Below are positions 1 through 64,000 of a stretch of 64,000 nucleotides of DNA, piece after piece. The notes beneath the pieces were generated by a model that ran no database searches, had not been told where the DNA came from, and saw only the letters and a list, made by a program, of their open reading frames with translations. How positions within the stretch are numbered: position 1 is the first letter of the stretch; each line of letters opens with the position of its first letter. Source of the stretch: Roseibacillus persicicus (lineage in GTDB: Bacteria > Verrucomicrobiota > Verrucomicrobiia > Verrucomicrobiales > Akkermansiaceae); the NCBI RefSeq assembly GCF_014651675.1, contig NZ_BMXI01000018.1, positions 1 to 64,000 of the forward strand, in the 5' to 3' direction. The translations under genes and the position numbers were made by a program.

Positions 1-109
1 CTTCAAAAACTTCAACAATTACCGACTTCGAGTCATCGCCCAGTGCGGTTAAACAACCCCTGAAACCTCAAAAAAACGTCTCGTCCCCAAACTTTGGTGT
101 AGACCCCCC
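1..109 (+). mobile_element. 3' end of an ISL3-like insertion sequence (partial)
   Basis: From base 2 an open frame with no start in the window reads FKNFNNYRLRVIAQCG and stops at 50-52. That tail resembles the C-terminus of ISL3-family DDE transposases, which often end in an NF-N-YR-RVL-CG pattern. About 40 bases later a stretch at 84-109 (ccccaaactttggtgtagac, then a C run) looks like a terminal inverted repeat of such an element. The rest of the element lies outside the window, so the other repeat and the catalytic residues cannot be seen. The family assignment rests on 16 residues and remembered family pattern only. Bases 110-180 hold nothing I recognise. Confidence 0.5.
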
Positions 110-180
110 ATTTGCAGTACGAAAACTTGATCCGGATGGCCTCGCCGCTCGGGCTCATCATCGGAGCTGACCGCGTGGAA

Positions 181-214
181 AAGAGAAAGGCCGATTCTCG
201 AAAGAATCGGCCTT
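181..214 (-). terminator. Rho-independent terminator after tRNA-Asp
   Basis: A perfect hairpin at 187-214 (AAGGCCGATTCT, a 4-base loop, then its complement) lies 28 bases beyond the CCA end of the leftward tRNA. On the minus strand the stem is followed by a pyrimidine/T-rich tail (TCTCTT). It most likely ends the tRNA-Asp transcript. Confidence 0.75.
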
Positions 215-241
215 ATCACTGCTCTAATCCAAGGATTAAAG

Positions 242-318
<77 letters not shown>

Positions 319-411
319 CGGTAGAGCTAGCAGGTTGCTTTTCAGCGGCCCCGCTAGCGTGGGCGCGCAAGCTAGGGAGAATCCCAGCCGCGCGCAACTA
401 AAAACTTCACC

Positions 412-1338
412 TTATTTCAATTTTTCTATCAGAACCTGCAAAGACTCCCAATCTCCGGCGGTTTCCACGGTCGCACCCTTGTCGATTCGGGGCATCAAAC
501 CGGCCAAAACCTTCCCTGGTCCCAACTCGATGAAGAGTTGATTCCCCTTTTCACGGAGGAGCTGCATCGACTCTACCCAGCGCACCGACCCGGTCACTTG
601 CTTCTGGAGCGTCTCGCGAATTTCTGAGGGGTCAGTCACCTCTTCCGCCCGCTGATTGGAAACGACAGGATAGTTCGGCGCATTGATTTCCGCATCCACA
701 AGAACGGGGCCCAGCTTTGCTTCGGCATTAGCCATCAGGCGGGAGTGATAGGCTCCTGCGACCTTCAGCTTCTTGGCGAGCTTGATTTTGCGCGCTTTCG
801 CCCCTGCGACGGCCTTGTCGATTCCTTCGACCGTGCCTGACAAAACGATTTGGCCCGGGGCATTGAGGTTGGCGACATCAACCCCGGCTTCAGCCGCCAG
901 CTCTCTAACAGCGGCTTCGTCCCCGCCGACCATTGCGGCCATCGCGCCCTCCGTCTCGGCACAGGCCTCATCCATCAGGCGGCCCCTTTGGGCTACAACC
1001 CGCAGCCCTTCCTCGAAGGTGAAGCTCCCCGCAGCAGTGTGGGCTGTCATCTCACCGAGAGAGAGGCCGGCCGCCGCGACAGGATTGAGGTGCGGACAGG
1101 CCTCCTTCAAGACAGCCCACATCGCAAGGCCGTGCACAAAGAGTGCGGGCTGGCAATTGGCGGTCTTGGTTAGTTCCTCCTCCGGTCCCTCGAAGACAAT
1201 TTCGCTCAGGCTGCGGCCCAGAACCTGGTCCGCCCGCTCAAAAAGCTCCCGTGCAATCGGGCTCGCCTCGACGAGGTCTTTCCCCATTCCCACCTTCTGA
1301 GCCCCTTGTCCGGCAAATAGTAATACGCAATCAGTCAT
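412..1338 (-). CDS. fabD: Malonyl-CoA:ACP transacylase
   Basis: Transfers the malonyl group from coenzyme A to acyl carrier protein, giving the chain-extender of type II fatty-acid synthesis in the cytoplasm. The 308-residue length is normal for the family. The N-terminal LLFAGQGAQ motif (residues 6-14), the nucleophile elbow GLSLGE with Ser93, Arg118 in the QRG segment, and catalytic His198 in AYHSRL are all visible. The elbow reads GLSLG rather than the commoner GHSLG. The gene stands alone and faces away from dapF; acpP, accA and plsX, its pathway partners, are elsewhere in the window. Its start is an ATG at 1336-1338. Confidence 0.95.
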   Translation of the reverse strand: MTDCVLLFAGQGAQKVGMGKDLVEASPIARELFERADQVLGRSLSEIVFEGPEEELTKTANCQPALFVHGLAMWAVLKEACPHLNPVAAAGLSLGEMTAHTAAGSFTFEEGLRVVAQRGRLMDEACAETEGAMAAMVGGDEAAVRELAAEAGVDVANLNAPGQIVLSGTVEGIDKAVAGAKARKIKLAKKLKVAGAYHSRLMANAEAKLGPVLVDAEINAPNYPVVSNQRAEEVTDPSEIRETLQKQVTGSVRWVESMQLLREKGNQLFIELGPGKVLAGLMPRIDKGATVETAGDWESLQVLIEKLK

Positions 1339-1505
1339 GTGTGGCCGGAAGCCAAGCGCTTCCCACAGGCTCGCGCAAGTCTGGAGAAACTCCTTTCGTG
1401 AAACTGCTTCCTGCGGCCCACGAAGAAGTGGGAGCAGAAAACCGCCGCTGCCAGCCTTGCTATTTTTGCGACTTGAAAAAAAGAGGGGGTGCTTGAAATT
1501 CAGGT

Positions 1506-2315
1506 ATGATCATTTCCTTCACCAAGATGAACGGAGCCGGTAACGACTTCGTGGTCCTCGACAATCGCGATTTAGCTTACAATCTAAGCAAAGAACAAAT
1601 CGCGTTTCTGTGCGACCGCCACCGGGGCATCGGTGCCGACGGCCTTCTGGCCGCCGAACCCACTGATGGTGAGGCAGACTTTCGTTTTCGTTATTACAAT
1701 GCCGATGGCGGGGAAGCTGAGATGTGCGGGAACGGGGCTCGCTGTTTCGGCCGTTTCACCGCCAGCCTTCTACCCGAACCCGCCGACGTCGTTTCTTTCG
1801 AGACCATTGCCGGGACTCTTTCTGCCAAATTGATCGGCGAAGATGTGGAAGTCGCCATGTCCGACCCGTTCGATATGCAGGCTGAACTCGCTATCGAGGT
1901 TGAGGGACTATCCTACCCGATCCATTCGGTGAATACCGGAGTCCCCCACACCGTTGCCTTCGTGCCGAATCTCGCCGAGTTGGATGTCGTCAAGCTCGGG
2001 GCCGCCGTACGCTATCACCCCCACTTCGCCCCCGCTGGAACCAACGCCAATTTTGCCCAAGTCATCGAGACCGGCCACATCGCAATTCGAACCTACGAGC
2101 GCGGCGTGGAGGGCGAGACCTTGGCCTGCGGCACCGGGATGGTAGCTTGTGCTCTCTATCACCACCTCCTCACCGAAGCCCCTTCCCCCATCAAAGTTGA
2201 TGTTGCCGGTGGAGAGACTTTGCTGATCGGCTTTGAAAAGTCCGGAGATGATTTCGTGAACGTAACCCTGACCGGCCCCGCAGTGGTGACCTTCACTGGC
2301 GAAATCGAAATCTAA
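1506..2315 (+). CDS. dapF: Diaminopimelate epimerase
   Basis: Interconverts LL- and meso-diaminopimelate, the last step before lysine and the source of the peptidoglycan cross-linking residue. The 269-residue protein has the usual two symmetric halves with the catalytic cysteine pair: Cys74 in AEMCGNGAR and Cys208 in TLACGTGM. The start MIISFTKMNGAGNDFVV is the standard family N-terminus. It is divergent from fabD across a 167-base gap. lysC, the first enzyme of the same pathway, lies far away at 50237, so the pathway is scattered. Confidence 0.96.
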   Translation: MIISFTKMNGAGNDFVVLDNRDLAYNLSKEQIAFLCDRHRGIGADGLLAAEPTDGEADFRFRYYNADGGEAEMCGNGARCFGRFTASLLPEPADVVSFETIAGTLSAKLIGEDVEVAMSDPFDMQAELAIEVEGLSYPIHSVNTGVPHTVAFVPNLAELDVVKLGAAVRYHPHFAPAGTNANFAQVIETGHIAIRTYERGVEGETLACGTGMVACALYHHLLTEAPSPIKVDVAGGETLLIGFEKSGDDFVNVTLTGPAVVTFTGEIEI

Positions 2316-2408
2316 GCTCAGCGCTCGCCATCAGGGCGGGTTCCTGATATGGGAACAGACGAAACATTGCCGAAACAACTCCCTTCGCGGCTTCGTTCTT
2401 TTACCCAA

Positions 2409-4934
2409 ATGAGTCTTTTCATTCGCCCCCTTCTGGCTGTCACAGCCTTGTTCTTCTGCTCCCTCGCCCCACTCCCGGCAGCCGCCGACTTCAATGCGGT
2501 CGGCAAGGCGCTGACGATTATGTTGGGAGACTCTCACTTCGACGGCTTGCGATTTGAGAACAATCTGAACAAAAGGATTCTGGAGCGCTATCTTCACAAT
2601 CTGGATCCGGAAAAGCTCTATCTGACCCAAGAAGATGTCGACGAGTTCACCGTCCAATACACCGGCCAAGCCCAATCTCCCTTCGATATTCTTTTGCTCC
2701 GCTCTCGCGGTATGGAACCAGCCCGTGAAATCTACACCCGATTCGCGACCCGGGTGGCCGAGCGCACGGAGTATATCGAACGATTGACCGACAACGCCGC
2801 CTTCAACTTCGAAGGCGATACCATGGTCGCTCGCTCGCGCAAGAATGCGGCTTGGCCCCAGGACAGCTTCGCAGCCCAACGGATCTGGGGTCTGAAGATT
2901 GCCGACGAACTCCTCACTGAAGAGCTATTACGAGACGAGCTTCTCCAGCAACAGGAGCAAGCCCCCAAGCCAGCGGAAGGGGCAGCAGAAAAGCCTCCAG
3001 CCCTCCCCGAACCATCCCCTACCAAGGAAGAACCAGAGAAGCCGAAGACCACCCCTGCGGACAATGGAAAAAGACCAGAACAATCTGCTGCAACCAAAAC
3101 TGAAGCGGAAAAGCCTTCTCCCGATGCAATCCCCGCCAAGGTCGTAAACGAGAATCCACCCGGCCCTCTCCCCGCCCCACCCCAAGCAGAGGAACCAGCC
3201 CCCAAAGTTGTCCCTGCGCCTGAGCCGCGCTTTCAGAAAGACTCTCCGCGCAAGATCATCAAGAAGCGCTACCAGCGATTTCAGGAATCGGTGCAAGCCG
3301 CAGCCGATGAAGAAATCGCCGACTACTTTTTCAGCGCAGTCGCCCAGGCACACGATCCCCACTCCGACTACCTCAGCGTCGCTGAGAATGAGCGCTTTGA
3401 TCGCGAGCTTCGCAACCAGCTGACTGGCATCGGAGCAGAACTGAGCTCACAGCCTGATGGTTCGACCAAGGTGGCCGGCATTATCGTCAATGGCCCGGCT
3501 CACCGTCAGGGCCAGCTTCAACCCAATGACCGGATTGTCGCCATTGACCCGATGAACGATGGTCGCGTTGTGGACGTGACCTTTCTCCCCATCGAACGAG
3601 TGGTCCAGCTCATCCTGGGGCGCAAGGACACCTTCGTTGGAATCATCATTCACAATCGAACCGCAGAAGATAGCGAGAAGCGGAAAGTCGTCATTCGTCG
3701 CGGAACCATTGAGCTGAAAAACGCAGCCGCATCTGCCGAAGTCGTCAAAGTGGCGCAACCGGAAGGAGCGCCTCTCAGCTTGGGTTGGATCACGATTCCC
3801 AGCTTCTATCTCGACTTTGAGGACGCCGACCCCAGCGTCTATCGGGACGTTAAAAAACTGGTCTCCCGTCTCAAGCGTGAGGGGGTCGATGGGATAGCGC
3901 TCGACTTGCGCAACAATCCTGGAGGCTCACTCACCGAGGTCCCCCTGCTTGCCGGTCTCTTCCTGCCGAGAGGTCCGGTGGTGCAAGCCAAGGATCAAAC
4001 TGGTCGGGTCGACATCCTGTCCTCCACCCCTCTCAGTCCGATTTACAATGGTCCGCTGGTTGTGGTCACCGATCGCAACAGCGCCTCTTCCAGCGAAATC
4101 TTTGCAGGCGTCCTCCAGGACTACAACCGGGCCATCATCGTGGGCGAGTCCTCCACTTTCGGAAAAGGAACGGTGCAGGAGAAAATGGGCGTCGCCAACT
4201 TCCTCCGCTTCATGCAAGACCCCTCCCGCGCGGGCGACTTGAAAGCGACGGTGCAAAAGTTCTATCGGGTGACCGGCAGTTCAACACAGCTCCGGGGTGT
4301 GGTCCCTGATATTGTGCTGCCGTCGGTCAACGACAGCCTCGAGATTGGCGAACGCTATCTCCCCCATGCCCTTCCCCACGACGCCATTCGCCCGGCTCCA
4401 GGTTTCCGCCCGATGGATCGCAAGGGTCTTCACCTACCCGAAGTTGCGGAGAAAAGCCGCCAGCGCGTTCAGGCCTCCCAAGATTTCAAATACATTCGGG
4501 AAGACATCATTCAGACTGAGGTCGAGTTTCGCACCAACTTGGTCAGCCTCAATCGCAAGAAGCGCTTGGACAACGCCAAGACCGAGAAGGAAAGAATCGC
4601 CGCCCGCAATCGCGAAAGACGCTCTCGATTCGAGAGGATGCAGCAATTCGATGACCAACGCTATCATTTCCTCCGGCTGGCATTAGACGACCTGGAAAGA
4701 GCCCAGCTCGAAACAGTAGACCGCGACCGGGACTCGCAGGCCATCATTCTACGCGCAGAAGAAAACGACGAGATGGGTGCGGAGCAGGCTCCCGAGTGGC
4801 CCAGTGGGCTCGATCCTTACAAGCGCGAAGCACTTGATATCCTCACCGATCTGCTGAACGAGATTGAAGCTGCGGAAGAACTTGAAGAGCTGAAGGAAGC
4901 AGTGCGACAGGGTACGGCTGCGGGACAGCTTTAA
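2409..4934 (+). CDS. prc: Carboxy-terminal processing protease (Prc/Tsp-type, S41A)
   Basis: A periplasmic C-terminal processing protease. An ATG at 2409 gives a good signal peptide (hydrophobic core VTALFFCSLAP, then AAA); an in-frame ATG at 2349 would only add 20 residues ahead of it. The PDZ region lies around residues 305-400 and the S41 core around 430-620, with the Ser/Lys dyad at Ser560 (in RNSASSSEIF) and Lys586 (in TFGKGTVQ). The C-terminal charged helical region is typical of the Tsp branch. At 841 residues it is much longer than E. coli Prc, largely because residues about 177-277 are a Pro/Glu/Lys-rich low-complexity insertion inside the N-terminal domain. It follows dapF by 93 bases. 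Confidence 0.9.
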   Translation: MSLFIRPLLAVTALFFCSLAPLPAAADFNAVGKALTIMLGDSHFDGLRFENNLNKRILERYLHNLDPEKLYLTQEDVDEFTVQYTGQAQSPFDILLLRSRGMEPAREIYTRFATRVAERTEYIERLTDNAAFNFEGDTMVARSRKNAAWPQDSFAAQRIWGLKIADELLTEELLRDELLQQQEQAPKPAEGAAEKPPALPEPSPTKEEPEKPKTTPADNGKRPEQSAATKTEAEKPSPDAIPAKVVNENPPGPLPAPPQAEEPAPKVVPAPEPRFQKDSPRKIIKKRYQRFQESVQAAADEEIADYFFSAVAQAHDPHSDYLSVAENERFDRELRNQLTGIGAELSSQPDGSTKVAGIIVNGPAHRQGQLQPNDRIVAIDPMNDGRVVDVTFLPIERVVQLILGRKDTFVGIIIHNRTAEDSEKRKVVIRRGTIELKNAAASAEVVKVAQPEGAPLSLGWITIPSFYLDFEDADPSVYRDVKKLVSRLKREGVDGIALDLRNNPGGSLTEVPLLAGLFLPRGPVVQAKDQTGRVDILSSTPLSPIYNGPLVVVTDRNSASSSEIFAGVLQDYNRAIIVGESSTFGKGTVQEKMGVANFLRFMQDPSRAGDLKATVQKFYRVTGSSTQLRGVVPDIVLPSVNDSLEIGERYLPHALPHDAIRPAPGFRPMDRKGLHLPEVAEKSRQRVQASQDFKYIREDIIQTEVEFRTNLVSLNRKKRLDNAKTEKERIAARNRERRSRFERMQQFDDQRYHFLRLALDDLERAQLETVDRDRDSQAIILRAEENDEMGAEQAPEWPSGLDPYKREALDILTDLLNEIEAAEELEELKEAVRQGTAAGQL

Positions 4935-4966
4935 GGAAAAGATCTCCTCGCGGATGAGCAGAACAC

Positions 4967-5587
4967 TCAGTTCACCATTTGGACCAACTCTTTGTCCGGC
5001 CGAATGAACTGCTCCCAACTGTGGTGAGGTTTGGTATCGGTCTTGGAGCCAAAGAGCGGACGCCAGCGCGGCCGTTTGGGATCGCGCAACAACTTCATAT
5101 TCACTTCGTGAGGCAACTTGTTCGCCTTGCGGGTATTGCAACGAATACAAGAAGTGACGATGTTTTCCCACGTCGTTTTCCCTCCTTTGTCGCGTGGATA
5201 GACGTGATCCAGATTGAGCTCTTTCTCCGAGAATTTCTTTCGGCAATATTGGCAAGTGAACTGGTCGCGCAGGAAGACATTGTGCCGCGTGAACTTCACC
5301 TCGTTGCGGGGCATTCGATCGTAGGCCGCCAGCACGATGATCTTTGGAACAACCAGCACCACCTTGACCGAATGAATCAGTTCGTCAGCGAGATGAGCCA
5401 TCTCATTCACCGAATGCTGGACCCAGGAGGTTAGGTTGTGGGTTTGATATTTCGCGTCTCCCTCGGTCTGGACGACCTCGGCATGCCCCAGGCAAAGTAG
5501 TTTGAGAGCGCGTCGAACGGAGCAGGTCTGCACCGGCTGCCAGAGCCGGTTAAGGACTAGGACAGGGCGATTTAAGATAGCATCCAT
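4967..5587 (-). CDS. HNH endonuclease-family protein
   Basis: A 206-residue protein. The N-terminal half (MDAILNRPVLVLNRLWQPV) matches the start of a widespread family of stand-alone HNH proteins. The C-terminal half carries the zinc-finger HNH nuclease: CQYC, then LDHVYPRDKGG with the catalytic His, then an Asn in WENIVTSC and the second metal pair CIRC. Such proteins are presumed to cut DNA, but the substrate and role of this branch are not known to me. No intron, phage or restriction context is present; it lies between prc (convergent) and the glycosyltransferase fusion (same strand, 85 bases upstream). Confidence 0.85.
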   Translation of the reverse strand: MDAILNRPVLVLNRLWQPVQTCSVRRALKLLCLGHAEVVQTEGDAKYQTHNLTSWVQHSVNEMAHLADELIHSVKVVLVVPKIIVLAAYDRMPRNEVKFTRHNVFLRDQFTCQYCRKKFSEKELNLDHVYPRDKGGKTTWENIVTSCIRCNTRKANKLPHEVNMKLLRDPKRPRWRPLFGSKTDTKPHHSWEQFIRPDKELVQMVN

Positions 5588-5672
5588 AACTTTTCAGCTG
5601 GTAGCTACATACAGACCTTTTTCCTCCGTTTCAACGGGAAAGGAGGGCAACCTTTGTCCACAGCGTCAGGGC

Positions 5673-7688
5673 CTAACTGACAGTGCCTTGCTGCTTGGAT
5701 GCCTCCACCTCGGGACGCACCGATGACAGATCCACGATGCGCTCGCTGTCTTCGCTTTCCGCCTTGGCCGCGGCGTCGTCGTGAATCTTCTGCAGAAAGT
5801 CCTCGTAGTAGATGACCTCGAAGGTCCCGTCGAGATGCTCCACCACGGCGCTGAGCGACTCTACCCAGTCACCGGAATTCAGGTAGTGCACATCTTCCAA
5901 CTGCTCGTCTGCGGGAGTGTGGATGTGACCACAGATGATCCCCTCGCATCCCTTCCGGCGTGCCAGCATTTGCAACTGTTCCTGATACCGATCGACGAAG
6001 GAGACGGCCGACTTCACCTTGCATTTGATCGCCTTGCTCATCGAGAAATACTCCTTCCCGCGCCAAGACCGATAGTTGTTATAGACGCGATTGACCTTCA
6101 TCAGCTGGTCGTAGGCCACCGCCCCGGCGGCCGCGATCCATTTGTGATCAGTGGAGACAGTATCGAAGCCGTCACCATGAACCACGAGATATTTCTTCCC
6201 GTTCAGGGCCTCGTGAATGTGCTCCTTCACCATCTTCATCGGCCCAAATGCCATCGGCAAAAAGCGGTCGAGGATGTCATCATGATTCCCTCGGAGATAA
6301 ACCACCTCGACGTCCTCCATCTCCATCACCTTGAAGATGTAGCGCACGAACTTGGAGTGACTCTTCTTCCAAGTGCCTCCCCGCTTCAAGGCCCAGCCAT
6401 CGATGATGTCTCCATTGAGGACCAGCTTCTCGAACTTGCTATGCTTCAGAAAGTCGATGACCTCCTTCACCTTACTATCCTGTGTACCCAAATGGATATC
6501 CGAGACAAAGATGGAACGATATTCCATTGTGGAAGGCTTCCGTCGGTTGATCGTGCGCGCATTCAAACGACCTTCGCCCATTTTGCGGAGGCGTTCTTCG
6601 AAGGTCTCGACCACCTTGTCCCACCCCATCTGCAACATCCCTTGATGCGCATTCTCGCGCAGCTGACTTCGCAAATCATCGCTTGCGGCCGCAACCGCTT
6701 CCGCGATGAAGGCCTCGTCATCACCCAGAGGAGCCTTCCGCCCATTGACACCATGCTCCACATGCAAGGAGGAGGCCGCGTAATCATAACTCACAGTGGA
6801 GAGGCCGCTCGCCATCCCCTCTAACAATACATTGCCGAAGGTTTCGGTTTCGCTGGGAAAGAGCAAGAGATCGCAGGATGCATAATGCCGGGCCAAATCA
6901 TCACCTCGCTGAACGCCCGCAAAGATCACGTCCTTGTGCTGCGCGGAGAGGCTTCCGCGGACCGGACCATCACCCACAATCACACACTGGGCGTTGGGCT
7001 TCTTTTCCTGAATCTTGCGAAAGGCCGCAATTCCAAGCTCGAGGTTCTTCTCCGGAGCGAGACGCCCCACCATCAAGACCACCGGATCTTCCTCAGCCAC
7101 TCCCCACTCGCGCCGCAATTTCTCATCGCGACGCCGGGGATGGAACTGCAAGGTATCGACCCCGCGTCCCAGCAGATGGACATCACGGAACCCTTCCTTC
7201 TCCAGCCGTTCCACGACCTCACGCGAAGGGGCAAAGGTGCTGTCCGCCCGATTGTGCACCTTCTTGAGATAGCTCAGCGCGGCAGGCTTCAAGGTTCGCA
7301 AGTTGTAACGCTCCAAATACTGGTCGAAATTCGTATGGAACCCCGCCGCGACGGGAATCCGCAACATCGCGGCAGCCTTGATTGCCGAAAGCCCCAGAAG
7401 ACTCTCGGTGGCGACATAGACCGCATCCGGACTCTTTTTGCGCCAGCGCCGGAGCAGCTTCAACCGACCGGGCAATCCCACCCGGACCTCTTTGTAGCCG
7501 GGCAGCGGGATGGAAGGGAGAGAAGTCTCGCCGAAAGCCTCGCCCGATTGCTCAGCCGACCGCTCCGCAGTATGCCACACGTGGACGAGATGCCCCTGTG
7601 CCCGCAAGCCTTCAACCAGTCGCCCCAGGGTCATAGCCACGCCATTGACATCGGGCGGGAAAGTATCGGTCACGAATTCAATTCTCAT
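5673..7688 (-). CDS. GT4 glycosyltransferase fused to an LpxH-like phosphoesterase
   Basis: One continuous frame encodes two enzymes. Residues 1 to about 380 are a GT4 glycosyltransferase of the MgtA/SqdX glycolipid type: the start MRIEFVTDTFPPDVNGVAMT is typical, and the donor-site segments LMVGRLAPEKNLELG and FPSETETFGNVLLEGMASG are clear. Residues from about 388 are a calcineurin-like phosphoesterase resembling UDP-2,3-diacylglucosamine diphosphatase: VSDIHLG, NGDIIDGW, LRGNHDD, VHGDGFD and CGHIHTP. Start chosen at ATG 7686-7688; an in-frame upstream start (to 7790) would add 34 residues unlike the family. A role in membrane glycolipid synthesis is inferred. The two domains are separate adjacent genes in many bacteria, as far as I recall. 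Confidence 0.85.
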   Translation of the reverse strand: MRIEFVTDTFPPDVNGVAMTLGRLVEGLRAQGHLVHVWHTAERSAEQSGEAFGETSLPSIPLPGYKEVRVGLPGRLKLLRRWRKKSPDAVYVATESLLGLSAIKAAAMLRIPVAAGFHTNFDQYLERYNLRTLKPAALSYLKKVHNRADSTFAPSREVVERLEKEGFRDVHLLGRGVDTLQFHPRRRDEKLRREWGVAEEDPVVLMVGRLAPEKNLELGIAAFRKIQEKKPNAQCVIVGDGPVRGSLSAQHKDVIFAGVQRGDDLARHYASCDLLLFPSETETFGNVLLEGMASGLSTVSYDYAASSLHVEHGVNGRKAPLGDDEAFIAEAVAAASDDLRSQLRENAHQGMLQMGWDKVVETFEERLRKMGEGRLNARTINRRKPSTMEYRSIFVSDIHLGTQDSKVKEVIDFLKHSKFEKLVLNGDIIDGWALKRGGTWKKSHSKFVRYIFKVMEMEDVEVVYLRGNHDDILDRFLPMAFGPMKMVKEHIHEALNGKKYLVVHGDGFDTVSTDHKWIAAAGAVAYDQLMKVNRVYNNYRSWRGKEYFSMSKAIKCKVKSAVSFVDRYQEQLQMLARRKGCEGIICGHIHTPADEQLEDVHYLNSGDWVESLSAVVEHLDGTFEVIYYEDFLQKIHDDAAAKAESEDSERIVDLSSVRPEVEASKQQGTVS

Positions 7689-7928
7689 AGCGTTTTCAGG
7701 TTCAAGGGATGTTGTAGCGGGCCATAGACGCGGGAACCCGCCTGCAAAACGTCTGCAAGGTGACAATTTCGTCAAACGGAGAAAGAACATCCAGATATTT
7801 CCTCCACCAACTTAAACCGACCGAACTCGGTTATTTTACCCTTTTCGTTATTTTGTGCAAAAATGACTCCACCTGAATCGTTAAACTTTCATGAGCCAGG
7901 GCATTACGTTCACCTCGGCCCCTTTGAT

Positions 7929-9215
7929 ATGAAGACTACAACCAACCGAGCCCTGGCAATGACCGCCTCGGCCTTTATTCTCACCGGTTCAATCCTAAGC
8001 GCCGACCAAAGCCAGACCAACACCCCGGTCAATCTTCCAGCCGAAACCAAGAATTTGGAAAAGGCTGAAACTGAGAAGCCTGCCCCGAAGAAAAAACCTT
8101 CCAAGGAAGAGATCGCGAAAGCGCGTATGGAAAAGGAGAAATCCCGACTCGCACTCGAGAATGCCTTGGCTGCAGAGGAGTCCAAAATGGAGCTGAACGA
8201 ACTCCGCCAGCAAGTCTCGCGATTGAAGCTGGAGAAAGAACTACTCGCCGAAACCCTGGCCGTTGCGGAGCTGAAGCAGAAAAAGGAAATGGCAGACGAT
8301 GCCGCACAATTCCGCGAGGAAACTGCCGAACTCACCCGCGAAATGAACGTGGCCAAAATGCAGGCCGAAAAGATGACGGCTCAGTTGAAAGCGACCCAAG
8401 CTGAGTTCGGGCTGGAAATGTCTGCCTTGGAACGCGAAATCAAAACCATTGAGGCAAAGTACCGTCGCGACAATTACACGCAGAGCGAGCCCGTGTATTT
8501 GGAGGAACCTTTCCTCGACGACGGCACCCTCGTCATCTCGGACCGCCGTATCGACCTCAATGGCCCCATCTTTTCCGGCACTGCGGACCACGTCTCCGAG
8601 CGCATCAACTACTTCAACAACAAGGATACCGAGTACCCAATCTTCATCGTCATCGACAACTCACCGGGTGGTTCCGTGATGTCGGGAATGAGCATCATGA
8701 AGGCCATGCACGGCTCGGAAGCTCCGGTCTATGTGGTGGTCAAGACCTTTGCCGCATCCATGGCGGCCTCGCTCACAACCTTGGCCGAGCGCTCTTTCGC
8801 CTTCCCCAATGCCGTGATTCTTCATCATCAAATCCTTTCCGGCAACCACGGCAACCTGACCGAGACCCGCGAGCACACCCGCATGATGGAAGAATGGTGG
8901 CGCCGCTTGGCCAATCCTATTGCCAAGAAAATGGGAATCTCCCGCGAGGAGTTCATCAAGAAAATGTATCAGGAGACCGTCACAGGTGACTGGACCGAAT
9001 TTGCCGACCAGGCCAAGAAGTTGAAGTGGGTCGACCATGTGGTGAGCAATATTCGGGAGACTTCCCTCGTGAAGAACCCCGATGCGAAACGTTCCTCCAC
9101 GGCCTCTCCAAACGCCTCCGTCACCTCGACTCCGGAGAATATCATTCCCCGCCTCAACCCCATGGACGTGCTGTATATGTATAATCCCGACGGCTACTAT
9201 CAGCAGCAGAAATAG
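7929..9215 (+). CDS. Secreted ClpP-like serine protease with N-terminal coiled coil
   Basis: A 428-residue protein in three parts. Residues 1 to about 26 are a signal peptide (start MKTTTNRALAMTASAFILTG). Residues about 40-175 are Glu/Lys/Ala-rich and predicted coiled coil. The C-terminal part is a ClpP/crotonase fold with NSPGGSV, the nucleophile Ser277 in AASMAA, His300 in LHHQIL and a likely Asp354 in TGDWTEF, so the triad looks intact. ATG 7929 is preferred over 7863 because it places the signal peptide at the N-terminus. The gene ends with a strong terminator and stands alone. Cytoplasmic ClpP works with an ATPase, which cannot be the case outside the membrane. Substrate unknown; it may act more like an SppA/NfeD-type membrane protease. 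Confidence 0.8.
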   Translation: MKTTTNRALAMTASAFILTGSILSADQSQTNTPVNLPAETKNLEKAETEKPAPKKKPSKEEIAKARMEKEKSRLALENALAAEESKMELNELRQQVSRLKLEKELLAETLAVAELKQKKEMADDAAQFREETAELTREMNVAKMQAEKMTAQLKATQAEFGLEMSALEREIKTIEAKYRRDNYTQSEPVYLEEPFLDDGTLVISDRRIDLNGPIFSGTADHVSERINYFNNKDTEYPIFIVIDNSPGGSVMSGMSIMKAMHGSEAPVYVVVKTFAASMAASLTTLAERSFAFPNAVILHHQILSGNHGNLTETREHTRMMEEWWRRLANPIAKKMGISREEFIKKMYQETVTGDWTEFADQAKKLKWVDHVVSNIRETSLVKNPDAKRSSTASPNASVTSTPENIIPRLNPMDVLYMYNPDGYYQQQK

Positions 9216-9242
9216 GCACGCGCCCTTTCCCTTTCCTTCAAG

Positions 9243-9272
9243 AGCCCCGCTGGTTTCGGCGGGGCTTTTTTT
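9243..9272 (+). terminator. Rho-independent terminator after the ClpP-like gene
   Basis: Perfect 8-bp stem AGCCCCGC/GCGGGGCT around an 8-base loop, followed directly by eight T residues, 27 bases after the stop codon. Confidence 0.92.
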
Positions 9273-9363
9273 GTTCACTTCTTCGGCAGTCCCCCAAGAA
9301 AAAATGGACCAGCCCGCAGCAAGCGCGGATTCGTCCATTGAAAAGTAAAATCCTCCGCTGCAC

Positions 9364-11091
9364 CTAATAGACGTCGCGGGCGTAGCGCTTGTCTTTCTTC
9401 AGCTGCTTGACGTATTCGATGGCTTCCTCTTCGGACTTGCCTCCGTGGTCTTGAATCACCTGGTGCAGGGCCGCATCGACATCCTTGGCCATCCGGGATG
9501 CATCGCCGCAAACGCAGAAGTGGGCTCCTTCTTCCAGCCATTTCCACAGCTCGGCTCCCTCCTGCAGCATCAGGTGTTGGACATAGAGCTTCTCCTTCTG
9601 ATCCCGCGAGAACGCGAGGGAAAGCTTGTTGAGAGTCCCCTTCTCCTGCATCGTGGCGAGCTCCTCTTCATAAAGGAAGTCCGTCGCGCGATAAGGGTTG
9701 CCAAAGAACAACCAGTTCTGTCCAGTCGCACCGGTCGCCTGGCGTTCCTCAAGGAAAGCACGAAAGGGAGCAATCCCGGTGCCGGGGCCAACCATGATGA
9801 GAGGCACAGTACCGTCCGAAGGTGGACGAAAGGCCTTGTTGACGTGAACATAGACCCCGGGCTGCACGCCCTCGCAACGATCTGCGAGAAAAGTGGAACA
9901 AACCCCACCGCGACTCCGTCCATGCGAATCGTAAGTCACAATCGCCACCGTGAGATGCACTTCTCCCGGGTGGGCCTTGGGGCTGGAAGAGATTGAATAG
10001 AGACGAGGCTGAAGCTTCTTGAGAACACCAACAAATTCTTCCCCGTCGCGGAAATCCGCCGGGTAATCAACCACCAGGTCGATGAGCTCCCGACCCCAGA
10101 AAAAGTCATCCCAGACCGCCTTATCATCAGCCTCCACCACCGAGCGGAGATAGGGCGAACCACTGCGCTCTTGCCATGCGGAGACCAGATTCTTGTTGAG
10201 GCTGCGAATGTCGTAATGATGCATCAGAGCCTCCTTCAAAGGAGCTTCTCCCCCACCAGGCAAGGGAACCTCGCGACCGGTATTGAAGGGCAAAGCGGCA
10301 AGAAGTTCGTCGACCACTGACTCGGGGTTCACCGGAACAACGCCCAGGGCGTCGCCCGCCTCATACTCCAGGCCTGAGCCTTCCAAAGAGAACTCAATGT
10401 GATGAGTCGCTTTGAAAGCACCGGCTCCGTTGAGATTGTAGTTGTTCAGGACGGGCGCCGGAAAAGGCTTCTTTTTGCCGTAGGGCTCGTCCGCAGCAGG
10501 AATTTCCACCAACTCGGCAGCAGCGGACCCCGCGCCCAATACGTCGATGATACCGGCCTTCCAAACGTCGAATGGCTCATCGTAATCCACGTCGCAATCG
10601 ACACGCTCATAGATGCGCTCTCCCCCCAGTTCGCCGAAGCGACGGTCGATGACCTTTCCAGTTTCGCAAAAGTCAGGGTACTCGGTATCGCCCAAGGCCA
10701 GAACCGAGAACTTGACGCCCTCCATGCGGGGAGCATCCTCGGCGAGGAGATTTTCTACAAAGTCAGCAGCGTTGTCTGGTGGTTCTCCGTCGCCATAGGT
10801 ACTCGTGATGAGGAGGACGTTCTTCTCTTCGCTCAGCTTGCTAATGTCATATGCCGAGAGGTCGAAGATTTCAGTCTCGAAGCGACCCCCGTTCAGGGCC
10901 TTGCCCATTCGCTTTGCACAGCTCTCCGCATTCCCCGTCTGGGAACCCCAGAGAATGGTAACGGGCACGGTAGGACCGCTGTCATCAGCAACTGCCCCGC
11001 CAGCCATTTGTTTGGCAAAGAAGTCGTTCAACCAAGCGCGCTGCTCAGCAGAGAAAGGTGCATTTTCAGGAACAAAGAGTGGACCAGCCAT
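9364..11091 (-). CDS. CysJ-like diflavin reductase (sulfite reductase flavoprotein-type)
   Basis: A 575-residue NADPH-dependent diflavin reductase that would pass electrons through FAD and FMN to a partner haem or Fe-S protein. In order: flavodoxin domain (FMN loop GSQTGNAE, residues 49-56), FAD domain with RLYSISSSPK and GVCSTFLA, and NADPH domain with GPGTGIAPFRAFLEER, ending in ARDVY as CysJ proteins do. ATG 11091 is preceded by a G-rich ribosome-binding stretch, so it is preferred over a start 21 codons upstream. No cysI (sulfite reductase haemoprotein) or other sulfate gene is adjacent, so the electron acceptor is open; it could also serve a nitrite, methionine-synthase or P450-like partner. 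Confidence 0.85.
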   Translation of the reverse strand: MAGPLFVPENAPFSAEQRAWLNDFFAKQMAGGAVADDSGPTVPVTILWGSQTGNAESCAKRMGKALNGGRFETEIFDLSAYDISKLSEEKNVLLITSTYGDGEPPDNAADFVENLLAEDAPRMEGVKFSVLALGDTEYPDFCETGKVIDRRFGELGGERIYERVDCDVDYDEPFDVWKAGIIDVLGAGSAAAELVEIPAADEPYGKKKPFPAPVLNNYNLNGAGAFKATHHIEFSLEGSGLEYEAGDALGVVPVNPESVVDELLAALPFNTGREVPLPGGGEAPLKEALMHHYDIRSLNKNLVSAWQERSGSPYLRSVVEADDKAVWDDFFWGRELIDLVVDYPADFRDGEEFVGVLKKLQPRLYSISSSPKAHPGEVHLTVAIVTYDSHGRSRGGVCSTFLADRCEGVQPGVYVHVNKAFRPPSDGTVPLIMVGPGTGIAPFRAFLEERQATGATGQNWLFFGNPYRATDFLYEEELATMQEKGTLNKLSLAFSRDQKEKLYVQHLMLQEGAELWKWLEEGAHFCVCGDASRMAKDVDAALHQVIQDHGGKSEEEAIEYVKQLKKDKRYARDVY

Positions 11092-11244
11092 AATCGTAAA
11101 AAGTTTCCCCCGCGCGGGGCCGCGCAAAATGGACGCTATCGACGCAGGTTTCAAGCAGAAGCAAGCGTCATTCCAAATTCTTTGCTATAAAGGCACAATG
11201 AAAGCGAGTTTAGCAGTTTAGCTCCAACGAGAAGGCGAGCGACC

Positions 11245-11655
11245 TCACCTCTCGACCACATGCCGGGCCTTGAGCTCGAATCCACAATACATGCAGCGCC
11301 GGTGATGCCTCACACCTGTCTTGCGATGACAATTGCCACAAATTGCAACTTCGCCCCCCATCTTGCCGTCCGCCACTCCGTCTCGCAGATCAACCTCCTG
11401 GATCTTGGACTCGAGTTCCTCATCCGTTACCTCCAGCCGCTCTTGCAGGATTTCCCACATGGCCTGGGTCACGATCTGCAGGCGTTCGAACTTTTGCTCC
11501 GCCTCTATCGCCTTCTGCGTCGCCCGATCGGCCCTCGCGGTGGCTCGACTCACATCCGAACTGACCTCGTCGATCTGAGCCGCCGGAAAACCACCGATTC
11601 CGCCCAGTCCACTGCTTCCAATCCCCGAGAAAATTTGCGTCAGAATCCGACTCAT
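11245..11655 (-). CDS. Small zinc-ribbon protein of unknown function
   Basis: A 136-residue protein. The start is decided by an ATGA overlap with the hemB stop codon (ATG at 11653-11655), which suggests translational coupling. Residues about 30-95 are charged and probably coiled coil. The C-terminus holds a zinc ribbon: CGNC and CMYC separated by HRKTGVRHHRR. There is no signal peptide or membrane segment, so it is probably cytoplasmic. I do not recognise the family. The coupling to hemB is the only hint of function. Confidence 0.7.
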   Translation of the reverse strand: MSRILTQIFSGIGSSGLGGIGGFPAAQIDEVSSDVSRATARADRATQKAIEAEQKFERLQIVTQAMWEILQERLEVTDEELESKIQEVDLRDGVADGKMGGEVAICGNCHRKTGVRHHRRCMYCGFELKARHVVER

Positions 11656-12650
11656 TGGCCCAGTCCCTTCAGCTTTCCTGCCACTTCTTTGGCAAAGTAG
11701 GTCAGGATGATGTCCGCACCCGCCCGCTTGATGCCAAGGAGACTCTCGAAAATGACTTTCTCGCGATCCAGCCACCCTCCCGCCGAGGCCGCTTGGATCA
11801 TGAGGTATTCACCACTCACCTGATAGACCGCCACTGGGAGGCGGGTGTTCTCGCGAACCGATTTGACGATATCGAGATAGGGGCCCCCGGGCTTCACCAT
11901 CACCATGTCGGCCCCCTCCAACTCGTCCAGCTCCAGCTCCCTCAGCGCCTCCCGTGCATTGGCGGGATCCATCTGATAGGTCTTTTTGTCGCCGGCCTTG
12001 GGCGCGGAATCCAAAGCCCCGCGGAAAGGCCCATAGAAGGCCGAAGCATACTTCGCGGTATAGCTGCAAATGCTCACCTTTTGGAAACCGTTCGCGTCCA
12101 GGGCATCGCGAATGGCTGCTACCCGACCATCCATCATATCACTGGGCGCCACAATGTCCGCGCCAGCCTCCGCCTGACTGAGAGCCTGCTTGCAGAGAAC
12201 CGCCACGGTCTCGTCGTTGATGATCTCACCATCCACGACCAAGCCGTCATGACCATCGGCATTGTAAGGGTCCAGAGCCACATCGGTCATCACGACCAAG
12301 TCTGGATGAGCAGCCTTCAAGGCGCGAATTGCCCGAGGCACAAGGCCCTCCGGATTGTAGCATTCCTCGCAGTCTCCGGTCTTCAGGCTTTCCTCGATTT
12401 TCGGAAAAAGCACCACCGCCGGAACCCCCAGGGCATGAGCCTCTCCGGCCTCCTTTACCAAACCTTCCAGAGACCAGCGGGTGCATCCCGGCATGGATTC
12501 GATGGCGACATCTTCAGGGTCTTCATGAAAGAAAAGCGGCAAAACCAAATCACTTGCCGAGAGAGTAGTCTCGCGAGTGAGCGCCCGCACCCCGGCTGAC
12601 TTCCGGTTGCGGCGTGGGCGACTGAGCATATCGAGTTCAAGAGGATTCAT
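11652..12650 (-). CDS. hemB: Porphobilinogen synthase (delta-aminolevulinic acid dehydratase)
   Basis: Condenses two 5-aminolevulinate molecules into porphobilinogen in haem synthesis. From ATG 12650 the protein has 332 residues, a normal size; longer upstream starts would add unrelated sequence. The two Schiff-base lysines are Lys200 (YTAKYASAFYGPFR) and Lys253 (MVMVKPGGPY). The metal segment reads DVALDPYNADGHDG, with Asp where zinc enzymes have cysteines, so this is the cysteine-poor (magnesium or metal-independent) class. It overlaps the zinc-ribbon gene by four bases. Bases 12651-12886, between hemB and the divergent hydrolase gene, hold no gene I can support. Confidence 0.95.
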   Translation of the reverse strand: MNPLELDMLSRPRRNRKSAGVRALTRETTLSASDLVLPLFFHEDPEDVAIESMPGCTRWSLEGLVKEAGEAHALGVPAVVLFPKIEESLKTGDCEECYNPEGLVPRAIRALKAAHPDLVVMTDVALDPYNADGHDGLVVDGEIINDETVAVLCKQALSQAEAGADIVAPSDMMDGRVAAIRDALDANGFQKVSICSYTAKYASAFYGPFRGALDSAPKAGDKKTYQMDPANAREALRELELDELEGADMVMVKPGGPYLDIVKSVRENTRLPVAVYQVSGEYLMIQAASAGGWLDREKVIFESLLGIKRAGADIILTYFAKEVAGKLKGLGQ

Positions 12651-12886
12651 GGGCGGGACATTCGGAAAAAAGAAGCGCTCTCGCAATGGTAAATAAACGA
12701 TAGCCCAGCCGGCAAAGTACCCGCGGCGGCAGGCTTGGTCATCACACTCCATCCCTTTACGAAAAAACCTCCCCTTGACCTCGTCGCGCCAAGAACCAAC
12801 GGCCGCACCTCCTCCGGGCCCATTGCTTCTGCCTTCCGCCTTTTTCTCCAAAGCCTCAAGGCAGAAACACGGATTGGGTTTGCTTC

Positions 12887-13702
12887 ATGAGAGGGCGTGG
12901 CCAAGATTCTTTCACCTTGCCCGCACGACTCACATTCTTAGGAACTGGAACTTCGGTGGGAGTTCCCGTGATTGGCTGCGACTGTGCAGTCTGCACCTCG
13001 ACCGATCCCCGCAACCGACGAACACGCTCATCCATCGTGATTCACACTGATGATGTCACCATCCTCGTCGACACCGGTCCAGACCTGAGGGAACAGGCCT
13101 TGCGGGAAGGTCTAACAAGTGTGGACCACGTTCTCTATACCCACGACCACGTGGACCATGTGGTGGGCTTTGACGAGATTCGCGCCTTTTGCTGGCGGCG
13201 CGAGGACCCGATGCCCCTGCACGGTTCCCTCCACACTCTCAACACCTTGGAGCGAATGTTCCCCTGGGCCTTTGGAAATACCGCCCGCAACTACGTCCGC
13301 CCTGCCCCGAAACAATTCGATGACTTTGATGAATTCGAAATTGGCGACGTGACCGTGCGGGCCCTCCCGGTCCATCACGGGGTCTCTCCGACCCATGGAT
13401 TTCGCTTCACTCTGCCGGGAGGAAAATCGATTGGCTATCTTCCTGACGTCAAAGTCATTCCGCCCGAATCCCGCTCGCACCTGAAGGGTCTCGACCTGCT
13501 CATCATCGACGCCTTGCGGGATGCGCCCCATTCCACCCACATGTCTTTGGCGGAGGCCCTTGAAGCGGCTTCCGAGCTGCAGCCAGTTCAAACGGCCCTC
13601 ACCCACCTGACTCACGATCTGGACTTCGTGGCAACAAGCGCTAGGTTGCCTTCCGCCACCTTCATCGCCACCGATGGCCTGACTCTCGACTTTTCAGCAT
13701 GA
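12887..13702 (+). CDS. PhnP-like MBL-fold metal-dependent hydrolase
   Basis: A 271-residue metallo-beta-lactamase-fold hydrolase. It has the signature THDHVDH (His86, His88, Asp90, His91), the early strand LTFLGTGTSVGVPVIGC and an extra CDCAVC zinc pair at 31-36, as in PhnP, a cyclic phosphodiesterase. Further metal ligands are likely His166-region HHG and late HLTHD. There is no phn cluster nearby, so a cyclic-nucleotide or other phosphodiester substrate is only inferred. It overlaps the next gene by four bases (ATGA), so the two are probably translated together. Confidence 0.85.
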   Translation: MRGRGQDSFTLPARLTFLGTGTSVGVPVIGCDCAVCTSTDPRNRRTRSSIVIHTDDVTILVDTGPDLREQALREGLTSVDHVLYTHDHVDHVVGFDEIRAFCWRREDPMPLHGSLHTLNTLERMFPWAFGNTARNYVRPAPKQFDDFDEFEIGDVTVRALPVHHGVSPTHGFRFTLPGGKSIGYLPDVKVIPPESRSHLKGLDLLIIDALRDAPHSTHMSLAEALEAASELQPVQTALTHLTHDLDFVATSARLPSATFIATDGLTLDFSA

Positions 13703-15288
13703 CAATCACTCACCCATTCCGAGTCCTCCTCTGCCTCTTGCTTTTGCCTCTTCTTCAATCGGCATCCGCAGCTCTTCCCGCCGCTATCGAGCCCGAACAG
13801 ATCGCCATCGTCTATCAGATGGAGAGCAAGGAGTCGCAAGCCCTCGCGGTGAACTATGCCCGCGCCCGTGGAATCCCCTCCGGCAACCTGGTGGCTCTCA
13901 ATCTTCCGGAATCGACCACCATTTCGCGTTCGGACTTCGAATCCCGAATTCGCAACCCTCTCATCAATCATTTCGACCGCGAGATTTGGTGGCACCGCAC
14001 CACTGATAGCAAGGGAGTGAAGGTCCCGGTTCGCAACAAAATCAGAGTTCTCCTTCTGATGAAAGGCGTGCCCTATCGCATCAAGCGCGAAGCACGACCC
14101 GGAGGAGAGGACGGCAAACCGTCCAAACCTCCTGTCGGGCGCGAGGACGAAGCTTCGGTCGATTCTGAATTGGTCTACCTCGGCCTTTCCAATTATGAAG
14201 TCGAAGGGCCGCTGAACAACCCGTATTACCAAAAAGACAGTGGAATCTCAGATGCCTCGCTCATCCCCTTGCTCTTCACCTGCCGCATTGACGGACCTTC
14301 CTACGAGGTCTGCCAACGCATCATCGATGACTCTTTGGAAATCGAGAAAACCGGCCTATGGGGAACCTGCTACCTTGATGAGGCTCTAAAGGGAAAGAAC
14401 TACGAGATCGGCGACGAGTGGATGCGAGCCATTGCTCGTCAGAACCGCAAGGAGGGTATCCCGACTGTAATCGAGCGCACTCGCGACACCTTCCCGACCA
14501 ACTACCCCATGACAGACGCCGCGCTCTACTATGGCTGGTATGCGGCAAACGCGAACGGACCTCTGCTCAACCCCAATTTCCGATTTAAAAAAGGAGCCGT
14601 AGCCATTCACCTCCACTCTTTTTCAGCCACCACGATTGAAGATCCCAAAAAGAAATGGGTCGGCCCCATCCTCAACAAAGGCGCCGCCGCCACAGTCGGC
14701 AACGTCTGGGAGCCCTATCTCACAGGCACCCACAACTTCGATATTCTGCACGACCGGCTGCTCAAGGGATACTCGTTGGTAGAGGCCGCTCACATGTCCA
14801 TCCCGGTGCACTCCTGGCAATCGGTGGTCATCGGCGACCCGCTCTATCGCCCCTTTCTTTCCCAAAATCAGTCTCCCGTCATGGCAGAAGACGACAAGGA
14901 TTATCGCGCCTTCCGCCTCGGGATCCAAAAATGGAGCGCCGAACCCGAGACCCTCGCGGTCAAGCTTCGCACCGCCGCCGCCCGCATGAATTCGGGACGT
15001 CTCTATGAATCCTTGGGCTTGCGCTTTCTTCAAGAGAACAAAATCGACGAAGCCAAAGCCTTTTTCAATTCCGCTGCCCGGACCTACCCCGGCGAGCCTG
15101 ACAAACTTCGTCAAACCCTTCACTTGATCAGCATCCATCGCGGTGCTGGCGATAAGCAAGCAGCCCTGGAGCTCGTCACCGATGGCCTGAATCGCTTCCA
15201 GAACATTCCCGAATCCAAATCTCTGCTCGCCCTCAAAAACATTCTCGACCCACCAGCTCCTCCCGCAGCCAAAAGCAAGGCCCAGTAG
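13699..15288 (+). CDS. TIGR03790-family secreted protein
   Basis: A 529-residue protein with a clear signal peptide (hydrophobic core VLLCLLLLPLLQ, cleavage near Ala24). The segment EQIAIVYQMESKESQALAVNYARARGIP is characteristic of the TIGR03790 family, common in Verrucomicrobiota and other environmental bacteria and of unknown function. Residues about 430-515 look like two helical (TPR-like) repeats. It overlaps the upstream hydrolase gene by four bases. Substrate and role are unknown. Confidence 0.8.
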   Translation: MTITHPFRVLLCLLLLPLLQSASAALPAAIEPEQIAIVYQMESKESQALAVNYARARGIPSGNLVALNLPESTTISRSDFESRIRNPLINHFDREIWWHRTTDSKGVKVPVRNKIRVLLLMKGVPYRIKREARPGGEDGKPSKPPVGREDEASVDSELVYLGLSNYEVEGPLNNPYYQKDSGISDASLIPLLFTCRIDGPSYEVCQRIIDDSLEIEKTGLWGTCYLDEALKGKNYEIGDEWMRAIARQNRKEGIPTVIERTRDTFPTNYPMTDAALYYGWYAANANGPLLNPNFRFKKGAVAIHLHSFSATTIEDPKKKWVGPILNKGAAATVGNVWEPYLTGTHNFDILHDRLLKGYSLVEAAHMSIPVHSWQSVVIGDPLYRPFLSQNQSPVMAEDDKDYRAFRLGIQKWSAEPETLAVKLRTAAARMNSGRLYESLGLRFLQENKIDEAKAFFNSAARTYPGEPDKLRQTLHLISIHRGAGDKQAALELVTDGLNRFQNIPESKSLLALKNILDPPAPPAAKSKAQ

Positions 15289-15429
15289 CAAAACAAAGCG
15301 CCGCCTCGGCCAAACATTCTGTTGCCCAGGATTGAATCCTCGGATTGCGCCCCCTTCTGGCGACTGCAAAAAAGTCCTGTAAACGAGATTTTTCCTGACA
15401 ATCCCATACGCTTGGGACTAACAACGGAA

Positions 15430-17340
15430 GTGCCTACATGGATTCCTGAAAACTCGCGCGACCTCTACGGCCTGGACCGTTGGGGTAATGGTTATTTCGA
15501 CCTGAACAAAGAGGGTGAAGTCACGGTCAAGCTCCGTGACCAAGAGACGGGAAAAGAAGTCCCCATCTCCCTCCCCAAAGTGATCGAAGGAATGACAGAA
15601 AGGGGCTGGGCCATGCCGCTCAACTTGCGTTTCCGCGACCTCTTGGACCGTCGCATCGAACATTTGAATGGGGCCTTCCAAAAGGCCATTGCTTCCGCCG
15701 GCTATCAGGGCAAATACCGTGGAGTCTACCCCATCAAGGTCAACCAGCAGCAACAAGTCGTCGAGGAGATCTCCGAATTCGGAAAGAAATTCAATTACGG
15801 TCTCGAGTGCGGCTCGAAGCCCGAGCTTCTCGCCGCCCTCGCCTATCAACACAATCCCGACGCCCTCATCATTTGCAACGGTTACAAGGATACCGAATTC
15901 ATTGACCTGGCCCTCCGCGCGACCCAGATGGGCCTGCATGTGATCTTGGTTCTGGAAATGCCATCGGAGCTCCCCTCCATCATTGACCGCTCCAAAGCCC
16001 TCGGCATCCGTCCCGAACTCGGAATCCGCTTTCGCTTGTCTACCAAATCGGAAGGCCATTGGGCGGACTCGGGCGGTGACCGCTCGGTCTTCGGCCTCAA
16101 TACCGGGCAAGTCATCGACACCATCGATATCCTTAAGGAAAACGACTTCCTCGATACCCTCAAGCTCTTCCACTTTCACCAAGGTTCCCAGCTTCCCAAC
16201 ATCCGCTCCATCCGCGAGGCCGTCTCGGAAGCCAGCCGGGTCTATGTCTCATTGGTTCAGGAAGGTGCTCCCATGGGCTTTCTCGACCTGGGAGGAGGAC
16301 TCGCGGTTGACTACGATGGATCTAGTAGCTCGGGTCCTTCGTCCGCCAACTACTCGCTGGACGAATATGCGGCCGACTTGATCGAAACGGTTCAGGAAAC
16401 CTGCGACCAGGCCCAAGTCGCTCACCCCACCATCGTCACCGAGTCCGGCCGCGCGATTGTCGCCTACTACTCGGTCCTTGTTTTCAACATTCTGGATGTC
16501 ACCACCTTTCACGTTCCCGACGCCCCCGAGTCTCCTTCCCCAGACAGTCACCCCATGCTCTTGAACATCGCGGATGTGGTGGCCCGGGTGAGTCCCCAGA
16601 CCTTGAACGAGTGCTTCAACGATTCCCTGTTCTATCGGGATAAGATCCGCGCCCTCTTCACCCTTGGCACCATCAACTTGCGCGACCGCGCCTTGGGGGA
16701 AAAGCTCTACTGGCACATCATGACCCTCATCGCCAACCATCTGAGGGAGCAGGATCACATCCCGGAAGATCTCACCCAGATCGACGAGAATCTGACCGAC
16801 TTCTACTACGCCAACCTCTCGGTCTTCCAGTCCCTTCCGGACGCTTGGGCCATCGGCCAACTCTTCCCCATCATGCCGCTTCATCGCCACCATGAGGAGC
16901 CGACCCGACCGGCCATCATCGCCGACATCACCTGCGATTGCGACGGCAAGATCGACAAATTCATCGACCGCGATTCCACCCGCAACCACCTCCCTCTCCA
17001 TCCCTTCAACCCCGAAGAGGGAAAGCCCTACTATCTGGGAGCTTTTCTAACAGGTGCTTATCAGGAGACCCTCGGTGACCTTCACAACCTGCTTGGCGAT
17101 CCCAACGTGGTATCGGTCTCAATCGAAAATGGTGAACTCTCGCTGACCCACGAAGTCGAGGGCGATACCGTGGCCGACGTCCTGACCTACGTGGAATACA
17201 ACCCCAAGGATCTGGAGGCACGCTTCCGTCGCTTTGCGGAAGCATCGGTCAAAGCCGGGCGCATCACCGCCGCGCAGCGTAAGGAAACCATGCAAGCCTT
17301 TCGCGAAACCCTGAACGGATACACCTACTACGAAGACTGA
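15430..17340 (+). CDS. speA: Biosynthetic arginine decarboxylase
   Basis: PLP-dependent decarboxylation of arginine to agmatine, the first step of plant-type polyamine synthesis. From a GTG at 15430 the protein has 636 residues, starting PTWIPENSRDLYGLDRWGNG, the usual beginning of SpeA; GGGA lies about 12 bases upstream. A TTG at 15322 would add 36 atypical residues. The PLP lysine is Lys103 in YPIKVNQQQQ. Glycine-rich FLDLGGGLAVDYDG and the ECFNDS segment near the second active site are also present. An agmatine deiminase that uses its product is encoded at 30158-31096. The stop codon overlaps the next start by one base. Confidence 0.94.
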   Translation: MPTWIPENSRDLYGLDRWGNGYFDLNKEGEVTVKLRDQETGKEVPISLPKVIEGMTERGWAMPLNLRFRDLLDRRIEHLNGAFQKAIASAGYQGKYRGVYPIKVNQQQQVVEEISEFGKKFNYGLECGSKPELLAALAYQHNPDALIICNGYKDTEFIDLALRATQMGLHVILVLEMPSELPSIIDRSKALGIRPELGIRFRLSTKSEGHWADSGGDRSVFGLNTGQVIDTIDILKENDFLDTLKLFHFHQGSQLPNIRSIREAVSEASRVYVSLVQEGAPMGFLDLGGGLAVDYDGSSSSGPSSANYSLDEYAADLIETVQETCDQAQVAHPTIVTESGRAIVAYYSVLVFNILDVTTFHVPDAPESPSPDSHPMLLNIADVVARVSPQTLNECFNDSLFYRDKIRALFTLGTINLRDRALGEKLYWHIMTLIANHLREQDHIPEDLTQIDENLTDFYYANLSVFQSLPDAWAIGQLFPIMPLHRHHEEPTRPAIIADITCDCDGKIDKFIDRDSTRNHLPLHPFNPEEGKPYYLGAFLTGAYQETLGDLHNLLGDPNVVSVSIENGELSLTHEVEGDTVADVLTYVEYNPKDLEARFRRFAEASVKAGRITAAQRKETMQAFRETLNGYTYYED

Positions 17341-18371
17341 TGTTCGGCTTTCTCCAGGCGCCGGCTGCCCCCTGTTGTGGCCGGACCCCCGATTTGTGGC
17401 GCGGCCAATTCTGTGGACTGGCCACGCGAATGCACCACGACTTCGGCTCCTGGTCCCGATTCCTCATCAACCGCGACTCTACCTTTCTCGCTCTGGCAGG
17501 CTTTTCCGATCAGGAACACCCGCCACGCCTTTCCACTTGCTGCAACCCTCTGGCGAAACCGAAGCTCATTTACGACACCGGTCGCCATGTCGAGTATGCG
17601 GCCGACATCACCCTCTGCGCCTTGGGGATCAAGCTGCGCGACGATGCTTGTGATGAGACTTGGCCGCGTAGACTGCTGGCAAAAATTGGCGAGCGCACCC
17701 TCGCGCCTGCGGTCGACAAAGCCGTGGCCCGACTCAATACCACCGGCTTCCCGACCGCAACAGTGGCGGAGACCATCCTATCCCAGCATGAAGTCGAGCA
17801 GTCGCAGCCGGATGCCCTGGGAGCAGCCAACCCCACCGCGCAGGCCTACGGAACAATCTTCGAACAACACCCTGGAGCCAATTCGCTCCAGTGGCGGAAT
17901 ATCGGCACCTCCTTGGGAAAATTGATCTACTGGGACGACGCTTGGCGGGACTGGACCAGCGACCTCCGCCGCAAGCGTTTCAATCCCCTTTCCCATACTC
18001 CCGCTCCGGAGTTGCGCGAAATGATGGCGCACGAGTTTCAAGACTTCCAAAACCAAATCGAGGCCCTTCCCGACATCCCCCAGAAGGCAACCTTGCTCCA
18101 AGTCGCAACCCAAACCGGGAGCCAGATTCCGCAGGTCAATGAAACTCCCGAACAAGCAGAGAAAAAGCGACGCCGTCGGGAGAAACGAGAGAGCGAAGGC
18201 CGCAAGTGGCATGATTGGTGCGATTGCTGTTACTGCGACTGCACGAGCTGCAGCAGCAGTGCCCGTTGCTGCGGAGGCTCTAGCGGAAAGGCCGATGCGT
18301 GCTTCGACTGCGGCCCGGGTGACTCCGGTTGCATCGACTGCTGCCCGTGTGACGGTTGCAGTTGCAGTTAA
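17340..18371 (+). CDS. DUF5685-family protein with a cysteine-rich C-terminal tail
   Basis: A 343-residue protein whose first 250 residues resemble DUF5685: start MFGFLQAPAAPCC, then FCGLATRMHHDFGSWSRF, STFLALAG and DETWPRRL, plus scattered N-terminal cysteines. Residues about 260-290 are highly charged (KKRRRREKRESEGRK). The last 51 residues hold 16 cysteines in CxC, CC and CxxC patterns, with Gly, Ser and Asp between, which looks like a metallothionein-like or metal-cluster segment. The ATG shares one base with the speA stop (TGATG). Function unknown; metal binding is inferred from composition. larE starts 46 bases later. Confidence 0.7.
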   Translation: MFGFLQAPAAPCCGRTPDLWRGQFCGLATRMHHDFGSWSRFLINRDSTFLALAGFSDQEHPPRLSTCCNPLAKPKLIYDTGRHVEYAADITLCALGIKLRDDACDETWPRRLLAKIGERTLAPAVDKAVARLNTTGFPTATVAETILSQHEVEQSQPDALGAANPTAQAYGTIFEQHPGANSLQWRNIGTSLGKLIYWDDAWRDWTSDLRRKRFNPLSHTPAPELREMMAHEFQDFQNQIEALPDIPQKATLLQVATQTGSQIPQVNETPEQAEKKRRRREKRESEGRKWHDWCDCCYCDCTSCSSSARCCGGSSGKADACFDCGPGDSGCIDCCPCDGCSCS

Positions 18372-18417
18372 TCCGTTTCGCCCTTTCAATCACCTCACTC
18401 CAATCCAACCTTCAACC

Positions 18418-19236
18418 GTGCTTACTCCTCAGAACCGCGCTCAACTGAAATCCATTATCAAAGGCATGGACCGGGTGTTGGTGGCCTATTCCGGCGGTAT
18501 TGATTCGACTTTGGTTCTCAAGCTCGCCTTCGACTACCTCGGCGACAATGCGGCCGCAGCCATCGCGGTCTCCCCCTCGCTCGCCAAGCACGATCTCGCG
18601 GACGCCCGCAGAGTAGCGGAGGAGATTGGCTGTGAATTGATCGAGCTCTCCTCGACGGAAACCGAAGACCCGCGCTATCAGGTCAACAATCCCGACCGTT
18701 GTTATTTCTGCAAAACCAACGTGTACGACACTCTCATCGCCTATGCCGGCCAGGAAGGCTATCGCTGGATTCTGGACGGGACCAATGCCGACGACCTCGG
18801 CGACCATCGCCCCGGCCTGCGAGCCGCCCGTGAGCACGGCGTGCGCTCTCCTTTGCAAGAATGCAAGGTTGGCAAAGAAGCCATCCGTGCATACGCCAAG
18901 GAGTTGGGCCTGACTAATTGGGACAAGCCTGCGAACGCCTGCCTGTCCTCCCGCATCCCCTACGGTTCGGAGGTGACCACGCAGAAGCTTTCTCAAGTGG
19001 AAAAGGCCGAGCTCATTCTCAAGACCCTCGGCTTCACCGGTCACCGGGTTCGCCATCACGACACCATTGCCCGTTTGGAATTGCACCCCGGCCAATTCGA
19101 AAAAGCTATCGCCCAACACAGCGAACTAGTCGAAGCACTTAAACCTATCGGCTTCCTCTACATCACCCTCGACCTGGGCGGCTACCAGTCCGGTTCTCTC
19201 AATCAGACCCTATCTTCGAAGGCTACTTCTCGCTAG
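18418..19236 (+). CDS. larE: LarE-type ATP-dependent sulfur transferase
   Basis: LarE adenylates and inserts sulfur into the nickel-pincer nucleotide precursor of lactate racemase-type enzymes. The PP-loop SGGIDST is at residues 25-31 and the sulfur-donor cysteine in ACLSSR is Cys175, matching the sacrificial Cys176 of Lactobacillus LarE. It also has Cys95 and Cys98 (RCYFCK), so three cysteines in all, the set reported to bind a [4Fe-4S] cluster in some homologues. GTG 18418 gives a 272-residue protein of normal length; an open frame continues upstream but only reads the Cys-tail region of the previous gene out of frame. No larA, larB or larC is in the window. Confidence 0.87.
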   Translation: MLTPQNRAQLKSIIKGMDRVLVAYSGGIDSTLVLKLAFDYLGDNAAAAIAVSPSLAKHDLADARRVAEEIGCELIELSSTETEDPRYQVNNPDRCYFCKTNVYDTLIAYAGQEGYRWILDGTNADDLGDHRPGLRAAREHGVRSPLQECKVGKEAIRAYAKELGLTNWDKPANACLSSRIPYGSEVTTQKLSQVEKAELILKTLGFTGHRVRHHDTIARLELHPGQFEKAIAQHSELVEALKPIGFLYITLDLGGYQSGSLNQTLSSKATSR

Positions 19237-19242
19237 GAACTC

Positions 19243-19626
19243 ATGAGGATGCACAAGCTGAGCCTCTCACTGGTCTTGCTTGCTATCAGCCTGATGGGTT
19301 GGCTCCTTTTTCTCACTTTTCGCAACTTCCATGCGGTCATCGACCACTACTCCACCCGGGAGGAAGCGCAGGTGGACCGCCTCTTCGAACGAGGGTGGCT
19401 TCCCGAGATTCTCCCCGACTCCACTTTCGACATGGTGATTCAAAACGACCTCGATCGCAACACCTCCACCGGCAGTTTTTCTTTGAAAAAGAAAGACCTC
19501 CCCGCCTTTCTCGCCCATCTCCGCGAAACCTCGCAACCCCGGACCTATCAGTATCAGGTCTGGACCTTCACTTTGACCCCGGGCGGCGAGAAGATTTTCT
19601 ATCGCATGCAAACCTCTTCCCCTTGA
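19243..19626 (+). CDS. Small single-pass membrane protein
   Basis: A 127-residue protein with one N-terminal membrane helix (residues about 7-27, LSLVLLAISLMGWLLFLTF) and a soluble C-terminal domain presumably facing the periplasm. It begins six bases after larE and probably shares its transcript. I do not recognise a domain. Bases 19627-19702, before sufT, show nothing further. Confidence 0.6.
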   Translation: MRMHKLSLSLVLLAISLMGWLLFLTFRNFHAVIDHYSTREEAQVDRLFERGWLPEILPDSTFDMVIQNDLDRNTSTGSFSLKKKDLPAFLAHLRETSQPRTYQYQVWTFTLTPGGEKIFYRMQTSSP

Positions 19627-19702
19627 GCCCCCCGAACGTCCAATTCTCAAAAGGACCAGCTAAAAAGTTGCCCTTCGCCCCAACCCGTTCCACTCTTTGC
19701 CC

Positions 19703-20251
19703 ATGAACGAAGAAATTGCGCTCTCCCGCGAAGTCACCGCCATTCAGATTCCCTCTGGTGATTCCATCACTTTGCCGGCAGGCACACCGGTCGTGGTGAC
19801 CCAGACCTTGGGCGGCACCTACACCGTCGCCACCTCTGCCGGATTGGCCCGCATCTCCAGTGATGACACCGACGCACTGGGAATCGATTTGGAGGCTAAG
19901 AAAGAGAAGGCAGCCGAAGACGAGGCCATGGCCAACGCTTCCCTCGAAGAACAAATCTGGCACCAGATGAAGCAAGTTTACGACCCCGAGATTCCGGTCG
20001 ACATCGTCAACCTCGGTCTCGTCTACGACTGCGCCATCGACGACTCCGATCCTGAGGCGGTGAAGGTGCATGTCAAGATGACCCTCACCGCACCTGGTTG
20101 CGGAATGGGACCTGTCATCGCCGCCGACGCCCAAGCCCGCATCATGACCCTCGACAACATCGAGAATGCCGAAGTCGAAGTCGTTTGGGAGCCCGCTTGG
20201 AATCAGGATATGATTTCCGAGGAAGGAAAGATGAAGCTGGGCATGATGTAG
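19703..20251 (+). CDS. sufT: SufT-like Fe-S assembly protein (DUF59/MIP18 domain)
   Basis: A 182-residue protein. The N-terminal 75 residues match the SufT-specific extension (REVTAIQIPSGDSITLPAG, GGTYTVAT). The C-terminal part is the DUF59 domain with DPEIPVDIVNLGLVYD and the conserved TAPGCGMGP cysteine loop. SufT acts in maturation of Fe-S proteins. Usually it lies in a suf operon, but no sufBCDS is present here. ATG 19703 is chosen over an in-frame TTG two codons upstream. A terminator follows. Confidence 0.9.
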   Translation: MNEEIALSREVTAIQIPSGDSITLPAGTPVVVTQTLGGTYTVATSAGLARISSDDTDALGIDLEAKKEKAAEDEAMANASLEEQIWHQMKQVYDPEIPVDIVNLGLVYDCAIDDSDPEAVKVHVKMTLTAPGCGMGPVIAADAQARIMTLDNIENAEVEVVWEPAWNQDMISEEGKMKLGMM

Positions 20252-20286
20252 TCCCGCTTTCCCTTCTTCCTCAATTTTCGCCCGAC

Positions 20287-20324
20287 CGTGACCTCCGCTC
20301 AATGGAGGCCACGGTTTTTTTTGC
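20287..20324 (+). terminator. Rho-independent terminator after sufT
   Basis: A stem formed by ACCGTG+ACCTCC pairing with GGAGG+CCACGGT, then eight T residues, 36 bases after the sufT stop. Bases 20325-20511 up to the next gene hold no gene I can support. Confidence 0.9.
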
Positions 20325-20511
20325 CCTTTCAAAGAGAGGCCAGATTCCGGGCGCCTATCCAAATGACCACGCCGCCCCTAAATGGACGATCTGGCATTTT
20401 TCGTCAAAATTACACAATAGAGCAAATCGGTTCAAATTCTGCTCGAGTCCCGCCAATCCGCCAGGTGAATCAGCGCCCGGCAAACTCACAGATCCCAATA
20501 CCTCTGAATCA

Positions 20512-21636
20512 ATGATTTCGAAACCTCACTCGGCATGGCCCACCCCCCTTCACTATCTGGCTTTGACCTCCTTGGGCATCACTCCCTTGGTCGCCGGTCC
20601 CATCGTCATGACTGGGACGGGCAGCTACTCGCAGGACTTCAATTCACTGCCCGCAAGTGGAGCGACCCGATGGAATGACGACTCGACGCTGGAAGGATGG
20701 TATGCCGACCGACGCACAAGCCCCTTCGACCTCTTTTCGGGAACAGGGTCATCCAACTCTCCCCAGTTCTACAACTTCGGCACGTCCCAATCCACTGACC
20801 GCGCCCTCGGTTCAGTCGCTTCCACTTCTGCCGGAAGCCATGCATACGGGGTCCTCTTTCAAAATAACTCGGGAACCACCCTTGTCATCAATTCCGTAAG
20901 CTACACTGGTGAGCAGTGGCGCAACGGAGGGAACGACACCGCACAGACCCTCGAGTTCTCCTACTATAGAAACTATAACATCATCAACACGACAGACTAT
21001 GCGAATGAGCTCCCCTTCGGTTGGATTTCGCATCAAGGCCTCAGCTTCACCAGCCCAATTGCGGTCGCCAACACCTTGACCCTGGACGGAAACGCGGATG
21101 AAAACCGGACAGAGATTTCTTCGAACCCCGGCATCTCGGTCGCCGATGGCGAGTATGTGATGCTGAGATGGATCGACGTGAACGATTCAGGCAATGATCA
21201 CGGCTTGGGCATTGATGACCTGCACGTCACTTGGATTGATGAAGCTGCAGTGGACGACGACTACAATGTCTGGGCCGCAGCAACTGGTGCCGTCCAGGGT
21301 GAGGATGGCGACGACGACGGTGATGGCCTACTTAATAGCTACGAATATGCTTTCGGGCTCAATCCCCTCTCCGCGGATTCACCCAGCCCGATGACGACCG
21401 CCTTGAGCCGGACAGACGGGACCTTCCACTTCACCCGCCGCACCCAAACGCTTACCAATCTCACATACACCGTCTACACCTCGACCACTCTGGAAGAGGG
21501 CGATTGGACGGCGGATCCGGGCGCGACGCTGGCCGTCGTGAGCTCTCAAGATGACATCGAAGAAGTCGAAGTCACTCTCTCCGGAGAATTGCCACTCGAA
21601 CAAAGCGAACTCTTCGTGCGGGTCGTGGCCGAGTAG
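20512..21636 (+). CDS. Secreted protein with a calcium-loop-like motif
   Basis: A 374-residue protein starting at ATG 20512 (MISKPHSAWPTPL) with a hydrophobic export signal to about residue 30. The body is rich in Ser, Thr, Gly and Asn and looks like extracellular beta-sandwich sequence (GTGSYSQDFNSLP near the start). At residues about 263-285 it carries EDGDDDGDGLLNSYEYAFGL, a thrombospondin-type-3/dockerin-like Asp-rich calcium loop common near the C-terminus of secreted proteins in Verrucomicrobiota and Planctomycetota. The following 90 residues would be the cell-surface end. Ligand or enzyme activity is unknown. It stands alone between two terminators. Confidence 0.7.
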   Translation: MISKPHSAWPTPLHYLALTSLGITPLVAGPIVMTGTGSYSQDFNSLPASGATRWNDDSTLEGWYADRRTSPFDLFSGTGSSNSPQFYNFGTSQSTDRALGSVASTSAGSHAYGVLFQNNSGTTLVINSVSYTGEQWRNGGNDTAQTLEFSYYRNYNIINTTDYANELPFGWISHQGLSFTSPIAVANTLTLDGNADENRTEISSNPGISVADGEYVMLRWIDVNDSGNDHGLGIDDLHVTWIDEAAVDDDYNVWAAATGAVQGEDGDDDGDGLLNSYEYAFGLNPLSADSPSPMTTALSRTDGTFHFTRRTQTLTNLTYTVYTSTTLEEGDWTADPGATLAVVSSQDDIEEVEVTLSGELPLEQSELFVRVVAE

Positions 21637-21663
21637 AAACACCTTTTTTCATAGGGTCCAGGG

Positions 21664-21690
21664 GGAGCGGCTCGAAAGGGTCGCTCCTTC
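21664..21690 (+). terminator. Probable terminator after the secreted protein
   Basis: Stem GGAGCG/CGCTCC around a 12-base interior (which can extend the stem with mismatches) followed by a T-rich tail (ttcttttcttt), 27 bases past the stop codon. Confidence 0.65.
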
Positions 21691-21709
21691 TTTTCTTTCC
21701 AGACTCCCC

Positions 21710-23044
21710 TCAGAAAGAGTGGAAGAGCGGCCACATCGATAGCGTGATCAAGCCGTTGTTAAGCGAGTGAAAAACGATCCCAGTCCAAAGCGACCCCGTC
21801 GCCCGATAGAGAGCACACGCCCCAAAGCCGAAGAAGGCTACCGAGAGGCTACCGCAGATCCCATAGTAGTGAACGATGGTGAAAAGAGCGGTGGAAAGCA
21901 GCACCGCCGCGACAAATCCAAAACGCCGGGCATAGGACTGAAAGAGAAATCCGCGGTAGACGACTTCCTCTACCACAGGAGCCAAAAGAACGCCCGAGAC
22001 AATAGCGAAGGCCAGCCCCCAAGCCCCTTCCTCGACCGATGAGAGAACATTCAGTTCTTCCCCTCGGAAAAACTGTCCAACAGTGAAATAGAGGAACCAA
22101 TCATAGAGGAATCCCAAGGCTACCATGCCCATAATCGGGGGCAGGACCGGGCGCAGCGTCAACCCCAAGATCCGCAAAGCATGGCGCCATTTCACGACGA
22201 GAAAGAGAGCGAGTAAGATCGGCCCCGAGAGTCGCCAAATCGAGTCCGTTACAATGAGTGTCAGTCCGAAATGCCGTTCCCAAATCTCGACCGGCACGAG
22301 AGAGGAAATCGCAATCAAAATACCCAGAGCCAGTAGATCCGATAAGATATACCGCACCGTGACCGCATCCGGACGCCAGGCACGAATCAGCGGGGAAAGC
22401 GGCTTGTGATTCTTGAGCTGGAAGCACCGCAGTGCGGCCGGGATGAAGGGCAGCCCTACGAGGAAAGCCACATACCAGAGGGCACTGCCAGCCACTGCGG
22501 TCCAAGCAGTGCGCTGGTCGCTCAATCGATATTCCCGCTCCCATTCCAACCACCAGCCGGGTGGATTCTCCTCCAGCAGTCGTTCGGCGGCGAGACGCTC
22601 CCAAGCGAACGCCCCTTGGGCATACCTTTCCTCCCAGTCGACTTGCTCATAGTTCGTCAGGTCGCCCTTGGCCAAGGCCGCGATCATCGCGGCAGCTTCT
22701 TGCCCCTCCTCTGTGAGCTCGTTTTTGCTGTTCAAGTGGGCGAATTCTCCCGCCATCCAGTCCAACGCCTCATCCCGGGTCTCAAGTCCTACCAACCATC
22801 TGACCCACGCCGGCCAAGACTCGGCATGCCCCGCCGCAGAGAGCTCCACATCCGCCATTCGGGTAGCGGACCAGGTCACTTCATAGGGATCCGATTCATC
22901 GAGATATCCCCGCACCACCACGAAGAGCAAAGCGATGCAGGCAAAGAGCAACAGCCACCGATTCCCCGGTTGCAGGGCCAATCTCCGATACTCTCCCAAC
23001 GCCGACGAATGGCTGGACTGGCGATAGGGATAGAGGTCGTTCAT
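21710..23044 (-). CDS. CPBP-family intramembrane metalloprotease
   Basis: A 444-residue multi-pass membrane protein. The C-terminal domain is the CAAX/CPBP (Abi) glutamic-type intramembrane protease: Glu359-Glu360 with Arg364 (VEEVVYRGF), His392 (FTIVHYYG) and His426/Asn430 (FHSLNNG). The N-terminal half has a membrane helix at about 31-46 and then about 130 residues of probably extracytoplasmic, acidic sequence before the remaining helices. Related proteins process prenylated or peptide substrates or act in bacteriocin immunity; the target here is unknown. Confidence 0.85.
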   Translation of the reverse strand: MNDLYPYRQSSHSSALGEYRRLALQPGNRWLLLFACIALLFVVVRGYLDESDPYEVTWSATRMADVELSAAGHAESWPAWVRWLVGLETRDEALDWMAGEFAHLNSKNELTEEGQEAAAMIAALAKGDLTNYEQVDWEERYAQGAFAWERLAAERLLEENPPGWWLEWEREYRLSDQRTAWTAVAGSALWYVAFLVGLPFIPAALRCFQLKNHKPLSPLIRAWRPDAVTVRYILSDLLALGILIAISSLVPVEIWERHFGLTLIVTDSIWRLSGPILLALFLVVKWRHALRILGLTLRPVLPPIMGMVALGFLYDWFLYFTVGQFFRGEELNVLSSVEEGAWGLAFAIVSGVLLAPVVEEVVYRGFLFQSYARRFGFVAAVLLSTALFTIVHYYGICGSLSVAFFGFGACALYRATGSLWTGIVFHSLNNGLITLSMWPLFHSF

Positions 23045-23111
23045 GAAAAGGGGCGGATGTCAGCCCCCTACGAGCCAAATTTAAAAGACTTTTCTTCGAC
23101 AGCAGCAAAAC

Positions 23112-23633
23112 TTATCCCAGCAGCTTCATCGCCATTTGCATCGCTTTACTCTGCGGCAATGACGAAGCCCGGTCGCTCATTTTGGAGACAAAAGACATGA
23201 ATTCTTCCAACTCAGTCATTTGTTTATGAAAAACCTTGGCCTCCTCGCTCTCGATGCCAGCCGTCTCTTCCTTGCAACGCGTCAATACTGCCAGAGCGGG
23301 GTCGAGCTCGCGTCGTTTGCGCTCCCGCATGATGCGGCGGAACATCTCCCAAACGTCCTTCTCTGCCTCGAAGAACTCGCGCCGCTCCCCTTTCTTGGTG
23401 ATGATTCGCAACAGGCCCCAATTCACCAATTCCTTTAAATTTGTATGAGCGTTGCCGCGGCTGATGTTCAGCTCGGCCATCACCTCGTCAGTGCTGAGGG
23501 GTTCCACGGCAGTCATCAGAAGGGCGTGAATCTGGGCCATTGTGCGGTTAATTCCCCACTGGGTCCCCATCACCCCCCATTGCGAGATAAAATCATCACG
23601 CGTCTGCTCGAACTGGGTGGAAGCGTCGGTCAT
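23112..23633 (-). CDS. GbsR/MarR-family transcriptional regulator
   Basis: A 173-residue winged-helix regulator of the GbsR-like branch of the MarR superfamily. The segment FISQWGVMGTQWGINRTMAQ is the family N-terminus, and residues about 45-80 form the helix-turn-helix with DEVMAELNISRGNAHTNLKE. A helical dimerisation tail follows. GbsR itself senses choline, but relatives control many processes. Nearest genes are the CPBP protease downstream (68 bases) and DUF502 upstream; either could be a target. No operator half-sites stand out. Confidence 0.88.
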   Translation of the reverse strand: MTDASTQFEQTRDDFISQWGVMGTQWGINRTMAQIHALLMTAVEPLSTDEVMAELNISRGNAHTNLKELVNWGLLRIITKKGERREFFEAEKDVWEMFRRIMRERKRRELDPALAVLTRCKEETAGIESEEAKVFHKQMTELEEFMSFVSKMSDRASSLPQSKAMQMAMKLLG

Positions 23634-23715
23634 CTTTTTCAGAATTTCCTGAAAATACGGTGAGAGTCAATCCCAATCTTTGTCGCAACGTCGGATTTCC
23701 TTTGGGAATACAAGG

Positions 23716-24486
23716 CTAGACCCCACTGCTGGCGGCATCCTTCATCAAGTGGTCCGGAGCAACCAATCCAGCGGAGAGCAGGAGCTTCGTCGCTTCCTCG
23801 ACCGTCAACTGGCTCACTTCCAATCGCTCATCATCCACGACCACGACGAATCCGGTCAAGGGATTGGGACTGGTGGGAATAAAGACCGCAGTCACATCCC
23901 TGCCCGTCTTGGCATCTTGAAAAGTACCCGTAACGAACCCCAGTAACCGGCAGCCCGGGCTCGGGTATTCCACCCAAGCCACTCCTTTGAACTTGCGAGC
24001 TCCTCCCATGTCGCGAAAGGCGTCCACCCCCTGCTTGATGGTGGAATAGAAGAATCCCATGAAGGGAACCCTGGTCAAAGCTCCATCCACCCAGTTGACG
24101 ACGGCCTGACCCGGACGATTCGTGACCGCCAGGCCCACGCAGGCGAGCAAGATAATCGGAACGAAAAACCAGATAACAGGATTGAGGGTCTGGAGATTCT
24201 CCAACCAGCCTTCGACATTGGCGGTTCCTTCAGCTCCCGGAGAGACAATCCTCTCCATCTTATCCAAGGAATCCCCCTGATACTCGACCCCTCGAAACCA
24301 GTCGAGCGCTCGAACGATGCCGAGAATCAAGGTCCGGCCGACAGCCAGGAGCGCTTTATAGATCCAAGATAAAAGAAATACCGTTCCAACAATGGGAATG
24401 ACGGTCGCCAAGCCAGCTAGCAATAGACTAAAGATTCGCTTCGGAATACTCGCTTTGGGATGATCGGGGTGGTCTGGCTCTGGCAT
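23716..24486 (-). CDS. DUF502-family membrane protein
   Basis: A 256-residue protein with two N-terminal membrane helices (about residues 22-50 and 110-130) and a conserved soluble domain. DUF502 hallmarks are the segment RVPFMGFFYSTIKQGVDAF, VEYPSPGCRLLGFVTG and VFIPTSPNPLTGFVVVV. ATG 24486 is preferred to an in-frame TTG eight codons upstream. The function of the family is unknown to me. It lies directly downstream of DUF368 on the same strand with a 49-base gap, so the two may be co-transcribed. Confidence 0.88.
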   Translation of the reverse strand: MPEPDHPDHPKASIPKRIFSLLLAGLATVIPIVGTVFLLSWIYKALLAVGRTLILGIVRALDWFRGVEYQGDSLDKMERIVSPGAEGTANVEGWLENLQTLNPVIWFFVPIILLACVGLAVTNRPGQAVVNWVDGALTRVPFMGFFYSTIKQGVDAFRDMGGARKFKGVAWVEYPSPGCRLLGFVTGTFQDAKTGRDVTAVFIPTSPNPLTGFVVVVDDERLEVSQLTVEEATKLLLSAGLVAPDHLMKDAASSGV

Positions 24487-24535
24487 TCGTGCTGGGAAAA
24501 AAAAGGACAATGACCCGTCTCGCCACTCTAGGCAA

Positions 24536-25588
24536 TCATTGCTCGTCGTCTTTTACAACTATTTGCCCCCGATGAGCCACCCACTCTACAAATCCGATCA
24601 GGAGAGCTCCCGCCACCATGCAACCGAAGGCCGCCCAATCCATACCTTTGTTTAATTTGGGCCCCGACCAGTTGCCATAACCGGCGACGATGATCTCCTC
24701 CCCCTTTTTCTTATCAGCCTTGACCTGAGCAAGCGTTCCAAGTCGCCCTTCGAGGTTCCGCTCCTCTGTTTTCACGACGATGAGGCCATTCTCATCACGC
24801 TTGGGGATCTCTTCCTTCCACGGCCAAATCACCGCGAGAGAACCCAGCACAAAACCAGTGATCAAGCCGACCGCCTCATTGTGATAATTCTTGAAAAGCC
24901 AGTTGAGAAAGCGGGAAAGGACAATCAAGCCCACGACCGCACCAACCCCGACAGGAATTAGAATGGGAAGAGCTTCGCCGAGCTCGAGACTGGAAAGAGC
25001 GCTCACCGAGTCCAACATGATGAGCTTGTAATTCCCCATCAGCACGAGAACGAAGGACCCACTCAACCCCGGAATGATCATGCTGCAAATGGCCACCACC
25101 CCGCACAGCCCCAAGTAGATCGGGTTGGTATTCTCCTGCGCCGGAGGGAGGAAAACGAGTGAGACGGCGAGCGCGCATCCAAGCACCCCCAGGCCGATTA
25201 CCAAGGGGCTCCAGCGCGTGATCATTTTTCCAACCAAAGGAATAGAAGCCGCAATCAACCCAAAGAAGAAGGCCCAGACCAGGAGCGGATACCGCTCAAA
25301 TCCACTCCCCAAGGCCCCCGCCAGAACAACGATACTGACTACCGACCCGACTCCGAGAGCGATTAGGAAGAGGAGGTCCACTTTCTCCGCGGCTTCCTTG
25401 AAGCGCCCTTTGAAAAGCAACTTCACCGTCGCGACATCAAAGTTTTTGAGCGCCAAAATGAGTCGCTCATAGATCCCCGTGATAAAGGCTATCGTCCCCC
25501 CGGAAACCCCGGGAATCACGTTGGCCGCCCCCATCGCAAAGCCCTTGAGGGCCGTCAGAACAAATTCTCGCACCGCGGAATCATTCAA
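24536..25588 (-). CDS. DUF368/PopT-type polyprenyl-phosphate translocase
   Basis: A 350-residue multi-pass membrane protein whose start (KGFAMGAANVIPGVSGGTIA) and second repeat (SMIIPGLSGSFVLVLMGNYK) are the paired signature of DUF368. Members were recently shown to return undecaprenyl phosphate across the cytoplasmic membrane for cell-wall and glycan recycling. About eight helices are visible, with a charged loop of about 60 residues before the last helix. Bases 25589-25747, between it and the divergent protease gene, must contain both promoters but show no clear boxes. Confidence 0.9.
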   Translation of the reverse strand: MNDSAVREFVLTALKGFAMGAANVIPGVSGGTIAFITGIYERLILALKNFDVATVKLLFKGRFKEAAEKVDLLFLIALGVGSVVSIVVLAGALGSGFERYPLLVWAFFFGLIAASIPLVGKMITRWSPLVIGLGVLGCALAVSLVFLPPAQENTNPIYLGLCGVVAICSMIIPGLSGSFVLVLMGNYKLIMLDSVSALSSLELGEALPILIPVGVGAVVGLIVLSRFLNWLFKNYHNEAVGLITGFVLGSLAVIWPWKEEIPKRDENGLIVVKTEERNLEGRLGTLAQVKADKKKGEEIIVAGYGNWSGPKLNKGMDWAAFGCMVAGALLIGFVEWVAHRGQIVVKDDEQ

Positions 25589-25747
25589 GGATTTCTCCTA
25601 TTGGCAATCCCGCGCCCTGTTCATTTCGCGCTATTTCCCGACAAACTCCATTCACTTCGCCTCCCCTTCTGAACCAGGCTCTCCGCGAAAATCCATTTGC
25701 CCCGCCTGCAACCTTGTATTCTCGGGCAATGAGACGAGAGTCCACGC

Positions 25748-26641
25748 ATGAAGAATCTGCTCCTTGCGGCCTGTCTCCTACCTGGCACGCTTCTCGCCCG
25801 CGAATTGCCAGTCATCATCAACGATGCCGGTTTGATTCACAACTTCGAGAAAAAGGCCGGGGCCTTGGCCGAAAGTGGCGACTTCCCTCGGGTCGAAAGC
25901 CTCAAAGCAGAGCTTGCGAAGCCCAAGGGGATGCCGCCCCTACCCGCCGTCTCCGCACCCGAAGCCCCCATGGATTCCGTGGTGATGGTTGGCTCCGTCT
26001 ACGATTGCGGCAAATGCGACCGCTGGCACCCGGGCAGCTTGGCCACCGCTTGGGTGGTGGGCGCGGACGGATTGTTCTGCACGAACTACCATGTCATCGA
26101 AACCCTGCACGGTGAGACCGCAGCCATTTCAACCCGCAAGGGAGAGGTCTATCCCGTGTTGGAAATTCTCTTGGCCGACAAGGACCACGATGTCGCCATC
26201 TTCCGCGCCGATATCACCGGACTCACTCCCCTGCCAATCGCCAAGGATTTTGCAAAGGTCGGCGCGGACATTTCCTGCCTGAGCAATCCCAACCAACGCT
26301 TTTTCTACCAAAGCTTTGGCAAGGTCGCTCGCTACAACACCATGCGACGGAAAGACCGCGCCATGGTTCCCGTGATGTCGATCACCGCGGACTTTGCGAA
26401 AGGCTCGTCCGGTGGACCAATCATCAACGCGGACAATCAAGTCGTGGGTATGGTCGCGAGCACCCGCAGCATCTACTACGAAAACAAAACCGAAACCGGC
26501 CCAACCAAACTGCAGATGGTGATGAAAAGCTGCGTGCCTGGCTTCGTCATTGAAGACCTTCTCACCACGAGCAAATCACCGGAAGGCGTCGACGAGAACG
26601 CCGATGAAAAGCCCTCGCGAGAACTTGACCCCGTCAGCTGA
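25748..26641 (+). CDS. Secreted trypsin-like serine protease (S1C-type, no PDZ)
   Basis: A 297-residue protein with a short signal peptide (MKNLLLAACLLPGTLLA) and a trypsin-like domain at about 70-275. The catalytic triad is His115 (TNYHVIE), Asp148 (DHDVAIF) and Ser221 (GSSGGP). The active-site histidine is embedded in family-typical sequence. Unlike HtrA proteins it has no C-terminal PDZ domain. An extra pair of cysteines (CGKC, residues 87-90) lies before the first strand. GAGACGAGAG just upstream is a plausible ribosome-binding site. It is convergent with purD. Substrate unknown. Confidence 0.85.
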   Translation: MKNLLLAACLLPGTLLARELPVIINDAGLIHNFEKKAGALAESGDFPRVESLKAELAKPKGMPPLPAVSAPEAPMDSVVMVGSVYDCGKCDRWHPGSLATAWVVGADGLFCTNYHVIETLHGETAAISTRKGEVYPVLEILLADKDHDVAIFRADITGLTPLPIAKDFAKVGADISCLSNPNQRFFYQSFGKVARYNTMRRKDRAMVPVMSITADFAKGSSGGPIINADNQVVGMVASTRSIYYENKTETGPTKLQMVMKSCVPGFVIEDLLTTSKSPEGVDENADEKPSRELDPVS

Positions 26642-26645
26642 TCCA

Positions 26646-26669
26646 AAGGCCGGGGTTCACCCCGACCTT
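26646..26669. terminator. Hairpin between convergent genes
   Basis: Near-perfect stem AAGGCCGGGGT/ACCCCGACCTT with a 2-base loop and one mismatch, between the convergent protease and purD stops. There is no real T run on either side, so it may only partly terminate transcription. Confidence 0.4.
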
Positions 26670-26685
26670 CGACAAAAGACCTCAA

Positions 26686-27933
26686 CTAGAAGTGGAGTAT
26701 GCCAATATCAGCACGGCGTTGGCTCCCATCGAAGGTCACCTTGGCGGCTTCGGCGTGAGCCTTTTCCACCGCCACCTCCCGGCTCTCAGCTCCAGCGACA
26801 ACGGCGAGAACCCGCCCCCCGTTTGTCACCCACTGCCCTGCTTCTTTTTTGGTGCCAGCATGATAAACCCGCGCGCCCTCCAGCTCATCCAAGCCGGAGA
26901 TCACGTCACCATTACTTGAACTTTCCGGGTAGCCCGCGCTGGCCAAGACCACGCAAACACTCCAGCCGTTGTCGAAAGTCAGGAGTTCGGAGTTGAGATG
27001 ACCCTGTGCGCCTTCCAAACAATATTGCGCGAGATCACCCTGAACCAGAGGCATCACCGCTTGGCATTCCGGATCCCCGAAGCGGCAGTTGTATTCAATA
27101 ATCTTCGGACCATCGGCAGTCATCATGAGGCCGAAATAAAGAAAGCCACGATACTCCAGACCGTCCTTAATCAGTCCGTCAACGGTCGGCTTCACGATTT
27201 CGGAATCGATTCGAGCCAACTCTTCTGCCGTCACCAACTGGCGACTGGCGACCGCTCCCATCCCGCCGGTGTTCGGCCCCTGATCCCCTTCACCTATACG
27301 CTTGTAGTCACGCGCGGGAGTGAAGATTTCATAGTTCTCTCCACTGACCGCCGCGAAAATTGAAACCTCGGGACCCTCCAAATATTGCTCAACGAGCAAC
27401 TTGCCGCCCCCGAATCGCTTGCGGGAAAAGACCTCGGTCAAAAACTCGTTCGCCGCATGCTCGTCGCCGCAAACAGCGACCCCTTTGCCCGCAGCCAACC
27501 CGTCAAACTTTAATACCGTCGGAAAGCGACCACCGATCGCATCTTGCGCTTCCTCAATCGACTCGCACACCCAGGCCTTGCCTGTCGGAATCTCATGCCG
27601 CTGCATGAAGAGCTTGGCGAAGGCCTTGCTCGCCTCCAGCATCGCAGATTCCTTGCGCGGTCCCCAGCAGGGAATCCCCGCGTCCGCACACAGATTGGCC
27701 AGCCCCTCGTCCTTGACCAGATAGCTCTCTTCCCCCGCTACACAGAGGTCGATCTTCTTGCCGAGCATCCACCCCACCAATTCGGCAACTCCACCAGCTT
27801 CCACGGGTTCGGCGATTTCGGCAATCGCATCGCTGCCGGGGTGGCAGTAGAGCTCGACTTCCTGACCGGACTCCAGCAGTGCACGCAAGAGGGCATGCTC
27901 ACGACCACCTTTTCCAACGACGAGTATTTTCAT
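26686..27933 (-). CDS. purD: Phosphoribosylamine-glycine ligase
   Basis: ATP-grasp enzyme that joins glycine to phosphoribosylamine in the second step of purine synthesis. The 415-residue length is normal. Visible family features are MKILVVGKGGREHALLRAL, VKFDGLAAGKGV-type ATP site (reads LKFDGLAAGKGVAVCGD), GGMGAVASRQL and IEYNCRFGDPECQAVMP. The start is an ATG at 27931-27933. It is a single gene with no other pur gene in the window. Bases 27934-28122, between it and the divergent S9 peptidase, hold no gene. Confidence 0.96.
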   Translation of the reverse strand: MKILVVGKGGREHALLRALLESGQEVELYCHPGSDAIAEIAEPVEAGGVAELVGWMLGKKIDLCVAGEESYLVKDEGLANLCADAGIPCWGPRKESAMLEASKAFAKLFMQRHEIPTGKAWVCESIEEAQDAIGGRFPTVLKFDGLAAGKGVAVCGDEHAANEFLTEVFSRKRFGGGKLLVEQYLEGPEVSIFAAVSGENYEIFTPARDYKRIGEGDQGPNTGGMGAVASRQLVTAEELARIDSEIVKPTVDGLIKDGLEYRGFLYFGLMMTADGPKIIEYNCRFGDPECQAVMPLVQGDLAQYCLEGAQGHLNSELLTFDNGWSVCVVLASAGYPESSSNGDVISGLDELEGARVYHAGTKKEAGQWVTNGGRVLAVVAGAESREVAVEKAHAEAAKVTFDGSQRRADIGILHF

Positions 27934-28122
27934 CCCGCTTTCTGTACCACCCGCCCCGTTGGCTCAACCCCGAAGTCTGTGCAGCCAGAATGTAAGAGTA
28001 AAAAATCGGTCACTTTTCCGACCCGACTGCAGTCAATTGTCGATTTCCATGCAAGATCGCCGGTATTTTCGGCTTAATTCCTGCTGCTTACACCATAACG
28101 CTTTTCCACCTCTCAATTCACA

Positions 28123-30138
28123 ATGCCCCGTCCACCGCTCTCCTTTCTGGCCTCCCTCGTCTTCACCAACTGCTCTTTGCTCATGGCTGAGCCTCAGGCC
28201 ATGACCGCCGTCGATCTTCTTTCCATCAATCATCTAACCAAGGGCGAACTTTCTTCCGATGGCCAATCCTTTCTCTATCTTCAGCGCGAGGTCGATTGGG
28301 AAGATAATCTTTGGCGGGACCAGCTTTGGCGAAAGCAGGTCCACCAAGCCGGTTCGGAACGTCAGATGACATTCGGAACCACGGGAATCCGCGAACCGCA
28401 ATGGTCTCCAGATGGACGCAACCTCTCCTTCGTCACCAAGCGCGATGGTGACGATGAATACCAAATCTATCTCCTCCCCAACGACGGAGGCGAGGCCCGT
28501 CGACTAGCAGAATTGCCGCAGGCTCCGTCTAAACATCGATGGAGCCCCGACGGAGCCTTCATCTACTTCATGGCGTTTCCAGCTCGGGAGAAAGAAGAGG
28601 AAAAGCAAATCAAGGACAAGACCCTCATTCCCCGCTTCGAGGATCCGGAGCGCCATCGCCACCTCTGGCGGGTCGAAATCACTACGGGTGAAGTCGAACA
28701 AGTCAGCGTTCCCGAAGCGTCGGTAGTAGACTACAGCTTCGACAGAAAGGGTGAACACCTCCTGCTCTCCCTGGCCCCCGGAGTCATTCTCGACCTACGC
28801 CATCGCTCCGAACTTTGGGTCTCTTCTCCCGATGGAAAGGAGACCGAACAAATCTCTAACAATCTCTATCAGGAAGGCGGAGCCCGCTTCTCACCCGACG
28901 GCAGCCAAATCGCCTACCTCGCGGGAGTCAATCGCGCGGGAGAAAATTACTACAACACCAACCTGTTTCTCATCGACCGCGACACAAGAGAAACAACCCT
29001 CATCGCGGAGGACTTCGCGGGCGAATTCCGCTCCTTTTCTTGGTCGGAATCCGGAGAAAGCCTTTTCCTCACTGCCAACATCGGGGTCGCAACCCATCTT
29101 TTCGAATATCAAATCGGCCCAGCACTCCTGACTCCTCTCACCTCCGGCGACTTCACTCTCACCGACTGGAGTTACCTCCCCGACCAAGAAGTTCATCTCC
29201 TCAAAATCCAAAGCGCGACCGACCCGGGAGACTATTGGATCCTACCCGAAGGCGAGAGCCAGCCCGCCCGCCTAACAAATCAACACAGCCAAATCGAAAA
29301 GCAGTTTCTCCTCCCCAGGCAAGAGAAGATCACTTGGGAAAGTGCGGATGGCCATTCGATTGAAGGTCTCCTCACCTACCCCCTCGGCTATCAGGACGGA
29401 GACGCGCCCTTCCCCCTCATCGTGCAGACTCATGGCGGCCCCCGGAGCACCGACCAATACGGAATTTGGAAGACCGGGGACTTTTTGCCCATCACTGCCC
29501 GGCAAGGCTACGGAACTTTACAAACCAACCATCGCGGAGGCACTGGCTACGGAGACGAATTCTTGCGCGACATGGTAGGTGGCTATTTCCGCAACTCCCA
29601 CCTCGATGTTCTCAGCGGAGTCGACGCCTTGATCGAGCGCGGTCTCGCCGACCCTGAAAAGCTGGTGAAAAAGGGTTGGAGCGCCGGCGGGCACATGACC
29701 AATAAGATCATCACCATCACCGACCGATTCAAGGCCGCTTCCAGTGGTGCGGGTGCCGTGGAGTGGATGTCGCAATACGGCGAATCCGACGCGGCTTACA
29801 ACCGGGGCTGGTGGTTTGGAGGCAAGCCTTGGGAAAAGAACGCCCCCACCGAAAACTATGTTCAGACCTCGGTCTTCAATGAGCTTTGGAAAGTCACCAC
29901 CCCGACCCTCATCTTTGTAGGAGAAAAGGACGTCCGTGTCCCTGCCACCCAATCCAAGATGCTCTACCGCGCACTCCGCGATCTGGGAGTCGAGACCGAG
30001 CTCTACGTGGCCCCGGGCGAACCCCATGGCTTCAAGAAACCCAGCCATCGGCTCTTTCGCATCAACAAGGAGCTCGAGTGGTTCGAGAAGCACGTTCACA
30101 ACCGCAGCTACGAGCCCCTGCTGCCACCCCGCTCCTAA
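28123..30138 (+). CDS. S9-family prolyl oligopeptidase-type peptidase
   Basis: A 671-residue protein with an export signal (residues about 1-22), a beta-propeller built from WSPDG-type repeats (QWSPDGRNLSF, RWSPDGAFIYF, RFSPDGSQIAY) up to about residue 390, and a C-terminal alpha/beta-hydrolase domain. The catalytic residues appear to be Ser520 in GWSAGGHM, Asp603 in EKDVRV and His635 in GEPHGF. The elbow GWSAGG is a variant of the usual GxSYGG. It likely trims peptides outside the cytoplasm. It is convergent with the agmatine deiminase gene (19-base gap). Confidence 0.92.
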   Translation: MPRPPLSFLASLVFTNCSLLMAEPQAMTAVDLLSINHLTKGELSSDGQSFLYLQREVDWEDNLWRDQLWRKQVHQAGSERQMTFGTTGIREPQWSPDGRNLSFVTKRDGDDEYQIYLLPNDGGEARRLAELPQAPSKHRWSPDGAFIYFMAFPAREKEEEKQIKDKTLIPRFEDPERHRHLWRVEITTGEVEQVSVPEASVVDYSFDRKGEHLLLSLAPGVILDLRHRSELWVSSPDGKETEQISNNLYQEGGARFSPDGSQIAYLAGVNRAGENYYNTNLFLIDRDTRETTLIAEDFAGEFRSFSWSESGESLFLTANIGVATHLFEYQIGPALLTPLTSGDFTLTDWSYLPDQEVHLLKIQSATDPGDYWILPEGESQPARLTNQHSQIEKQFLLPRQEKITWESADGHSIEGLLTYPLGYQDGDAPFPLIVQTHGGPRSTDQYGIWKTGDFLPITARQGYGTLQTNHRGGTGYGDEFLRDMVGGYFRNSHLDVLSGVDALIERGLADPEKLVKKGWSAGGHMTNKIITITDRFKAASSGAGAVEWMSQYGESDAAYNRGWWFGGKPWEKNAPTENYVQTSVFNELWKVTTPTLIFVGEKDVRVPATQSKMLYRALRDLGVETELYVAPGEPHGFKKPSHRLFRINKELEWFEKHVHNRSYEPLLPPRS

Positions 30139-30157
30139 TCTGTTGGGAAACGTCCTG

Positions 30158-31096
30158 CTATGCCCACTGTCCCTGGGTCAGACAATGCGCCCCCCCGCCC
30201 TCAAGCCCGAGGATACGGCAATCGAAGCCAACCACTTGCTTTTCAGGAAAGGCTCTGGAAATAATCTCAAGCGCCTGTGAGTCGGTCGAAAGACCATACT
30301 GCGGAGCGACGACCCCATCGTTCACGATCAGGAAGTTGGCATAGCTCCCCTCGATTCCCTCCGCAATCTCGCCCACGAAGGGTAAGGCTACGACTTCCAA
30401 ACCGGCGTCCTCCAACTTCTGCCAGTTATCTACTAGATTACTAGTAGCCGACTCCACCGCCAACACCTTCTGCTCCCCCACAAAGCGGGCCACCATATCG
30501 ACGTGACCATCAGTATCGTCATTCTCGAGCCCCGCCCGCAACCAGATCACCTCATGTGCGCCCAGCTTCGCAAGGAGTTCGGCCGAGACCTCTTCTTTGC
30601 TCCAGTCCGGATTGCGGTTCGGATTGAGGAGCACTGACTCGGTAGTGAGAATCCGTCCTGCCCCATTGCTCTCCAAAGCGCCTCCCTCGCAAACCAGCTT
30701 GCTGGCGAAGGTGCGCAGAGCCAGCTGTGCACCTATCGCCGAGGCCACGCGGGCATCCTTTTCGTAAGCAAACTTCCCGCCCCAGGCATTGTAAGTCCAA
30801 TCCACCAGAGCGACTTCCCCAGTCTTGGGACTCTTGAGAAAGGTCGGACCATGGTCCCGACACCAGACATCATCAGTGGCGATCGCAAAAACTTCCGCAT
30901 TCTTCAACAAAGACGCAACGCGGTCGCGTTCTTCCTGACACACCGATATCCTCACCGTTGCGAACCGACCGATGACCTCAGCCAATCTCACAAACTCGTT
31001 CTCCACAATCTCACGCTCTACGCCTTCCCAGAGATGGGGCGCGACGGGCCAGCTCAACCAAACCGCCTCTGTTGGCGACCATTCCGCTGGCATCAT
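30158..31096 (-). CDS. aguA: Agmatine deiminase-family enzyme
   Basis: Hydrolyses agmatine to N-carbamoylputrescine (family also includes peptidylarginine deiminases of the Porphyromonas type). The 312-residue protein from ATG 31096 starts MMPAEWSPTEAVWLSWP and shows DDVWCRDHGPTFL, CEGGALESNG, DGHVDMVARF and the nucleophile cysteine Cys305 in GGGAHCLTQG. Upstream GTG (to 31123) or the adjacent ATG are possible starts. SpeA at 15430-17340 supplies its likely substrate. The N-carbamoylputrescine amidohydrolase is not in the window. Confidence 0.9.
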   Translation of the reverse strand: MMPAEWSPTEAVWLSWPVAPHLWEGVEREIVENEFVRLAEVIGRFATVRISVCQEERDRVASLLKNAEVFAIATDDVWCRDHGPTFLKSPKTGEVALVDWTYNAWGGKFAYEKDARVASAIGAQLALRTFASKLVCEGGALESNGAGRILTTESVLLNPNRNPDWSKEEVSAELLAKLGAHEVIWLRAGLENDDTDGHVDMVARFVGEQKVLAVESATSNLVDNWQKLEDAGLEVVALPFVGEIAEGIEGSYANFLIVNDGVVAPQYGLSTDSQALEIISRAFPEKQVVGFDCRILGLEGGGAHCLTQGQWA

Positions 31097-31187
31097 GAAA
31101 TCAAAGTCCTGGCATCTGCTCACGGCCGCTTCTGTAAAGATTTTCGGAGGGCTTGCCAGTCTGCATTTTCAAACTAGAGTTTCACCA

Positions 31188-32684
31188 ATGATTATTCGAA
31201 CTTTGTTCTGTGGGCTTGTTGGCCTCTCCCCTCTGGCAGCCCAACTGGCTCCCCCTGCGGAGACAGTGGCCCTGGTGGAAAAAAAGCCCGCGCAGGCAGC
31301 CACCCTCTTCGATTCAGTTCTCCGCATCGAGGTCGCAACCCAGAACCCAGACTACGGCACCCCTTGGAATGCCGGCGGCTTCTCCGGCGGCAATGGCACC
31401 GGTTTCCTAATCGGACCCAACCAGATTCTAACAAACGCTCACGTGGTCTCCAATGCCCGGCGCATCCTCGTGACCCAGCGCAATTCGGCCCGCAAGCTGC
31501 CCGCCACCATTCAGCACATCGCCCACGATTGTGACCTCGCCCTCATTAGCCTGGATGATCCGGCTCCACTGGAAGGCCTCATTCACCTCCCCATCGGGGG
31601 CATGCCCGAGCTCGACTCCGAGGTTCGCGCCATCGGCTATCCCGTCGGCGGCGACCGTCTCTCGGTCACCCGCGGAATCGTATCCCGCATCGACTTTCGC
31701 CCCTATTCACACTCGCGTTCGGATTCCCATCTCATCATTCAGGTTGATGCCGCGATTAACCCCGGCAACTCCGGAGGACCTGCCATCCAGGGTGACAAGG
31801 TGATTGGCGTGGCCTTTCAAGGCCTCACTCAAGCCGACAACACCGGCTATATCATCCCCACCCCCGTGATTAACCGCTTCCTGACCGATATCGAGGACGG
31901 TCGTTACGACAAATACATGGACCTGGGACTGACCTCCTTTCCTCTTTTCAACCCCGCGATGCGGAAAGCCCTCGGCCTGCCCGACGATGATCGGGGCGTG
32001 CTCGTTACCGGCATCATTCCCGATGGCCCTTGCGATGGATTCATGCAGGAGAACGACATTCTCCTCGCTATCGACGGCAACCCCATCGACTCCGCCGGCA
32101 ACATCACGGTGGATGGCGAAACCCTCGTCCTCCACGAAATCGTGGAACGCAAGTTTGCGAAAGACACCGTCAAACTGGACTTCCTGCGCGACGGCTCCCG
32201 GCAGTCGGCGGAGATCATTCTCAAGCCTCTGCCCGGCGCTCCCATCTTCACCGTCATCTACGGTGAACGCCCCGAGTATATCTTTTATGGAGGTCTCGTC
32301 ATTCAGCCTCTGACCCTCAACGCAATGTCAGCCCACCGTCTGACGGGGGTCACCATTCGCCACCTCACCACCAACTATCTCAACAAGGCCATCTTCCGCG
32401 AACGCCCCGAAATCCTGGTCCTGACCCGGGTGGAAAGCGACGAACTGACCGCAAATATGGGCGGCTTCACCGACTCCGTTATCAACACCATCAATGGCGA
32501 GAAGGTGCGGGACCTGAAGCATGCCTACGAGCTCTTGTATGAAAAAGAACAACCCGAGTTCACCGTGATCGAATTCGAGAACATGGGGCGTCCACTCGTC
32601 ATCCCGAGTGCCAAGGTCGAGGCCGTCAACCAACGCCTGATGAAGACCAACAACATTCCCTCCAACCACTATCTGGGCGAATAA
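31188..32684 (+). CDS. HtrA/Deg-like serine protease with PDZ domains
   Basis: A 498-residue secreted protease. ATG 31188 gives a signal peptide (MIIRTLFCGLVGLSPLAA); the frame is open further upstream but that part lacks sense. The trypsin domain has His85 (TNAHVV), Asp116 (HDCDLAL) and Ser195 (NPGNSGGPA), all intact. A PDZ domain follows at about 265-345 (GVLVTGIIPDGPCDGFMQENDILLAIDG) and a diverged second one near the C-terminus. It probably degrades or chaperones envelope proteins. The next gene, 25 bases on, is its paralogue without the triad. Confidence 0.88.
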   Translation: MIIRTLFCGLVGLSPLAAQLAPPAETVALVEKKPAQAATLFDSVLRIEVATQNPDYGTPWNAGGFSGGNGTGFLIGPNQILTNAHVVSNARRILVTQRNSARKLPATIQHIAHDCDLALISLDDPAPLEGLIHLPIGGMPELDSEVRAIGYPVGGDRLSVTRGIVSRIDFRPYSHSRSDSHLIIQVDAAINPGNSGGPAIQGDKVIGVAFQGLTQADNTGYIIPTPVINRFLTDIEDGRYDKYMDLGLTSFPLFNPAMRKALGLPDDDRGVLVTGIIPDGPCDGFMQENDILLAIDGNPIDSAGNITVDGETLVLHEIVERKFAKDTVKLDFLRDGSRQSAEIILKPLPGAPIFTVIYGERPEYIFYGGLVIQPLTLNAMSAHRLTGVTIRHLTTNYLNKAIFRERPEILVLTRVESDELTANMGGFTDSVINTINGEKVRDLKHAYELLYEKEQPEFTVIEFENMGRPLVIPSAKVEAVNQRLMKTNNIPSNHYLGE

Positions 32685-32709
32685 CTCGAGCTCCCTTTTC
32701 TTTACTCCA

Positions 32710-34326
32710 ATGAAAACACTTTCCTACACTCTCCTCGCCTCGCTCACCGCCACCGGCAGCCTGCTGGCCGACACTCCCGAGGAACACTCCGCAGCTCTCC
32801 AAAAGGTCCAGTTGACCCCGACCACCGAACTGGTTGGCGAAAAGGAGAACCAGATCCTCGATAGCTTCGTGCGCGTGAACGCCACCATCCAAACCTTCAA
32901 CGCCGGCCAACCCTGGCAGCGGAACAACCCGCAACGACGGAGTGGCCTGGGGACCTTGATTTCTCCGACCGAGATCATCACTGCCGCCGAGATGGTGGCC
33001 AACCAGACCTATCTGGAACTCGAGTCCGCGGATTCCTCGCAAAGCGTTCAAGCCAAAGTCGTGGCCATCGATTACAAGGCCAACCTCGCGCTTCTTTCTC
33101 CAGTTGGCGACCCGGGCTTTTTGGCGAAAAAGACTCCTCTGGAAATCGCCAAACCAGCCAAGATCGGTGACCCGGTCAACGTCTGGCAGTTCGAGGACAA
33201 TGGCACAACCTTGAAGACGACTGCCTCCATTCGGGCGGTGGATACTTCGGCCACATTTTTGTCAGGCAACTCCTTCCTGACCTATATCCTGAAAGGCTCC
33301 ATGCAGTCAGCTTCCTCATCCTTCACCCTGCCCGCGACTCGCAATGGCAAGTTTCTGGGCGTGCTGACTTCCTACGACTCCGACGACCAGATTTCCGAAG
33401 TGATTGCACCTGAAATCATCGAGACCTTTCTTCGCGACGCTCGCGATGGAATCTATGAAGGGTTCCCGACCCTCGGATGCGCCATCCAGCGCACGGAGGA
33501 CAAATCCTTCCGCCAATACCTCGGCCTTTCGGAAGACGGCGGAGGGCTCTATATCTCGCGCGTCAAACCCGATTCGCCTGCAGACAAAGCGGGGATGAAA
33601 AAGGGAGACGTCCTCCTCGCGGTTGACGGCAGCGAGCTGGACCGACGCGGTTATTTCCAACATCCGGACTACGGCCCGCTCACTTGGACCGTTCTCATCA
33701 GGAGCGGCAAGACCGTTGGCGATACCATCTCCCTGACCATTCTACGCGATGGCAAAGAGCAGACCTTGAGCGCGACCCTGGAAGCCACCCAGCCTCCTCT
33801 CATCCCGCGCCACATCAACGACTCCCCGCCACCCTTCTTGATTAAAGGTGGTCTCGTCTTTCAGGAACTGTCGCGCGAGTATTTGCGAGCTTTCGGTGAC
33901 AACTGGACCACCCGCGCCCCCTTGCCCCTCATGTACGCCATGGAGAATCCCGAGGATTATGAGGAGGAGCGCAATAGCATCGTCTTCTTGGCCCGGGTTC
34001 TCCCCAATCCCGCTACGATTGGTTACGACCGCTTGGGCGGGATGATTGTCAACGGAGCAAATGGACAACCCGTCAAAGACATCGCCGAATTGGCTGCACT
34101 TTTGGAAAAAACTCCCGCGAATGGCATCCACACCATCGAACTTGATGAGGCGCCTGGCGTCATCTACCTCGACGCGGAAATCTCCGATCAAGTCGACCAG
34201 CAATTCCTCCAACAAGGCTTGCCCACCCTTTCCCGCCTTCCTGAGAAAAAGCTCTCCCCCGCCGAAGTGGAAACAATTGCCGCCGAAGCTCTCGGAGAAA
34301 AGACGGAGACGGAAGAGTCCGAGTAA
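32710..34326 (+). CDS. HtrA paralogue lacking the catalytic triad (pseudoprotease)
   Basis: A 538-residue secreted protein with a signal peptide (MKTLSYTLLASLTATGSLLA) that aligns with the preceding HtrA protein along its length, including the late GGLVFQEL segment (GGLVIQPL in the partner). The protease domain is dead by sequence: the His position is Glu94 (TAAEMVA), the Asp position is Asn125 (YKANLAL), and NPGNSGGPA is replaced by SASSSFTLPA, removing the oxyanion hole. The PDZ domain is well kept (GGGLYISRVKPDSPADKAGM and GDVLLAVDG). An adaptor, regulator or substrate-binding partner of the active enzyme is the natural inference. The acidic C-terminus ends EKTETEESE. Confidence 0.82.
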   Translation: MKTLSYTLLASLTATGSLLADTPEEHSAALQKVQLTPTTELVGEKENQILDSFVRVNATIQTFNAGQPWQRNNPQRRSGLGTLISPTEIITAAEMVANQTYLELESADSSQSVQAKVVAIDYKANLALLSPVGDPGFLAKKTPLEIAKPAKIGDPVNVWQFEDNGTTLKTTASIRAVDTSATFLSGNSFLTYILKGSMQSASSSFTLPATRNGKFLGVLTSYDSDDQISEVIAPEIIETFLRDARDGIYEGFPTLGCAIQRTEDKSFRQYLGLSEDGGGLYISRVKPDSPADKAGMKKGDVLLAVDGSELDRRGYFQHPDYGPLTWTVLIRSGKTVGDTISLTILRDGKEQTLSATLEATQPPLIPRHINDSPPPFLIKGGLVFQELSREYLRAFGDNWTTRAPLPLMYAMENPEDYEEERNSIVFLARVLPNPATIGYDRLGGMIVNGANGQPVKDIAELAALLEKTPANGIHTIELDEAPGVIYLDAEISDQVDQQFLQQGLPTLSRLPEKKLSPAEVETIAAEALGEKTETEESE

Positions 34327-34344
34327 CTCCCCCACCGAACCAAC

Positions 34345-34806
34345 ATGAGTGATTTCGAAGAAAAAGCCCGGGAGGCCTTGGCCAATCCACAGAATGTGGG
34401 TGAGATGAACGACGCCGATTCCGTCGGCACCGTTGGCTCGCCAGACTGCGGGGACATGGTCCGGATGTGGCTGAAGTTTACCGAAAAGGACGGCAAAAAG
34501 GTCATCGACCGAGCTTCCTTCCAAGCTTTTGGCTGCCAGACCGCGATTGCCGTCGCTTCGATGGCGACCCAATTGCTGAAAGGCAAATCGATGGAGGAAG
34601 CCGCCGCCCTCAAGCCGGAGGACCTCACCGGCGACTTGGGCCCCCTGCCCCCCATGAAAATTCACTGCGGGCAGCTGGTGGAAAACGCTCTCAAGAACGC
34701 CTTGGAAGGCACCTCCACCGAGTCCAAATCAGGCGAGACAATCTCTTCCAACATCGCCCAGAACCAGCCCAAAGGCTCGATTCGTATCGTGCCCATCGAG
34801 GACTAG
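34345..34806 (+). CDS. NifU/IscU-like Fe-S cluster scaffold
   Basis: A 153-residue protein with the NifU N-terminal (IscU) fold. The three cluster-binding cysteines are in SPDCGDM (Cys35), FGCQTAIA (Cys63) and IHCGQLVE (Cys108). IscU-type scaffolds assemble [2Fe-2S] or [4Fe-4S] clusters on these cysteines and pass them to apoproteins. No isc or nif partners are adjacent. The start is 19 bases after the HtrA paralogue, so it may be co-transcribed. The tail beyond residue 125 is extra compared with IscU. Confidence 0.88.
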   Translation: MSDFEEKAREALANPQNVGEMNDADSVGTVGSPDCGDMVRMWLKFTEKDGKKVIDRASFQAFGCQTAIAVASMATQLLKGKSMEEAAALKPEDLTGDLGPLPPMKIHCGQLVENALKNALEGTSTESKSGETISSNIAQNQPKGSIRIVPIED

Positions 34807-34916
34807 GGCGGTCGGGATAACGACGCGGAATACGTCCGCCATAGAATCTTGCCAAAAAGCGAGAAGCGAAACTCTTGGGTCTTGAGTCTTGCAGAGAGGT
34901 GTCCTAACTCCCACCC

Positions 34917-36212
34917 ATGTCTGTTCGAACCCGCTTCGCTCCTTCGCCCACCGGCTACCTTCACGTAGGAGGTGCCCGCACTGCCCTGTTCAACTGGCTC
35001 TTTGCTCGCAAGCACGGGGGCACCTTTGTTTTGCGGGTGGAAGACACTGACGAAGCACGCAACACCCCCGAAGCGCGTCAGGCAATCTTCGATGGCATGA
35101 GCTGGCTGGGTCTCGACTGGGACGAAGGCGAGGGCAAAGGCGGCGACTACGGCCCCTACAATCAATCCGAGCGCACCGCGATCTATCAAAAGCACTTCGA
35201 TACTTTGGTGGAAAAAGGTCGCGTCTACGAAAGCGAAGGGGCTTGGCGCTTTCGCTTCGATCGCAAACCCATTGTCATGAACGACCTGGTCTGCGGCGAA
35301 GTCACCATCGACTACACCAACGAAGACAACACGCCCGACATGGTGATCCGCCGCTCGGATGGCTCGTTCGTTTTCCACTTCGTCAACGTGGTCGACGACT
35401 TGGAGATGAAGATGACCCACGTCATCCGGGGTGAAGATCACCTCATGAACACGCCCAAGCATCTGCAACTGTTCGAAGCTTTGGGCGTCGAGCCACCCCA
35501 GTATGCGCACATTCCATTGATTTTGAATCCCGACGGCTCCAAGATGTCCAAGCGGGATGAAGGCGCGGCCGTTTCCGAGTACGCCTCGAAGGGTTATCTC
35601 CCCGAAGCGACGGTCAACTTTCTCGCCCTGCTGGGATGGTCTCCAAAAGATGACTCCGAGGTCTTTCCCACTGCGGAGCTCATCGAGAAATTCACTCTCG
35701 AAAACATCAATCGTGCTCCCGCCAAGTACGATGCCAAGAAATGCGCCTGGCTCAATCAACAGCACCTCCTTGCGCTCTCGCCGGAAGAGTTTGCCAAGGC
35801 GGCGGAGAGCTATTGCCAGCCTCTTCCCGACAATTTCGCGACCGTAACGGCCTCAGTTCAGGAAAAGGTCTCCCTTTTGACGGAGGTGCCCGACGCCATC
35901 GCGTTCTACAACGATCCCGACTATCCCATCGATCCGGAGCAACTCGCCAAAGTCGCCAAGAACGAACAAGCCGGAAGCCTTCTCTCCGCCTTGGCCTCCA
36001 AATTTGCCGAACTTACCGACTGGTCGACGGCGAAAGACAGCATTGCCGAGACTGCCAAAGCGAACGGCGCCAAGCCCGGTCAACTGATGTTCCCCCTTCG
36101 CATCGCGCTATCCGGCAAGGGGGGCGGACCCGACCTCGGGGCTATTCTCGATATTCTTGGCCAACAAGAATCGGTCCGCCGCATCGAGCGCACCGTTAGC
36201 CTCTTAGGTTAA
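34917..36212 (+). CDS. gltX: Glutamyl-tRNA synthetase, compact form
   Basis: Charges tRNA-Glu with glutamate. The 431-residue class I synthetase has the HIGH-type motif PSPTGYLHVGGA (residues 10-20) and KMSKR at 209-213. The N-terminus MSVRTRFAPSPTGYLHVGG is standard. It is shorter than typical (about 460-500 residues); the gap is mainly after residue 100, where the usual zinc-binding acceptor-arm insert is reduced to GRVYESEGAWRFRFDRKP without cysteines. The anticodon-binding region at the C-terminus is present. Bases 34807-34916, upstream, contain no clear leader element. Confidence 0.93.
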   Translation: MSVRTRFAPSPTGYLHVGGARTALFNWLFARKHGGTFVLRVEDTDEARNTPEARQAIFDGMSWLGLDWDEGEGKGGDYGPYNQSERTAIYQKHFDTLVEKGRVYESEGAWRFRFDRKPIVMNDLVCGEVTIDYTNEDNTPDMVIRRSDGSFVFHFVNVVDDLEMKMTHVIRGEDHLMNTPKHLQLFEALGVEPPQYAHIPLILNPDGSKMSKRDEGAAVSEYASKGYLPEATVNFLALLGWSPKDDSEVFPTAELIEKFTLENINRAPAKYDAKKCAWLNQQHLLALSPEEFAKAAESYCQPLPDNFATVTASVQEKVSLLTEVPDAIAFYNDPDYPIDPEQLAKVAKNEQAGSLLSALASKFAELTDWSTAKDSIAETAKANGAKPGQLMFPLRIALSGKGGGPDLGAILDILGQQESVRRIERTVSLLG

Positions 36213-36267
36213 GCCCATTTCCAAACTGGCGCATCGCCTGCTTGGAACAACCCACACCTCCATTTGC

Positions 36268-36642
36268 ATGAGCAAGAACAAAGAACTCAAGAAGCTTGAA
36301 GAGAAAGTCGTGACCTTTCGGGACCAGAATCTCCTCCTCGATGCCGATTTGGCCAAGATGCTTGGAACCACCACTTCGAGCCTCTTGCAAATGGTGGGCA
36401 AAAACAAAAGCCGCTTTCCAAAAAGCTTTGTTTTTCCCGCGAAAAAGAAGGAGCTGGAGGTTTTGATTGAGGAAAAGCACCTCACCAAAAAACAAGCCAA
36501 CAGTCGCACGACTGCCCCCCTGCTCTTCACCGAGGCGGGAGCCTATATGTCGGCGTTTTTATTGAAAACCAAAGCTGCGGACAAACTCTCGGTCGCCGTT
36601 CTGGATACCTTTTTGGAAAAGGAAGCAAAGTCAGGAAAATAG
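36268..36642 (+). CDS. ORF6N-domain protein
   Basis: A 124-residue protein. The N-terminal segment EKVVTFRDQNLLLDADLAKMLG and KNKSRFPKSFVF, and the later LLFTEAGAYMSAFLL, match the ORF6N domain (KilA-N-related, DNA-binding), which is found in phage antirepressors and in many chromosomal genes. Lysine-rich and without a signal peptide. No other phage gene is nearby, so a captured regulator is more likely than a prophage. Start ATG 36268; 55 bases after gltX and 38 bases before the kinase-phosphatase gene. Confidence 0.75.
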   Translation: MSKNKELKKLEEKVVTFRDQNLLLDADLAKMLGTTTSSLLQMVGKNKSRFPKSFVFPAKKKELEVLIEEKHLTKKQANSRTTAPLLFTEAGAYMSAFLLKTKAADKLSVAVLDTFLEKEAKSGK

Positions 36643-36680
36643 GGCGTGAGTTCTCTTCGCTGGTCGGTTGAAATCAGGCC

Positions 36681-37919
36681 ATGCGCGAATTGAAAGACGG
36701 TATCCGCTCCAAGGTGAAGCTCGACTTCCAAGGGCGGGTTCACAAATGGTTCCGGGGCACCGACTCCGACAAAAGATACGCCAACGAAATCCTCGTTCTC
36801 AAAACTCTGGAAGAGCGAGGCTGTCCCTATGTCCCCAAGGTCCTGGAGGAGCATCCCGAGGACCTTTACTTTGTTTCCACCAACTGCGGAGCTCCTGCCA
36901 ACGGAATCTCCAAAGCCAAGGCTGACGCCCTGTTTCACGAATTGGAGCACGACTACGGGGTGCGTCACGATGATCCCGAGCCCCGCAACGTCACATACAA
37001 CTCCAAGCAAGGCCGCTTCAACCTCATCGACTTTGAACTGGCGACCATTTTGGAAGATGGCCACTCCGAGGCGGAGGAAAGCTCCGAAAAGTGCTCAAGC
37101 GTGGTCAGAGCCACCTGGGCGGCCGCCTCGCGCCAGGGCAAAACTCACAAAGCCAATGACGACTTCTGGCTGGCCTTGCAGATCAGCCCCGACGGCTCCA
37201 CCAACTCCCCTTCCGAAGGCGAGATCCTCCTCGATCCCGAGCACCTCGTTCTTGCGGTATCCGATGGGATGGGAGGCAATGCGGCAGGTGAACTCGCCTC
37301 GCGGTTGGTGATTTCATGGATCCGCAAGCATGCCTCTCAACTCTACGCCACAGCGCAAAACGATGATCTCATGGCCAAACGCCTGACCACACTGGTGGAA
37401 GAGGCACACAAGGGGCTCAACGAAGTCGCAGCCAAAGATCTCACCGCCCTCAAAGGAATGGGAGCGACTCTTTCCCTTGTTTACATTGCTCCGGGAAAAG
37501 CCCATTTCGCGCACATCGGCGATTCCCGCATCTACTTGTCGGAACCCGCCGCGGAAGAACTTCCCCGCGCCATTTCCACCGACCACAACTACGCTTGGCG
37601 GGACTGGAAGGCCGGCAAGATTACCGAGATGGCCTATCGCACACATCCCCGCCGCTCCGTCCTTTACGACGTCATGGGCGGAAGCCACCTCAACATCACC
37701 CCACAGGTCGGGACCGCGCCTCTCACCTTGCCAGCGCGCTTTCTCCTCTGTTCAGACGGAGTCACCGACGGCCTCTGGGAGAAACATATCGTTGGAGCGA
37801 TGCAGTCCAAACTGAAGACGCGCGAACTCCGCGATGAAATCCTCGAGAAGGCCTACCAAAGTTGCGGAAAAGATGACACCACCCTCATCGTTGCCGATAT
37901 CGACACCCTGCATGGATAA
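36681..37919 (+). CDS. Mini-kinase/PP2C phosphatase fusion
   Basis: A 412-residue protein with two opposing domains. Residues 1 to about 125 resemble a minimal protein-kinase-like fold: Lys22 in VHKWF, Glu36 in ANEILVL, the catalytic loop HDDPEPRN (His96, Asp98, Asn103) and the DFG-equivalent IDFE (Asp117). It is about half the size of a standard kinase. Residues about 140-412 are a PP2C phosphatase with SDGMGG (194-199), KGMGATL, HIGDSRIY, LLCSDGVTDGL and KDDTTLI. A balanced signalling protein is inferred; the target is unknown. No histidine kinase or sigma factor is adjacent. Confidence 0.8.
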   Translation: MRELKDGIRSKVKLDFQGRVHKWFRGTDSDKRYANEILVLKTLEERGCPYVPKVLEEHPEDLYFVSTNCGAPANGISKAKADALFHELEHDYGVRHDDPEPRNVTYNSKQGRFNLIDFELATILEDGHSEAEESSEKCSSVVRATWAAASRQGKTHKANDDFWLALQISPDGSTNSPSEGEILLDPEHLVLAVSDGMGGNAAGELASRLVISWIRKHASQLYATAQNDDLMAKRLTTLVEEAHKGLNEVAAKDLTALKGMGATLSLVYIAPGKAHFAHIGDSRIYLSEPAAEELPRAISTDHNYAWRDWKAGKITEMAYRTHPRRSVLYDVMGGSHLNITPQVGTAPLTLPARFLLCSDGVTDGLWEKHIVGAMQSKLKTRELRDEILEKAYQSCGKDDTTLIVADIDTLHG

Positions 37920-37931
37920 TCATAACCACAA

Positions 37932-37952
37932 AATAGTCAGTTACAGACTATT
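37932..37952. promoter_or_regulatory. 7-bp inverted repeat upstream of the glnII sigma-54 promoter
   Basis: AATAGTC and GACTATT flank a 7-base loop, 47 bases upstream of the glnII -24 element. It could be an enhancer-binding-protein site, or a weak terminator of the preceding gene (the stop is 13 bases away) although no T run follows. Confidence 0.4.
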
Positions 37953-37998
37953 GCGTTGACCTAACCGAACCCAACCGTTTGTCTTTCCCCCGACACAA

Positions 37999-38016
37999 TT
38001 GGCATGGTTCATGCTT
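37999..38016 (+). promoter_or_regulatory. Sigma-54 (-24/-12) promoter of glnII
   Basis: TTGGCATGGTTCATGCT has GG at 38001-38002 and GC at 38013-38014, exactly ten bases apart, with the TTGGCA and TGCT context of RpoN promoters. It lies about 60 bases upstream of the glnII ATG. Nitrogen-regulated glutamine synthetase genes are classic RpoN targets, and rpoN is in this window. A sigma-54 activator binding site would be expected upstream. Confidence 0.7.
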
Positions 38017-38074
38017 TTTCGTGAAATGGATTCCCAAGCAACACGAGGGACTCTCTTAAGAACCACATTAAACA

Positions 38075-39082
38075 ATGGCAAAATACAAACTCGAATACGT
38101 TTGGCTCGACGGATCAACACCTGTCCAAGGCCTTCGCAGCAAATTCCAGATGAAGGAGTTCTCCTCCGAGCCCACTCTGGAAGACATCCCAGAATGGGGT
38201 TTTGACGGTTCCTCGACTGGTCAAGCAGATGGAGGCGACTCCGACTGCGTTCTCAAGCCCGTTGCTATCTATCTCGACGCCACTCGCGAGGACAGCTATC
38301 TCATCATGTGTGAAGTGATGCTTCCCGATGGCACTCCACACCCCACCAACACTCGCGCCGACATCATCGACGACGAAGGTGCTTGGTTCGGCTTCGAGCA
38401 GGAATACTTCCTCCTCAAGGATGGCCGCCCGCTCGGTTTCCCGAAAAATGGTTACCCGGAGCCCCAGGGACCTTACTACTGCGGCGTTGGCCACAAGGCT
38501 GTCGGCGCAATCGGTCGCCTGATCGTCGAGGAGCACCTCGACCTCTGTCTCGCAGCCGGCATCAACCACGAAGGCGTCAACGCCGAGGTGGCTTCCGGTC
38601 AGTGGGAATTCCAAATCTTCGGCAAAGGCTCCCGCAAGGCAGCCGACCAAATCTGGATGGCTCGCTACCTCCTTCTTCGTCTTTGCGAAGCTTACGAAGT
38701 CGACGTTGACTTCCGTTGCAAGCCCATCAAAGGCGACTGGAACGGTTCCGGCATGCACGCCAACTTCTCCACCACCAAGTTGCGTGAAGAAGGCGGCAAG
38801 GAGTACTTCGACAAGCTCATGGCTGCGTTCGACAAGAACAAGGAAGAGCACATCGCCGTCTACGGTCCCGACAACGACCAGCGCCTCACCGGCCTTCACG
38901 AGACCCAGTCTATCGACAAGTTCTCTTGGGGTATCGCCGACCGCGGTGCTTCCATCCGCGTTCCACACAGCTTCGCGAAGAACGACTGGAAAGGTTACCT
39001 CGAGGACCGCCGCCCGAACTCCCAGGGTGACCCTTACGCGATCGCCGCTCGCATCCTCCAGACTATCGAGGAAGTGGCTTAG
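38075..39082 (+). CDS. glnII: Glutamine synthetase type II
   Basis: Makes glutamine from glutamate, ammonia and ATP. At 335 residues it is the eukaryotic-type GSII, not the 470-residue GSI. The start MAKYKLEYVWLDGS, WGFDGSSTGQA, FGFEQEYFL, GINAEV-type (reads GVNAEVASGQWEFQ), GNGSG-like GDWNGSGMHAN and RRPNSQGDPY are all characteristic. Residues of the ammonium and ATP sites are kept. Its upstream sigma-54 promoter and its strong terminator indicate a single-gene, nitrogen-controlled unit. Confidence 0.95.
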   Translation: MAKYKLEYVWLDGSTPVQGLRSKFQMKEFSSEPTLEDIPEWGFDGSSTGQADGGDSDCVLKPVAIYLDATREDSYLIMCEVMLPDGTPHPTNTRADIIDDEGAWFGFEQEYFLLKDGRPLGFPKNGYPEPQGPYYCGVGHKAVGAIGRLIVEEHLDLCLAAGINHEGVNAEVASGQWEFQIFGKGSRKAADQIWMARYLLLRLCEAYEVDVDFRCKPIKGDWNGSGMHANFSTTKLREEGGKEYFDKLMAAFDKNKEEHIAVYGPDNDQRLTGLHETQSIDKFSWGIADRGASIRVPHSFAKNDWKGYLEDRRPNSQGDPYAIAARILQTIEEVA

Positions 39083-39112
39083 GACGCATCGTCGTTCTTG
39101 AAACTTTAGTGA

Positions 39113-39144
39113 AAACCCGAAGTCTCCGGACTTCGGGTTTTTTT
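39113..39144 (+). terminator. Rho-independent terminator after glnII
   Basis: Perfect 12-bp stem AAACCCGAAGTC/GACTTCGGGTTT with a 4-base loop, followed by T residues, 31 bases after the glnII stop. Confidence 0.93.
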
Positions 39145-39205
39145 GTCACCTGAAAGAGCCTCTCTCCTATTGACGCTCTCCAATTGACGGCTAGTGACGA
39201 ACACG

Positions 39206-39235
39206 AAAAAAGACGGCTTAAAAAAGCCGTCTTTT
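39206..39235 (-). terminator. Rho-independent terminator after rpmJ
   Basis: Perfect stem AAAAGACGGCTT/AAGCCGTCTTTT with a 4-base loop. Read leftward it ends in six T residues (complement of the A run at 39206-39211). It lies 40 bases after the rpmJ stop; the glnII terminator is just to the left. Confidence 0.85.
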
Positions 39236-39274
39236 AGAAAAACTGGACTCGAGCAACAGCTCGAAAGGGTCAAC

Positions 39275-39439
39275 TTACTTGACGCCCTTTTTCGAAAGCT
39301 TGGTGCCCTTGGTGCTACCCTGGCGAGCCTTGAACTTGGGGTCGGTCTTGTTGATGACGTAAAGGGTGCCTTTGCGTTTCACAACCTGACATCCTGCGTG
39401 GCGGCGCTTCATTGAAGCCAAAGAACTTAGAACTTTCAT
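39275..39439 (-). CDS. rpmJ: 50S ribosomal protein L36 (cysteine-poor type)
   Basis: A 54-residue gene easy to miss because of its length. The reverse strand reads [20 protein letters not shown] then [21 protein letters not shown], the signature of L36, followed by a lysine-rich tail of 13 residues. It has one cysteine, so the zinc site of the other L36 class is absent. A strong ribosome-binding site (AAGGGGAA) precedes the ATG at the right spacing. L36 stabilises the large ribosomal subunit. It is a single gene with its own terminator. Bases 39440-39573 hold nothing else I recognise. Confidence 0.93.
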
Positions 39440-39573
39440 GAGAATTTCCCCTTGCGAGGGACGGGGAGACTACTTCCCAAAAGCAGTCTGTAAAGGCAAA
39501 ACCGAGTCGAGTTTTCACCTTTTTTCGCCATACAGGAAACGCGCGATTTCCCTTTTCCTCACCGCCCTCCCCC

Positions 39574-40143
39574 TCACTTTCCAAAATCCGCCAGAGCCTC
39601 TTCCAGTAAGCCCAGATAAACACCCCGGGGCACTTCGATCCCTCCAAATTGCTTGAGATGCGCGGTCAACCATTGGGTATCGAGCAAGAGCATCCCCTCT
39701 TCGCGCATCCATTCAACCAAATGAACAAGGGCGATCTTACTCGCATCCACCTTGCGGCTGAACATGGACTCACCGAAAAAGGCCTTCCCTATCCGCACCC
39801 CATAAAGCCCACCCTGCAATCCGTCCTCATCCCAACACTCGAAGGAATGCGCCATCCCCAAATCAAATAACGAGCAGTAACTTTCCACGATTACAGGATC
39901 AATCCAGGTTTCCTCCCGCTCTCCGCACCCCTCCATCGTTTCACGAAAGGCCGTATCGCGCCGCACAATATAAGGCTCTTTGCGAAGGGCCTTCCGAAGT
40001 CCACGGGGAATGTGAAAGCGCTCATCGATAGGAATGATTCCCCGCATCTCGGGCGAGAACCAATAGATCTCACCATCTTCGGCCATGGGAAACACGCCTT
40101 GTGAATAGGCTTCGATGAGGATTTGAGGAGGAATTTGCGCCAC
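39574..40143 (-). CDS. aat: Leucyl/phenylalanyl-tRNA-protein transferase
   Basis: Transfers Leu or Phe from tRNA to the N-terminus of proteins with basic N-termini, marking them for ClpS/ClpAP degradation (N-degron pathway). The 189-residue protein shows YSQGVFPM, WFSPEMRGIIP, VESYCSLFDLGMAHSFECW, GVRIGKAFFGESMFS and LLLDTQWLTAHLKQFGG, the family core. The start is a GTG (40143). It is divergent from yceD with 49 bases between. No clpS or clpA is in the window. Confidence 0.94.
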   Translation of the reverse strand: MAQIPPQILIEAYSQGVFPMAEDGEIYWFSPEMRGIIPIDERFHIPRGLRKALRKEPYIVRRDTAFRETMEGCGEREETWIDPVIVESYCSLFDLGMAHSFECWDEDGLQGGLYGVRIGKAFFGESMFSRKVDASKIALVHLVEWMREEGMLLLDTQWLTAHLKQFGGIEVPRGVYLGLLEEALADFGK

Positions 40144-40192
40144 GGCTTCATTTCATTACCCAAAAGGGAACTTTCAATCTACAATCTTCTCA

Positions 40193-40687
40193 GTGAACAA
40201 ACTCATTATTGACCTCGGCACCCTCCCCGAGACCGGAAAACGAATGGAAGGCGAGCTGGATCCCTCCATCTTCGATTTGCCCCCGCGCGACCCCCAGCCC
40301 AAGGGACCGCTCTCCTTTGATTTGCACGTCCAACGCTTCGAAGGTGAGGTTTTGCTGCAGGGTTCTTTGTCATGCCCCTTTGAATTCGAATGCGTCCGCA
40401 CCCTCCATCCCTTCATTAAAACCGTTCACCTCCCCCACGCTGCAATTGCGGTAGAAGTAGGCAATTTCGGCGAAGTAGACGCTACTGAAGCCTTGCGGGA
40501 AGAGCTTTTGCTGGAAATCCCAAACCACCCGACCTGCGAAATTGCGGACACTCCCCAGGAGTGTGAGATCGATCCGCATTATTTAGCAGTGGACAAAGGT
40601 GACTCGGATGATGTAGACCCTGCGCCCCCCGAGGGAGGAGACAGCCGCTGGTCGGCTCTCGATTCCTTTCAGGCGGACGAATCTTAA
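40193..40687 (+). CDS. yceD: YceD/DUF177-family protein
   Basis: A 164-residue protein starting at GTG 40193 (MNKLIIDLGTLPETGKRMEG). The middle segment LQGSLSCPFEFECVRTLHPF is the DUF177 hallmark with its cysteine pair, though it varies from E. coli YceD. The family is almost always directly upstream of rpmF, as it is here (12-base gap), and has been linked to 23S rRNA processing or ribosome assembly. Cysteines in the C-terminal half (PTCEIADTPQECE) could bind metal. Confidence 0.85.
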   Translation: MNKLIIDLGTLPETGKRMEGELDPSIFDLPPRDPQPKGPLSFDLHVQRFEGEVLLQGSLSCPFEFECVRTLHPFIKTVHLPHAAIAVEVGNFGEVDATEALREELLLEIPNHPTCEIADTPQECEIDPHYLAVDKGDSDDVDPAPPEGGDSRWSALDSFQADES

Positions 40688-40699
40688 CCATTTCTTACT

Positions 40700-40882
40700 A
40701 TGGCATCTCCAAAACGCAGAACCTCCAAGATGAAGCAGAAAATGCGCCGCGGTGCGAATCGCTGGCGTGCACCCTTGCTTAAGGAATGCCCCGAGTGTGG
40801 CAGCCGTGTTCCCGGACACATTGCTTGTCCTTCCTGTGGCACTTACCGCGAACGTCAAGTCCTTGACGTCGACGTGGTGTAA
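40700..40882 (+). CDS. rpmF: 50S ribosomal protein L32
   Basis: A 60-residue zinc-containing ribosomal protein. MASPKRRTSKMKQKMRRGAN is the standard start; CPEC (residues 30-33) and CPSC (residues 43-46) are the zinc ligands. The yceD-rpmF-plsX order is conserved in many bacteria and links ribosome with lipid synthesis. Confidence 0.95.
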   Translation: MASPKRRTSKMKQKMRRGANRWRAPLLKECPECGSRVPGHIACPSCGTYRERQVLDVDVV

Positions 40883-40918
40883 TTCGACCACTTTGTTTCG
40901 AATTCACTAGTTTTTTAT

Positions 40919-40944
40919 ACGGCGACGGTTATTTCCGTCGCCGT
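40919..40944 (+). terminator. Hairpin between rpmF and plsX
   Basis: Perfect 10-bp stem ACGGCGACGG/CCGTCGCCGT with a 6-base loop, 36 bases after rpmF. The T tail is weak (ttctatt), so it may attenuate rather than end the transcript. Confidence 0.6.
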
Positions 40945-40977
40945 TTCTATTTACGCCACAACTCATTCCCTGAACTA

Positions 40978-42048
40978 ATGATTATTGCACTAGACGCCAT
41001 GGGCGGGGACAACGCGCCCGATGTCAACGTCATTGGGGCGCGCGATGCTCTCAGCCTCTATCCTCAAATCTCGGAGATTGTTCTAGTCGGCGATAAGGCC
41101 ACTCTCAGCGAAAGCTGCGCCCGCAATAGCCTGACGGATCCCCGGGCCCGGATCGTCCACGCCAGCGAAGTCGTGGAAATGCACGAGTCGGGAGCGAAGG
41201 CCATCCGGCGGAAAAAGGATAGTTCCATCTCTGTCGCTACCGAACTCGTCAAACAAGGCGCCGCCCAAGCAGTCGTTTCTGCCGGCAACACCGGTGCCGC
41301 AGTGGCAGCGGCCACAATCAAGCTCCGCCTTCTCAAGGGAGTGGACCGGGCTGGAATCGCCTCCCCCATCCCCAATGAGTATGGGACCTGCAACATTCTC
41401 GATGCCGGAGCCAATCCCGAGGCCAAGGCCAAACATTTGGCCACCTATGCCGTCATGGGCTCCGTCTACGCCAACAAGGTTCTCGGAGTGAGCCGTCCGG
41501 TAGTCGGCATCATGTCCAATGGCGAAGAGGAGGAAAAAGGTACGGTCTTGACCAAGGAAGCGCTTATTCTGCTCAAGCACATGGTGGACTCCGGTCACGC
41601 CAATTTCGACTTTCGCGGCAATGTGGAAGGGCACGACCTCTTTGAAACCCGCCTGGATGTCTGTCTTTGTGACGGTTTCACCGGTAATGTGGTGCTGAAA
41701 TCCTGCGAGGCGACCGCCAAGGCGATGTCCAAGTGGCTCAAGAAGGAATTCAAGCGAACCCCCTTCCGCGTTCTGGGCGCGCTGCTTTCCAAGGGTGCTT
41801 TCGGCAATGTGAAAGAGCGCACCAACTACGAGACCTACGGCGGCTCCCCTCTCTTGGGCGTCCGGGGAACGGTTATCATTTCCCACGGTTCCTCCACGTC
41901 CCTCGCCATTCGAAACGCTCTTCACATGGCCTCTAAAGCGGTGAAAAATGAGGTCAATCCCCAGATTGAAGCAGCCCTTCACGCCCTCACCCTCCCAAGA
42001 GTCAACCCCGCCTCCGAGAAATCTTCCAAACCTGAAAGCAACTCCTAA
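40978..42048 (+). CDS. plsX: Phosphate acyltransferase
   Basis: Converts acyl-ACP to acyl-phosphate, the acyl donor for PlsY in phospholipid synthesis. The 356-residue protein has IIALDAMGGDNAP, SAGNTGA, EEEKGTVLTK and DGFTGNVVLK, all in the family pattern. The ATG follows the rpmF hairpin; the stop codon overlaps the hisI start by one base. Confidence 0.96.
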   Translation: MIIALDAMGGDNAPDVNVIGARDALSLYPQISEIVLVGDKATLSESCARNSLTDPRARIVHASEVVEMHESGAKAIRRKKDSSISVATELVKQGAAQAVVSAGNTGAAVAAATIKLRLLKGVDRAGIASPIPNEYGTCNILDAGANPEAKAKHLATYAVMGSVYANKVLGVSRPVVGIMSNGEEEEKGTVLTKEALILLKHMVDSGHANFDFRGNVEGHDLFETRLDVCLCDGFTGNVVLKSCEATAKAMSKWLKKEFKRTPFRVLGALLSKGAFGNVKERTNYETYGGSPLLGVRGTVIISHGSSTSLAIRNALHMASKAVKNEVNPQIEAALHALTLPRVNPASEKSSKPESNS

Positions 42049-42437
42049 TGTTTCCTGAACAAAGCGACAAAGAATCGATCGAGAACGGGCACACCCTGAT
42101 GCCTAAGTTTGACCGCGACGGACTCATCCCCGCGATGGCCATCGACGCGGTCACCAAAGAACCCCTCATGTTGGCATACATGAATGCCGAATCACTCAAG
42201 CTGACCTTGGAAAAGCAAGAGGCAGTCTACTACTCCCGCAGCCGTCAGACAATTTGGCACAAAGGAGCGACTTCCGGAGAATTTCAAAAAATCGTCACCA
42301 TTCGCACCGATTGCGATCAAGACGCTCTGATTCTGGAAGTTGAACAAATGGGAGGCGGCTGTTGTCACACCAAACGATCCACCTGTTTCTACCGTGAGGT
42401 GCAAGCGGACGGATCCCTTACATTTCGCGAAGAGTAG
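42048..42437 (+). CDS. hisI: Phosphoribosyl-AMP cyclohydrolase
   Basis: Opens the purine ring of phosphoribosyl-AMP in histidine synthesis (third step). The 129-residue protein has PAMAIDAVTKEPLMLAYMN, the family core YYSRSRQTIWHKGATSG, the magnesium ligands DCDQDA and the zinc cysteines in GGGCCHTKRSTCFY. It is the single-domain HisI, without the HisE part. The ATG overlaps the plsX stop (TAATG). No other his gene is in the window. Confidence 0.95.
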   Translation: MFPEQSDKESIENGHTLMPKFDRDGLIPAMAIDAVTKEPLMLAYMNAESLKLTLEKQEAVYYSRSRQTIWHKGATSGEFQKIVTIRTDCDQDALILEVEQMGGGCCHTKRSTCFYREVQADGSLTFREE

Positions 42438-42524
42438 ACCGAGGGTGGCGTTGAGGGACACACTCACGAGTTGACCCTGGGTCTCATCGCGAGCGACTCT
42501 ACTCTGACACGCATCCCCTTCGGC

Positions 42525-44093
42525 ATGACCCCTTCAAAAATACGCTTTAACTGTCCCTCTTGCGGGATCCAGCTTGATGTCCCCGCAGCCTTGGCTGGCG
42601 TCACGGGACCCTGCCCCTCCTGTCAAAGCACCATCACGGCTCCAATCCCCCAGCCAGCCGCTCCTGAGCCAGCGGCACCCGAACCCGTCGCACCAGCGGC
42701 TCACCCCCGGCAACAGCCCGCTCCCGAGCCCCCGGCTCCGCCGGAGCAACCCTCCCAGCCGAGCTACGCCCCCCCCGTTGAGCCTACTCAACCTCCCCAA
42801 AGCCCCGCTCCCCGCAGCTCGACGGATTCTCCGCCTGCTGGACAGAACGTCTTTCCGACAGTTGTTCCCGATCCCGTTCGACCCGAGGTCCACCCTCTCC
42901 CTGACGAGCCTCCTTTTCCCCTCGAACCTGAGCCAATCCGGGAACTCCCCACCCATCGCAGCGACGATGGAATGGCTTCCCATTCTCCCGCTCCGACCGC
43001 TGAAGCCCCTCGCCAGCCATCTTCCGAGCCTCAGCGCAGCAACGCGGGCGGCAAGGTGAAACAAGGGAGCAGAATCCCCAGCATTCTCTTTCTTCTGGCC
43101 GCCCTCGTGATCATGACTATCGGAGTCGTCGCGATTCTGAACCAGACTGGTGTCGTGGGCCTGAACACGCTGAAGTCTCTTCTCGGAGGAGGCTCCCAGG
43201 AAGCTCCAGCCACTGAGCTCGCTACTCCCTCCGCTCTGGACACCCCTCGCCCAGCCCCCCCCGCGCCTTCCTCTGAAGAGCCTGTGAACACCACAATCCC
43301 CAAGCCTACCGAGCCTCCCCTCGATGGCGGAGAAGAGGAAGAAGCGCCCGTTCTCCCCCCCGCAGAACTCCCACCGGGCGAAGACTTTAGAGAAGGAGAA
43401 ACCCCTCTTCCGGTCGGAATTGGGGCTGTGGACGATCCCGATGAGATTCAAAAGATCCTGGAGAAGTTTCTCGCCGCTCGAAACTTGACCGAACGCACCC
43501 CCTTTTTATCAGTTCAAAGCCAGAAGAATCCCAACGTGGCCAGCAGCCCACTTGCCCAGGCCCTTCCTGATCCATCCAGCACGCATTTCTGGGAAATCCT
43601 GAAAGATCCGCAGGAAAAGAGGACGGATTTTTTTTACATAGCCAGCTGGGACGGCACTCGCAACACGCCTCCCGAGCCGATTGCCATCGAGCTTCACAAA
43701 TGGGAAGGAAGCGAATCCACACAGGTTCACTCCGAAGCTTTCGTGGAATTCTATACTCAGAAACTGGCTCGCTACGCCGCCAGCCCGCTTGACCGACCCG
43801 CTCGTTTTTTTGTGCTAGCTGAGTGCGTGGCGCGATGCTTCGAAACCGAGGCCGTTCGCGAGCACACCAGCAAAGCCACACTCAAGATGGGCTCCTTCCC
43901 CAATGACCGGACCGCGGTCAAAGCCTACTTCGACAAGAAAGGGGAAATCCTCGATGAGCTGAAAAAATACAGGGAGGGCGTCGCTTTTCGGGAGGATATT
44001 CCCATGACCGTGACCCTGGCTTGGTCAAAGGAATCCGAAGGCCCAAGGTATCTGGAGCTGATTCAAATCAACTCCTTCGACTGGCACCCCTGA
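42525..44093 (+). CDS. Zinc-ribbon, proline-rich single-pass membrane protein
   Basis: A 522-residue protein that I do not recognise as a known family. Residues about 7-30 form a zinc ribbon (FNCPSCGIQ and GPCPSCQ). A long Pro/Ala/Ser/Glu-rich stretch follows (about 40-170), then one membrane helix (about 182-205, FLLAALVIMTIGVVAIL), a second Pro/Glu-rich linker and a folded C-terminal domain from about residue 295. ATG 42525 places the zinc ribbon at the very N-terminus; an upstream in-frame start would add 18 odd residues. The ribbon would be cytoplasmic and the C-terminal domain outside. Similar layouts are common in Planctomycetota and Verrucomicrobiota. Confidence 0.65.
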   Translation: MTPSKIRFNCPSCGIQLDVPAALAGVTGPCPSCQSTITAPIPQPAAPEPAAPEPVAPAAHPRQQPAPEPPAPPEQPSQPSYAPPVEPTQPPQSPAPRSSTDSPPAGQNVFPTVVPDPVRPEVHPLPDEPPFPLEPEPIRELPTHRSDDGMASHSPAPTAEAPRQPSSEPQRSNAGGKVKQGSRIPSILFLLAALVIMTIGVVAILNQTGVVGLNTLKSLLGGGSQEAPATELATPSALDTPRPAPPAPSSEEPVNTTIPKPTEPPLDGGEEEEAPVLPPAELPPGEDFREGETPLPVGIGAVDDPDEIQKILEKFLAARNLTERTPFLSVQSQKNPNVASSPLAQALPDPSSTHFWEILKDPQEKRTDFFYIASWDGTRNTPPEPIAIELHKWEGSESTQVHSEAFVEFYTQKLARYAASPLDRPARFFVLAECVARCFETEAVREHTSKATLKMGSFPNDRTAVKAYFDKKGEILDELKKYREGVAFREDIPMTVTLAWSKESEGPRYLELIQINSFDWHP

Positions 44094-44138
44094 GAAAAGG
44101 GGGCTCAGAAAAAGCTCAAAGGATTGGACTGAAGGCGC

Positions 44139-44585
44139 TTAACCGCCCCAAGGAAGCTTCACTTCCTTGTTGAGGACACTTTTCACGCCTCCCCAGTTGA
44201 TATCGCTGTTCATGGTCTTTTTGACTCCAGCGAGCTCATTATTCAGCTCCGCCATCAACAGGCGGCACCATCTGGCACAACGTCTGGCAGCGGAATCTCC
44301 CAAACTGTCGCACACTGCGGCAGTCTCGCCACAACGCTCTGCACACCAAGCCGCATAACGGGTGCGGTGACGACTATCACGGGCGGTAGCAGTCATATAC
44401 TCACGGCAGGCAGAAAGAAAATCATTGAGGATCGCTTGCTCCGAGGCTTGCGCATCGAGGGTAACGGCAACTGACTCACAGGAAGACTGGGCCTTCTCTA
44501 CCACAATCGTAGTGAGGAAACTTTCAGCCAGTCCTTGGCCTTGTTTCGAACCGGCCTGTCCGAGGGAACTTGTATTAGCAGTCAT
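44139..44585 (-). CDS. Cysteine-rich helical protein, possibly Csp/DUF326-like
   Basis: A 148-residue protein with no signal peptide. The predicted helices carry seven cysteines: one each in SSCESV and SACREY, then AWCAERCGETAAVC (CX3CX6C) and RRCARWC (CX3C). This spacing resembles four-helix-bundle copper-storage proteins (Csp/DUF326), which line the bundle with cysteines, but the cysteines are fewer than in typical Csp, so the call is tentative. The first 20 residues are Ser/Gly/Gln-rich and probably disordered. It stands alone, next to an AT-rich intergenic block that would hold its promoter. Confidence 0.5.
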   Translation of the reverse strand: MTANTSSLGQAGSKQGQGLAESFLTTIVVEKAQSSCESVAVTLDAQASEQAILNDFLSACREYMTATARDSRHRTRYAAWCAERCGETAAVCDSLGDSAARRCARWCRLLMAELNNELAGVKKTMNSDINWGGVKSVLNKEVKLPWGG

Positions 44586-44941
44586 AAAAGGGGTGTTTCG
44601 TAGGGGCAGACAGATTGTGAATAGGTAACGTCAACTTTACGAATCTTTTTTGGTATTCCAATGATTAGATTTCGTTATTATTTCGGCGAACTTGATTAAC
44701 TGGTTTTCTTCAAAACAAAGGCATTCCAATCGTTAAGCACAGCGAAAAAATGACGGTTTTTCGTTGATATCACAACACTTAAGGCTGTCAGCAGGGTGGC
44801 AGCCGAAACGAAAAAAACGAAAAAACATTTGAACGGCAAGTTATAAAATTTCGATCCATTCGCTTAACAGGACTCTCAATTTTTTTTAGAAACACCGTGA
44901 TTTATTTTAAGAAATCTTAAATAAGCGGCATTTTGAGACTG
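44586..44941. other. AT-rich intergenic block without a gene
   Basis: Markedly richer in A+T than its surroundings. It holds a hairpin GGCTGTCA-N6-TGGCAGCC (44783-44804, one G-T pair), a CGAAAAAAAC repeat just after it (44806-44828), and an AT hairpin (44902-44924) beside the mnmA stop. The block must contain the promoter of the leftward Cys-rich gene. I found no open frame. A small RNA is possible but not shown. Confidence 0.6.
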
Positions 44942-46015
44942 TTAAGCTTCGATGACTTCAAAGACTCCACCACCCAAAAGCTGGCCCCCGTCATAGAATG
45001 CACAGACCTGACCCGGGGTCAGCGCCCGCTGGGGACGCTGAAAGTTTACCCTGAGACGATCGCCCTCTGCAACGACCGTGACCCGCTCCGATTTGGCCCG
45101 ATAGCGTGGCTGCGCATCGAGAACCCCGTGACGAGCACCATTCATCCACGAAAGAGAGCCCACCAGACAGGTTGAAGAATAGAGTCCGCTGCCCTCCTGG
45201 TCTTCATAGGCGACCACCAGACGCTTACTTTCCGGCTCTTTCCGCACTACGACGTAGGCCATGCCATCTCGGGGAGAAGCCACCCCATGCCCTTTGCGCT
45301 GACCCAAGGTAAACAAGTGCAGCCCACGATGCGTCCCCAGAACCCGTCCTTCCAAATCGACGATCTCACCTGGGTCATCCTTCACATAGTGGGTCAGGAA
45401 ATCGTTCATCTTGATATTTCCGATAAAACAGATGCCTTGGCTGTCTTTCTTTTCCGCTGTGGGCAATCCAAAGCGTCGCGCTTCGTCGCGAACTTGAGTT
45501 TTGAGCAATTCCCCGACCGGAAAGCGCGCTCGCTGAATCTGCTCGGGCTTCATCATGGCTAGAAAGTAGGACTGGTCCTTATTGGGATCCGCTCCGCGCA
45601 GAATCACTGCGGAACCATCCGCCAATTCCCTCCGGCGGGCATAGTGCCCAGTTCCCACCGCCTCAAACCCTTGCGAAAGAGCATAGTCGAGAAAGACCCC
45701 GAACTTCATCTCGCGATTGCAAAAGACGTCGGGATTGGGGGTGATGCCATCCCGATAACCCGCGAGGAGGTAATCGACGATGCGCTCACGATAGTGATCC
45801 ACGAGGTCGATGACCCGGAACTCGATCCCCAGATGCTTCGCGACCGCATGCGCATCCTCCACATCCTGTTCCCAGGGGCAATCGCCTGCGATGCCCTCAT
45901 CATTGATCCAATTCTTCATGTAGCCGCCGACCACCTCGTGGCCTTGCTCCTGAAGTAAGGCTGCCGCCACGGATGAATCCACTCCGCCCGACAAGCCGAC
46001 CATAATACGCGCCAT
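44942..46015 (-). CDS. mnmA: tRNA-specific 2-thiouridylase
   Basis: Adds sulfur to the wobble uridine of tRNA-Lys, -Glu and -Gln. The 357-residue protein begins MARIMVGLSGGVDSSVAAAL with the PP-loop SGGVDSS, and has the catalytic Cys99 (NPDVFCNREMKFG) and Cys196 (SQGICFIG). GHYARR and the RKGHGV-type C-terminal barrel (reads LGQRKGHGVASP) follow. As in many bacteria it stands alone. The ATG is at 46013-46015, divergent from the membrane-protein gene. Confidence 0.95.
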   Translation of the reverse strand: MARIMVGLSGGVDSSVAAALLQEQGHEVVGGYMKNWINDEGIAGDCPWEQDVEDAHAVAKHLGIEFRVIDLVDHYRERIVDYLLAGYRDGITPNPDVFCNREMKFGVFLDYALSQGFEAVGTGHYARRRELADGSAVILRGADPNKDQSYFLAMMKPEQIQRARFPVGELLKTQVRDEARRFGLPTAEKKDSQGICFIGNIKMNDFLTHYVKDDPGEIVDLEGRVLGTHRGLHLFTLGQRKGHGVASPRDGMAYVVVRKEPESKRLVVAYEDQEGSGLYSSTCLVGSLSWMNGARHGVLDAQPRYRAKSERVTVVAEGDRLRVNFQRPQRALTPGQVCAFYDGGQLLGGGVFEVIEA

Positions 46016-46107
46016 GGGGGGACTTAACCCGTGATGACGGAAACGAAAATCCCAAATTGCAGCTCCCGTCTTGCCCCGCGTTCCATCCCCTTCTAAAAGC
46101 CCTCCCG

Positions 46108-46995
46108 ATGTCGAGTGAAAACAATCGCCGCCGCACTCCGGCTAACACCAAGAAAAGCGCGCAACCCGAGCAAAAGGAGGGCCAGCACTCCCCTTTCGCC
46201 GGCTGCTCCATCATCATTGCCGCAGCTCTCATGATGCTCTTTCTGGTGGGCTTCACGATCTATTCGCTCTTCCGGATGGATGATGAGATTTCAAAGTTCA
46301 CCGAAACCTCCCCAGCTGCCACTCCCGTCCTCGACCCCACTAAATTCGAGAATGAGTTCAACGACCTATCCCGCCGGATGGACGGATTCCGCACTGCAGT
46401 CCTCGCCAACGAGGCCGGCGAAGAAGAAGCCCAAGACACGCCCGTAGAGCCTGTCGAACTCCTCCTCAGCACTCGCGACCTGAACCTCTCCATCGCGGCG
46501 CAGCCTCAGTTCCTTGATCTGCGCGAGACTTTTCACATCTTGTCCCTCTCCCCCGAAGAGGCTCGCATCCAGATCTCCTATCGCATCAATGGCAAGCCGA
46601 TTGGCGACACCTCTCCCCGCTATCTCAATGGCATCATCCATGGCAAACCCCGCCTGGAAAGCGGCCAGGTGCTCATTGACATCTCGCATATCGATTCCAA
46701 CAAGGGCAGCGTCCCCGATGAGTTTGCCGCCCATCTTTCTGACCACCAACTCACCGCTCCCTACCTCAAAGACGAAAAGCTGGGGCCGGTGATGAAAAAG
46801 CTCACCTCTCTGCAGCTCATTGACGACGGTATCATTCTTCGCTCCGATCCTGCCGCCGAGCCTCCCGGACAACAGGAGATGACCCGAGAAGAAGTCGAAC
46901 GAACCAAGAAAATCGCCCTCGTGGCCTTCGGCTCGGTGCTGACGATCGTGAGTTTGCTGCTGGTGGTCTTTCTGCGGTGGAAAAAGAAGTCCTAG
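46108..46995 (+). CDS. Membrane protein with N- and C-terminal helices
   Basis: A 295-residue protein with a cytoplasmic charged head, a membrane helix at about 33-54 (FAGCSIIIAAALMMLFLVGF), a large soluble region and a C-terminal helix (IALVAFGSVLTIVSLLLVVF) followed by KKKS. The layout suggests a periplasmic domain held at both ends. No known domain. ATG 46108 gives the best N-terminus; an in-frame start at 46057 would add 17 residues. Confidence 0.6.
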   Translation: MSSENNRRRTPANTKKSAQPEQKEGQHSPFAGCSIIIAAALMMLFLVGFTIYSLFRMDDEISKFTETSPAATPVLDPTKFENEFNDLSRRMDGFRTAVLANEAGEEEAQDTPVEPVELLLSTRDLNLSIAAQPQFLDLRETFHILSLSPEEARIQISYRINGKPIGDTSPRYLNGIIHGKPRLESGQVLIDISHIDSNKGSVPDEFAAHLSDHQLTAPYLKDEKLGPVMKKLTSLQLIDDGIILRSDPAAEPPGQQEMTREEVERTKKIALVAFGSVLTIVSLLLVVFLRWKKKS

Positions 46996-47036
46996 CCGGC
47001 GACGCGGTCCTACTTCTTCCCCGCTTCCTCCAAAGA

Positions 47037-48377
47037 TTACCCAGACTGTTTTTCCAGCAGCTCCCAGCAATTGCGGAAGCCTCCCGAAAAGTCCTCGGGG
47101 CGCACCGCGAGCCAGCGGCGCAATTCCTCCTGCCCCATCCACTCCACGGCGGCGACTTCATTGGCGCGCGTCCGCATTGCGCCGGAGTAGACGGTGACGT
47201 AGAGCCGGATGAATTCCCATCCGTTCTCGTCACTGGGTGGAAGCTCGCCCACCGCCTTCAGTGGTAAATCCTCGGCCTCGATCCCCAGTTCCTCGCCCAA
47301 CTCGCGCCGGGCGCACGCCTCGTAGTCTTCCCCGCTATCGAGGTGACCCGCCGCACTGGAACCCCACTTGCCGGGCTGCTCGTCCTTCAACAGGGATCGC
47401 TGCTGTAGCAAAATCTCGCTCTTGCCATTGACCACAAAGACATGGACCGCGCGATGGCGTAGTCCTTTCTCATGAACTTCAGCCCGCGTGGCTTGTCCGG
47501 TGACCTCGTTCTGCTCGTCGACGACATCGAAGACCTCGTCGCCACGCTGTGCGGGTTCGCTACTGAACTCGTCATAGCAGCGGGTCAGCTCCACCCATTG
47601 CTCCAAGCTCAATTCCTCCGCCCGGGCGGTCTCGGTGCAGCCGATCTTCTCAGCCACTTTGGGCCAGGGAGGCGAGTCCGGCATGGCCTTGCGCACCATC
47701 TTCCGTCTTTGCGCGAAACCACGCCGAATCAATTCGTCAAAAAGACGACGGTCATAAACCGGCAATGGCGTCGCCCGTTGGCGACACATCATCACGGTGG
47801 AATCAATCAAAGGCCGCGGGTGAAAGCACTCCGGCCCAATCGTTTTGATAGGCGCCGAATCCCACTCGCTCTGCATCCGCAGGGTCAAGACGCCGTAGGC
47901 CTTGGTGCGTGGCACGGCGAGGATTCGGTCGATGACCTCCTTCTGCAGCATGATGACCGCGCGCTCCACCGGAGTCGGTCCTTTGAGAAAATTTCGTAAA
48001 ATCGCGCCGCCTGCCGAGTAGGGCAAGTTGCCCAACAGCTTCACCTTGCCTTCCGCCCACAGCGGACGCAAATCGAAGCGGGCTCCATCCTCGCTATGCA
48101 CCTCCACCGAGGGTTCGTTGGCAAATTTCTTGGTGAGGTATTCCGCCAGCCGCTGGTCGTATTCCACCAACACCAGCTTGCGCACTTTCCCCACCAAATG
48201 CTCGCTCAAGGCTCCCGTGCCCGGCCCGACCTCCACAATGCAATCATCCGGCTGGGGATCAAGTTGCTCGCCAATCCAGCGGGCCACGTTGGCATCATGC
48301 AAAAAGTTCTGCCCGAGCTTGCGGGAGGGAATGACGCCGGTGGCATCGAGGGCGACTTTGAGTTCGGGTAAGGTCAT
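47037..48377 (-). CDS. rsmA: 16S rRNA dimethyltransferase RsmA fused to a NUDIX hydrolase
   Basis: A 446-residue fusion. Residues 1 to about 268 are RsmA/KsgA, which dimethylates A1518 and A1519 of 16S rRNA: QNFLHD, EVGPGTGALSEHL and NLPY (117-120), plus the Arg-rich region. Residues about 280-446 are a NUDIX domain; the Nudix box runs 344-366 with Gly344, Glu350, REL and EELG (GX5EX7REUXEEXGU). The sequence before it (RAVHVFVVNGKSEILLQQRS) resembles the IPP isomerase-like NUDIX branch. A nucleotide-cleaning or regulatory role is inferred. Its ATG lies 11 bases after the recJ stop, on the same strand. Confidence 0.92.
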   Translation of the reverse strand: MTLPELKVALDATGVIPSRKLGQNFLHDANVARWIGEQLDPQPDDCIVEVGPGTGALSEHLVGKVRKLVLVEYDQRLAEYLTKKFANEPSVEVHSEDGARFDLRPLWAEGKVKLLGNLPYSAGGAILRNFLKGPTPVERAVIMLQKEVIDRILAVPRTKAYGVLTLRMQSEWDSAPIKTIGPECFHPRPLIDSTVMMCRQRATPLPVYDRRLFDELIRRGFAQRRKMVRKAMPDSPPWPKVAEKIGCTETARAEELSLEQWVELTRCYDEFSSEPAQRGDEVFDVVDEQNEVTGQATRAEVHEKGLRHRAVHVFVVNGKSEILLQQRSLLKDEQPGKWGSSAAGHLDSGEDYEACARRELGEELGIEAEDLPLKAVGELPPSDENGWEFIRLYVTVYSGAMRTRANEVAAVEWMGQEELRRWLAVRPEDFSGGFRNCWELLEKQSG

Positions 48378-48388
48378 GGCGACGAATG

Positions 48389-50104
48389 TTAGAACTGACC
48401 CGCAGGACGAATGTCGCGAATCAGCATCTGGCAGCTGGTTGTGCCACGAAAGAAGTTGCGGTCAATCGTGAACGCAACGTCCCAGGGAGGTTCCGGCAGC
48501 TCCCGCTCGCCCCCACCGAAGAACATGGCGTCCTTTTCCGCCCCCCCCTGACGCAGCCAAAGCTTCAGGTGGTTGTTTTTCAAAACGCGCGGAGCCTCCG
48601 ACAACCAAACATCGCGGGCCACAAAGACCGGCACTGAATTGCCTGAACCAAAGGGCTGCAGGCTTTCATACTGATAGAGAAAATCGAGGTCCAGGGAATC
48701 CAGCCCCAGCACGCCATCGATGTGAAGCTTCGGCTCCAAGTCCTCGGACCTGGCATTTTCCAAAACATATTTTCCAAACGACTCGCGAAAAGCCGCCAAC
48801 TGATCCTCGTGAACACTAATGCCCGCCGCCATGTGGTGTCCGCCTCCGGCGATGAGAACATCCCCCGCATTGCGAATGGCCTCCACGAGAGAAACCCCCT
48901 CCACACTGCGACCACTGCCCTTGCCGACCCCCTCGTCGTCAATCGCCACCACAAAGGCCGGTCGATGGTATTTGCGCATCAAGCGGGAAGCCACAATGCC
49001 CACCACCCCGGGATGCCAGTTGCGGGAACCCACCACGATGACGGGCTCCTCTTCCACCTTGTGAGTCGCCTCCAGCTGGGCTTCGGCTTCCTCGAGAATC
49101 CGCAGCTCCGTCTTCTGGCGCTCGCGGTTGTAGTTATCCAACCGCTCGGCGAGAGCTTTGGCATCGGCCGGACTTTTCGCCAAGAGAGTGCTCAGAGCCT
49201 CATCCGGGCGATCCATCCGCCCCGCCGCATTGATACGAGGCCCGAGACGAAAGCCAACATCGCTGCTACTGGCATGACCGTTCAGACCAGTCACATCCAT
49301 CAGAGCGCGCAAGCCGACATTCATAGTCTTTGGCAAGCGCTTGAGTCCATGACGGACCAACAAACGGTTTTCACCAACCAAAGGAACAATGTCCGAAATG
49401 GTCGCCACCGCCACCAGGTCAAGCACGCTGCGAAGGTCGAAGTTTTCCAGCGGACGAGTCTTCAAAAGCCCATGCGCCAACTTGAAGACCACTCCAGCCG
49501 CGCAGAGATAGCTGTAGGGCGTGGACTCGAACTTGGGATTGATCAGCGCCACGCAATCCGGACGCCCCGCCTCCCCGCGCTCGTGGTGATCCACCACAAT
49601 CACGTCAATCCCCTCGGCCCCCAATTGCGAAATGGGACCATGCGAAACGGTGCCGCAATCGACGGTGATAAAGAGATTCGGCCGCGGCCCTTCCCCCATG
49701 CAGCGGGCAATGGCCGCCTCGCTCAGACCATAACCCTCCGTGCTGCGAACCGGCACAAAGTGGCGCACCTTGGCCCCGTAGGCCTGCAGCACGGTCTGCA
49801 TGATGGTGATGGAACTGATGCCATCGACATCGTAATCGCCGTAGACACAAATCTCCTGCCCCTGATCGACGGCCTCAAAAACCCGCTTCACTCCTTTTTC
49901 CATTTCAGGAAGGTCGAAGGGGTCGCTCAGGTCCTTCAGTCGGGGCGCCAAAAAGTTTCCCACACAGGCCTCTTCCACGAATCCCCGCTGCCCCAGAAGA
50001 CGCTGCAGAACCGGATGCAAACCGCCAACCACCTCGCAATCGGGAATTGCTCCGGGGTCGTCCCGGAGAATCCAGCGACGGGTTCTCAAGTTTGCGTTGG
50101 CCAT
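48389..50104 (-). CDS. recJ: Single-stranded-DNA-specific exonuclease RecJ
   Basis: 5'-to-3' exonuclease of recombination and mismatch repair. The 571-residue protein has the DHH phosphoesterase motifs: CVYGDYDVDGISS (motif I), TVDCG, VVDHHERG (DHH) and the DHHA1 region GGHHMAAGIS. ATG 50104 (MANANLRTRRWILRDDP) is preferred over an in-frame GTG 12 codons upstream. It precedes rsmA on the same strand with an 11-base gap and faces away from lysC. Confidence 0.95.
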   Translation of the reverse strand: MANANLRTRRWILRDDPGAIPDCEVVGGLHPVLQRLLGQRGFVEEACVGNFLAPRLKDLSDPFDLPEMEKGVKRVFEAVDQGQEICVYGDYDVDGISSITIMQTVLQAYGAKVRHFVPVRSTEGYGLSEAAIARCMGEGPRPNLFITVDCGTVSHGPISQLGAEGIDVIVVDHHERGEAGRPDCVALINPKFESTPYSYLCAAGVVFKLAHGLLKTRPLENFDLRSVLDLVAVATISDIVPLVGENRLLVRHGLKRLPKTMNVGLRALMDVTGLNGHASSSDVGFRLGPRINAAGRMDRPDEALSTLLAKSPADAKALAERLDNYNRERQKTELRILEEAEAQLEATHKVEEEPVIVVGSRNWHPGVVGIVASRLMRKYHRPAFVVAIDDEGVGKGSGRSVEGVSLVEAIRNAGDVLIAGGGHHMAAGISVHEDQLAAFRESFGKYVLENARSEDLEPKLHIDGVLGLDSLDLDFLYQYESLQPFGSGNSVPVFVARDVWLSEAPRVLKNNHLKLWLRQGGAEKDAMFFGGGERELPEPPWDVAFTIDRNFFRGTTSCQMLIRDIRPAGQF

Positions 50105-50236
50105 GGTGTTTTGCGAAGCTAGGGGGAGGATGGCTTGCACTCAAGGGAACTTCTCTCTTTGGACAAAGAAAGACCCTGAATGGAAAAAATACTCGCTCTC
50201 AATGCCCTCTCTTGGTTAGACCGCAACCCGCAACTC

Positions 50237-51460
50237 ATGGTCATTGTTCAAAAATACGGAGGAACTTCCGTCGGGTCCTTCGACCGCATTCGCAACGTCG
50301 CCCAACGGGTGAAGGCTCTTCACGACGAAGGACACAGCGTCGCCGTGGTGGTCTCCGCCATGAGCGGGGTCACTGACAAGCTGATTGCCATGGCCCACGA
50401 GATGTCCCCCAACCCCTCGGAGCGCGAACTGGACGTCCTCGTCTCCACCGGCGAGCAACAATCCATCGCGCTGCTCGCCATGGCGCTGCAAGAATCCGGG
50501 GTCCCCGCTCTTTCCATCACCGGTCGCCAGGCCGGAGTGCGCACCACCGGCTCCCACACCCGCGCCCGCATCGACTCCCTCGACGGAGCGCAAACCCGCG
50601 ACCTGCTGGAGCAAGGCAACGTTCTCATCGTGGCTGGCTTCCAGGGAGTCAACGCCAACGGCCACATCCAGACCCTCGGTCGCGGAGGCTCCGACCTTTC
50701 CGCCATCGCCATTGCCTCTTCGTTGCACGCCGATGTCTGCCAGATTCTCACCGATGTCGACGGAGTCTACACCGCCGATCCCCGGGTCGTCCCCGACGCC
50801 CGCAAACTGCCGGAAATCTCCTACGACGAGCTCCTTGAACTGGCCTCCGTCGGCACCAAGGTGATGCAATCCCGCTCGGTCGAATTTGCCAAAAAGTTCG
50901 GCGTCAAATTCGAAGTGCGCTCCTCTCTCAACAATAATCCCGGAACTATCGTGACCGAAGAACACCCCAACATGGAATCCGTCGTCATTCGAGGCGTCTC
51001 AATCGAACGCTCGCAAGCACGGGTCACCATCACCTCCATTCCCGACCAACCGGGCATGTCGGCCAAGATTCTCAACGCCCTCGCGGCGGGCGAGATCAAC
51101 ATCGACATGATCGTCTCCAACATCGCCTCCGATGGACTGGCGCGCCACTCCTTCACGATGCACACCAGCGACCTCGGACGCGCCCAGGCCGCGCTCCAAC
51201 CTGTTGTCTCCGAGCTCTCCCCCGATGCCCGGGTCGAGACCGAAGCGGGCATCGGCAAACTCTCGGTCGTCGGCATCGGCATGCGCTCCCACTCCGGAGT
51301 CGCCGCCCAAATGTTCCAAGCCCTCGGCGACGAAGGCATCAACATCGGCATGATCTCCACCTCGGAAATCAAGATCTCCGTCACCGTCCCCGAAGCCAAA
51401 ATCGAAGACGCCGCCCGCGCCGTGCACGCTTCCTTCAATCTGGACAAGGCACCGATGTAG
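50237..51460 (+). CDS. lysC: Aspartate kinase
   Basis: First step of the aspartate family (lysine, DAP, threonine, methionine). The 407-residue protein starts MVIVQKYGGTSVGSFDRI, and has GFQGV, TLGRGGSDLSA and TDVDGVYTADPR. Two ACT domains follow (ITSIPDQPGMSAKIL and GIGMRSHSGVAAQMF), so it is likely controlled by lysine and/or threonine. ATG 50237 is preferred; an upstream ATG adds 19 residues unlike the family. dapF in the same pathway is at 1506. No lysine riboswitch is visible upstream, where the 132-base gap is short. Confidence 0.95.
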   Translation: MVIVQKYGGTSVGSFDRIRNVAQRVKALHDEGHSVAVVVSAMSGVTDKLIAMAHEMSPNPSERELDVLVSTGEQQSIALLAMALQESGVPALSITGRQAGVRTTGSHTRARIDSLDGAQTRDLLEQGNVLIVAGFQGVNANGHIQTLGRGGSDLSAIAIASSLHADVCQILTDVDGVYTADPRVVPDARKLPEISYDELLELASVGTKVMQSRSVEFAKKFGVKFEVRSSLNNNPGTIVTEEHPNMESVVIRGVSIERSQARVTITSIPDQPGMSAKILNALAAGEINIDMIVSNIASDGLARHSFTMHTSDLGRAQAALQPVVSELSPDARVETEAGIGKLSVVGIGMRSHSGVAAQMFQALGDEGINIGMISTSEIKISVTVPEAKIEDAARAVHASFNLDKAPM

Positions 51461-51627
51461 TCTGACGCAAAGCCCTTGCCCTCGCCCCGTGCGAGGACAT
51501 GCTTGATTCTGACTCAAGGCCTGAGCCTGCGCTTTTAAAACAGCCAAAGTCCATTGATTGTTTTTCTTGAAATAAACAGAGCGAGCCCTTATCCCTCGCG
51601 CCCGCGCAATCAAAGCGATTGCCCAAC

Positions 51628-51702
51628 GGTCGGTTAGCTCAGTGGTAGAGCGCCTGCTTCACACGCAGGATGTCACAAGTTCAAATCTTGTACCGACCAC
51701 CA
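51628..51702 (+). tRNA. tRNA-Val (anticodon CAC)
   Basis: 75 nt: acceptor GGTCGGT/ACCGACC, D-arm GCTCAGTGGTAGAGC, anticodon stem CCTGC/GCAGG around TTCACAC (anticodon CAC), T-arm ACAAGTTCAAATCTTGT, and an encoded ACCA end. CAC reads valine codon GUG. It lies between lysC and the repeat block. Bases 51703-51819 hold nothing recognisable. Confidence 0.97.
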
Positions 51703-51819
51703 TTTCTTTCTCTACTTCTCGGAGAAACGTCATTCGAAACCTCCCTCGATGTTCTCCCTTCATCTCTACGAAATGTAGAACTACGCCAATCCGTCAGCAC
51801 CAATTGGAAAAGAGCACCT

Positions 51820-51916
51820 CATTCCGTCCCCCCACGGGAATGAGACCACACCATTCTCGCCAACCCCTGCGGGAACGAGGCCACATCATTCCGTCAGCCC
51901 CAACGGGGCGAAAGAA
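51820..51916. repeat. Degenerate tandem short repeats (left array)
   Basis: About three units of 31-33 bases following the pattern CATTCCGTCAGCCCC-NN-CGGG, then a purine/CCACA part. Each contains a CCCC/CGGG mini-palindrome. The last unit grades into the outer end of the first terminal inverted repeat. Confidence 0.6.
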
Positions 51917-52194
51917 GATAGCCCGGGGTGCAACCCCGGGATCTAAATGATTACGAAATGTTAGGACGAGGCGGTGATTCGGAAGTTCTTTCACGGTCCC
52001 GAAGTCCGTTCCGAAATCATCGCCCGTGCGCCAGCCGAGCGATGGCCCAACACCCTCACGCTCGCGCGAAATCCATCGCCTTCCGAATCGCTTCGGGAGG
52101 CGAATGAACGAACTCACCCCACACTCGCTTTGACCTTTCCTCGCTTGAATACCCGGGGCTTCACCCCGGGCTATCTTCTCTCACCCCGTTGGGG
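51898..52194. repeat. MITE-like element, copy 1 (43-bp terminal inverted repeats)
   Basis: 297 bases bounded by inverted repeats at 51898-51940 and 52152-52194 that match at 39 of 43 positions. Each repeat has an outer CCCC-AAC-GGGG palindrome and an inner CCCGGGG...CCCCGGG palindrome. Between them is a 173-base core (51964-52136). The core shows no convincing open frame or transposase, so the element is non-coding and, if mobile, non-autonomous. Confidence 0.75.
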
Positions 52195-52373
52195 TTTTCA
52201 GAAATCTGACTTCTCGCAAAACACAACCTGACGACTAGAGTCTCACTCTTTTGAGGACTCTTCGCCGACCTCCCCAGCCCCGAGCTTTCCTCACAACTGC
52301 GGAGCCACCCGAACTAACGACCACCCACACTCATCACCATTTCCCTCCTTTTCCTCGAAAATCAAAACCACGC

Positions 52374-52499
52374 CATCTTGCCAACCCCAACCGAAACGAG
52401 CCCCCCATTCCGTCAGCCCCGGCGGGAAAAACCACTCTTTTCCGCCAGCCCCTGCGGAAACGTGACAACATCATTCCGTCAGCCCCAACGGGGCGAAAG
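52374..52499. repeat. Degenerate tandem short repeats (right array)
   Basis: About four units of the same 31-33-base pattern as the left array, immediately before the second element. They appear to be decayed copies of the outer end of the terminal inverted repeat. They are not a CRISPR array: units are adjacent and no unique spacers separate them. Confidence 0.6.
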
Positions 52500-53011
52500 A
52501 GGATAGCCCGGGGTGCAACCCCGGGATCTAAATGATTGCGAAATGTTAGGACGAGGCGGTGATTCGGAAGTTCTTTCACGGTCCCGAAGTCCGTTCCAAA
52601 ATCATCGCCCGTGCGCCAGCCGAGCGATCGTCCAATGCCCTCACGCTCACGCGAAATCCATAGCCTTCCGAATCGCTTCGGGAGAGCTCGTGAACGAACT
52701 CACCCCACACTCGCCTTGACCTCTCCTCGCTTGAATACCCGGGGCTTCACCCCGGGATCATATCGATAAAGAATTGGTGGACGAGGCGGTGATTCGGAAG
52801 TTCTTCCACGGTCCCGAAGTCCGTTCCAAAATCATCGCCCGTGCGCCAGCCGAGCGATGGTCCAACACCCTCACGCTCGCGCGAAATCCATAGCCTTCCG
52901 AATCGCTTCGAGAGGGCGCTTGAACGAACTCACCCCACACTCGCTTTGACCTTTCTAACAACCCTCTACCCGGGGTTGCACCCCGGGCTATCCTCTTTCA
53001 CCCCGTTGGAG
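52483..53011. repeat. MITE-like element, copies 2 and 3 in tandem
   Basis: 529 bases. The left terminal repeat is at 52483-52525 and the right at 52969-53011, while the inner junction holds only the 19-base palindromic part (52738-52756). Two more cores lie at 52549-52722 and 52779-52952, near-identical to that of copy 1 (173-174 bases). The right end stops four bases before the mqo stop codon. The gap between the elements (52195-52482) holds nothing else I recognise. Confidence 0.75.
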
Positions 53012-53014
53012 TTT

Positions 53015-54526
53015 TCAGAAACTCTGGTAATCCAATCCCAAGCGCTGGATGGCGGATTGGGCGAGTTCGCGGTAGCGGTCGGCTTTGGAAGGGTCCTTAA
53101 GGTCTTCGTTGAAGTTGGGAATCATCTCCTCGATCTTGCGCCTCCCTTCCTCACTTTCGAGCATCTCGGGAAGACATTTCTTAATCACCTCCAGCACAAT
53201 ATGAACGGAAACCGACGCACCAGGCGATGCACCTAAAAGAGCGGAAATGCTTCGATCATCGGAAGTGATGACTTCGGTGCCGTAGTGCACGATCCCAGCC
53301 TCACCGTCTTCCTTTTTGATGGCCTGAACCCGAATCCCCGCATCAATGAGTTTCCAATCCTCCGCTTTAGCTCCGGGATAGAAGACGTGGAGCACGTCCA
53401 ATCGATCCTGCATTGATTGAGTCCCTTGCTGAACAAGGTATTTCACCAAAGGCAGGTTGCTCACCCCGACCTTGAGCAAGGTAGCCAAGTTGTGCGGCTT
53501 GACCGTCGAGGGCAGGTCGAGAAACGAACCTTTGCCATGCAAAAACTTCGTCGTCCACGAGGCGAAGGGGCCGAACAGCAAGGACTTCTCGCCATCTAAA
53601 ATACGGGTATCCAGATGCGGCACTGCCATCGTCGGCGCGGCCTCCAAGGCTTGCCCGTAGACCTTGGCCTGATGCTTGGCGATGACCTCGGGGTTCTTGC
53701 AAATGAGCCATTGCCCACCGATGGGAAAACCACCCAAACCCTGCGCCTGGGGAATTCCGGCCTTTTGCAAAAGCTGAAGACTTCCCCCACCGGCGCCCAC
53801 GAAGACGAATTTAGCGGAAGTGACCGTGAGCTCTTCGGTAGCGAGATTTTCCACCAGCACATCCCAGCCCCTCTCCGTTTTCTCCAGACCCACTACTTTG
53901 TGACCTGTGAGGGCACTGCAGTTCTCCTGCTCGCTCAGCCATTCAACGAGGCTCAAGGCAATCGCGCCAAAGTTCACATCAGTCCCCTCCTCCATGCGGG
54001 TCGCGGCGATGGGAACGTCGGGATCACGCTCATCTAACAGCAACGGAGCCCACGAACCGATTTCGCCCCGATCGGTGCTGTAAGTCATGCTCTCGAAGAA
54101 GTGATGATTCGCCATCCCCTTGTGCCGTTGGCGTAAAAACTCCACCTGCTGGTCGCCGTGGACGAAAGACATGTGAGCCACCGGATTGATGCAATCACGC
54201 GGATTGGCGATCATGCCCTTTTCCACCGCATAAGCCCAGAACTGGCGGGAAAACTCAAACTGCTCGAAAATCTTGATCGCGTTCGAGACATCAACCGAAC
54301 CGTCCTTTGCCTGGTCCGGGGTATAGCTCAACTCACAGATCCCCGCGTGCCCGGTCCCCGCATTGTTCCAACCATTGGACGCCTCCTTGGCGAACTCGTC
54401 AGTGACCTCGAGGAGTTGAATGGAGAGTTTGGGGTCCAGGGACTTGAGCAAAGCGCCAAGGTTGGCCGACATAATGCCGGAACCGATGAGGACAACATCG
54501 GTTTGAGACAGCTGTTTGGATGACAT
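53015..54526 (-). CDS. mqo: Malate:quinone oxidoreductase
   Basis: Membrane-associated FAD enzyme that oxidises malate to oxaloacetate and reduces quinone, a citric-acid-cycle step that feeds the respiratory chain. The 503-residue protein begins MSSKQLSQTDVVLIGSGIMSANLG (FAD-binding loop) and has EASNGWNNAGTGHAGICELS, typical of Mqo. ATG 54526 is chosen; an upstream in-frame frame adds 35 atypical residues. Its 3' end is next to the right end of the tandem repeat element. Bases 54527-54734 hold no gene. Confidence 0.95.
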   Translation of the reverse strand: MSSKQLSQTDVVLIGSGIMSANLGALLKSLDPKLSIQLLEVTDEFAKEASNGWNNAGTGHAGICELSYTPDQAKDGSVDVSNAIKIFEQFEFSRQFWAYAVEKGMIANPRDCINPVAHMSFVHGDQQVEFLRQRHKGMANHHFFESMTYSTDRGEIGSWAPLLLDERDPDVPIAATRMEEGTDVNFGAIALSLVEWLSEQENCSALTGHKVVGLEKTERGWDVLVENLATEELTVTSAKFVFVGAGGGSLQLLQKAGIPQAQGLGGFPIGGQWLICKNPEVIAKHQAKVYGQALEAAPTMAVPHLDTRILDGEKSLLFGPFASWTTKFLHGKGSFLDLPSTVKPHNLATLLKVGVSNLPLVKYLVQQGTQSMQDRLDVLHVFYPGAKAEDWKLIDAGIRVQAIKKEDGEAGIVHYGTEVITSDDRSISALLGASPGASVSVHIVLEVIKKCLPEMLESEEGRRKIEEMIPNFNEDLKDPSKADRYRELAQSAIQRLGLDYQSF

Positions 54527-54734
54527 GAACAAATGGTTGATTAGGCAGGTCCAGCATGCTTGCGAGACCCGTAGGGTCCGCGTCCATATACCAAGGGCAA
54601 AGCGCTCGCAAGGCCTCCACCACAATCCCACGAAATACTTCTTTCGCTTCTTCCTCCGCGAGCAGTCCTTCGCTCGCCCCCTCTCAATTTACCTTGCCCC
54701 CCGACAGCCTTTTCCCAAGCATGAACTCAAGCTC

Positions 54735-55241
54735 ATGAAGAAGATTTTACTCCTTGCTGCGGCCCTTTTAGGCATCGCTGGATATCTATACTTTCACTTC
54801 TCGACCCCTCGAGTCTTGGAGAGACGCTTGGACTCCCTTCTCGACACCATGAGCTTCGGCGTAGTGACGCTGAAAGATATGGAGAAAGAAGGAGACGACT
54901 TCGCCTCGCATTTTGCCCCCGAGATTGTCTTTTCAGGCTCAGGAAACGAAATCGTTGCCGGCTCAGCCACCCCGGACAGCATGAAAGATCTTTACCTCAT
55001 GCGATTCCGGGTAGCCTCAAAAAGCGCGAACGCAACCACCAAGGGAGATGTATCCATTACCGTTCTCTCGGCCGATCGTGCGGAAATGAAGGCAACGATC
55101 GACGTTAACATCATCCTACGGGACAACACGTCCTACCCCCAAGTCATGCCCGTTCATCTCGTTTGGGAAAAGATAAACGGAAAGTGGGTCATAGCCGAAG
55201 TCCAACTTCTGGAGCCCACTGACGGAGGAATCAACGCCTAA
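54735..55241 (+). CDS. Membrane-anchored NTF2/SnoaL-like protein
   Basis: A 168-residue protein with an N-terminal signal/anchor (KKILLLAAALLGIAGYLYF) and a domain whose strand pattern (SADRAEMKATIDVNIILRD, then HLVWEKINGKWVIAEVQLL) resembles NTF2-like/DUF4440 small-molecule-binding folds. The conserved WEKINGKWVI is often seen in such proteins. The start at ATG 54735 gives the anchor at the N-terminus. Function is unknown. Confidence 0.55.
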   Translation: MKKILLLAAALLGIAGYLYFHFSTPRVLERRLDSLLDTMSFGVVTLKDMEKEGDDFASHFAPEIVFSGSGNEIVAGSATPDSMKDLYLMRFRVASKSANATTKGDVSITVLSADRAEMKATIDVNIILRDNTSYPQVMPVHLVWEKINGKWVIAEVQLLEPTDGGINA

Positions 55242-55289
55242 GTTAGAGGATTCAAAGCGCTTCACCGCTGCCCCTCAGCGAGGAAAGAA

Positions 55290-55330
55290 GCCTTCGCGCA
55301 ACTGTTACCCGAAGGCTCGACTGACTTTTT
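55290..55330 (+). terminator. Probable terminator ahead of rpoN
   Basis: Stem GCCTTCG/CGAAGGC (55290-55296 with 55310-55316) and 13-base loop, with a T run at 55326-55330. It would end the NTF2-like transcript. The T run overlaps the rpoN -24 region. Confidence 0.5.
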
Positions 55331-55346
55331 GGCATAAAAACTGCTT
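55329..55346 (+). promoter_or_regulatory. Sigma-54-like promoter upstream of rpoN
   Basis: TTGGCATAAAAACTGCTT has GG at 55331-55332 and GC at 55343-55344, ten bases apart, in the TTGGCA...TGCT context. It is 46 bases upstream of the rpoN ATG. If functional, rpoN controls itself. The overlap with the T run of a hairpin is a caution. Confidence 0.55.
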
Positions 55347-55391
55347 TATTTCTGGTGTAGTCGAAAATTTCAGCTATTGATCAACCACGTC

Positions 55392-56792
55392 ATGGCTGGT
55401 CCAGCACTCTCCCAGAACCTCTCCCAATCCCAAACGCTCGCACCTCAGATGCGGCAGAGCTTGGAGATTTTGCAGGCTAACACTCTGGAGCTTTCGCAAC
55501 TTCTACGCCAACAGATTGAGATTAATCCAACTCTGGAAGACATCACCGAGAGCGACTCAATCGAGGACCTTGATTTCGACGAGCCCGATGAGGATGATTT
55601 CGACGATCACTTCGATAGCTACGACGATGATCTCCGAGACCTTGCCATCATGGAAAACCGGAATCTGGGGAGTAATCCGGATTCCGAGGAGCGCCGCGAA
55701 TTTCTCTACAACTCCCTCGTTGCCCCAGAAAGCTTGGCCAGCCACTTGCTCAATCAGATTGAAGAGTCCGCATTAGCCGAGGATTTGCGTCTCGCCTGCA
55801 TGGCGCTCGTGGGCAATCTCGATGAGCGCGGATTCTTTGCCGAGCCTCCCGAAGAGCTGGCCGCCCGGCTGGAAATTCCCGGGGAGATGATGGAGGATGC
55901 CCTCGCTCTTTTGCACACTCTGGACCCGCCCGGCATTGCAGCTCGCAATCTGCAGGACTCCCTTCTTCTTCAACTCGAACGTCTCGGTCTGGCCGATTCA
56001 CTGGAACACCGAATTATTTCCACACACCTCGATAACTTGGCCCGCAAGCAATACCCGCAAATCGCCCGCGCCATGAAGGTAACGGTCGACAACGTGGCCC
56101 GCGCGGCAGAGCACATCGCTGCCTTGGACCCTTCACCTGGAGCCATCTTTGACGGGACCCGGAACCCCGTCATCTCCGCCGACGTCCGCATCATTCGCGA
56201 TGAAGTAGGGCAATGGGTCGCTCAGTCCACCAACGAGAATCTCCCCCGGCTCCGGATAGCCGACAGCTACAAGGACATGCTGTCCTCCACGCCCGACAAA
56301 AAGGTTCGCTCCTACCTTCGGGATCAGATCCGCGATGGGCGCGTTCTCATCCGGGCCCTGGACCAAAGACAGGACACCATCATTGCCATCACGACAGAGA
56401 TCATCCGCCATCAGCCCGACTTCCTCGAAAAAGGCTCGCGCCACCTTCGTCCGCTAACCATGAACGATGTCGCGGACACCATCGGCGTCCACCCCACAAC
56501 CGTATCCCGCGCTGTAGCAGGAAAATATGTCGAAACGCCACAAGGCATTATCGAGATGCGGAAGTTCTTTGCCACTGGATACCAGACCTCGGGAGGAGGC
56601 GACGTCTCCAATGCCGGGGTCCGCCAGACGATTCAGGACATCATCAGCAACGAGAACCCGCAGAAGCCCATGTCGGATTCTGCGATCGAGAAAGCACTGA
56701 ACGCACAGGGCATCAAGGTCGCCAGACGAACAGTGGCCAAATACCGGGAGCAGCTCAACATCCTCCCCTCTCACCTACGCAAGACCTACTAG
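55392..56792 (+). CDS. rpoN: RNA polymerase sigma-54 factor
   Basis: The alternative sigma factor recognising -24/-12 promoters and needing an enhancer-binding ATPase. ATG 55392 gives 466 residues; a TTG at 55377 would add five. The Gln/Leu-rich region I (SQNLSQSQTLAPQMRQSLEI), an acidic linker (about 50-85, many Asp/Glu), the core-binding and helix-turn-helix parts (VHPTTVSRAVAGKYV), and the RpoN box ARRTVAKYREQLN are all present. No enhancer-binding protein gene is in the window. Sigma-54-like sites occur upstream of rpoN, glnII and a PEP-CTERM gene here. Confidence 0.95.
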   Translation: MAGPALSQNLSQSQTLAPQMRQSLEILQANTLELSQLLRQQIEINPTLEDITESDSIEDLDFDEPDEDDFDDHFDSYDDDLRDLAIMENRNLGSNPDSEERREFLYNSLVAPESLASHLLNQIEESALAEDLRLACMALVGNLDERGFFAEPPEELAARLEIPGEMMEDALALLHTLDPPGIAARNLQDSLLLQLERLGLADSLEHRIISTHLDNLARKQYPQIARAMKVTVDNVARAAEHIAALDPSPGAIFDGTRNPVISADVRIIRDEVGQWVAQSTNENLPRLRIADSYKDMLSSTPDKKVRSYLRDQIRDGRVLIRALDQRQDTIIAITTEIIRHQPDFLEKGSRHLRPLTMNDVADTIGVHPTTVSRAVAGKYVETPQGIIEMRKFFATGYQTSGGGDVSNAGVRQTIQDIISNENPQKPMSDSAIEKALNAQGIKVARRTVAKYREQLNILPSHLRKTY

Positions 56793-56801
56793 GCACGAGC
56801 C

Positions 56802-57626
56802 TTAGCGACGACGGCGCGACAACATGGCCAGACCGCTCAAAGACACGAGCAACATCGAGCTCGGCTCGGGGACGGCTTGGGCCGCAGCGATGGTAGGATT
56901 GGTCACGCTGTTGGCGATACTACTTTGGATCGCCGCCGAAACCGCGGGAGACGGATTCACGAAAGGAATGCTCCCGACTACCGCAACCTCTCCATTAACC
57001 CCTCCGCTGACCACATTGGACTCGTAGTAAGATTCAATCGCCGCCTGCCGCCCCGCAGCATTGTAGACTACGGAATTGATGACATCGACTCCACTGGAAA
57101 GAGCTGTATCCCGCGCAGCCTGAACTTCGCTGGGTCCATCGCTGAAAAGAAAAAAACCGCCATCTTCAATCACTGTCATTTGGCTCAGGGTTCCCTCGAA
57201 GGTGGAGCTGGCAATCGAAGCCGCTCCGGAGCTAATGGCATCCACATAGCTAATCCCTCCGAAAGAAAACGGAGCGGAAACATTTCTCACCGCATTCGCA
57301 AAGGTCTGGAGATCGCTCGAACTCGACATCTCCATCCATGGAATCGCAGTGGATGTCCCATTGGCGTTGAAAATCAAGACCGAGGACGCGATTTTCCCGT
57401 AAGGACCGGACGCAACGCTGTCGATGAAGCCCTGTTGCTCGAAGGCTTGCGCCACCCCCTCCATCATCAGGTCGAAACTGTTTTGCGAGAAAGTTTGCCC
57501 ATCCACCAAGATCAGAATCTCCGAGTCCACCGGTGCCGCCATCGCGGTAACCGACAGCGCAAGCACAGAGAACGCCGAGGCGAGAGTTTTGGAGGCTGAA
57601 CAACCTGCAGAAAGTTTCGTCTTCAT
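56802..57626 (-). CDS. PEP-CTERM protein with a DUF1194/VWA-like domain
   Basis: A 274-residue exported protein: signal peptide (about 1-30, ending AMAA), a DUF1194-type von Willebrand A-like domain (ILILVDGQTFSQNSF, then YGKIASSVLIFNANGTS) and the C-terminal exosortase sorting signal VPEPSSMLLVSLSGLAML followed by RRRR. The usual MIDAS DxSxS reads DGQTF, so metal binding may be lost. The exosortase would transfer it to the envelope or extracellular matrix. A sigma-54-like promoter lies upstream at 57682-57700. Confidence 0.85.
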   Translation of the reverse strand: MKTKLSAGCSASKTLASAFSVLALSVTAMAAPVDSEILILVDGQTFSQNSFDLMMEGVAQAFEQQGFIDSVASGPYGKIASSVLIFNANGTSTAIPWMEMSSSSDLQTFANAVRNVSAPFSFGGISYVDAISSGAASIASSTFEGTLSQMTVIEDGGFFLFSDGPSEVQAARDTALSSGVDVINSVVYNAAGRQAAIESYYESNVVSGGVNGEVAVVGSIPFVNPSPAVSAAIQSSIANSVTNPTIAAAQAVPEPSSMLLVSLSGLAMLSRRRR

Positions 57627-57681
57627 GATTTTTAAGAAAATTAAACAATCATGACACGTTTATCAACCTGTTTTGCAACAG

Positions 57682-57700
57682 AATGCAAAAACCAAGCCCT
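57682..57700 (-). promoter_or_regulatory. Sigma-54-like promoter of the PEP-CTERM gene
   Basis: On the minus strand AGGGCTTGGTTTTTGCA has GG at 57697-57698 and GC at 57685-57686, ten bases apart, with the TTGCA -12 element intact but a weaker -24 context (GGGC instead of TGGC). It is about 60 bases upstream of the start codon. PEP-CTERM genes are known to be under RpoN/PrsR control in other bacteria. Confidence 0.5.
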
Positions 57701-57783
57701 TTCGAATCCCATCACCTTCGGATTCCCAAAAAATTCTTCGCCCAAACGAACTGAACACGAGGAAGTTCAGTCCTCCAAAAACC

Positions 57784-58485
57784 TCATTTCAAAGGTCCCT
57801 TTTCACCCAGTAAACTTCGATCCTTTGAAAGCAAATCGACCAGAATCTTCAGATCCAGGTCCTGAGACTCGGATCTCTTGGTGTAGCCTGTCGAGGAGTT
57901 CGACACGATGCCTTCCAATCCCCCTTGATCTGTTTCGCGCAAGGGAACATCCAGTCCCCGAATCAAATCCGGCAGCGATTTGCGCTGTCCTATAGACTTG
58001 ATGACCTGAAATGAGCCTGCCTCCAGAAAGTAGTCGATCACTTCCGGAGCATTCTGCACCCCACCATTCCAAACCCACCGAATCCGGTCGATGCTTTCGC
58101 CATTGGAGTGATAGAAATAATAGTGAGTGCTACTGCCATCCTCATAGTCGGTGGCCATGTGGGTCCACTCCAGCAAGCTGTAGCCAGGCAACGCAAACCA
58201 CTGACCACAGAGGTAGGAATACTCGGTCAGGGTAGAACGATTTTGCACTCCATTCCATAGCTGCCGTAGTAACGAGAGCGAAGCCGCGTTCCAGGGAAAG
58301 GCTGGTGTCGACCCGGCTCCCTCGCTCTCAAGCTTGCTTCGGTCCTTTGCCCAGATCCCAGCGACCTCATTGCCAGTGTCGAAGTAGTATGGTTCCGTAA
58401 AATCTTCTAGGCCCTGCTTCTTGGGTTCGCCTTGCAAACCCAATGTCAAACCTCCCCAAGCCAATGCGACGACTAAAGATCTCAC
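57784..58485 (-). CDS. Probable exported protein of unknown function
   Basis: A 233-residue protein from GTG 58485 with a signal-like start (VRSLVVALAWGGLTLG). An in-frame TTG or GTG further upstream is possible. The mature part is Tyr/Trp/Ser-rich (YEDGSSTHYYFYHSNG) with a single cysteine (YLCGQW). No domain recognised. It lies between the PEP-CTERM gene and lolD on the same strand, but the gaps on both sides are large enough to hold separate promoters. Confidence 0.55.
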   Translation of the reverse strand: MRSLVVALAWGGLTLGLQGEPKKQGLEDFTEPYYFDTGNEVAGIWAKDRSKLESEGAGSTPAFPWNAASLSLLRQLWNGVQNRSTLTEYSYLCGQWFALPGYSLLEWTHMATDYEDGSSTHYYFYHSNGESIDRIRWVWNGGVQNAPEVIDYFLEAGSFQVIKSIGQRKSLPDLIRGLDVPLRETDQGGLEGIVSNSSTGYTKRSESQDLDLKILVDLLSKDRSLLGEKGPLK

Positions 58486-58565
58486 ATGGGGCAAGTTACA
58501 AAAAACACGCTGGAAAGCTAGCAAAAGAAAGAACGGTCCTAGCCAGATAATCCAGAACGGTCGCT

Positions 58566-59228
58566 CTAGCCTTCAATCTTACCGTCCGTGACAATCAAAG
58601 TGCGGTCTCCGGTCTTAGCGAGGTCACGATCATGAGTGACAATGACCAATGTGGCTCCGATTCGATCGGATAGGTCGAAGAGATGCCGCATGACTTCAGC
58701 TCCGTTTCGTGAGTCCAAATTTCCAGTGGGTTCGTCGGCAAAAATGATCTTGGGCTCATTGGAAAGAGCGCGCGCAATCGCAACCCGCTGCTGCTCTCCC
58801 CCACTCAACTCGGCGGGCAGGTGGTCCAAGCGCTCACCCAGACCGACCAGAGTCAACAATTCGGTGGCGCGTTCCCTCGTCTCCTTACCGCCGATGAGGG
58901 AAGGAATCATCACATTCTCCAACGCACTGAGCTCCGGAAGGAGGAAAAAGCTCTGAAAAATGTAGCCTAGCGTCTGATTCCGAAAATTCGCCTGCTGCTT
59001 GGGAGGCAAACGATAGATATCCTTTCCCTCGATAGTCACCTTGCCCTGCTCGGGTCGCTCCAACCCAGCGAGGGTGTACATCAGAGTCGTCTTTCCCGCC
59101 CCGGATGGACCGCAGAGAAAAACCTTTTCCCCTGCTTCCACCTCCAGATTGACTCCACGGAGAACCTCCAGCTTCTTTTTACCCAAAAGGTAGCTGCGAT
59201 GGAGTTCGTTGGCTTCGATGAGAGACAT
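58566..59228 (-). CDS. lolD: LolD/MacB-type ABC transporter ATP-binding protein
   Basis: A 220-residue ATPase of the LolD/MacB/FtsE class. Walker A GPSGAGKTT (40-48), signature LSGGEQQR (141-148) and Walker B IIFADEPTGN (161-170) are intact. LolD powers release of lipoproteins from the inner membrane, but the partner membrane component is not next to it, so a MacB-type exporter is an alternative. accA follows on the left strand with a 71-base gap. Confidence 0.85.
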   Translation of the reverse strand: MSLIEANELHRSYLLGKKKLEVLRGVNLEVEAGEKVFLCGPSGAGKTTLMYTLAGLERPEQGKVTIEGKDIYRLPPKQQANFRNQTLGYIFQSFFLLPELSALENVMIPSLIGGKETRERATELLTLVGLGERLDHLPAELSGGEQQRVAIARALSNEPKIIFADEPTGNLDSRNGAEVMRHLFDLSDRIGATLVIVTHDRDLAKTGDRTLIVTDGKIEG

Positions 59229-59299
59229 GGCAAATAGAGACTAAGAAGGTTCCGGGCCCCAAACCTTTGGAGCACCCTGCAATTTAAGCAACAGCGTCG

Positions 59300-60271
59300 C
59301 TAGGCGAGCTCTTCGCCTTGCCAAACGCCGAAGTGACGGAACTTTTGGTAGCGCTCATCGCGGAGCTCTTCGCTGGACTTCTTGGCCAAGTCATCCAATT
59401 GCGTGAGCAACGCCTCCCGCAAGCTCTGGGCCGTCGCCACATGGTCGTGATGAGCTCCGCCCTCGGGCTCGGCAATCACGCCATCAATCAGTCCAAGCTC
59501 TTTCAAGTCCGGCGCAGCCAACTTCATCGCCTCCGCGGCCTCTGGGGCGTGCTTGCGATGCTTCCAAAGAATAGCCGCACATCCTTCCGGACTAATAACG
59601 GAGTAGTAAGAGTTCTCCATCATCAAAACCCGATTGGCGACGCCAATCCCCAAGGCACCTCCGGATCCACCTTCGCCCAATACGATTGCAATGACGGGCA
59701 CCTTGAGGGCCATCATGTCTCGCAGGTTGGCCGCGATGGCCTCCGCAATATTCCGCTCCTCGGCGCCGATCCCGGGAAATGCTCCGGGGGTGTCGATCAT
59801 CGCCACGATGGGCAGGTTGAACCGCTCAGCGAGACGCATCAAACGCATGGCCTTGCGATACCCCTCGGGATGGGCGCTTCCGAAATTATGCTCCAAATTC
59901 TCCTTGGTGTTACGGCCCTTCTGATGACCTACGACCACGCATCGATGGTCGCCGATTCGAGCCAAGCCTGCCGGCATCGCCCGATCATCCCCCACCAGTC
60001 GGTCGCCATGCAATTCACAGAACTCGTCAAATGACTTGCTGAGATAATCCAGAAAAAACGGCCTGTTGGTGTGTCGCGCGATTTGGACACGTTGCCATGG
60101 CGTGAGGTTTTCGTAAATCTGCTTCCGCGTCCCCTCCAACTTCCCCTGCAGGGCGTTCATCTCATCACCAAGGTCGAGGTTTTGCTCCTCGGCCTTCCGT
60201 CGTAGACCTTGGAGCTCCTCTTCGAGCTCCGCGATCGGCTTTTCAAATTCCAGTGGCTTTTCCATCCCCAT
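59300..60271 (-). CDS. accA: Acetyl-CoA carboxylase carboxyltransferase alpha subunit
   Basis: Transfers the carboxyl group from carboxybiotin to acetyl-CoA, giving malonyl-CoA. The 323-residue protein begins MGMEKPLEFEKPIAELEEEL (coiled coil), then ARHTNRPFFLDYL, IDTPGAFPGIGAEERN and VLGEGGSGGALGIGVANR. A strong GAGGAG ribosome-binding site precedes ATG 60271, one base after the upstream gene. accD (beta subunit) is not in the window. fabD, acpP and plsX continue the pathway. Confidence 0.96.
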   Translation of the reverse strand: MGMEKPLEFEKPIAELEEELQGLRRKAEEQNLDLGDEMNALQGKLEGTRKQIYENLTPWQRVQIARHTNRPFFLDYLSKSFDEFCELHGDRLVGDDRAMPAGLARIGDHRCVVVGHQKGRNTKENLEHNFGSAHPEGYRKAMRLMRLAERFNLPIVAMIDTPGAFPGIGAEERNIAEAIAANLRDMMALKVPVIAIVLGEGGSGGALGIGVANRVLMMENSYYSVISPEGCAAILWKHRKHAPEAAEAMKLAAPDLKELGLIDGVIAEPEGGAHHDHVATAQSLREALLTQLDDLAKKSSEELRDERYQKFRHFGVWQGEELA

Positions 60272-60272
60272 A

Positions 60273-61163
60273 TTACTCCTCGTCTTTATCCATCATGATT
60301 TCGATCTGATTGCCAACTCTTAATAACAGAGCAAGTTCTTCCACATCAGGCCGCGCCAAAAAGAATCCGTTCCCCTCGGGCAATTCATCTCCCTCGTCTG
60401 GCATCGCACGAATCTGCCAGCCTTGATTCTCCAACCAAATCACTTTCTGCGACTCGCGATAGGCTTCGGTGCTGGTGCTGACACTGCGGGTGCCCACCAT
60501 CCCTTTTTTGTCCTTCACCTTGGTTTGAATCACAACCTTGCTTTGGGAAGGCAGGCGAAATCTTTCAATGGGATACTCCTTAACGAATTCCTCCCGTCGC
60601 GGATTTTCCGAAATCGTCCGACGCAGGGTCAAGGCCTTGCGCTTGAGGTCAATCCGCATGTTAAAATTGAGAGCCACCATAAACAGCTCGTCGCCGGGAT
60701 GAATCTCGAGGCGCTGGAGATTGTTCACCACCATCATGCAGTCGAGGGTGGTCTCATACTTTTTGGCCAGGTTCAGAGGGAACTCGCCTCGCTTGACCAC
60801 ATGCTTCACCTTCCAGTCATTCTCGCCCGGAGCGAAAATTTCATCGAGGTAGATTTCCCCCAAAATCCGGCGGGCATCCTTGGCCGCGGGTGAACCGGGG
60901 CTGAAGTTAATGATGAAGTGGAGCTTCTCCTTCGCCTGCTCGAAGTCACCAGTGGCAATCAGCTCCGCCGCTCTCTGCGAAGCCCGATCTCCCGGCTCCA
61001 CGTCCGGCAACTTATTCGCCTCCAGGTAGAGGAGCATCTCCTGATTATTGCGCTCGGGCACCGCCATCTCGAGCTGGAATCGCTGCACAAGGAAGGCCGT
61101 AGCGGCCATCACGGCCAAGACCCCGAACGCGGCAACTCCTTTGCAAATTGTGGAAAATCTCAT
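60273..61163 (-). CDS. LysM-domain membrane-anchored protein
   Basis: A 296-residue protein with an N-terminal membrane helix (about 10-27, AAFGVLAVMAATAFLV) and a helical (TPR-like) segment at 55-110. Residues about 115-165 are LysM-like: HVVKRGEFPLNLAKKYETT, then MMVVNNLQRLEIHPGDEL, which would bind peptidoglycan. The remaining part is beta-rich and unassigned. The stop codon is one base from the accA start, so the two are translated close together. Confidence 0.7.
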   Translation of the reverse strand: MRFSTICKGVAAFGVLAVMAATAFLVQRFQLEMAVPERNNQEMLLYLEANKLPDVEPGDRASQRAAELIATGDFEQAKEKLHFIINFSPGSPAAKDARRILGEIYLDEIFAPGENDWKVKHVVKRGEFPLNLAKKYETTLDCMMVVNNLQRLEIHPGDELFMVALNFNMRIDLKRKALTLRRTISENPRREEFVKEYPIERFRLPSQSKVVIQTKVKDKKGMVGTRSVSTSTEAYRESQKVIWLENQGWQIRAMPDEGDELPEGNGFFLARPDVEELALLLRVGNQIEIMMDKDEE

Positions 61164-61183
61164 ATTGGCATGCCCCCCTGGAA

Positions 61184-61714
61184 CTAAAGAAGGCCCTTTC
61201 GCTTGAAGTCGAAAAGATTAATTCTCTTCGACTTCGAAATCATCTCCATGGCGAAGCGCAGAAGGCAAATCTCCCAAGCGTCATCAACCCCCTCAATGAC
61301 AGCCTGCATGGGCCGCCCTTCGGCCTTGGCCTGGTCGACCAGCCGCCCTCGGACCACGTCGATAGGCTCATGGATCAAGTCCTCCGTCACTCCGCTCCGC
61401 TTGAATTGAAAACCATATTGCAGGAACTGGGGCAACTGCCCCTCTTTCTCCATCCAATCGAAGAGCTTTTTGGCATGGTCGCCAAAACCTTCTGCCGAAA
61501 TTTCTTCAAACCCCTCGGGGCGAATGATTTGCGGTTGAGACGCCTCCACTTCCCCTTCCCTAATTCGCACCTGCCCCACTTGATCCATCGGCTCGCTCAA
61601 AAATTGGAACTCGAAGCGGGTGGAGGTGAAGGTGTCGATTCTTCGATCAGGCTCGTAGAGCACTCGAGTTGTCTCGAGTGCATACTGGACGGTGTCAGGA
61701 GAATGAGGTTGCAA
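61184..61714 (-). CDS. Conserved-looking protein of unknown function
   Basis: A 176-residue cytoplasmic-type protein without a recognised domain; many acidic and aromatic residues (FEFQFLSEPMD, KKLFDWMEKEG). Start assigned at TTG 61714 for lack of an ATG; the first internal Met is at residue 43, so the true N-terminus is unsure. It is 20 bases upstream of the LysM gene on the same strand and may share its transcript. No other evidence of function. Confidence 0.55.
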   Translation of the reverse strand: MQPHSPDTVQYALETTRVLYEPDRRIDTFTSTRFEFQFLSEPMDQVGQVRIREGEVEASQPQIIRPEGFEEISAEGFGDHAKKLFDWMEKEGQLPQFLQYGFQFKRSGVTEDLIHEPIDVVRGRLVDQAKAEGRPMQAVIEGVDDAWEICLLRFAMEMISKSKRINLFDFKRKGLL

Positions 61715-61776
61715 GAGAAAAAGGTCGTTCAGTTCGCCAGTTGGTCAAACTGTGAAATCCTGTGCCTTGAGAACAG

Positions 61777-61804
61777 AAAAGGCGGATCCGACTCGGATCC
61801 ACCT
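61777..61804 (-). terminator. Rho-independent terminator after acpP
   Basis: Near-perfect stem AGGTGGATCCGA/TCGGATCCGCCT (one G-T pair, 4-base loop) followed on the minus strand by TTTTCT, 31 bases past the acpP stop. Confidence 0.85.
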
Positions 61805-61834
61805 CTTGAAATCTGTTTTCAGTTTGAGTGAATC

Positions 61835-62077
61835 TTACTCTCCAGCCTTGTCGACGTAGGCGAGGATGTCGCCCATGCTGGTCAATTTTTCAGCTTCATC
61901 GTCGGGAACCTCGATACCGAACTCCTCCTCGATGGCCATAACCAGTTCGACCGCATCCAGCGAGTCTGCGCCGAGGTCCTCCATCAGCTTGGCCTCGGGT
62001 GTAACTTGGTCTTCGTTGACGCCGAGTTGCTCGACGATGATATCCTTGATTCGTGCTTCGTTCGTTTTATCGGACAT
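61835..62077 (-). CDS. acpP: Acyl carrier protein
   Basis: The 80-residue carrier of growing fatty acyl chains. Ser39 in the [11 protein letters not shown] motif takes the phosphopantetheine arm. High Glu/Asp content and length are as expected. It has its own terminator, while fabF or fabG, its usual neighbours, are absent here. Confidence 0.96.
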
Positions 62078-62150
62078 AGGGTCTGTTCAGTAGTTGAGTG
62101 TGGGGGGAAGGATTACGCGGCTCTTTCTGAATTGGCAATGGCGAAAATCA

Positions 62151-63038
62151 TTACTCGCTGTCATTTGTAGCGACCTTCTTTTCTTCATTTTCCGGCTCTT
62201 CGTCCTCTTCCGGAGCCAATTCAATCAGTTCTCCATGGAAATTGGACAAAATCCGGTCGTAGAGCTTTTGGGCTGGCTCTCCTTCTTCTTTCTTAAACTG
62301 GCCGTAGACCATGCCGTCTACCTTGGCCTTTTTCTCGCTTCCCCCGTCATTATAATAAAGATAAGCGAGCCCCTTGGTGTCCCATTTGCGGGCATCGATG
62401 CGCTTGATGTCGCCGTAGGGAATCAACTTTCCTCCCGGGGCGGTAAAACCTGCGGAATCGACCTTCATGCTTCGCCCCAGGGTGCGGAGGAAGAAAAAGA
62501 GCGCCAGAACAAAGAGCACGGTGCAGAAAATCCCAATGTAGAGCTGTTCCTTAATCTTGGCTTCGGACTTCAACTGATCCGCCGATTTCTCGTCCCACTT
62601 TCTGCCCCCGGAATTCGAAAACTCCTTCCACCCCGGAGGACTGGCGATGTTTTTCCCTTGCTCGTAGAGAGGAGAATAGGTCTCGAAATCGGCCAGAATA
62701 TCCGGCCAAGTTTTTTCAAAATCCGTGTCGGCGGGGACAGTCGGTGCGACCTCGTCCACCTTCTCGCCATCCTTGTCGACCGGGCGGAAGATCTTCTGTG
62801 TAGAGGCATACTCTTCCCATTCGGCAGGGCTCTTTCCTTCCTCGAGATGCTTGGCAAAGTCTTCTTTCGCCTGCTCAAATGCGAGGAAATGGTAGCGCTC
62901 CACGTTTTTCTCCGGATAGCCCCACTTCCAGTCTTTGAAGAACATGAAGGCGCCCACCCCGAACATGACTGCCATCGCTACGGCGCGCCACAGAAACCAC
63001 TTGGTCGGCTTGCAAACTAATTCGGTAGAGTCGCTCAT
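62151..63038 (-). CDS. Two-helix membrane protein with a PH-like C-terminal region
   Basis: A 295-residue protein. Start at ATG 63038 (MSDSTELVCKPTKWFL); the frame is open further upstream but unlike coding sequence. Membrane helices lie at about 20-40 and 165-185. Between them is an acidic 120-residue region. The last 110 residues (VDSAGFTAPGGKLIPYGDIKRI, then LAYLYYND) look like a bacterial PH-type fold. The C-terminus is strongly acidic (EEDEEPENEE). Function unknown. Confidence 0.65.
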   Translation of the reverse strand: MSDSTELVCKPTKWFLWRAVAMAVMFGVGAFMFFKDWKWGYPEKNVERYHFLAFEQAKEDFAKHLEEGKSPAEWEEYASTQKIFRPVDKDGEKVDEVAPTVPADTDFEKTWPDILADFETYSPLYEQGKNIASPPGWKEFSNSGGRKWDEKSADQLKSEAKIKEQLYIGIFCTVLFVLALFFFLRTLGRSMKVDSAGFTAPGGKLIPYGDIKRIDARKWDTKGLAYLYYNDGGSEKKAKVDGMVYGQFKKEEGEPAQKLYDRILSNFHGELIELAPEEDEEPENEEKKVATNDSE

Positions 63039-63156
63039 GTATTCGTAAGGGAGTTTGCGAGATAAAGTCCCGTTGGCAAGCCCATGATGCCTAAGTTGCG
63101 CCAGCGAAGAGGATTGCCCCCTTCCCGCAAACCCTACTTGAGCTCCCGGCCCCAGT

Positions 63157-64000
63157 TCATTTTGCCGTGGGGGCAGGAGCGAGTCCCACTGGACGCTCGG
63201 CTCTCGGTGTGACGGCAAAGGAATTGAAGCCGTAGCCCAGCACTTCATGGGCATCGCAGACCGTCATGAAAGCATTCGGATCCACTTCCTTGACCAGGCG
63301 CTTCAATCGCATGACCTCCGGAGCACGGGCTACGACCATCAAAACCTCGCGCTCCTCACCAGAATACCCTCCCTGCCCGTGGAGCTTGGTCACGCCGAGC
63401 GGAATCTCGGTCAGGATCCGGGACTCAATTTCGGGGGAAAGCTCGGAGACAATCAGTGCCATTCGCGAGTGGCTCATGCCATTGAGAAGACCCCGGGCGG
63501 TCCTGCCGACAATCGCAACACAAATCGCTGCAGCCAAAATCAGCTCGGCATTCCGATACACCAGCGCCGCGGAAAGCAGCACCAATCCGTCCAACAAAAT
63601 CAGCCCACGGTCCACCGGCAAACCCAAGCGACGGTGAAACAAAAGCGCCAAGGCACTGAACCCTCCCACCGACCCGTTGGCACGAAAGACCAGGCCCATT
63701 CCCACCCCCACTCCCGCTCCGCCGGCAAGACTGCCTAGGAGCAAGTCCCCGGTCATTGGCGGCCAGAAGCGGGTCAAGTAAACCGCGGCCGGCAAAGCAA
63801 TCAGTCCAGCCAAACTTCGAAAGACAAACGCCCGCCCCAGAAACTTGGCCGCAATCACAAGAATGAGAAAATTGAAACCCCATTGCAAAAACGCGGGCTC
63901 AATCCCGAACACTTCACTGAATATGAGCGAAAGCCCCACGATCCCCCCCGACGCAATCTCATTCGGGCGCAGCAGAACATTGAACGATGTGCCCGCCAAG
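63157..64000 (-). CDS. YitT/DUF2179 membrane protein (N-terminus beyond window)
   Basis: Runs off the right edge with 280 residues visible. The first part, VLLRPNEIASGGIVGLSLIF, is the usual beginning of the first membrane segment, so about 20 residues are missing. Five to six helices are followed by the soluble DUF2179 domain (ILTEIPLGVTKLHGQGGYSGEEREVLMV and VDPNAFMTVCDAHEVLGYGF). YitT-family proteins are of unknown function. It should be completed with the adjoining sequence. Confidence 0.85.
   Translation of the reverse strand, partial: LAGTSFNVLLRPNEIASGGIVGLSLIFSEVFGIEPAFLQWGFNFLILVIAAKFLGRAFVFRSLAGLIALPAAVYLTRFWPPMTGDLLLGSLAGGAGVGVGMGLVFRANGSVGGFSALALLFHRRLGLPVDRGLILLDGLVLLSAALVYRNAELILAAAICVAIVGRTARGLLNGMSHSRMALIVSELSPEIESRILTEIPLGVTKLHGQGGYSGEEREVLMVVARAPEVMRLKRLVKEVDPNAFMTVCDAHEVLGYGFNSFAVTPRAERPVGLAPAPTAK

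Follow-up and report, generated by a model that had tools for sequence, protein, structure and literature searches.

The window, a stretch of 64,000 nucleotides from contig NZ_BMXI01000018.1 of Roseibacillus persicicus, contains a non-coding element of about 300 bp that is present in three copies (A, B, and C) within positions 51889-53020. The copies lie between an aspartokinase-like gene with an adjoining tRNA-Val(CAC) on one side and the 3' end of the malate:quinone oxidoreductase gene (mqo) on the other. What are these elements, and how did three of them come to be placed at the edge of mqo? The earlier note read them as MITE-like, mobilisable elements or else as a large structured RNA.

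Three elements with palindromic ends beside mqo

The features of the region are as follows.

51628 to 51702, plus strand: tRNA-Val(CAC), the upstream neighbour
51786 to 51890, plus strand: degenerate hairpin-1-like units preceding A
51889 to 52203, plus strand: element copy A, complete (end, core, inverted end)
51897 to 51909, no strand: left hairpin 1 of copy A, GCCCC-aac-GGGGC, with CGTCA just before it
51922 to 51940, no strand: left hairpin 2 of copy A, CCCGGGG-tgcaa-CCCCGGG, with a GATAG foot directly 5' of it
51941 to 52151, plus strand: non-coding core of A, with its own inverted blocks GACGAG..GTGATTCGGAAGTTC..CCCGAAG / CTTCGGG..GAAC..CTCGC
52376 to 52475, plus strand: degenerate hairpin-1-like units preceding B, a diverged duplicate of the flank of A
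52474 to 52756, plus strand: element copy B, with a full left end; its right end is only the hairpin 2 in common with C
52738 to 52756, no strand: the single hairpin 2 common to B and C
52738 to 53020, plus strand: element copy C, whose left end is only the hairpin in common with B; full right end
53015 to 54631, minus strand: mqo, malate:quinone oxidoreductase, converging on the elements

The three copies and the palindromic inverted repeats at their ends, which the earlier note had described, are readily recognized. The ends are inverted repeats of 52 nt with a complementarity of 83-88% in the four listed pairs, and the inverted ends of A reach a score of 66, far above the maximum of 28 in 1000 shuffles. 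Each full end consists of the palindromic hairpin 1 GCCCCaacGGGGC and the palindromic hairpin 2 CCCGGGGtgcaaCCCCGGG, with a short linker and then the foot GATAG between them. Over 242 nt, A and B have an identity of 94% (BLAST identities are 95% for A and B, and 87% for A and C), and copy A can be folded into one long branched hairpin with either DNA or RNA parameters. As the earlier note had it, the copies hold no transposase frame: a six-frame profile search of 13 elements detected neither a frame nor a remnant of one (best E-value 0.11). Its description of the second and third copies as a tandem is correct insofar as B and C are adjacent; however, they are not two complete elements but are fused, with one hairpin 2 serving both and hairpin 1 absent from both at the junction. 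The last copy does meet the stop codon of mqo, which the right end of C abuts.

The repeated unit exceeds the element itself. About 150 bp of diverged left flank are common to A and B, and TTTTCAGAAA(C)TCTG is shared at the right end by A and C; in the case of C, it takes in the stop codon of mqo. The copies are most simply explained by the local duplication of a segment that extended to the edge of mqo, and not by three separate insertions. Local duplication, or recombination between similar hairpins, would also explain the fusion of B and C through one hairpin. The best reading of the window elements is that they are REPIN/MITE-like and locally duplicated.

Two mechanical open reading frames in the window (51642-51950 and 52251-52535) cross element ends, and their look-alike peptides, which end in ARGATPGSK, could be mistaken for proteins by gene callers. 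The best mqo match in each of three congeners is only 51-52% identical to the mqo in the window. R. persicicus has a second mqo-like gene (contig C1 of its assembly, 292140-293612) that is 52% identical to the window mqo; the match contains one TAA.

A classical MITE, moved by a DDE transposase that cuts and pastes via the terminal inverted repeats and creates a target duplication, would likewise be expected to have long inverted repeats at its ends, no coding sequence in its core, and more than one copy. However, the comparison of target duplications that the earlier note had called for came out negative at the nine complete elements that were aligned from the genome: the longest match between the two flanks averages 3.6 nt, as compared to 3.3 nt in shuffles (P 0.24). 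The ends are also unequal, with CGTCAG at exactly one end in 9/9 complete elements (14 of 26 ends overall), and they resemble the flanks of HUH/Y1 transposase genes. A DDE-type MITE is therefore a most improbable explanation.

The element family and the Acido-Lenti-1 motif

The ends of the window elements match the Rfam family RF01687 (Acido-Lenti-1).

51896 to 51940, minus strand: left end of A, RF01687 (Acido-Lenti-1), 41.4 bits (gathering score 37)
52152 to 52196, plus strand: right end of A, RF01687-like, 31.7 bits, under the gathering score
52481 to 52525, minus strand: left end of B, RF01687, 39.6 bits
52969 to 53013, plus strand: right end of C, RF01687-like, 30.8 bits, under the gathering score; abuts the mqo stop codon

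Of the four ends in the window, the two left ends pass the gathering score of 37 bits, and neither right end does. In the complete element A the motif is found on opposite strands at the two ends and points outward (minus at 51896, plus at 52152).

The earlier note had proposed a search for further copies, and had named their absence, together with poor conservation of the ends, as evidence against its reading. Neither is observed. In the R. persicicus assembly (G000; 5.28 Mb in 92 contigs, 97.5% complete), a genome-wide BLAST search with the element returned 47 match rows, including both-strand cross-matches of the palindromic ends. At least 26 RF01687 matches are present, a lower bound because 150 of 768 candidates were scored; 13 of the 26 are above the gathering cut-off, and most are clustered on contigs C1, C5, C10, C13, C14, C17, and C18. 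Among the nine complete elements, the cores are 91-93% identical inside a cluster (3 pairs), whereas between clusters they are on average 55% identical (33 pairs) and conserved in blocks. The ends are on average 81% identical between clusters, and they are thus the better-conserved part of the element. Nevertheless, the conservation of the cores in blocks goes beyond what a passive spacer would require, which counts against reading the elements as mere transposition units.

The complete elements are bounded by inverted REP-like hairpin ends, each made of hairpin 1, a foot ending in AG, and hairpin 2. The foot of hairpin 2 is mostly GATAG, CAAAG, or AAAAG, with GGTAG found once, on C17. The GTAG (GT[AG]G) foot that characterizes REPIN/RAYT systems is thus not typical of the family; the inverted hairpin pair as a unit is found in all nine complete elements. 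The C10 element (C10:62500-63000; L071 5501-6001) has short tandem repeats on both sides, with units of 7-8 nt that contain TGATTGG, and the C13 elements adjoin a short tandem array of GCGAACCG units (C13:87640-87740; L070 around 7140-7240) that runs into a stretch of N.

The distribution of identity among the cores is one of the observations that speak for an alternative explanation, namely that these palindromic repeats spread mainly through recombination, gene conversion, and replication slippage, similar to BIME/REP-like repeats, with the association with a transposase being a relic and the family being inert in R. persicicus. The cores are similar within clusters and divergent between them, the flanks were duplicated along with the element on C18, and a cognate gene was not found in the R. 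persicicus genome. However, some movement is required to bring copies with conserved ends onto separate contigs, and relatives have transposase-bearing units with similar ends. We regard spread by recombination as possible, though on the whole unlikely, as the main explanation.

A further alternative takes the Rfam annotation at face value. If Acido-Lenti-1 were a true sRNA, then the elements would be genes or cis-elements for structured RNA, and the hairpin of about 300 nt would be transcribed and involved in 3' end formation or in the regulation of mqo. RF01687 is curated in Rfam as 'Gene; sRNA', PMC2864571 grades it as 'probably' RNA, and a regulatory role in Tannerella is suggested in PMC13298647. 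The element is located at the 3' end of mqo, and as a whole it folds strongly. In the consensus fold of the nine complete elements (base-pair changes were taken from the RNAalifold pair table), 7 of 59 pairs are changed on both sides, with the pairing kept, in one sequence or more. Two of these seven pairs join the two feet, which read CAAAG and CTTTG in the C10 element.

However, the hairpins are palindromic, so that the pairing is equally open to DNA. The distribution of the element also speaks against a structured RNA: within the genus, matches are found in 2/4 genomes (52 rows in R. persicicus, a single weak match in G011, and none in G024 and G034), and among 97 genomes of the family the exact end pattern of the window is found in R. 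persicicus itself and in no other. The motif occurs on opposite strands at the two ends of complete elements and brackets transposase genes on both sides, which favours a role as DNA, and it is strongly associated with one transposase subclass. We consider the structured RNA explanation improbable; Acido-Lenti-1 probably is the end of a DNA element and not an sRNA gene.

Subclass 1.2 transposase genes between related ends

The earlier note had suggested a search for a transposase with matching repeats. None was found in R. persicicus, but ends related to those of the window flank transposase genes in relatives. We searched 15 RF01687-positive genomes for Y1 transposases, and among the matches listed, eight RF01687 matches are located 71-184 bp from the edge of a match to a small Y1 domain. 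In 29 Y1 loci from relatives, all 22 proteins of 138-159 aa have the motif Y...Q..HH, which is also carried by L143 and, behind an early stop, by L140; the remaining loci encode Y...NP proteins or proteins without either motif. All 20 aligned proteins match NF033573, the NCBIfam model for IS200/IS605 transposases (E<=0.001). Seven of the 20 also match the REP-associated transposase model NF047646, and the profile of the aligned proteins finds the ISHp608 TnpA and its relatives among solved structures. In a genome from the same class (G205) we observed 49 Y1 transposase matches, several of which, among those listed, have open frames of 340-440 aa.

Scanning 41 distinct subclass 1.2 loci for RF01687 within 600 bp of the gene (E<=0.3-0.5, with some matches weak), we found the motif on both sides, minus to the left and plus to the right, in 12 loci (L118, L120, L121, L122, L125, L129, L139, L143, L181, L185, L190, and L196), on one side or in another order in nine, and on neither side in 20. 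Four more two-sided loci, L149-L152, are outside the 41, as they were fetched because an RF01687 match was known beside the gene.

An inverted repeat in the flanks exceeds the maximum of 50 shuffles in 25 of the 30 best-per-genome subclass 1.2 loci, 23 of them with a score of at least 40. The five loci without it are L173, L179, and L192, as well as L168 and L176, both of which have a shortened upstream flank. The control consisted of 300 random sites from the window and other loci, one of which was dropped for N runs; 6/299 exceed their shuffles and none has a score of 40 or more. In an earlier and partly overlapping set, 19 of 22 loci exceed the maximum of 20 shuffles; L124, L127, and L128 of that set do not, nor does the shortened locus L143. 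Many of these flanking repeats share one design, comprising hairpin 1, a linker, nnAGCC, hairpin 2, and often a third hairpin. AG is found directly 5' of a hairpin in 34 of 165 hairpins near subclass 1.2 genes as compared to 22 of 452 control hairpins (p 3e-8); the sample is made up of hairpins within 200 bp of 32 genes, mostly picked for their inverted flanks, and the controls come from other parts of the window. Such ends, some of them scoring as Acido-Lenti-1, thus flank subclass 1.2 genes in many genomes of the phylum.

The association is also visible in gene content. Among 337 genomes of the phylum, 97 are positive for RF01687 (E<=0.001, up to 17 candidates scored per genome), and 75 have a subclass 1.2 gene, with 1 to 6 matches per genome (aligned-protein query, E<=1e-20, up to 11 candidates scored per genome). 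Both are found in 62 genomes, RF01687 only in 35, the transposase only in 13, and neither in 227, which corresponds to an odds ratio of 31 (p 1.5e-29, uncorrected for phylogeny and genome size). The protein query was built solely from RF01687-positive genomes; leaving out the 15 genomes that were the source of the query, the counts are 47, 35, 13, and 227, and the odds ratio is 23 (p 2e-22, likewise uncorrected for phylogeny and genome size). At E<=1e-20, no subclass 1.2 gene was detected in 35 of the 97 RF01687-positive genomes. Three named Verrucomicrobia contigs that were picked up solely by the end pattern of the window all belong to genomes with subclass 1.2 genes (3/3). This is a weak indication given the small number of genomes, one of which is a bin of 12.6 Mb.

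In three relatives, transposase-bearing and gene-less units coexist, sharing ends that are 76-91% identical over 82-96 nt. In G006, the ends of the transposase unit L149 are 81-91% identical over 87-94 nt to those of the gene-less units L147 and L148 and to one side of L162. In G047, L118 and the ends of the gene-less L157-L159 are 76-87% identical, and in G039, L129 is 78-89% identical to the gene-less L161 and to one side of L160. It is the gene-less units to which the window elements correspond. In its exact form, the GATAGCCCGGGGCAACGCCCCGGG of the C17 elements in R. persicicus is also found beside transposases in L181 and L210. Outside the phylum, a subclass 1.2 gene on a plasmid of Persicobacter (Bacteroidota) has inverted flanks with one RF01687-like match of 35.7 bits, just under the cut-off, and a plasmid gene of Bernardetia has inverted repeats without an RF01687-like match.

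In R. persicicus itself, we found no transposase gene bounded by ends of the window type in the assembly of 92 contigs and 97.5% completeness. The sole subclass 1.2 gene that was found (C2:122925-123368) encodes a protein with Y...Q..HH; its ends have the same design as the window ends but another sequence, including a GGTAG foot, and no copies of them were detected elsewhere in the genome. The cluster on C1 lies about 0.2 kb downstream of a gene for a class 2 Y1 protein of 385 aa (Y...NP). No element end was found upstream of this gene, which might be relevant here instead of subclass 1.2. Candidates for the cognate enzyme are thus one that was lost or is unassembled, the C2 transposase acting in trans, or the class 2 enzyme. 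With no gene found between window-type ends, and with one weak match among three congeners, the family may be orphaned or inert in R. persicicus. Another class 2 Y1 gene (C20:80363-80596; L034) has different, GGAGCGCGGGTCTTTAGCCCGC-like inverted flanks of its own, with a score of 78 as compared to a shuffle maximum of 28; this is perhaps a second TIR-associated system in R. persicicus.

On the whole, we think it quite probable that A, B, and C are non-autonomous members of a single-strand transposition system of the IS200-like type, with an HUH/Y1 TnpA of subclass 1.2. The MITE-like, mobilisable reading of the earlier note thus stands in kind, as there are more copies with conserved ends and related ends flank transposases, but not in mechanism, which would be of the HUH/Y1 and not of the DDE type. 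By analogy with IS200/IS605 and REP systems, we propose that the folded single-stranded ends are recognized and then nicked by the Y1 tyrosine. The element would pass through single-stranded DNA, for example on the lagging strand; the transposase would recognize the folded hairpins at the ends, perhaps via the AG foot of hairpin 2; and the catalytic tyrosine would nick, with the segment being excised or copied without a target duplication. The lack of target duplications fits such a mechanism, and so do the unequal ends, as the one with CGTCAG may retain a cleavage or target motif. Movement in R. persicicus is likely to have been rare and old, with the copies within a cluster having arisen largely through local duplication or through recombination between hairpins.

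Known systems and the meaning of the motif

As a REPIN- or TIRtron-like non-autonomous unit, the element is of a kind already known. It is similar to IS200/IS605 elements and their non-autonomous derivatives in the transposase profile, the hairpin ends, the inequality of the two ends, and in that no target duplication was found. The ends of IS200/IS605 elements are single subterminal hairpins, whereas the ends described here are near-symmetric inverted repeats of several hairpins. The REPIN/RAYT systems (REPtrons), or REP doublets, of Pseudomonas and Escherichia coli likewise comprise non-autonomous inverted hairpin pairs with a short 5' foot (GTAG there, nnAG here), are linked to a Y1 HUH transposase, and frequently cluster between genes. 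However, the foot here is mostly GATAG or CAAAG and not GTAG, each end has at least two different hairpins in a unit of about 300 bp, and the REPIN/RAYT transposase belongs to class 2 (Y...NP), whereas the genes flanked in relatives encode subclass 1.2 proteins (Y...Q..HH).

The TIRYTs or 'TIRtrons' described in PMC3733652 are also similar in that Y1 genes have long and sometimes double-palindromic terminal inverted repeats; according to the same paper, some of these repeats also occur as dispersed copies, and TIRYTs are known in Acidobacteria too. In PMC6006769, 20 of 26 TIRYTs belong to subclass 2.1, with an HTH domain and in most cases the motif GGGG[AT][CG]A[CG]. The enzymes described here differ in that they have about 150 aa and belong to subclass 1.2. 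The CGTC-tagged REPs of PMC3733652 have the tag at one end of a palindrome with a stem of 8-9 bp; here, CGTCAG is found at 14/26 ends and the stem of hairpin 1 has 5 bp (GCCCC/GGGGC).

For TnpA_Y1 subclass 1.2, PMC6006769 gives Y---Q--HH as the signature, which the genes analyzed here share; they are likewise present in few copies per genome. The same paper portrays the subclass as one that generally lacks typical terminal structures and the properties of insertion sequences, and that is found mostly in Cyanobacteria and Bacteroidetes. In contrast, the genes described here are often bounded by inverted hairpin ends and are present in 75/337 genomes of the phylum to which the window belongs. 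The Rfam family RF01687 includes two of the four window ends above its gathering score, but what Rfam lists as an sRNA gene behaves here like the terminus of a mobile element. The function of Acido-Lenti-1 is described in PMC13298647 (2026) as little known, with a possible role as a regulator of protease genes. In searches of open-licence papers, we found no published link between Acido-Lenti-1 and a transposase. With no prior report found in that literature, what appears to be new is Acido-Lenti-1 as the end of such elements and as a likely partner of subclass 1.2 transposases.

This would offer an explanation for two orphans, an Rfam sRNA without a known function and a transposase subclass described as generally lacking recognizable ends. 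We believe that a broader statement is rather likely to hold: instead of being an RNA gene, Acido-Lenti-1 constitutes the multi-hairpin DNA ends of widespread single-strand transposons or REPtrons that are moved by TnpA_Y1 of subclass 1.2. This orphan subclass would thereby have its substrate, and long REPIN-like units would arise in species-specific populations, those next to mqo among them. If this is true, then RF01687 annotations are footprints of mobile elements, and RF01687 together with subclass 1.2 would constitute a compact system for testing how HUH enzymes recognize multi-hairpin single-stranded ends.
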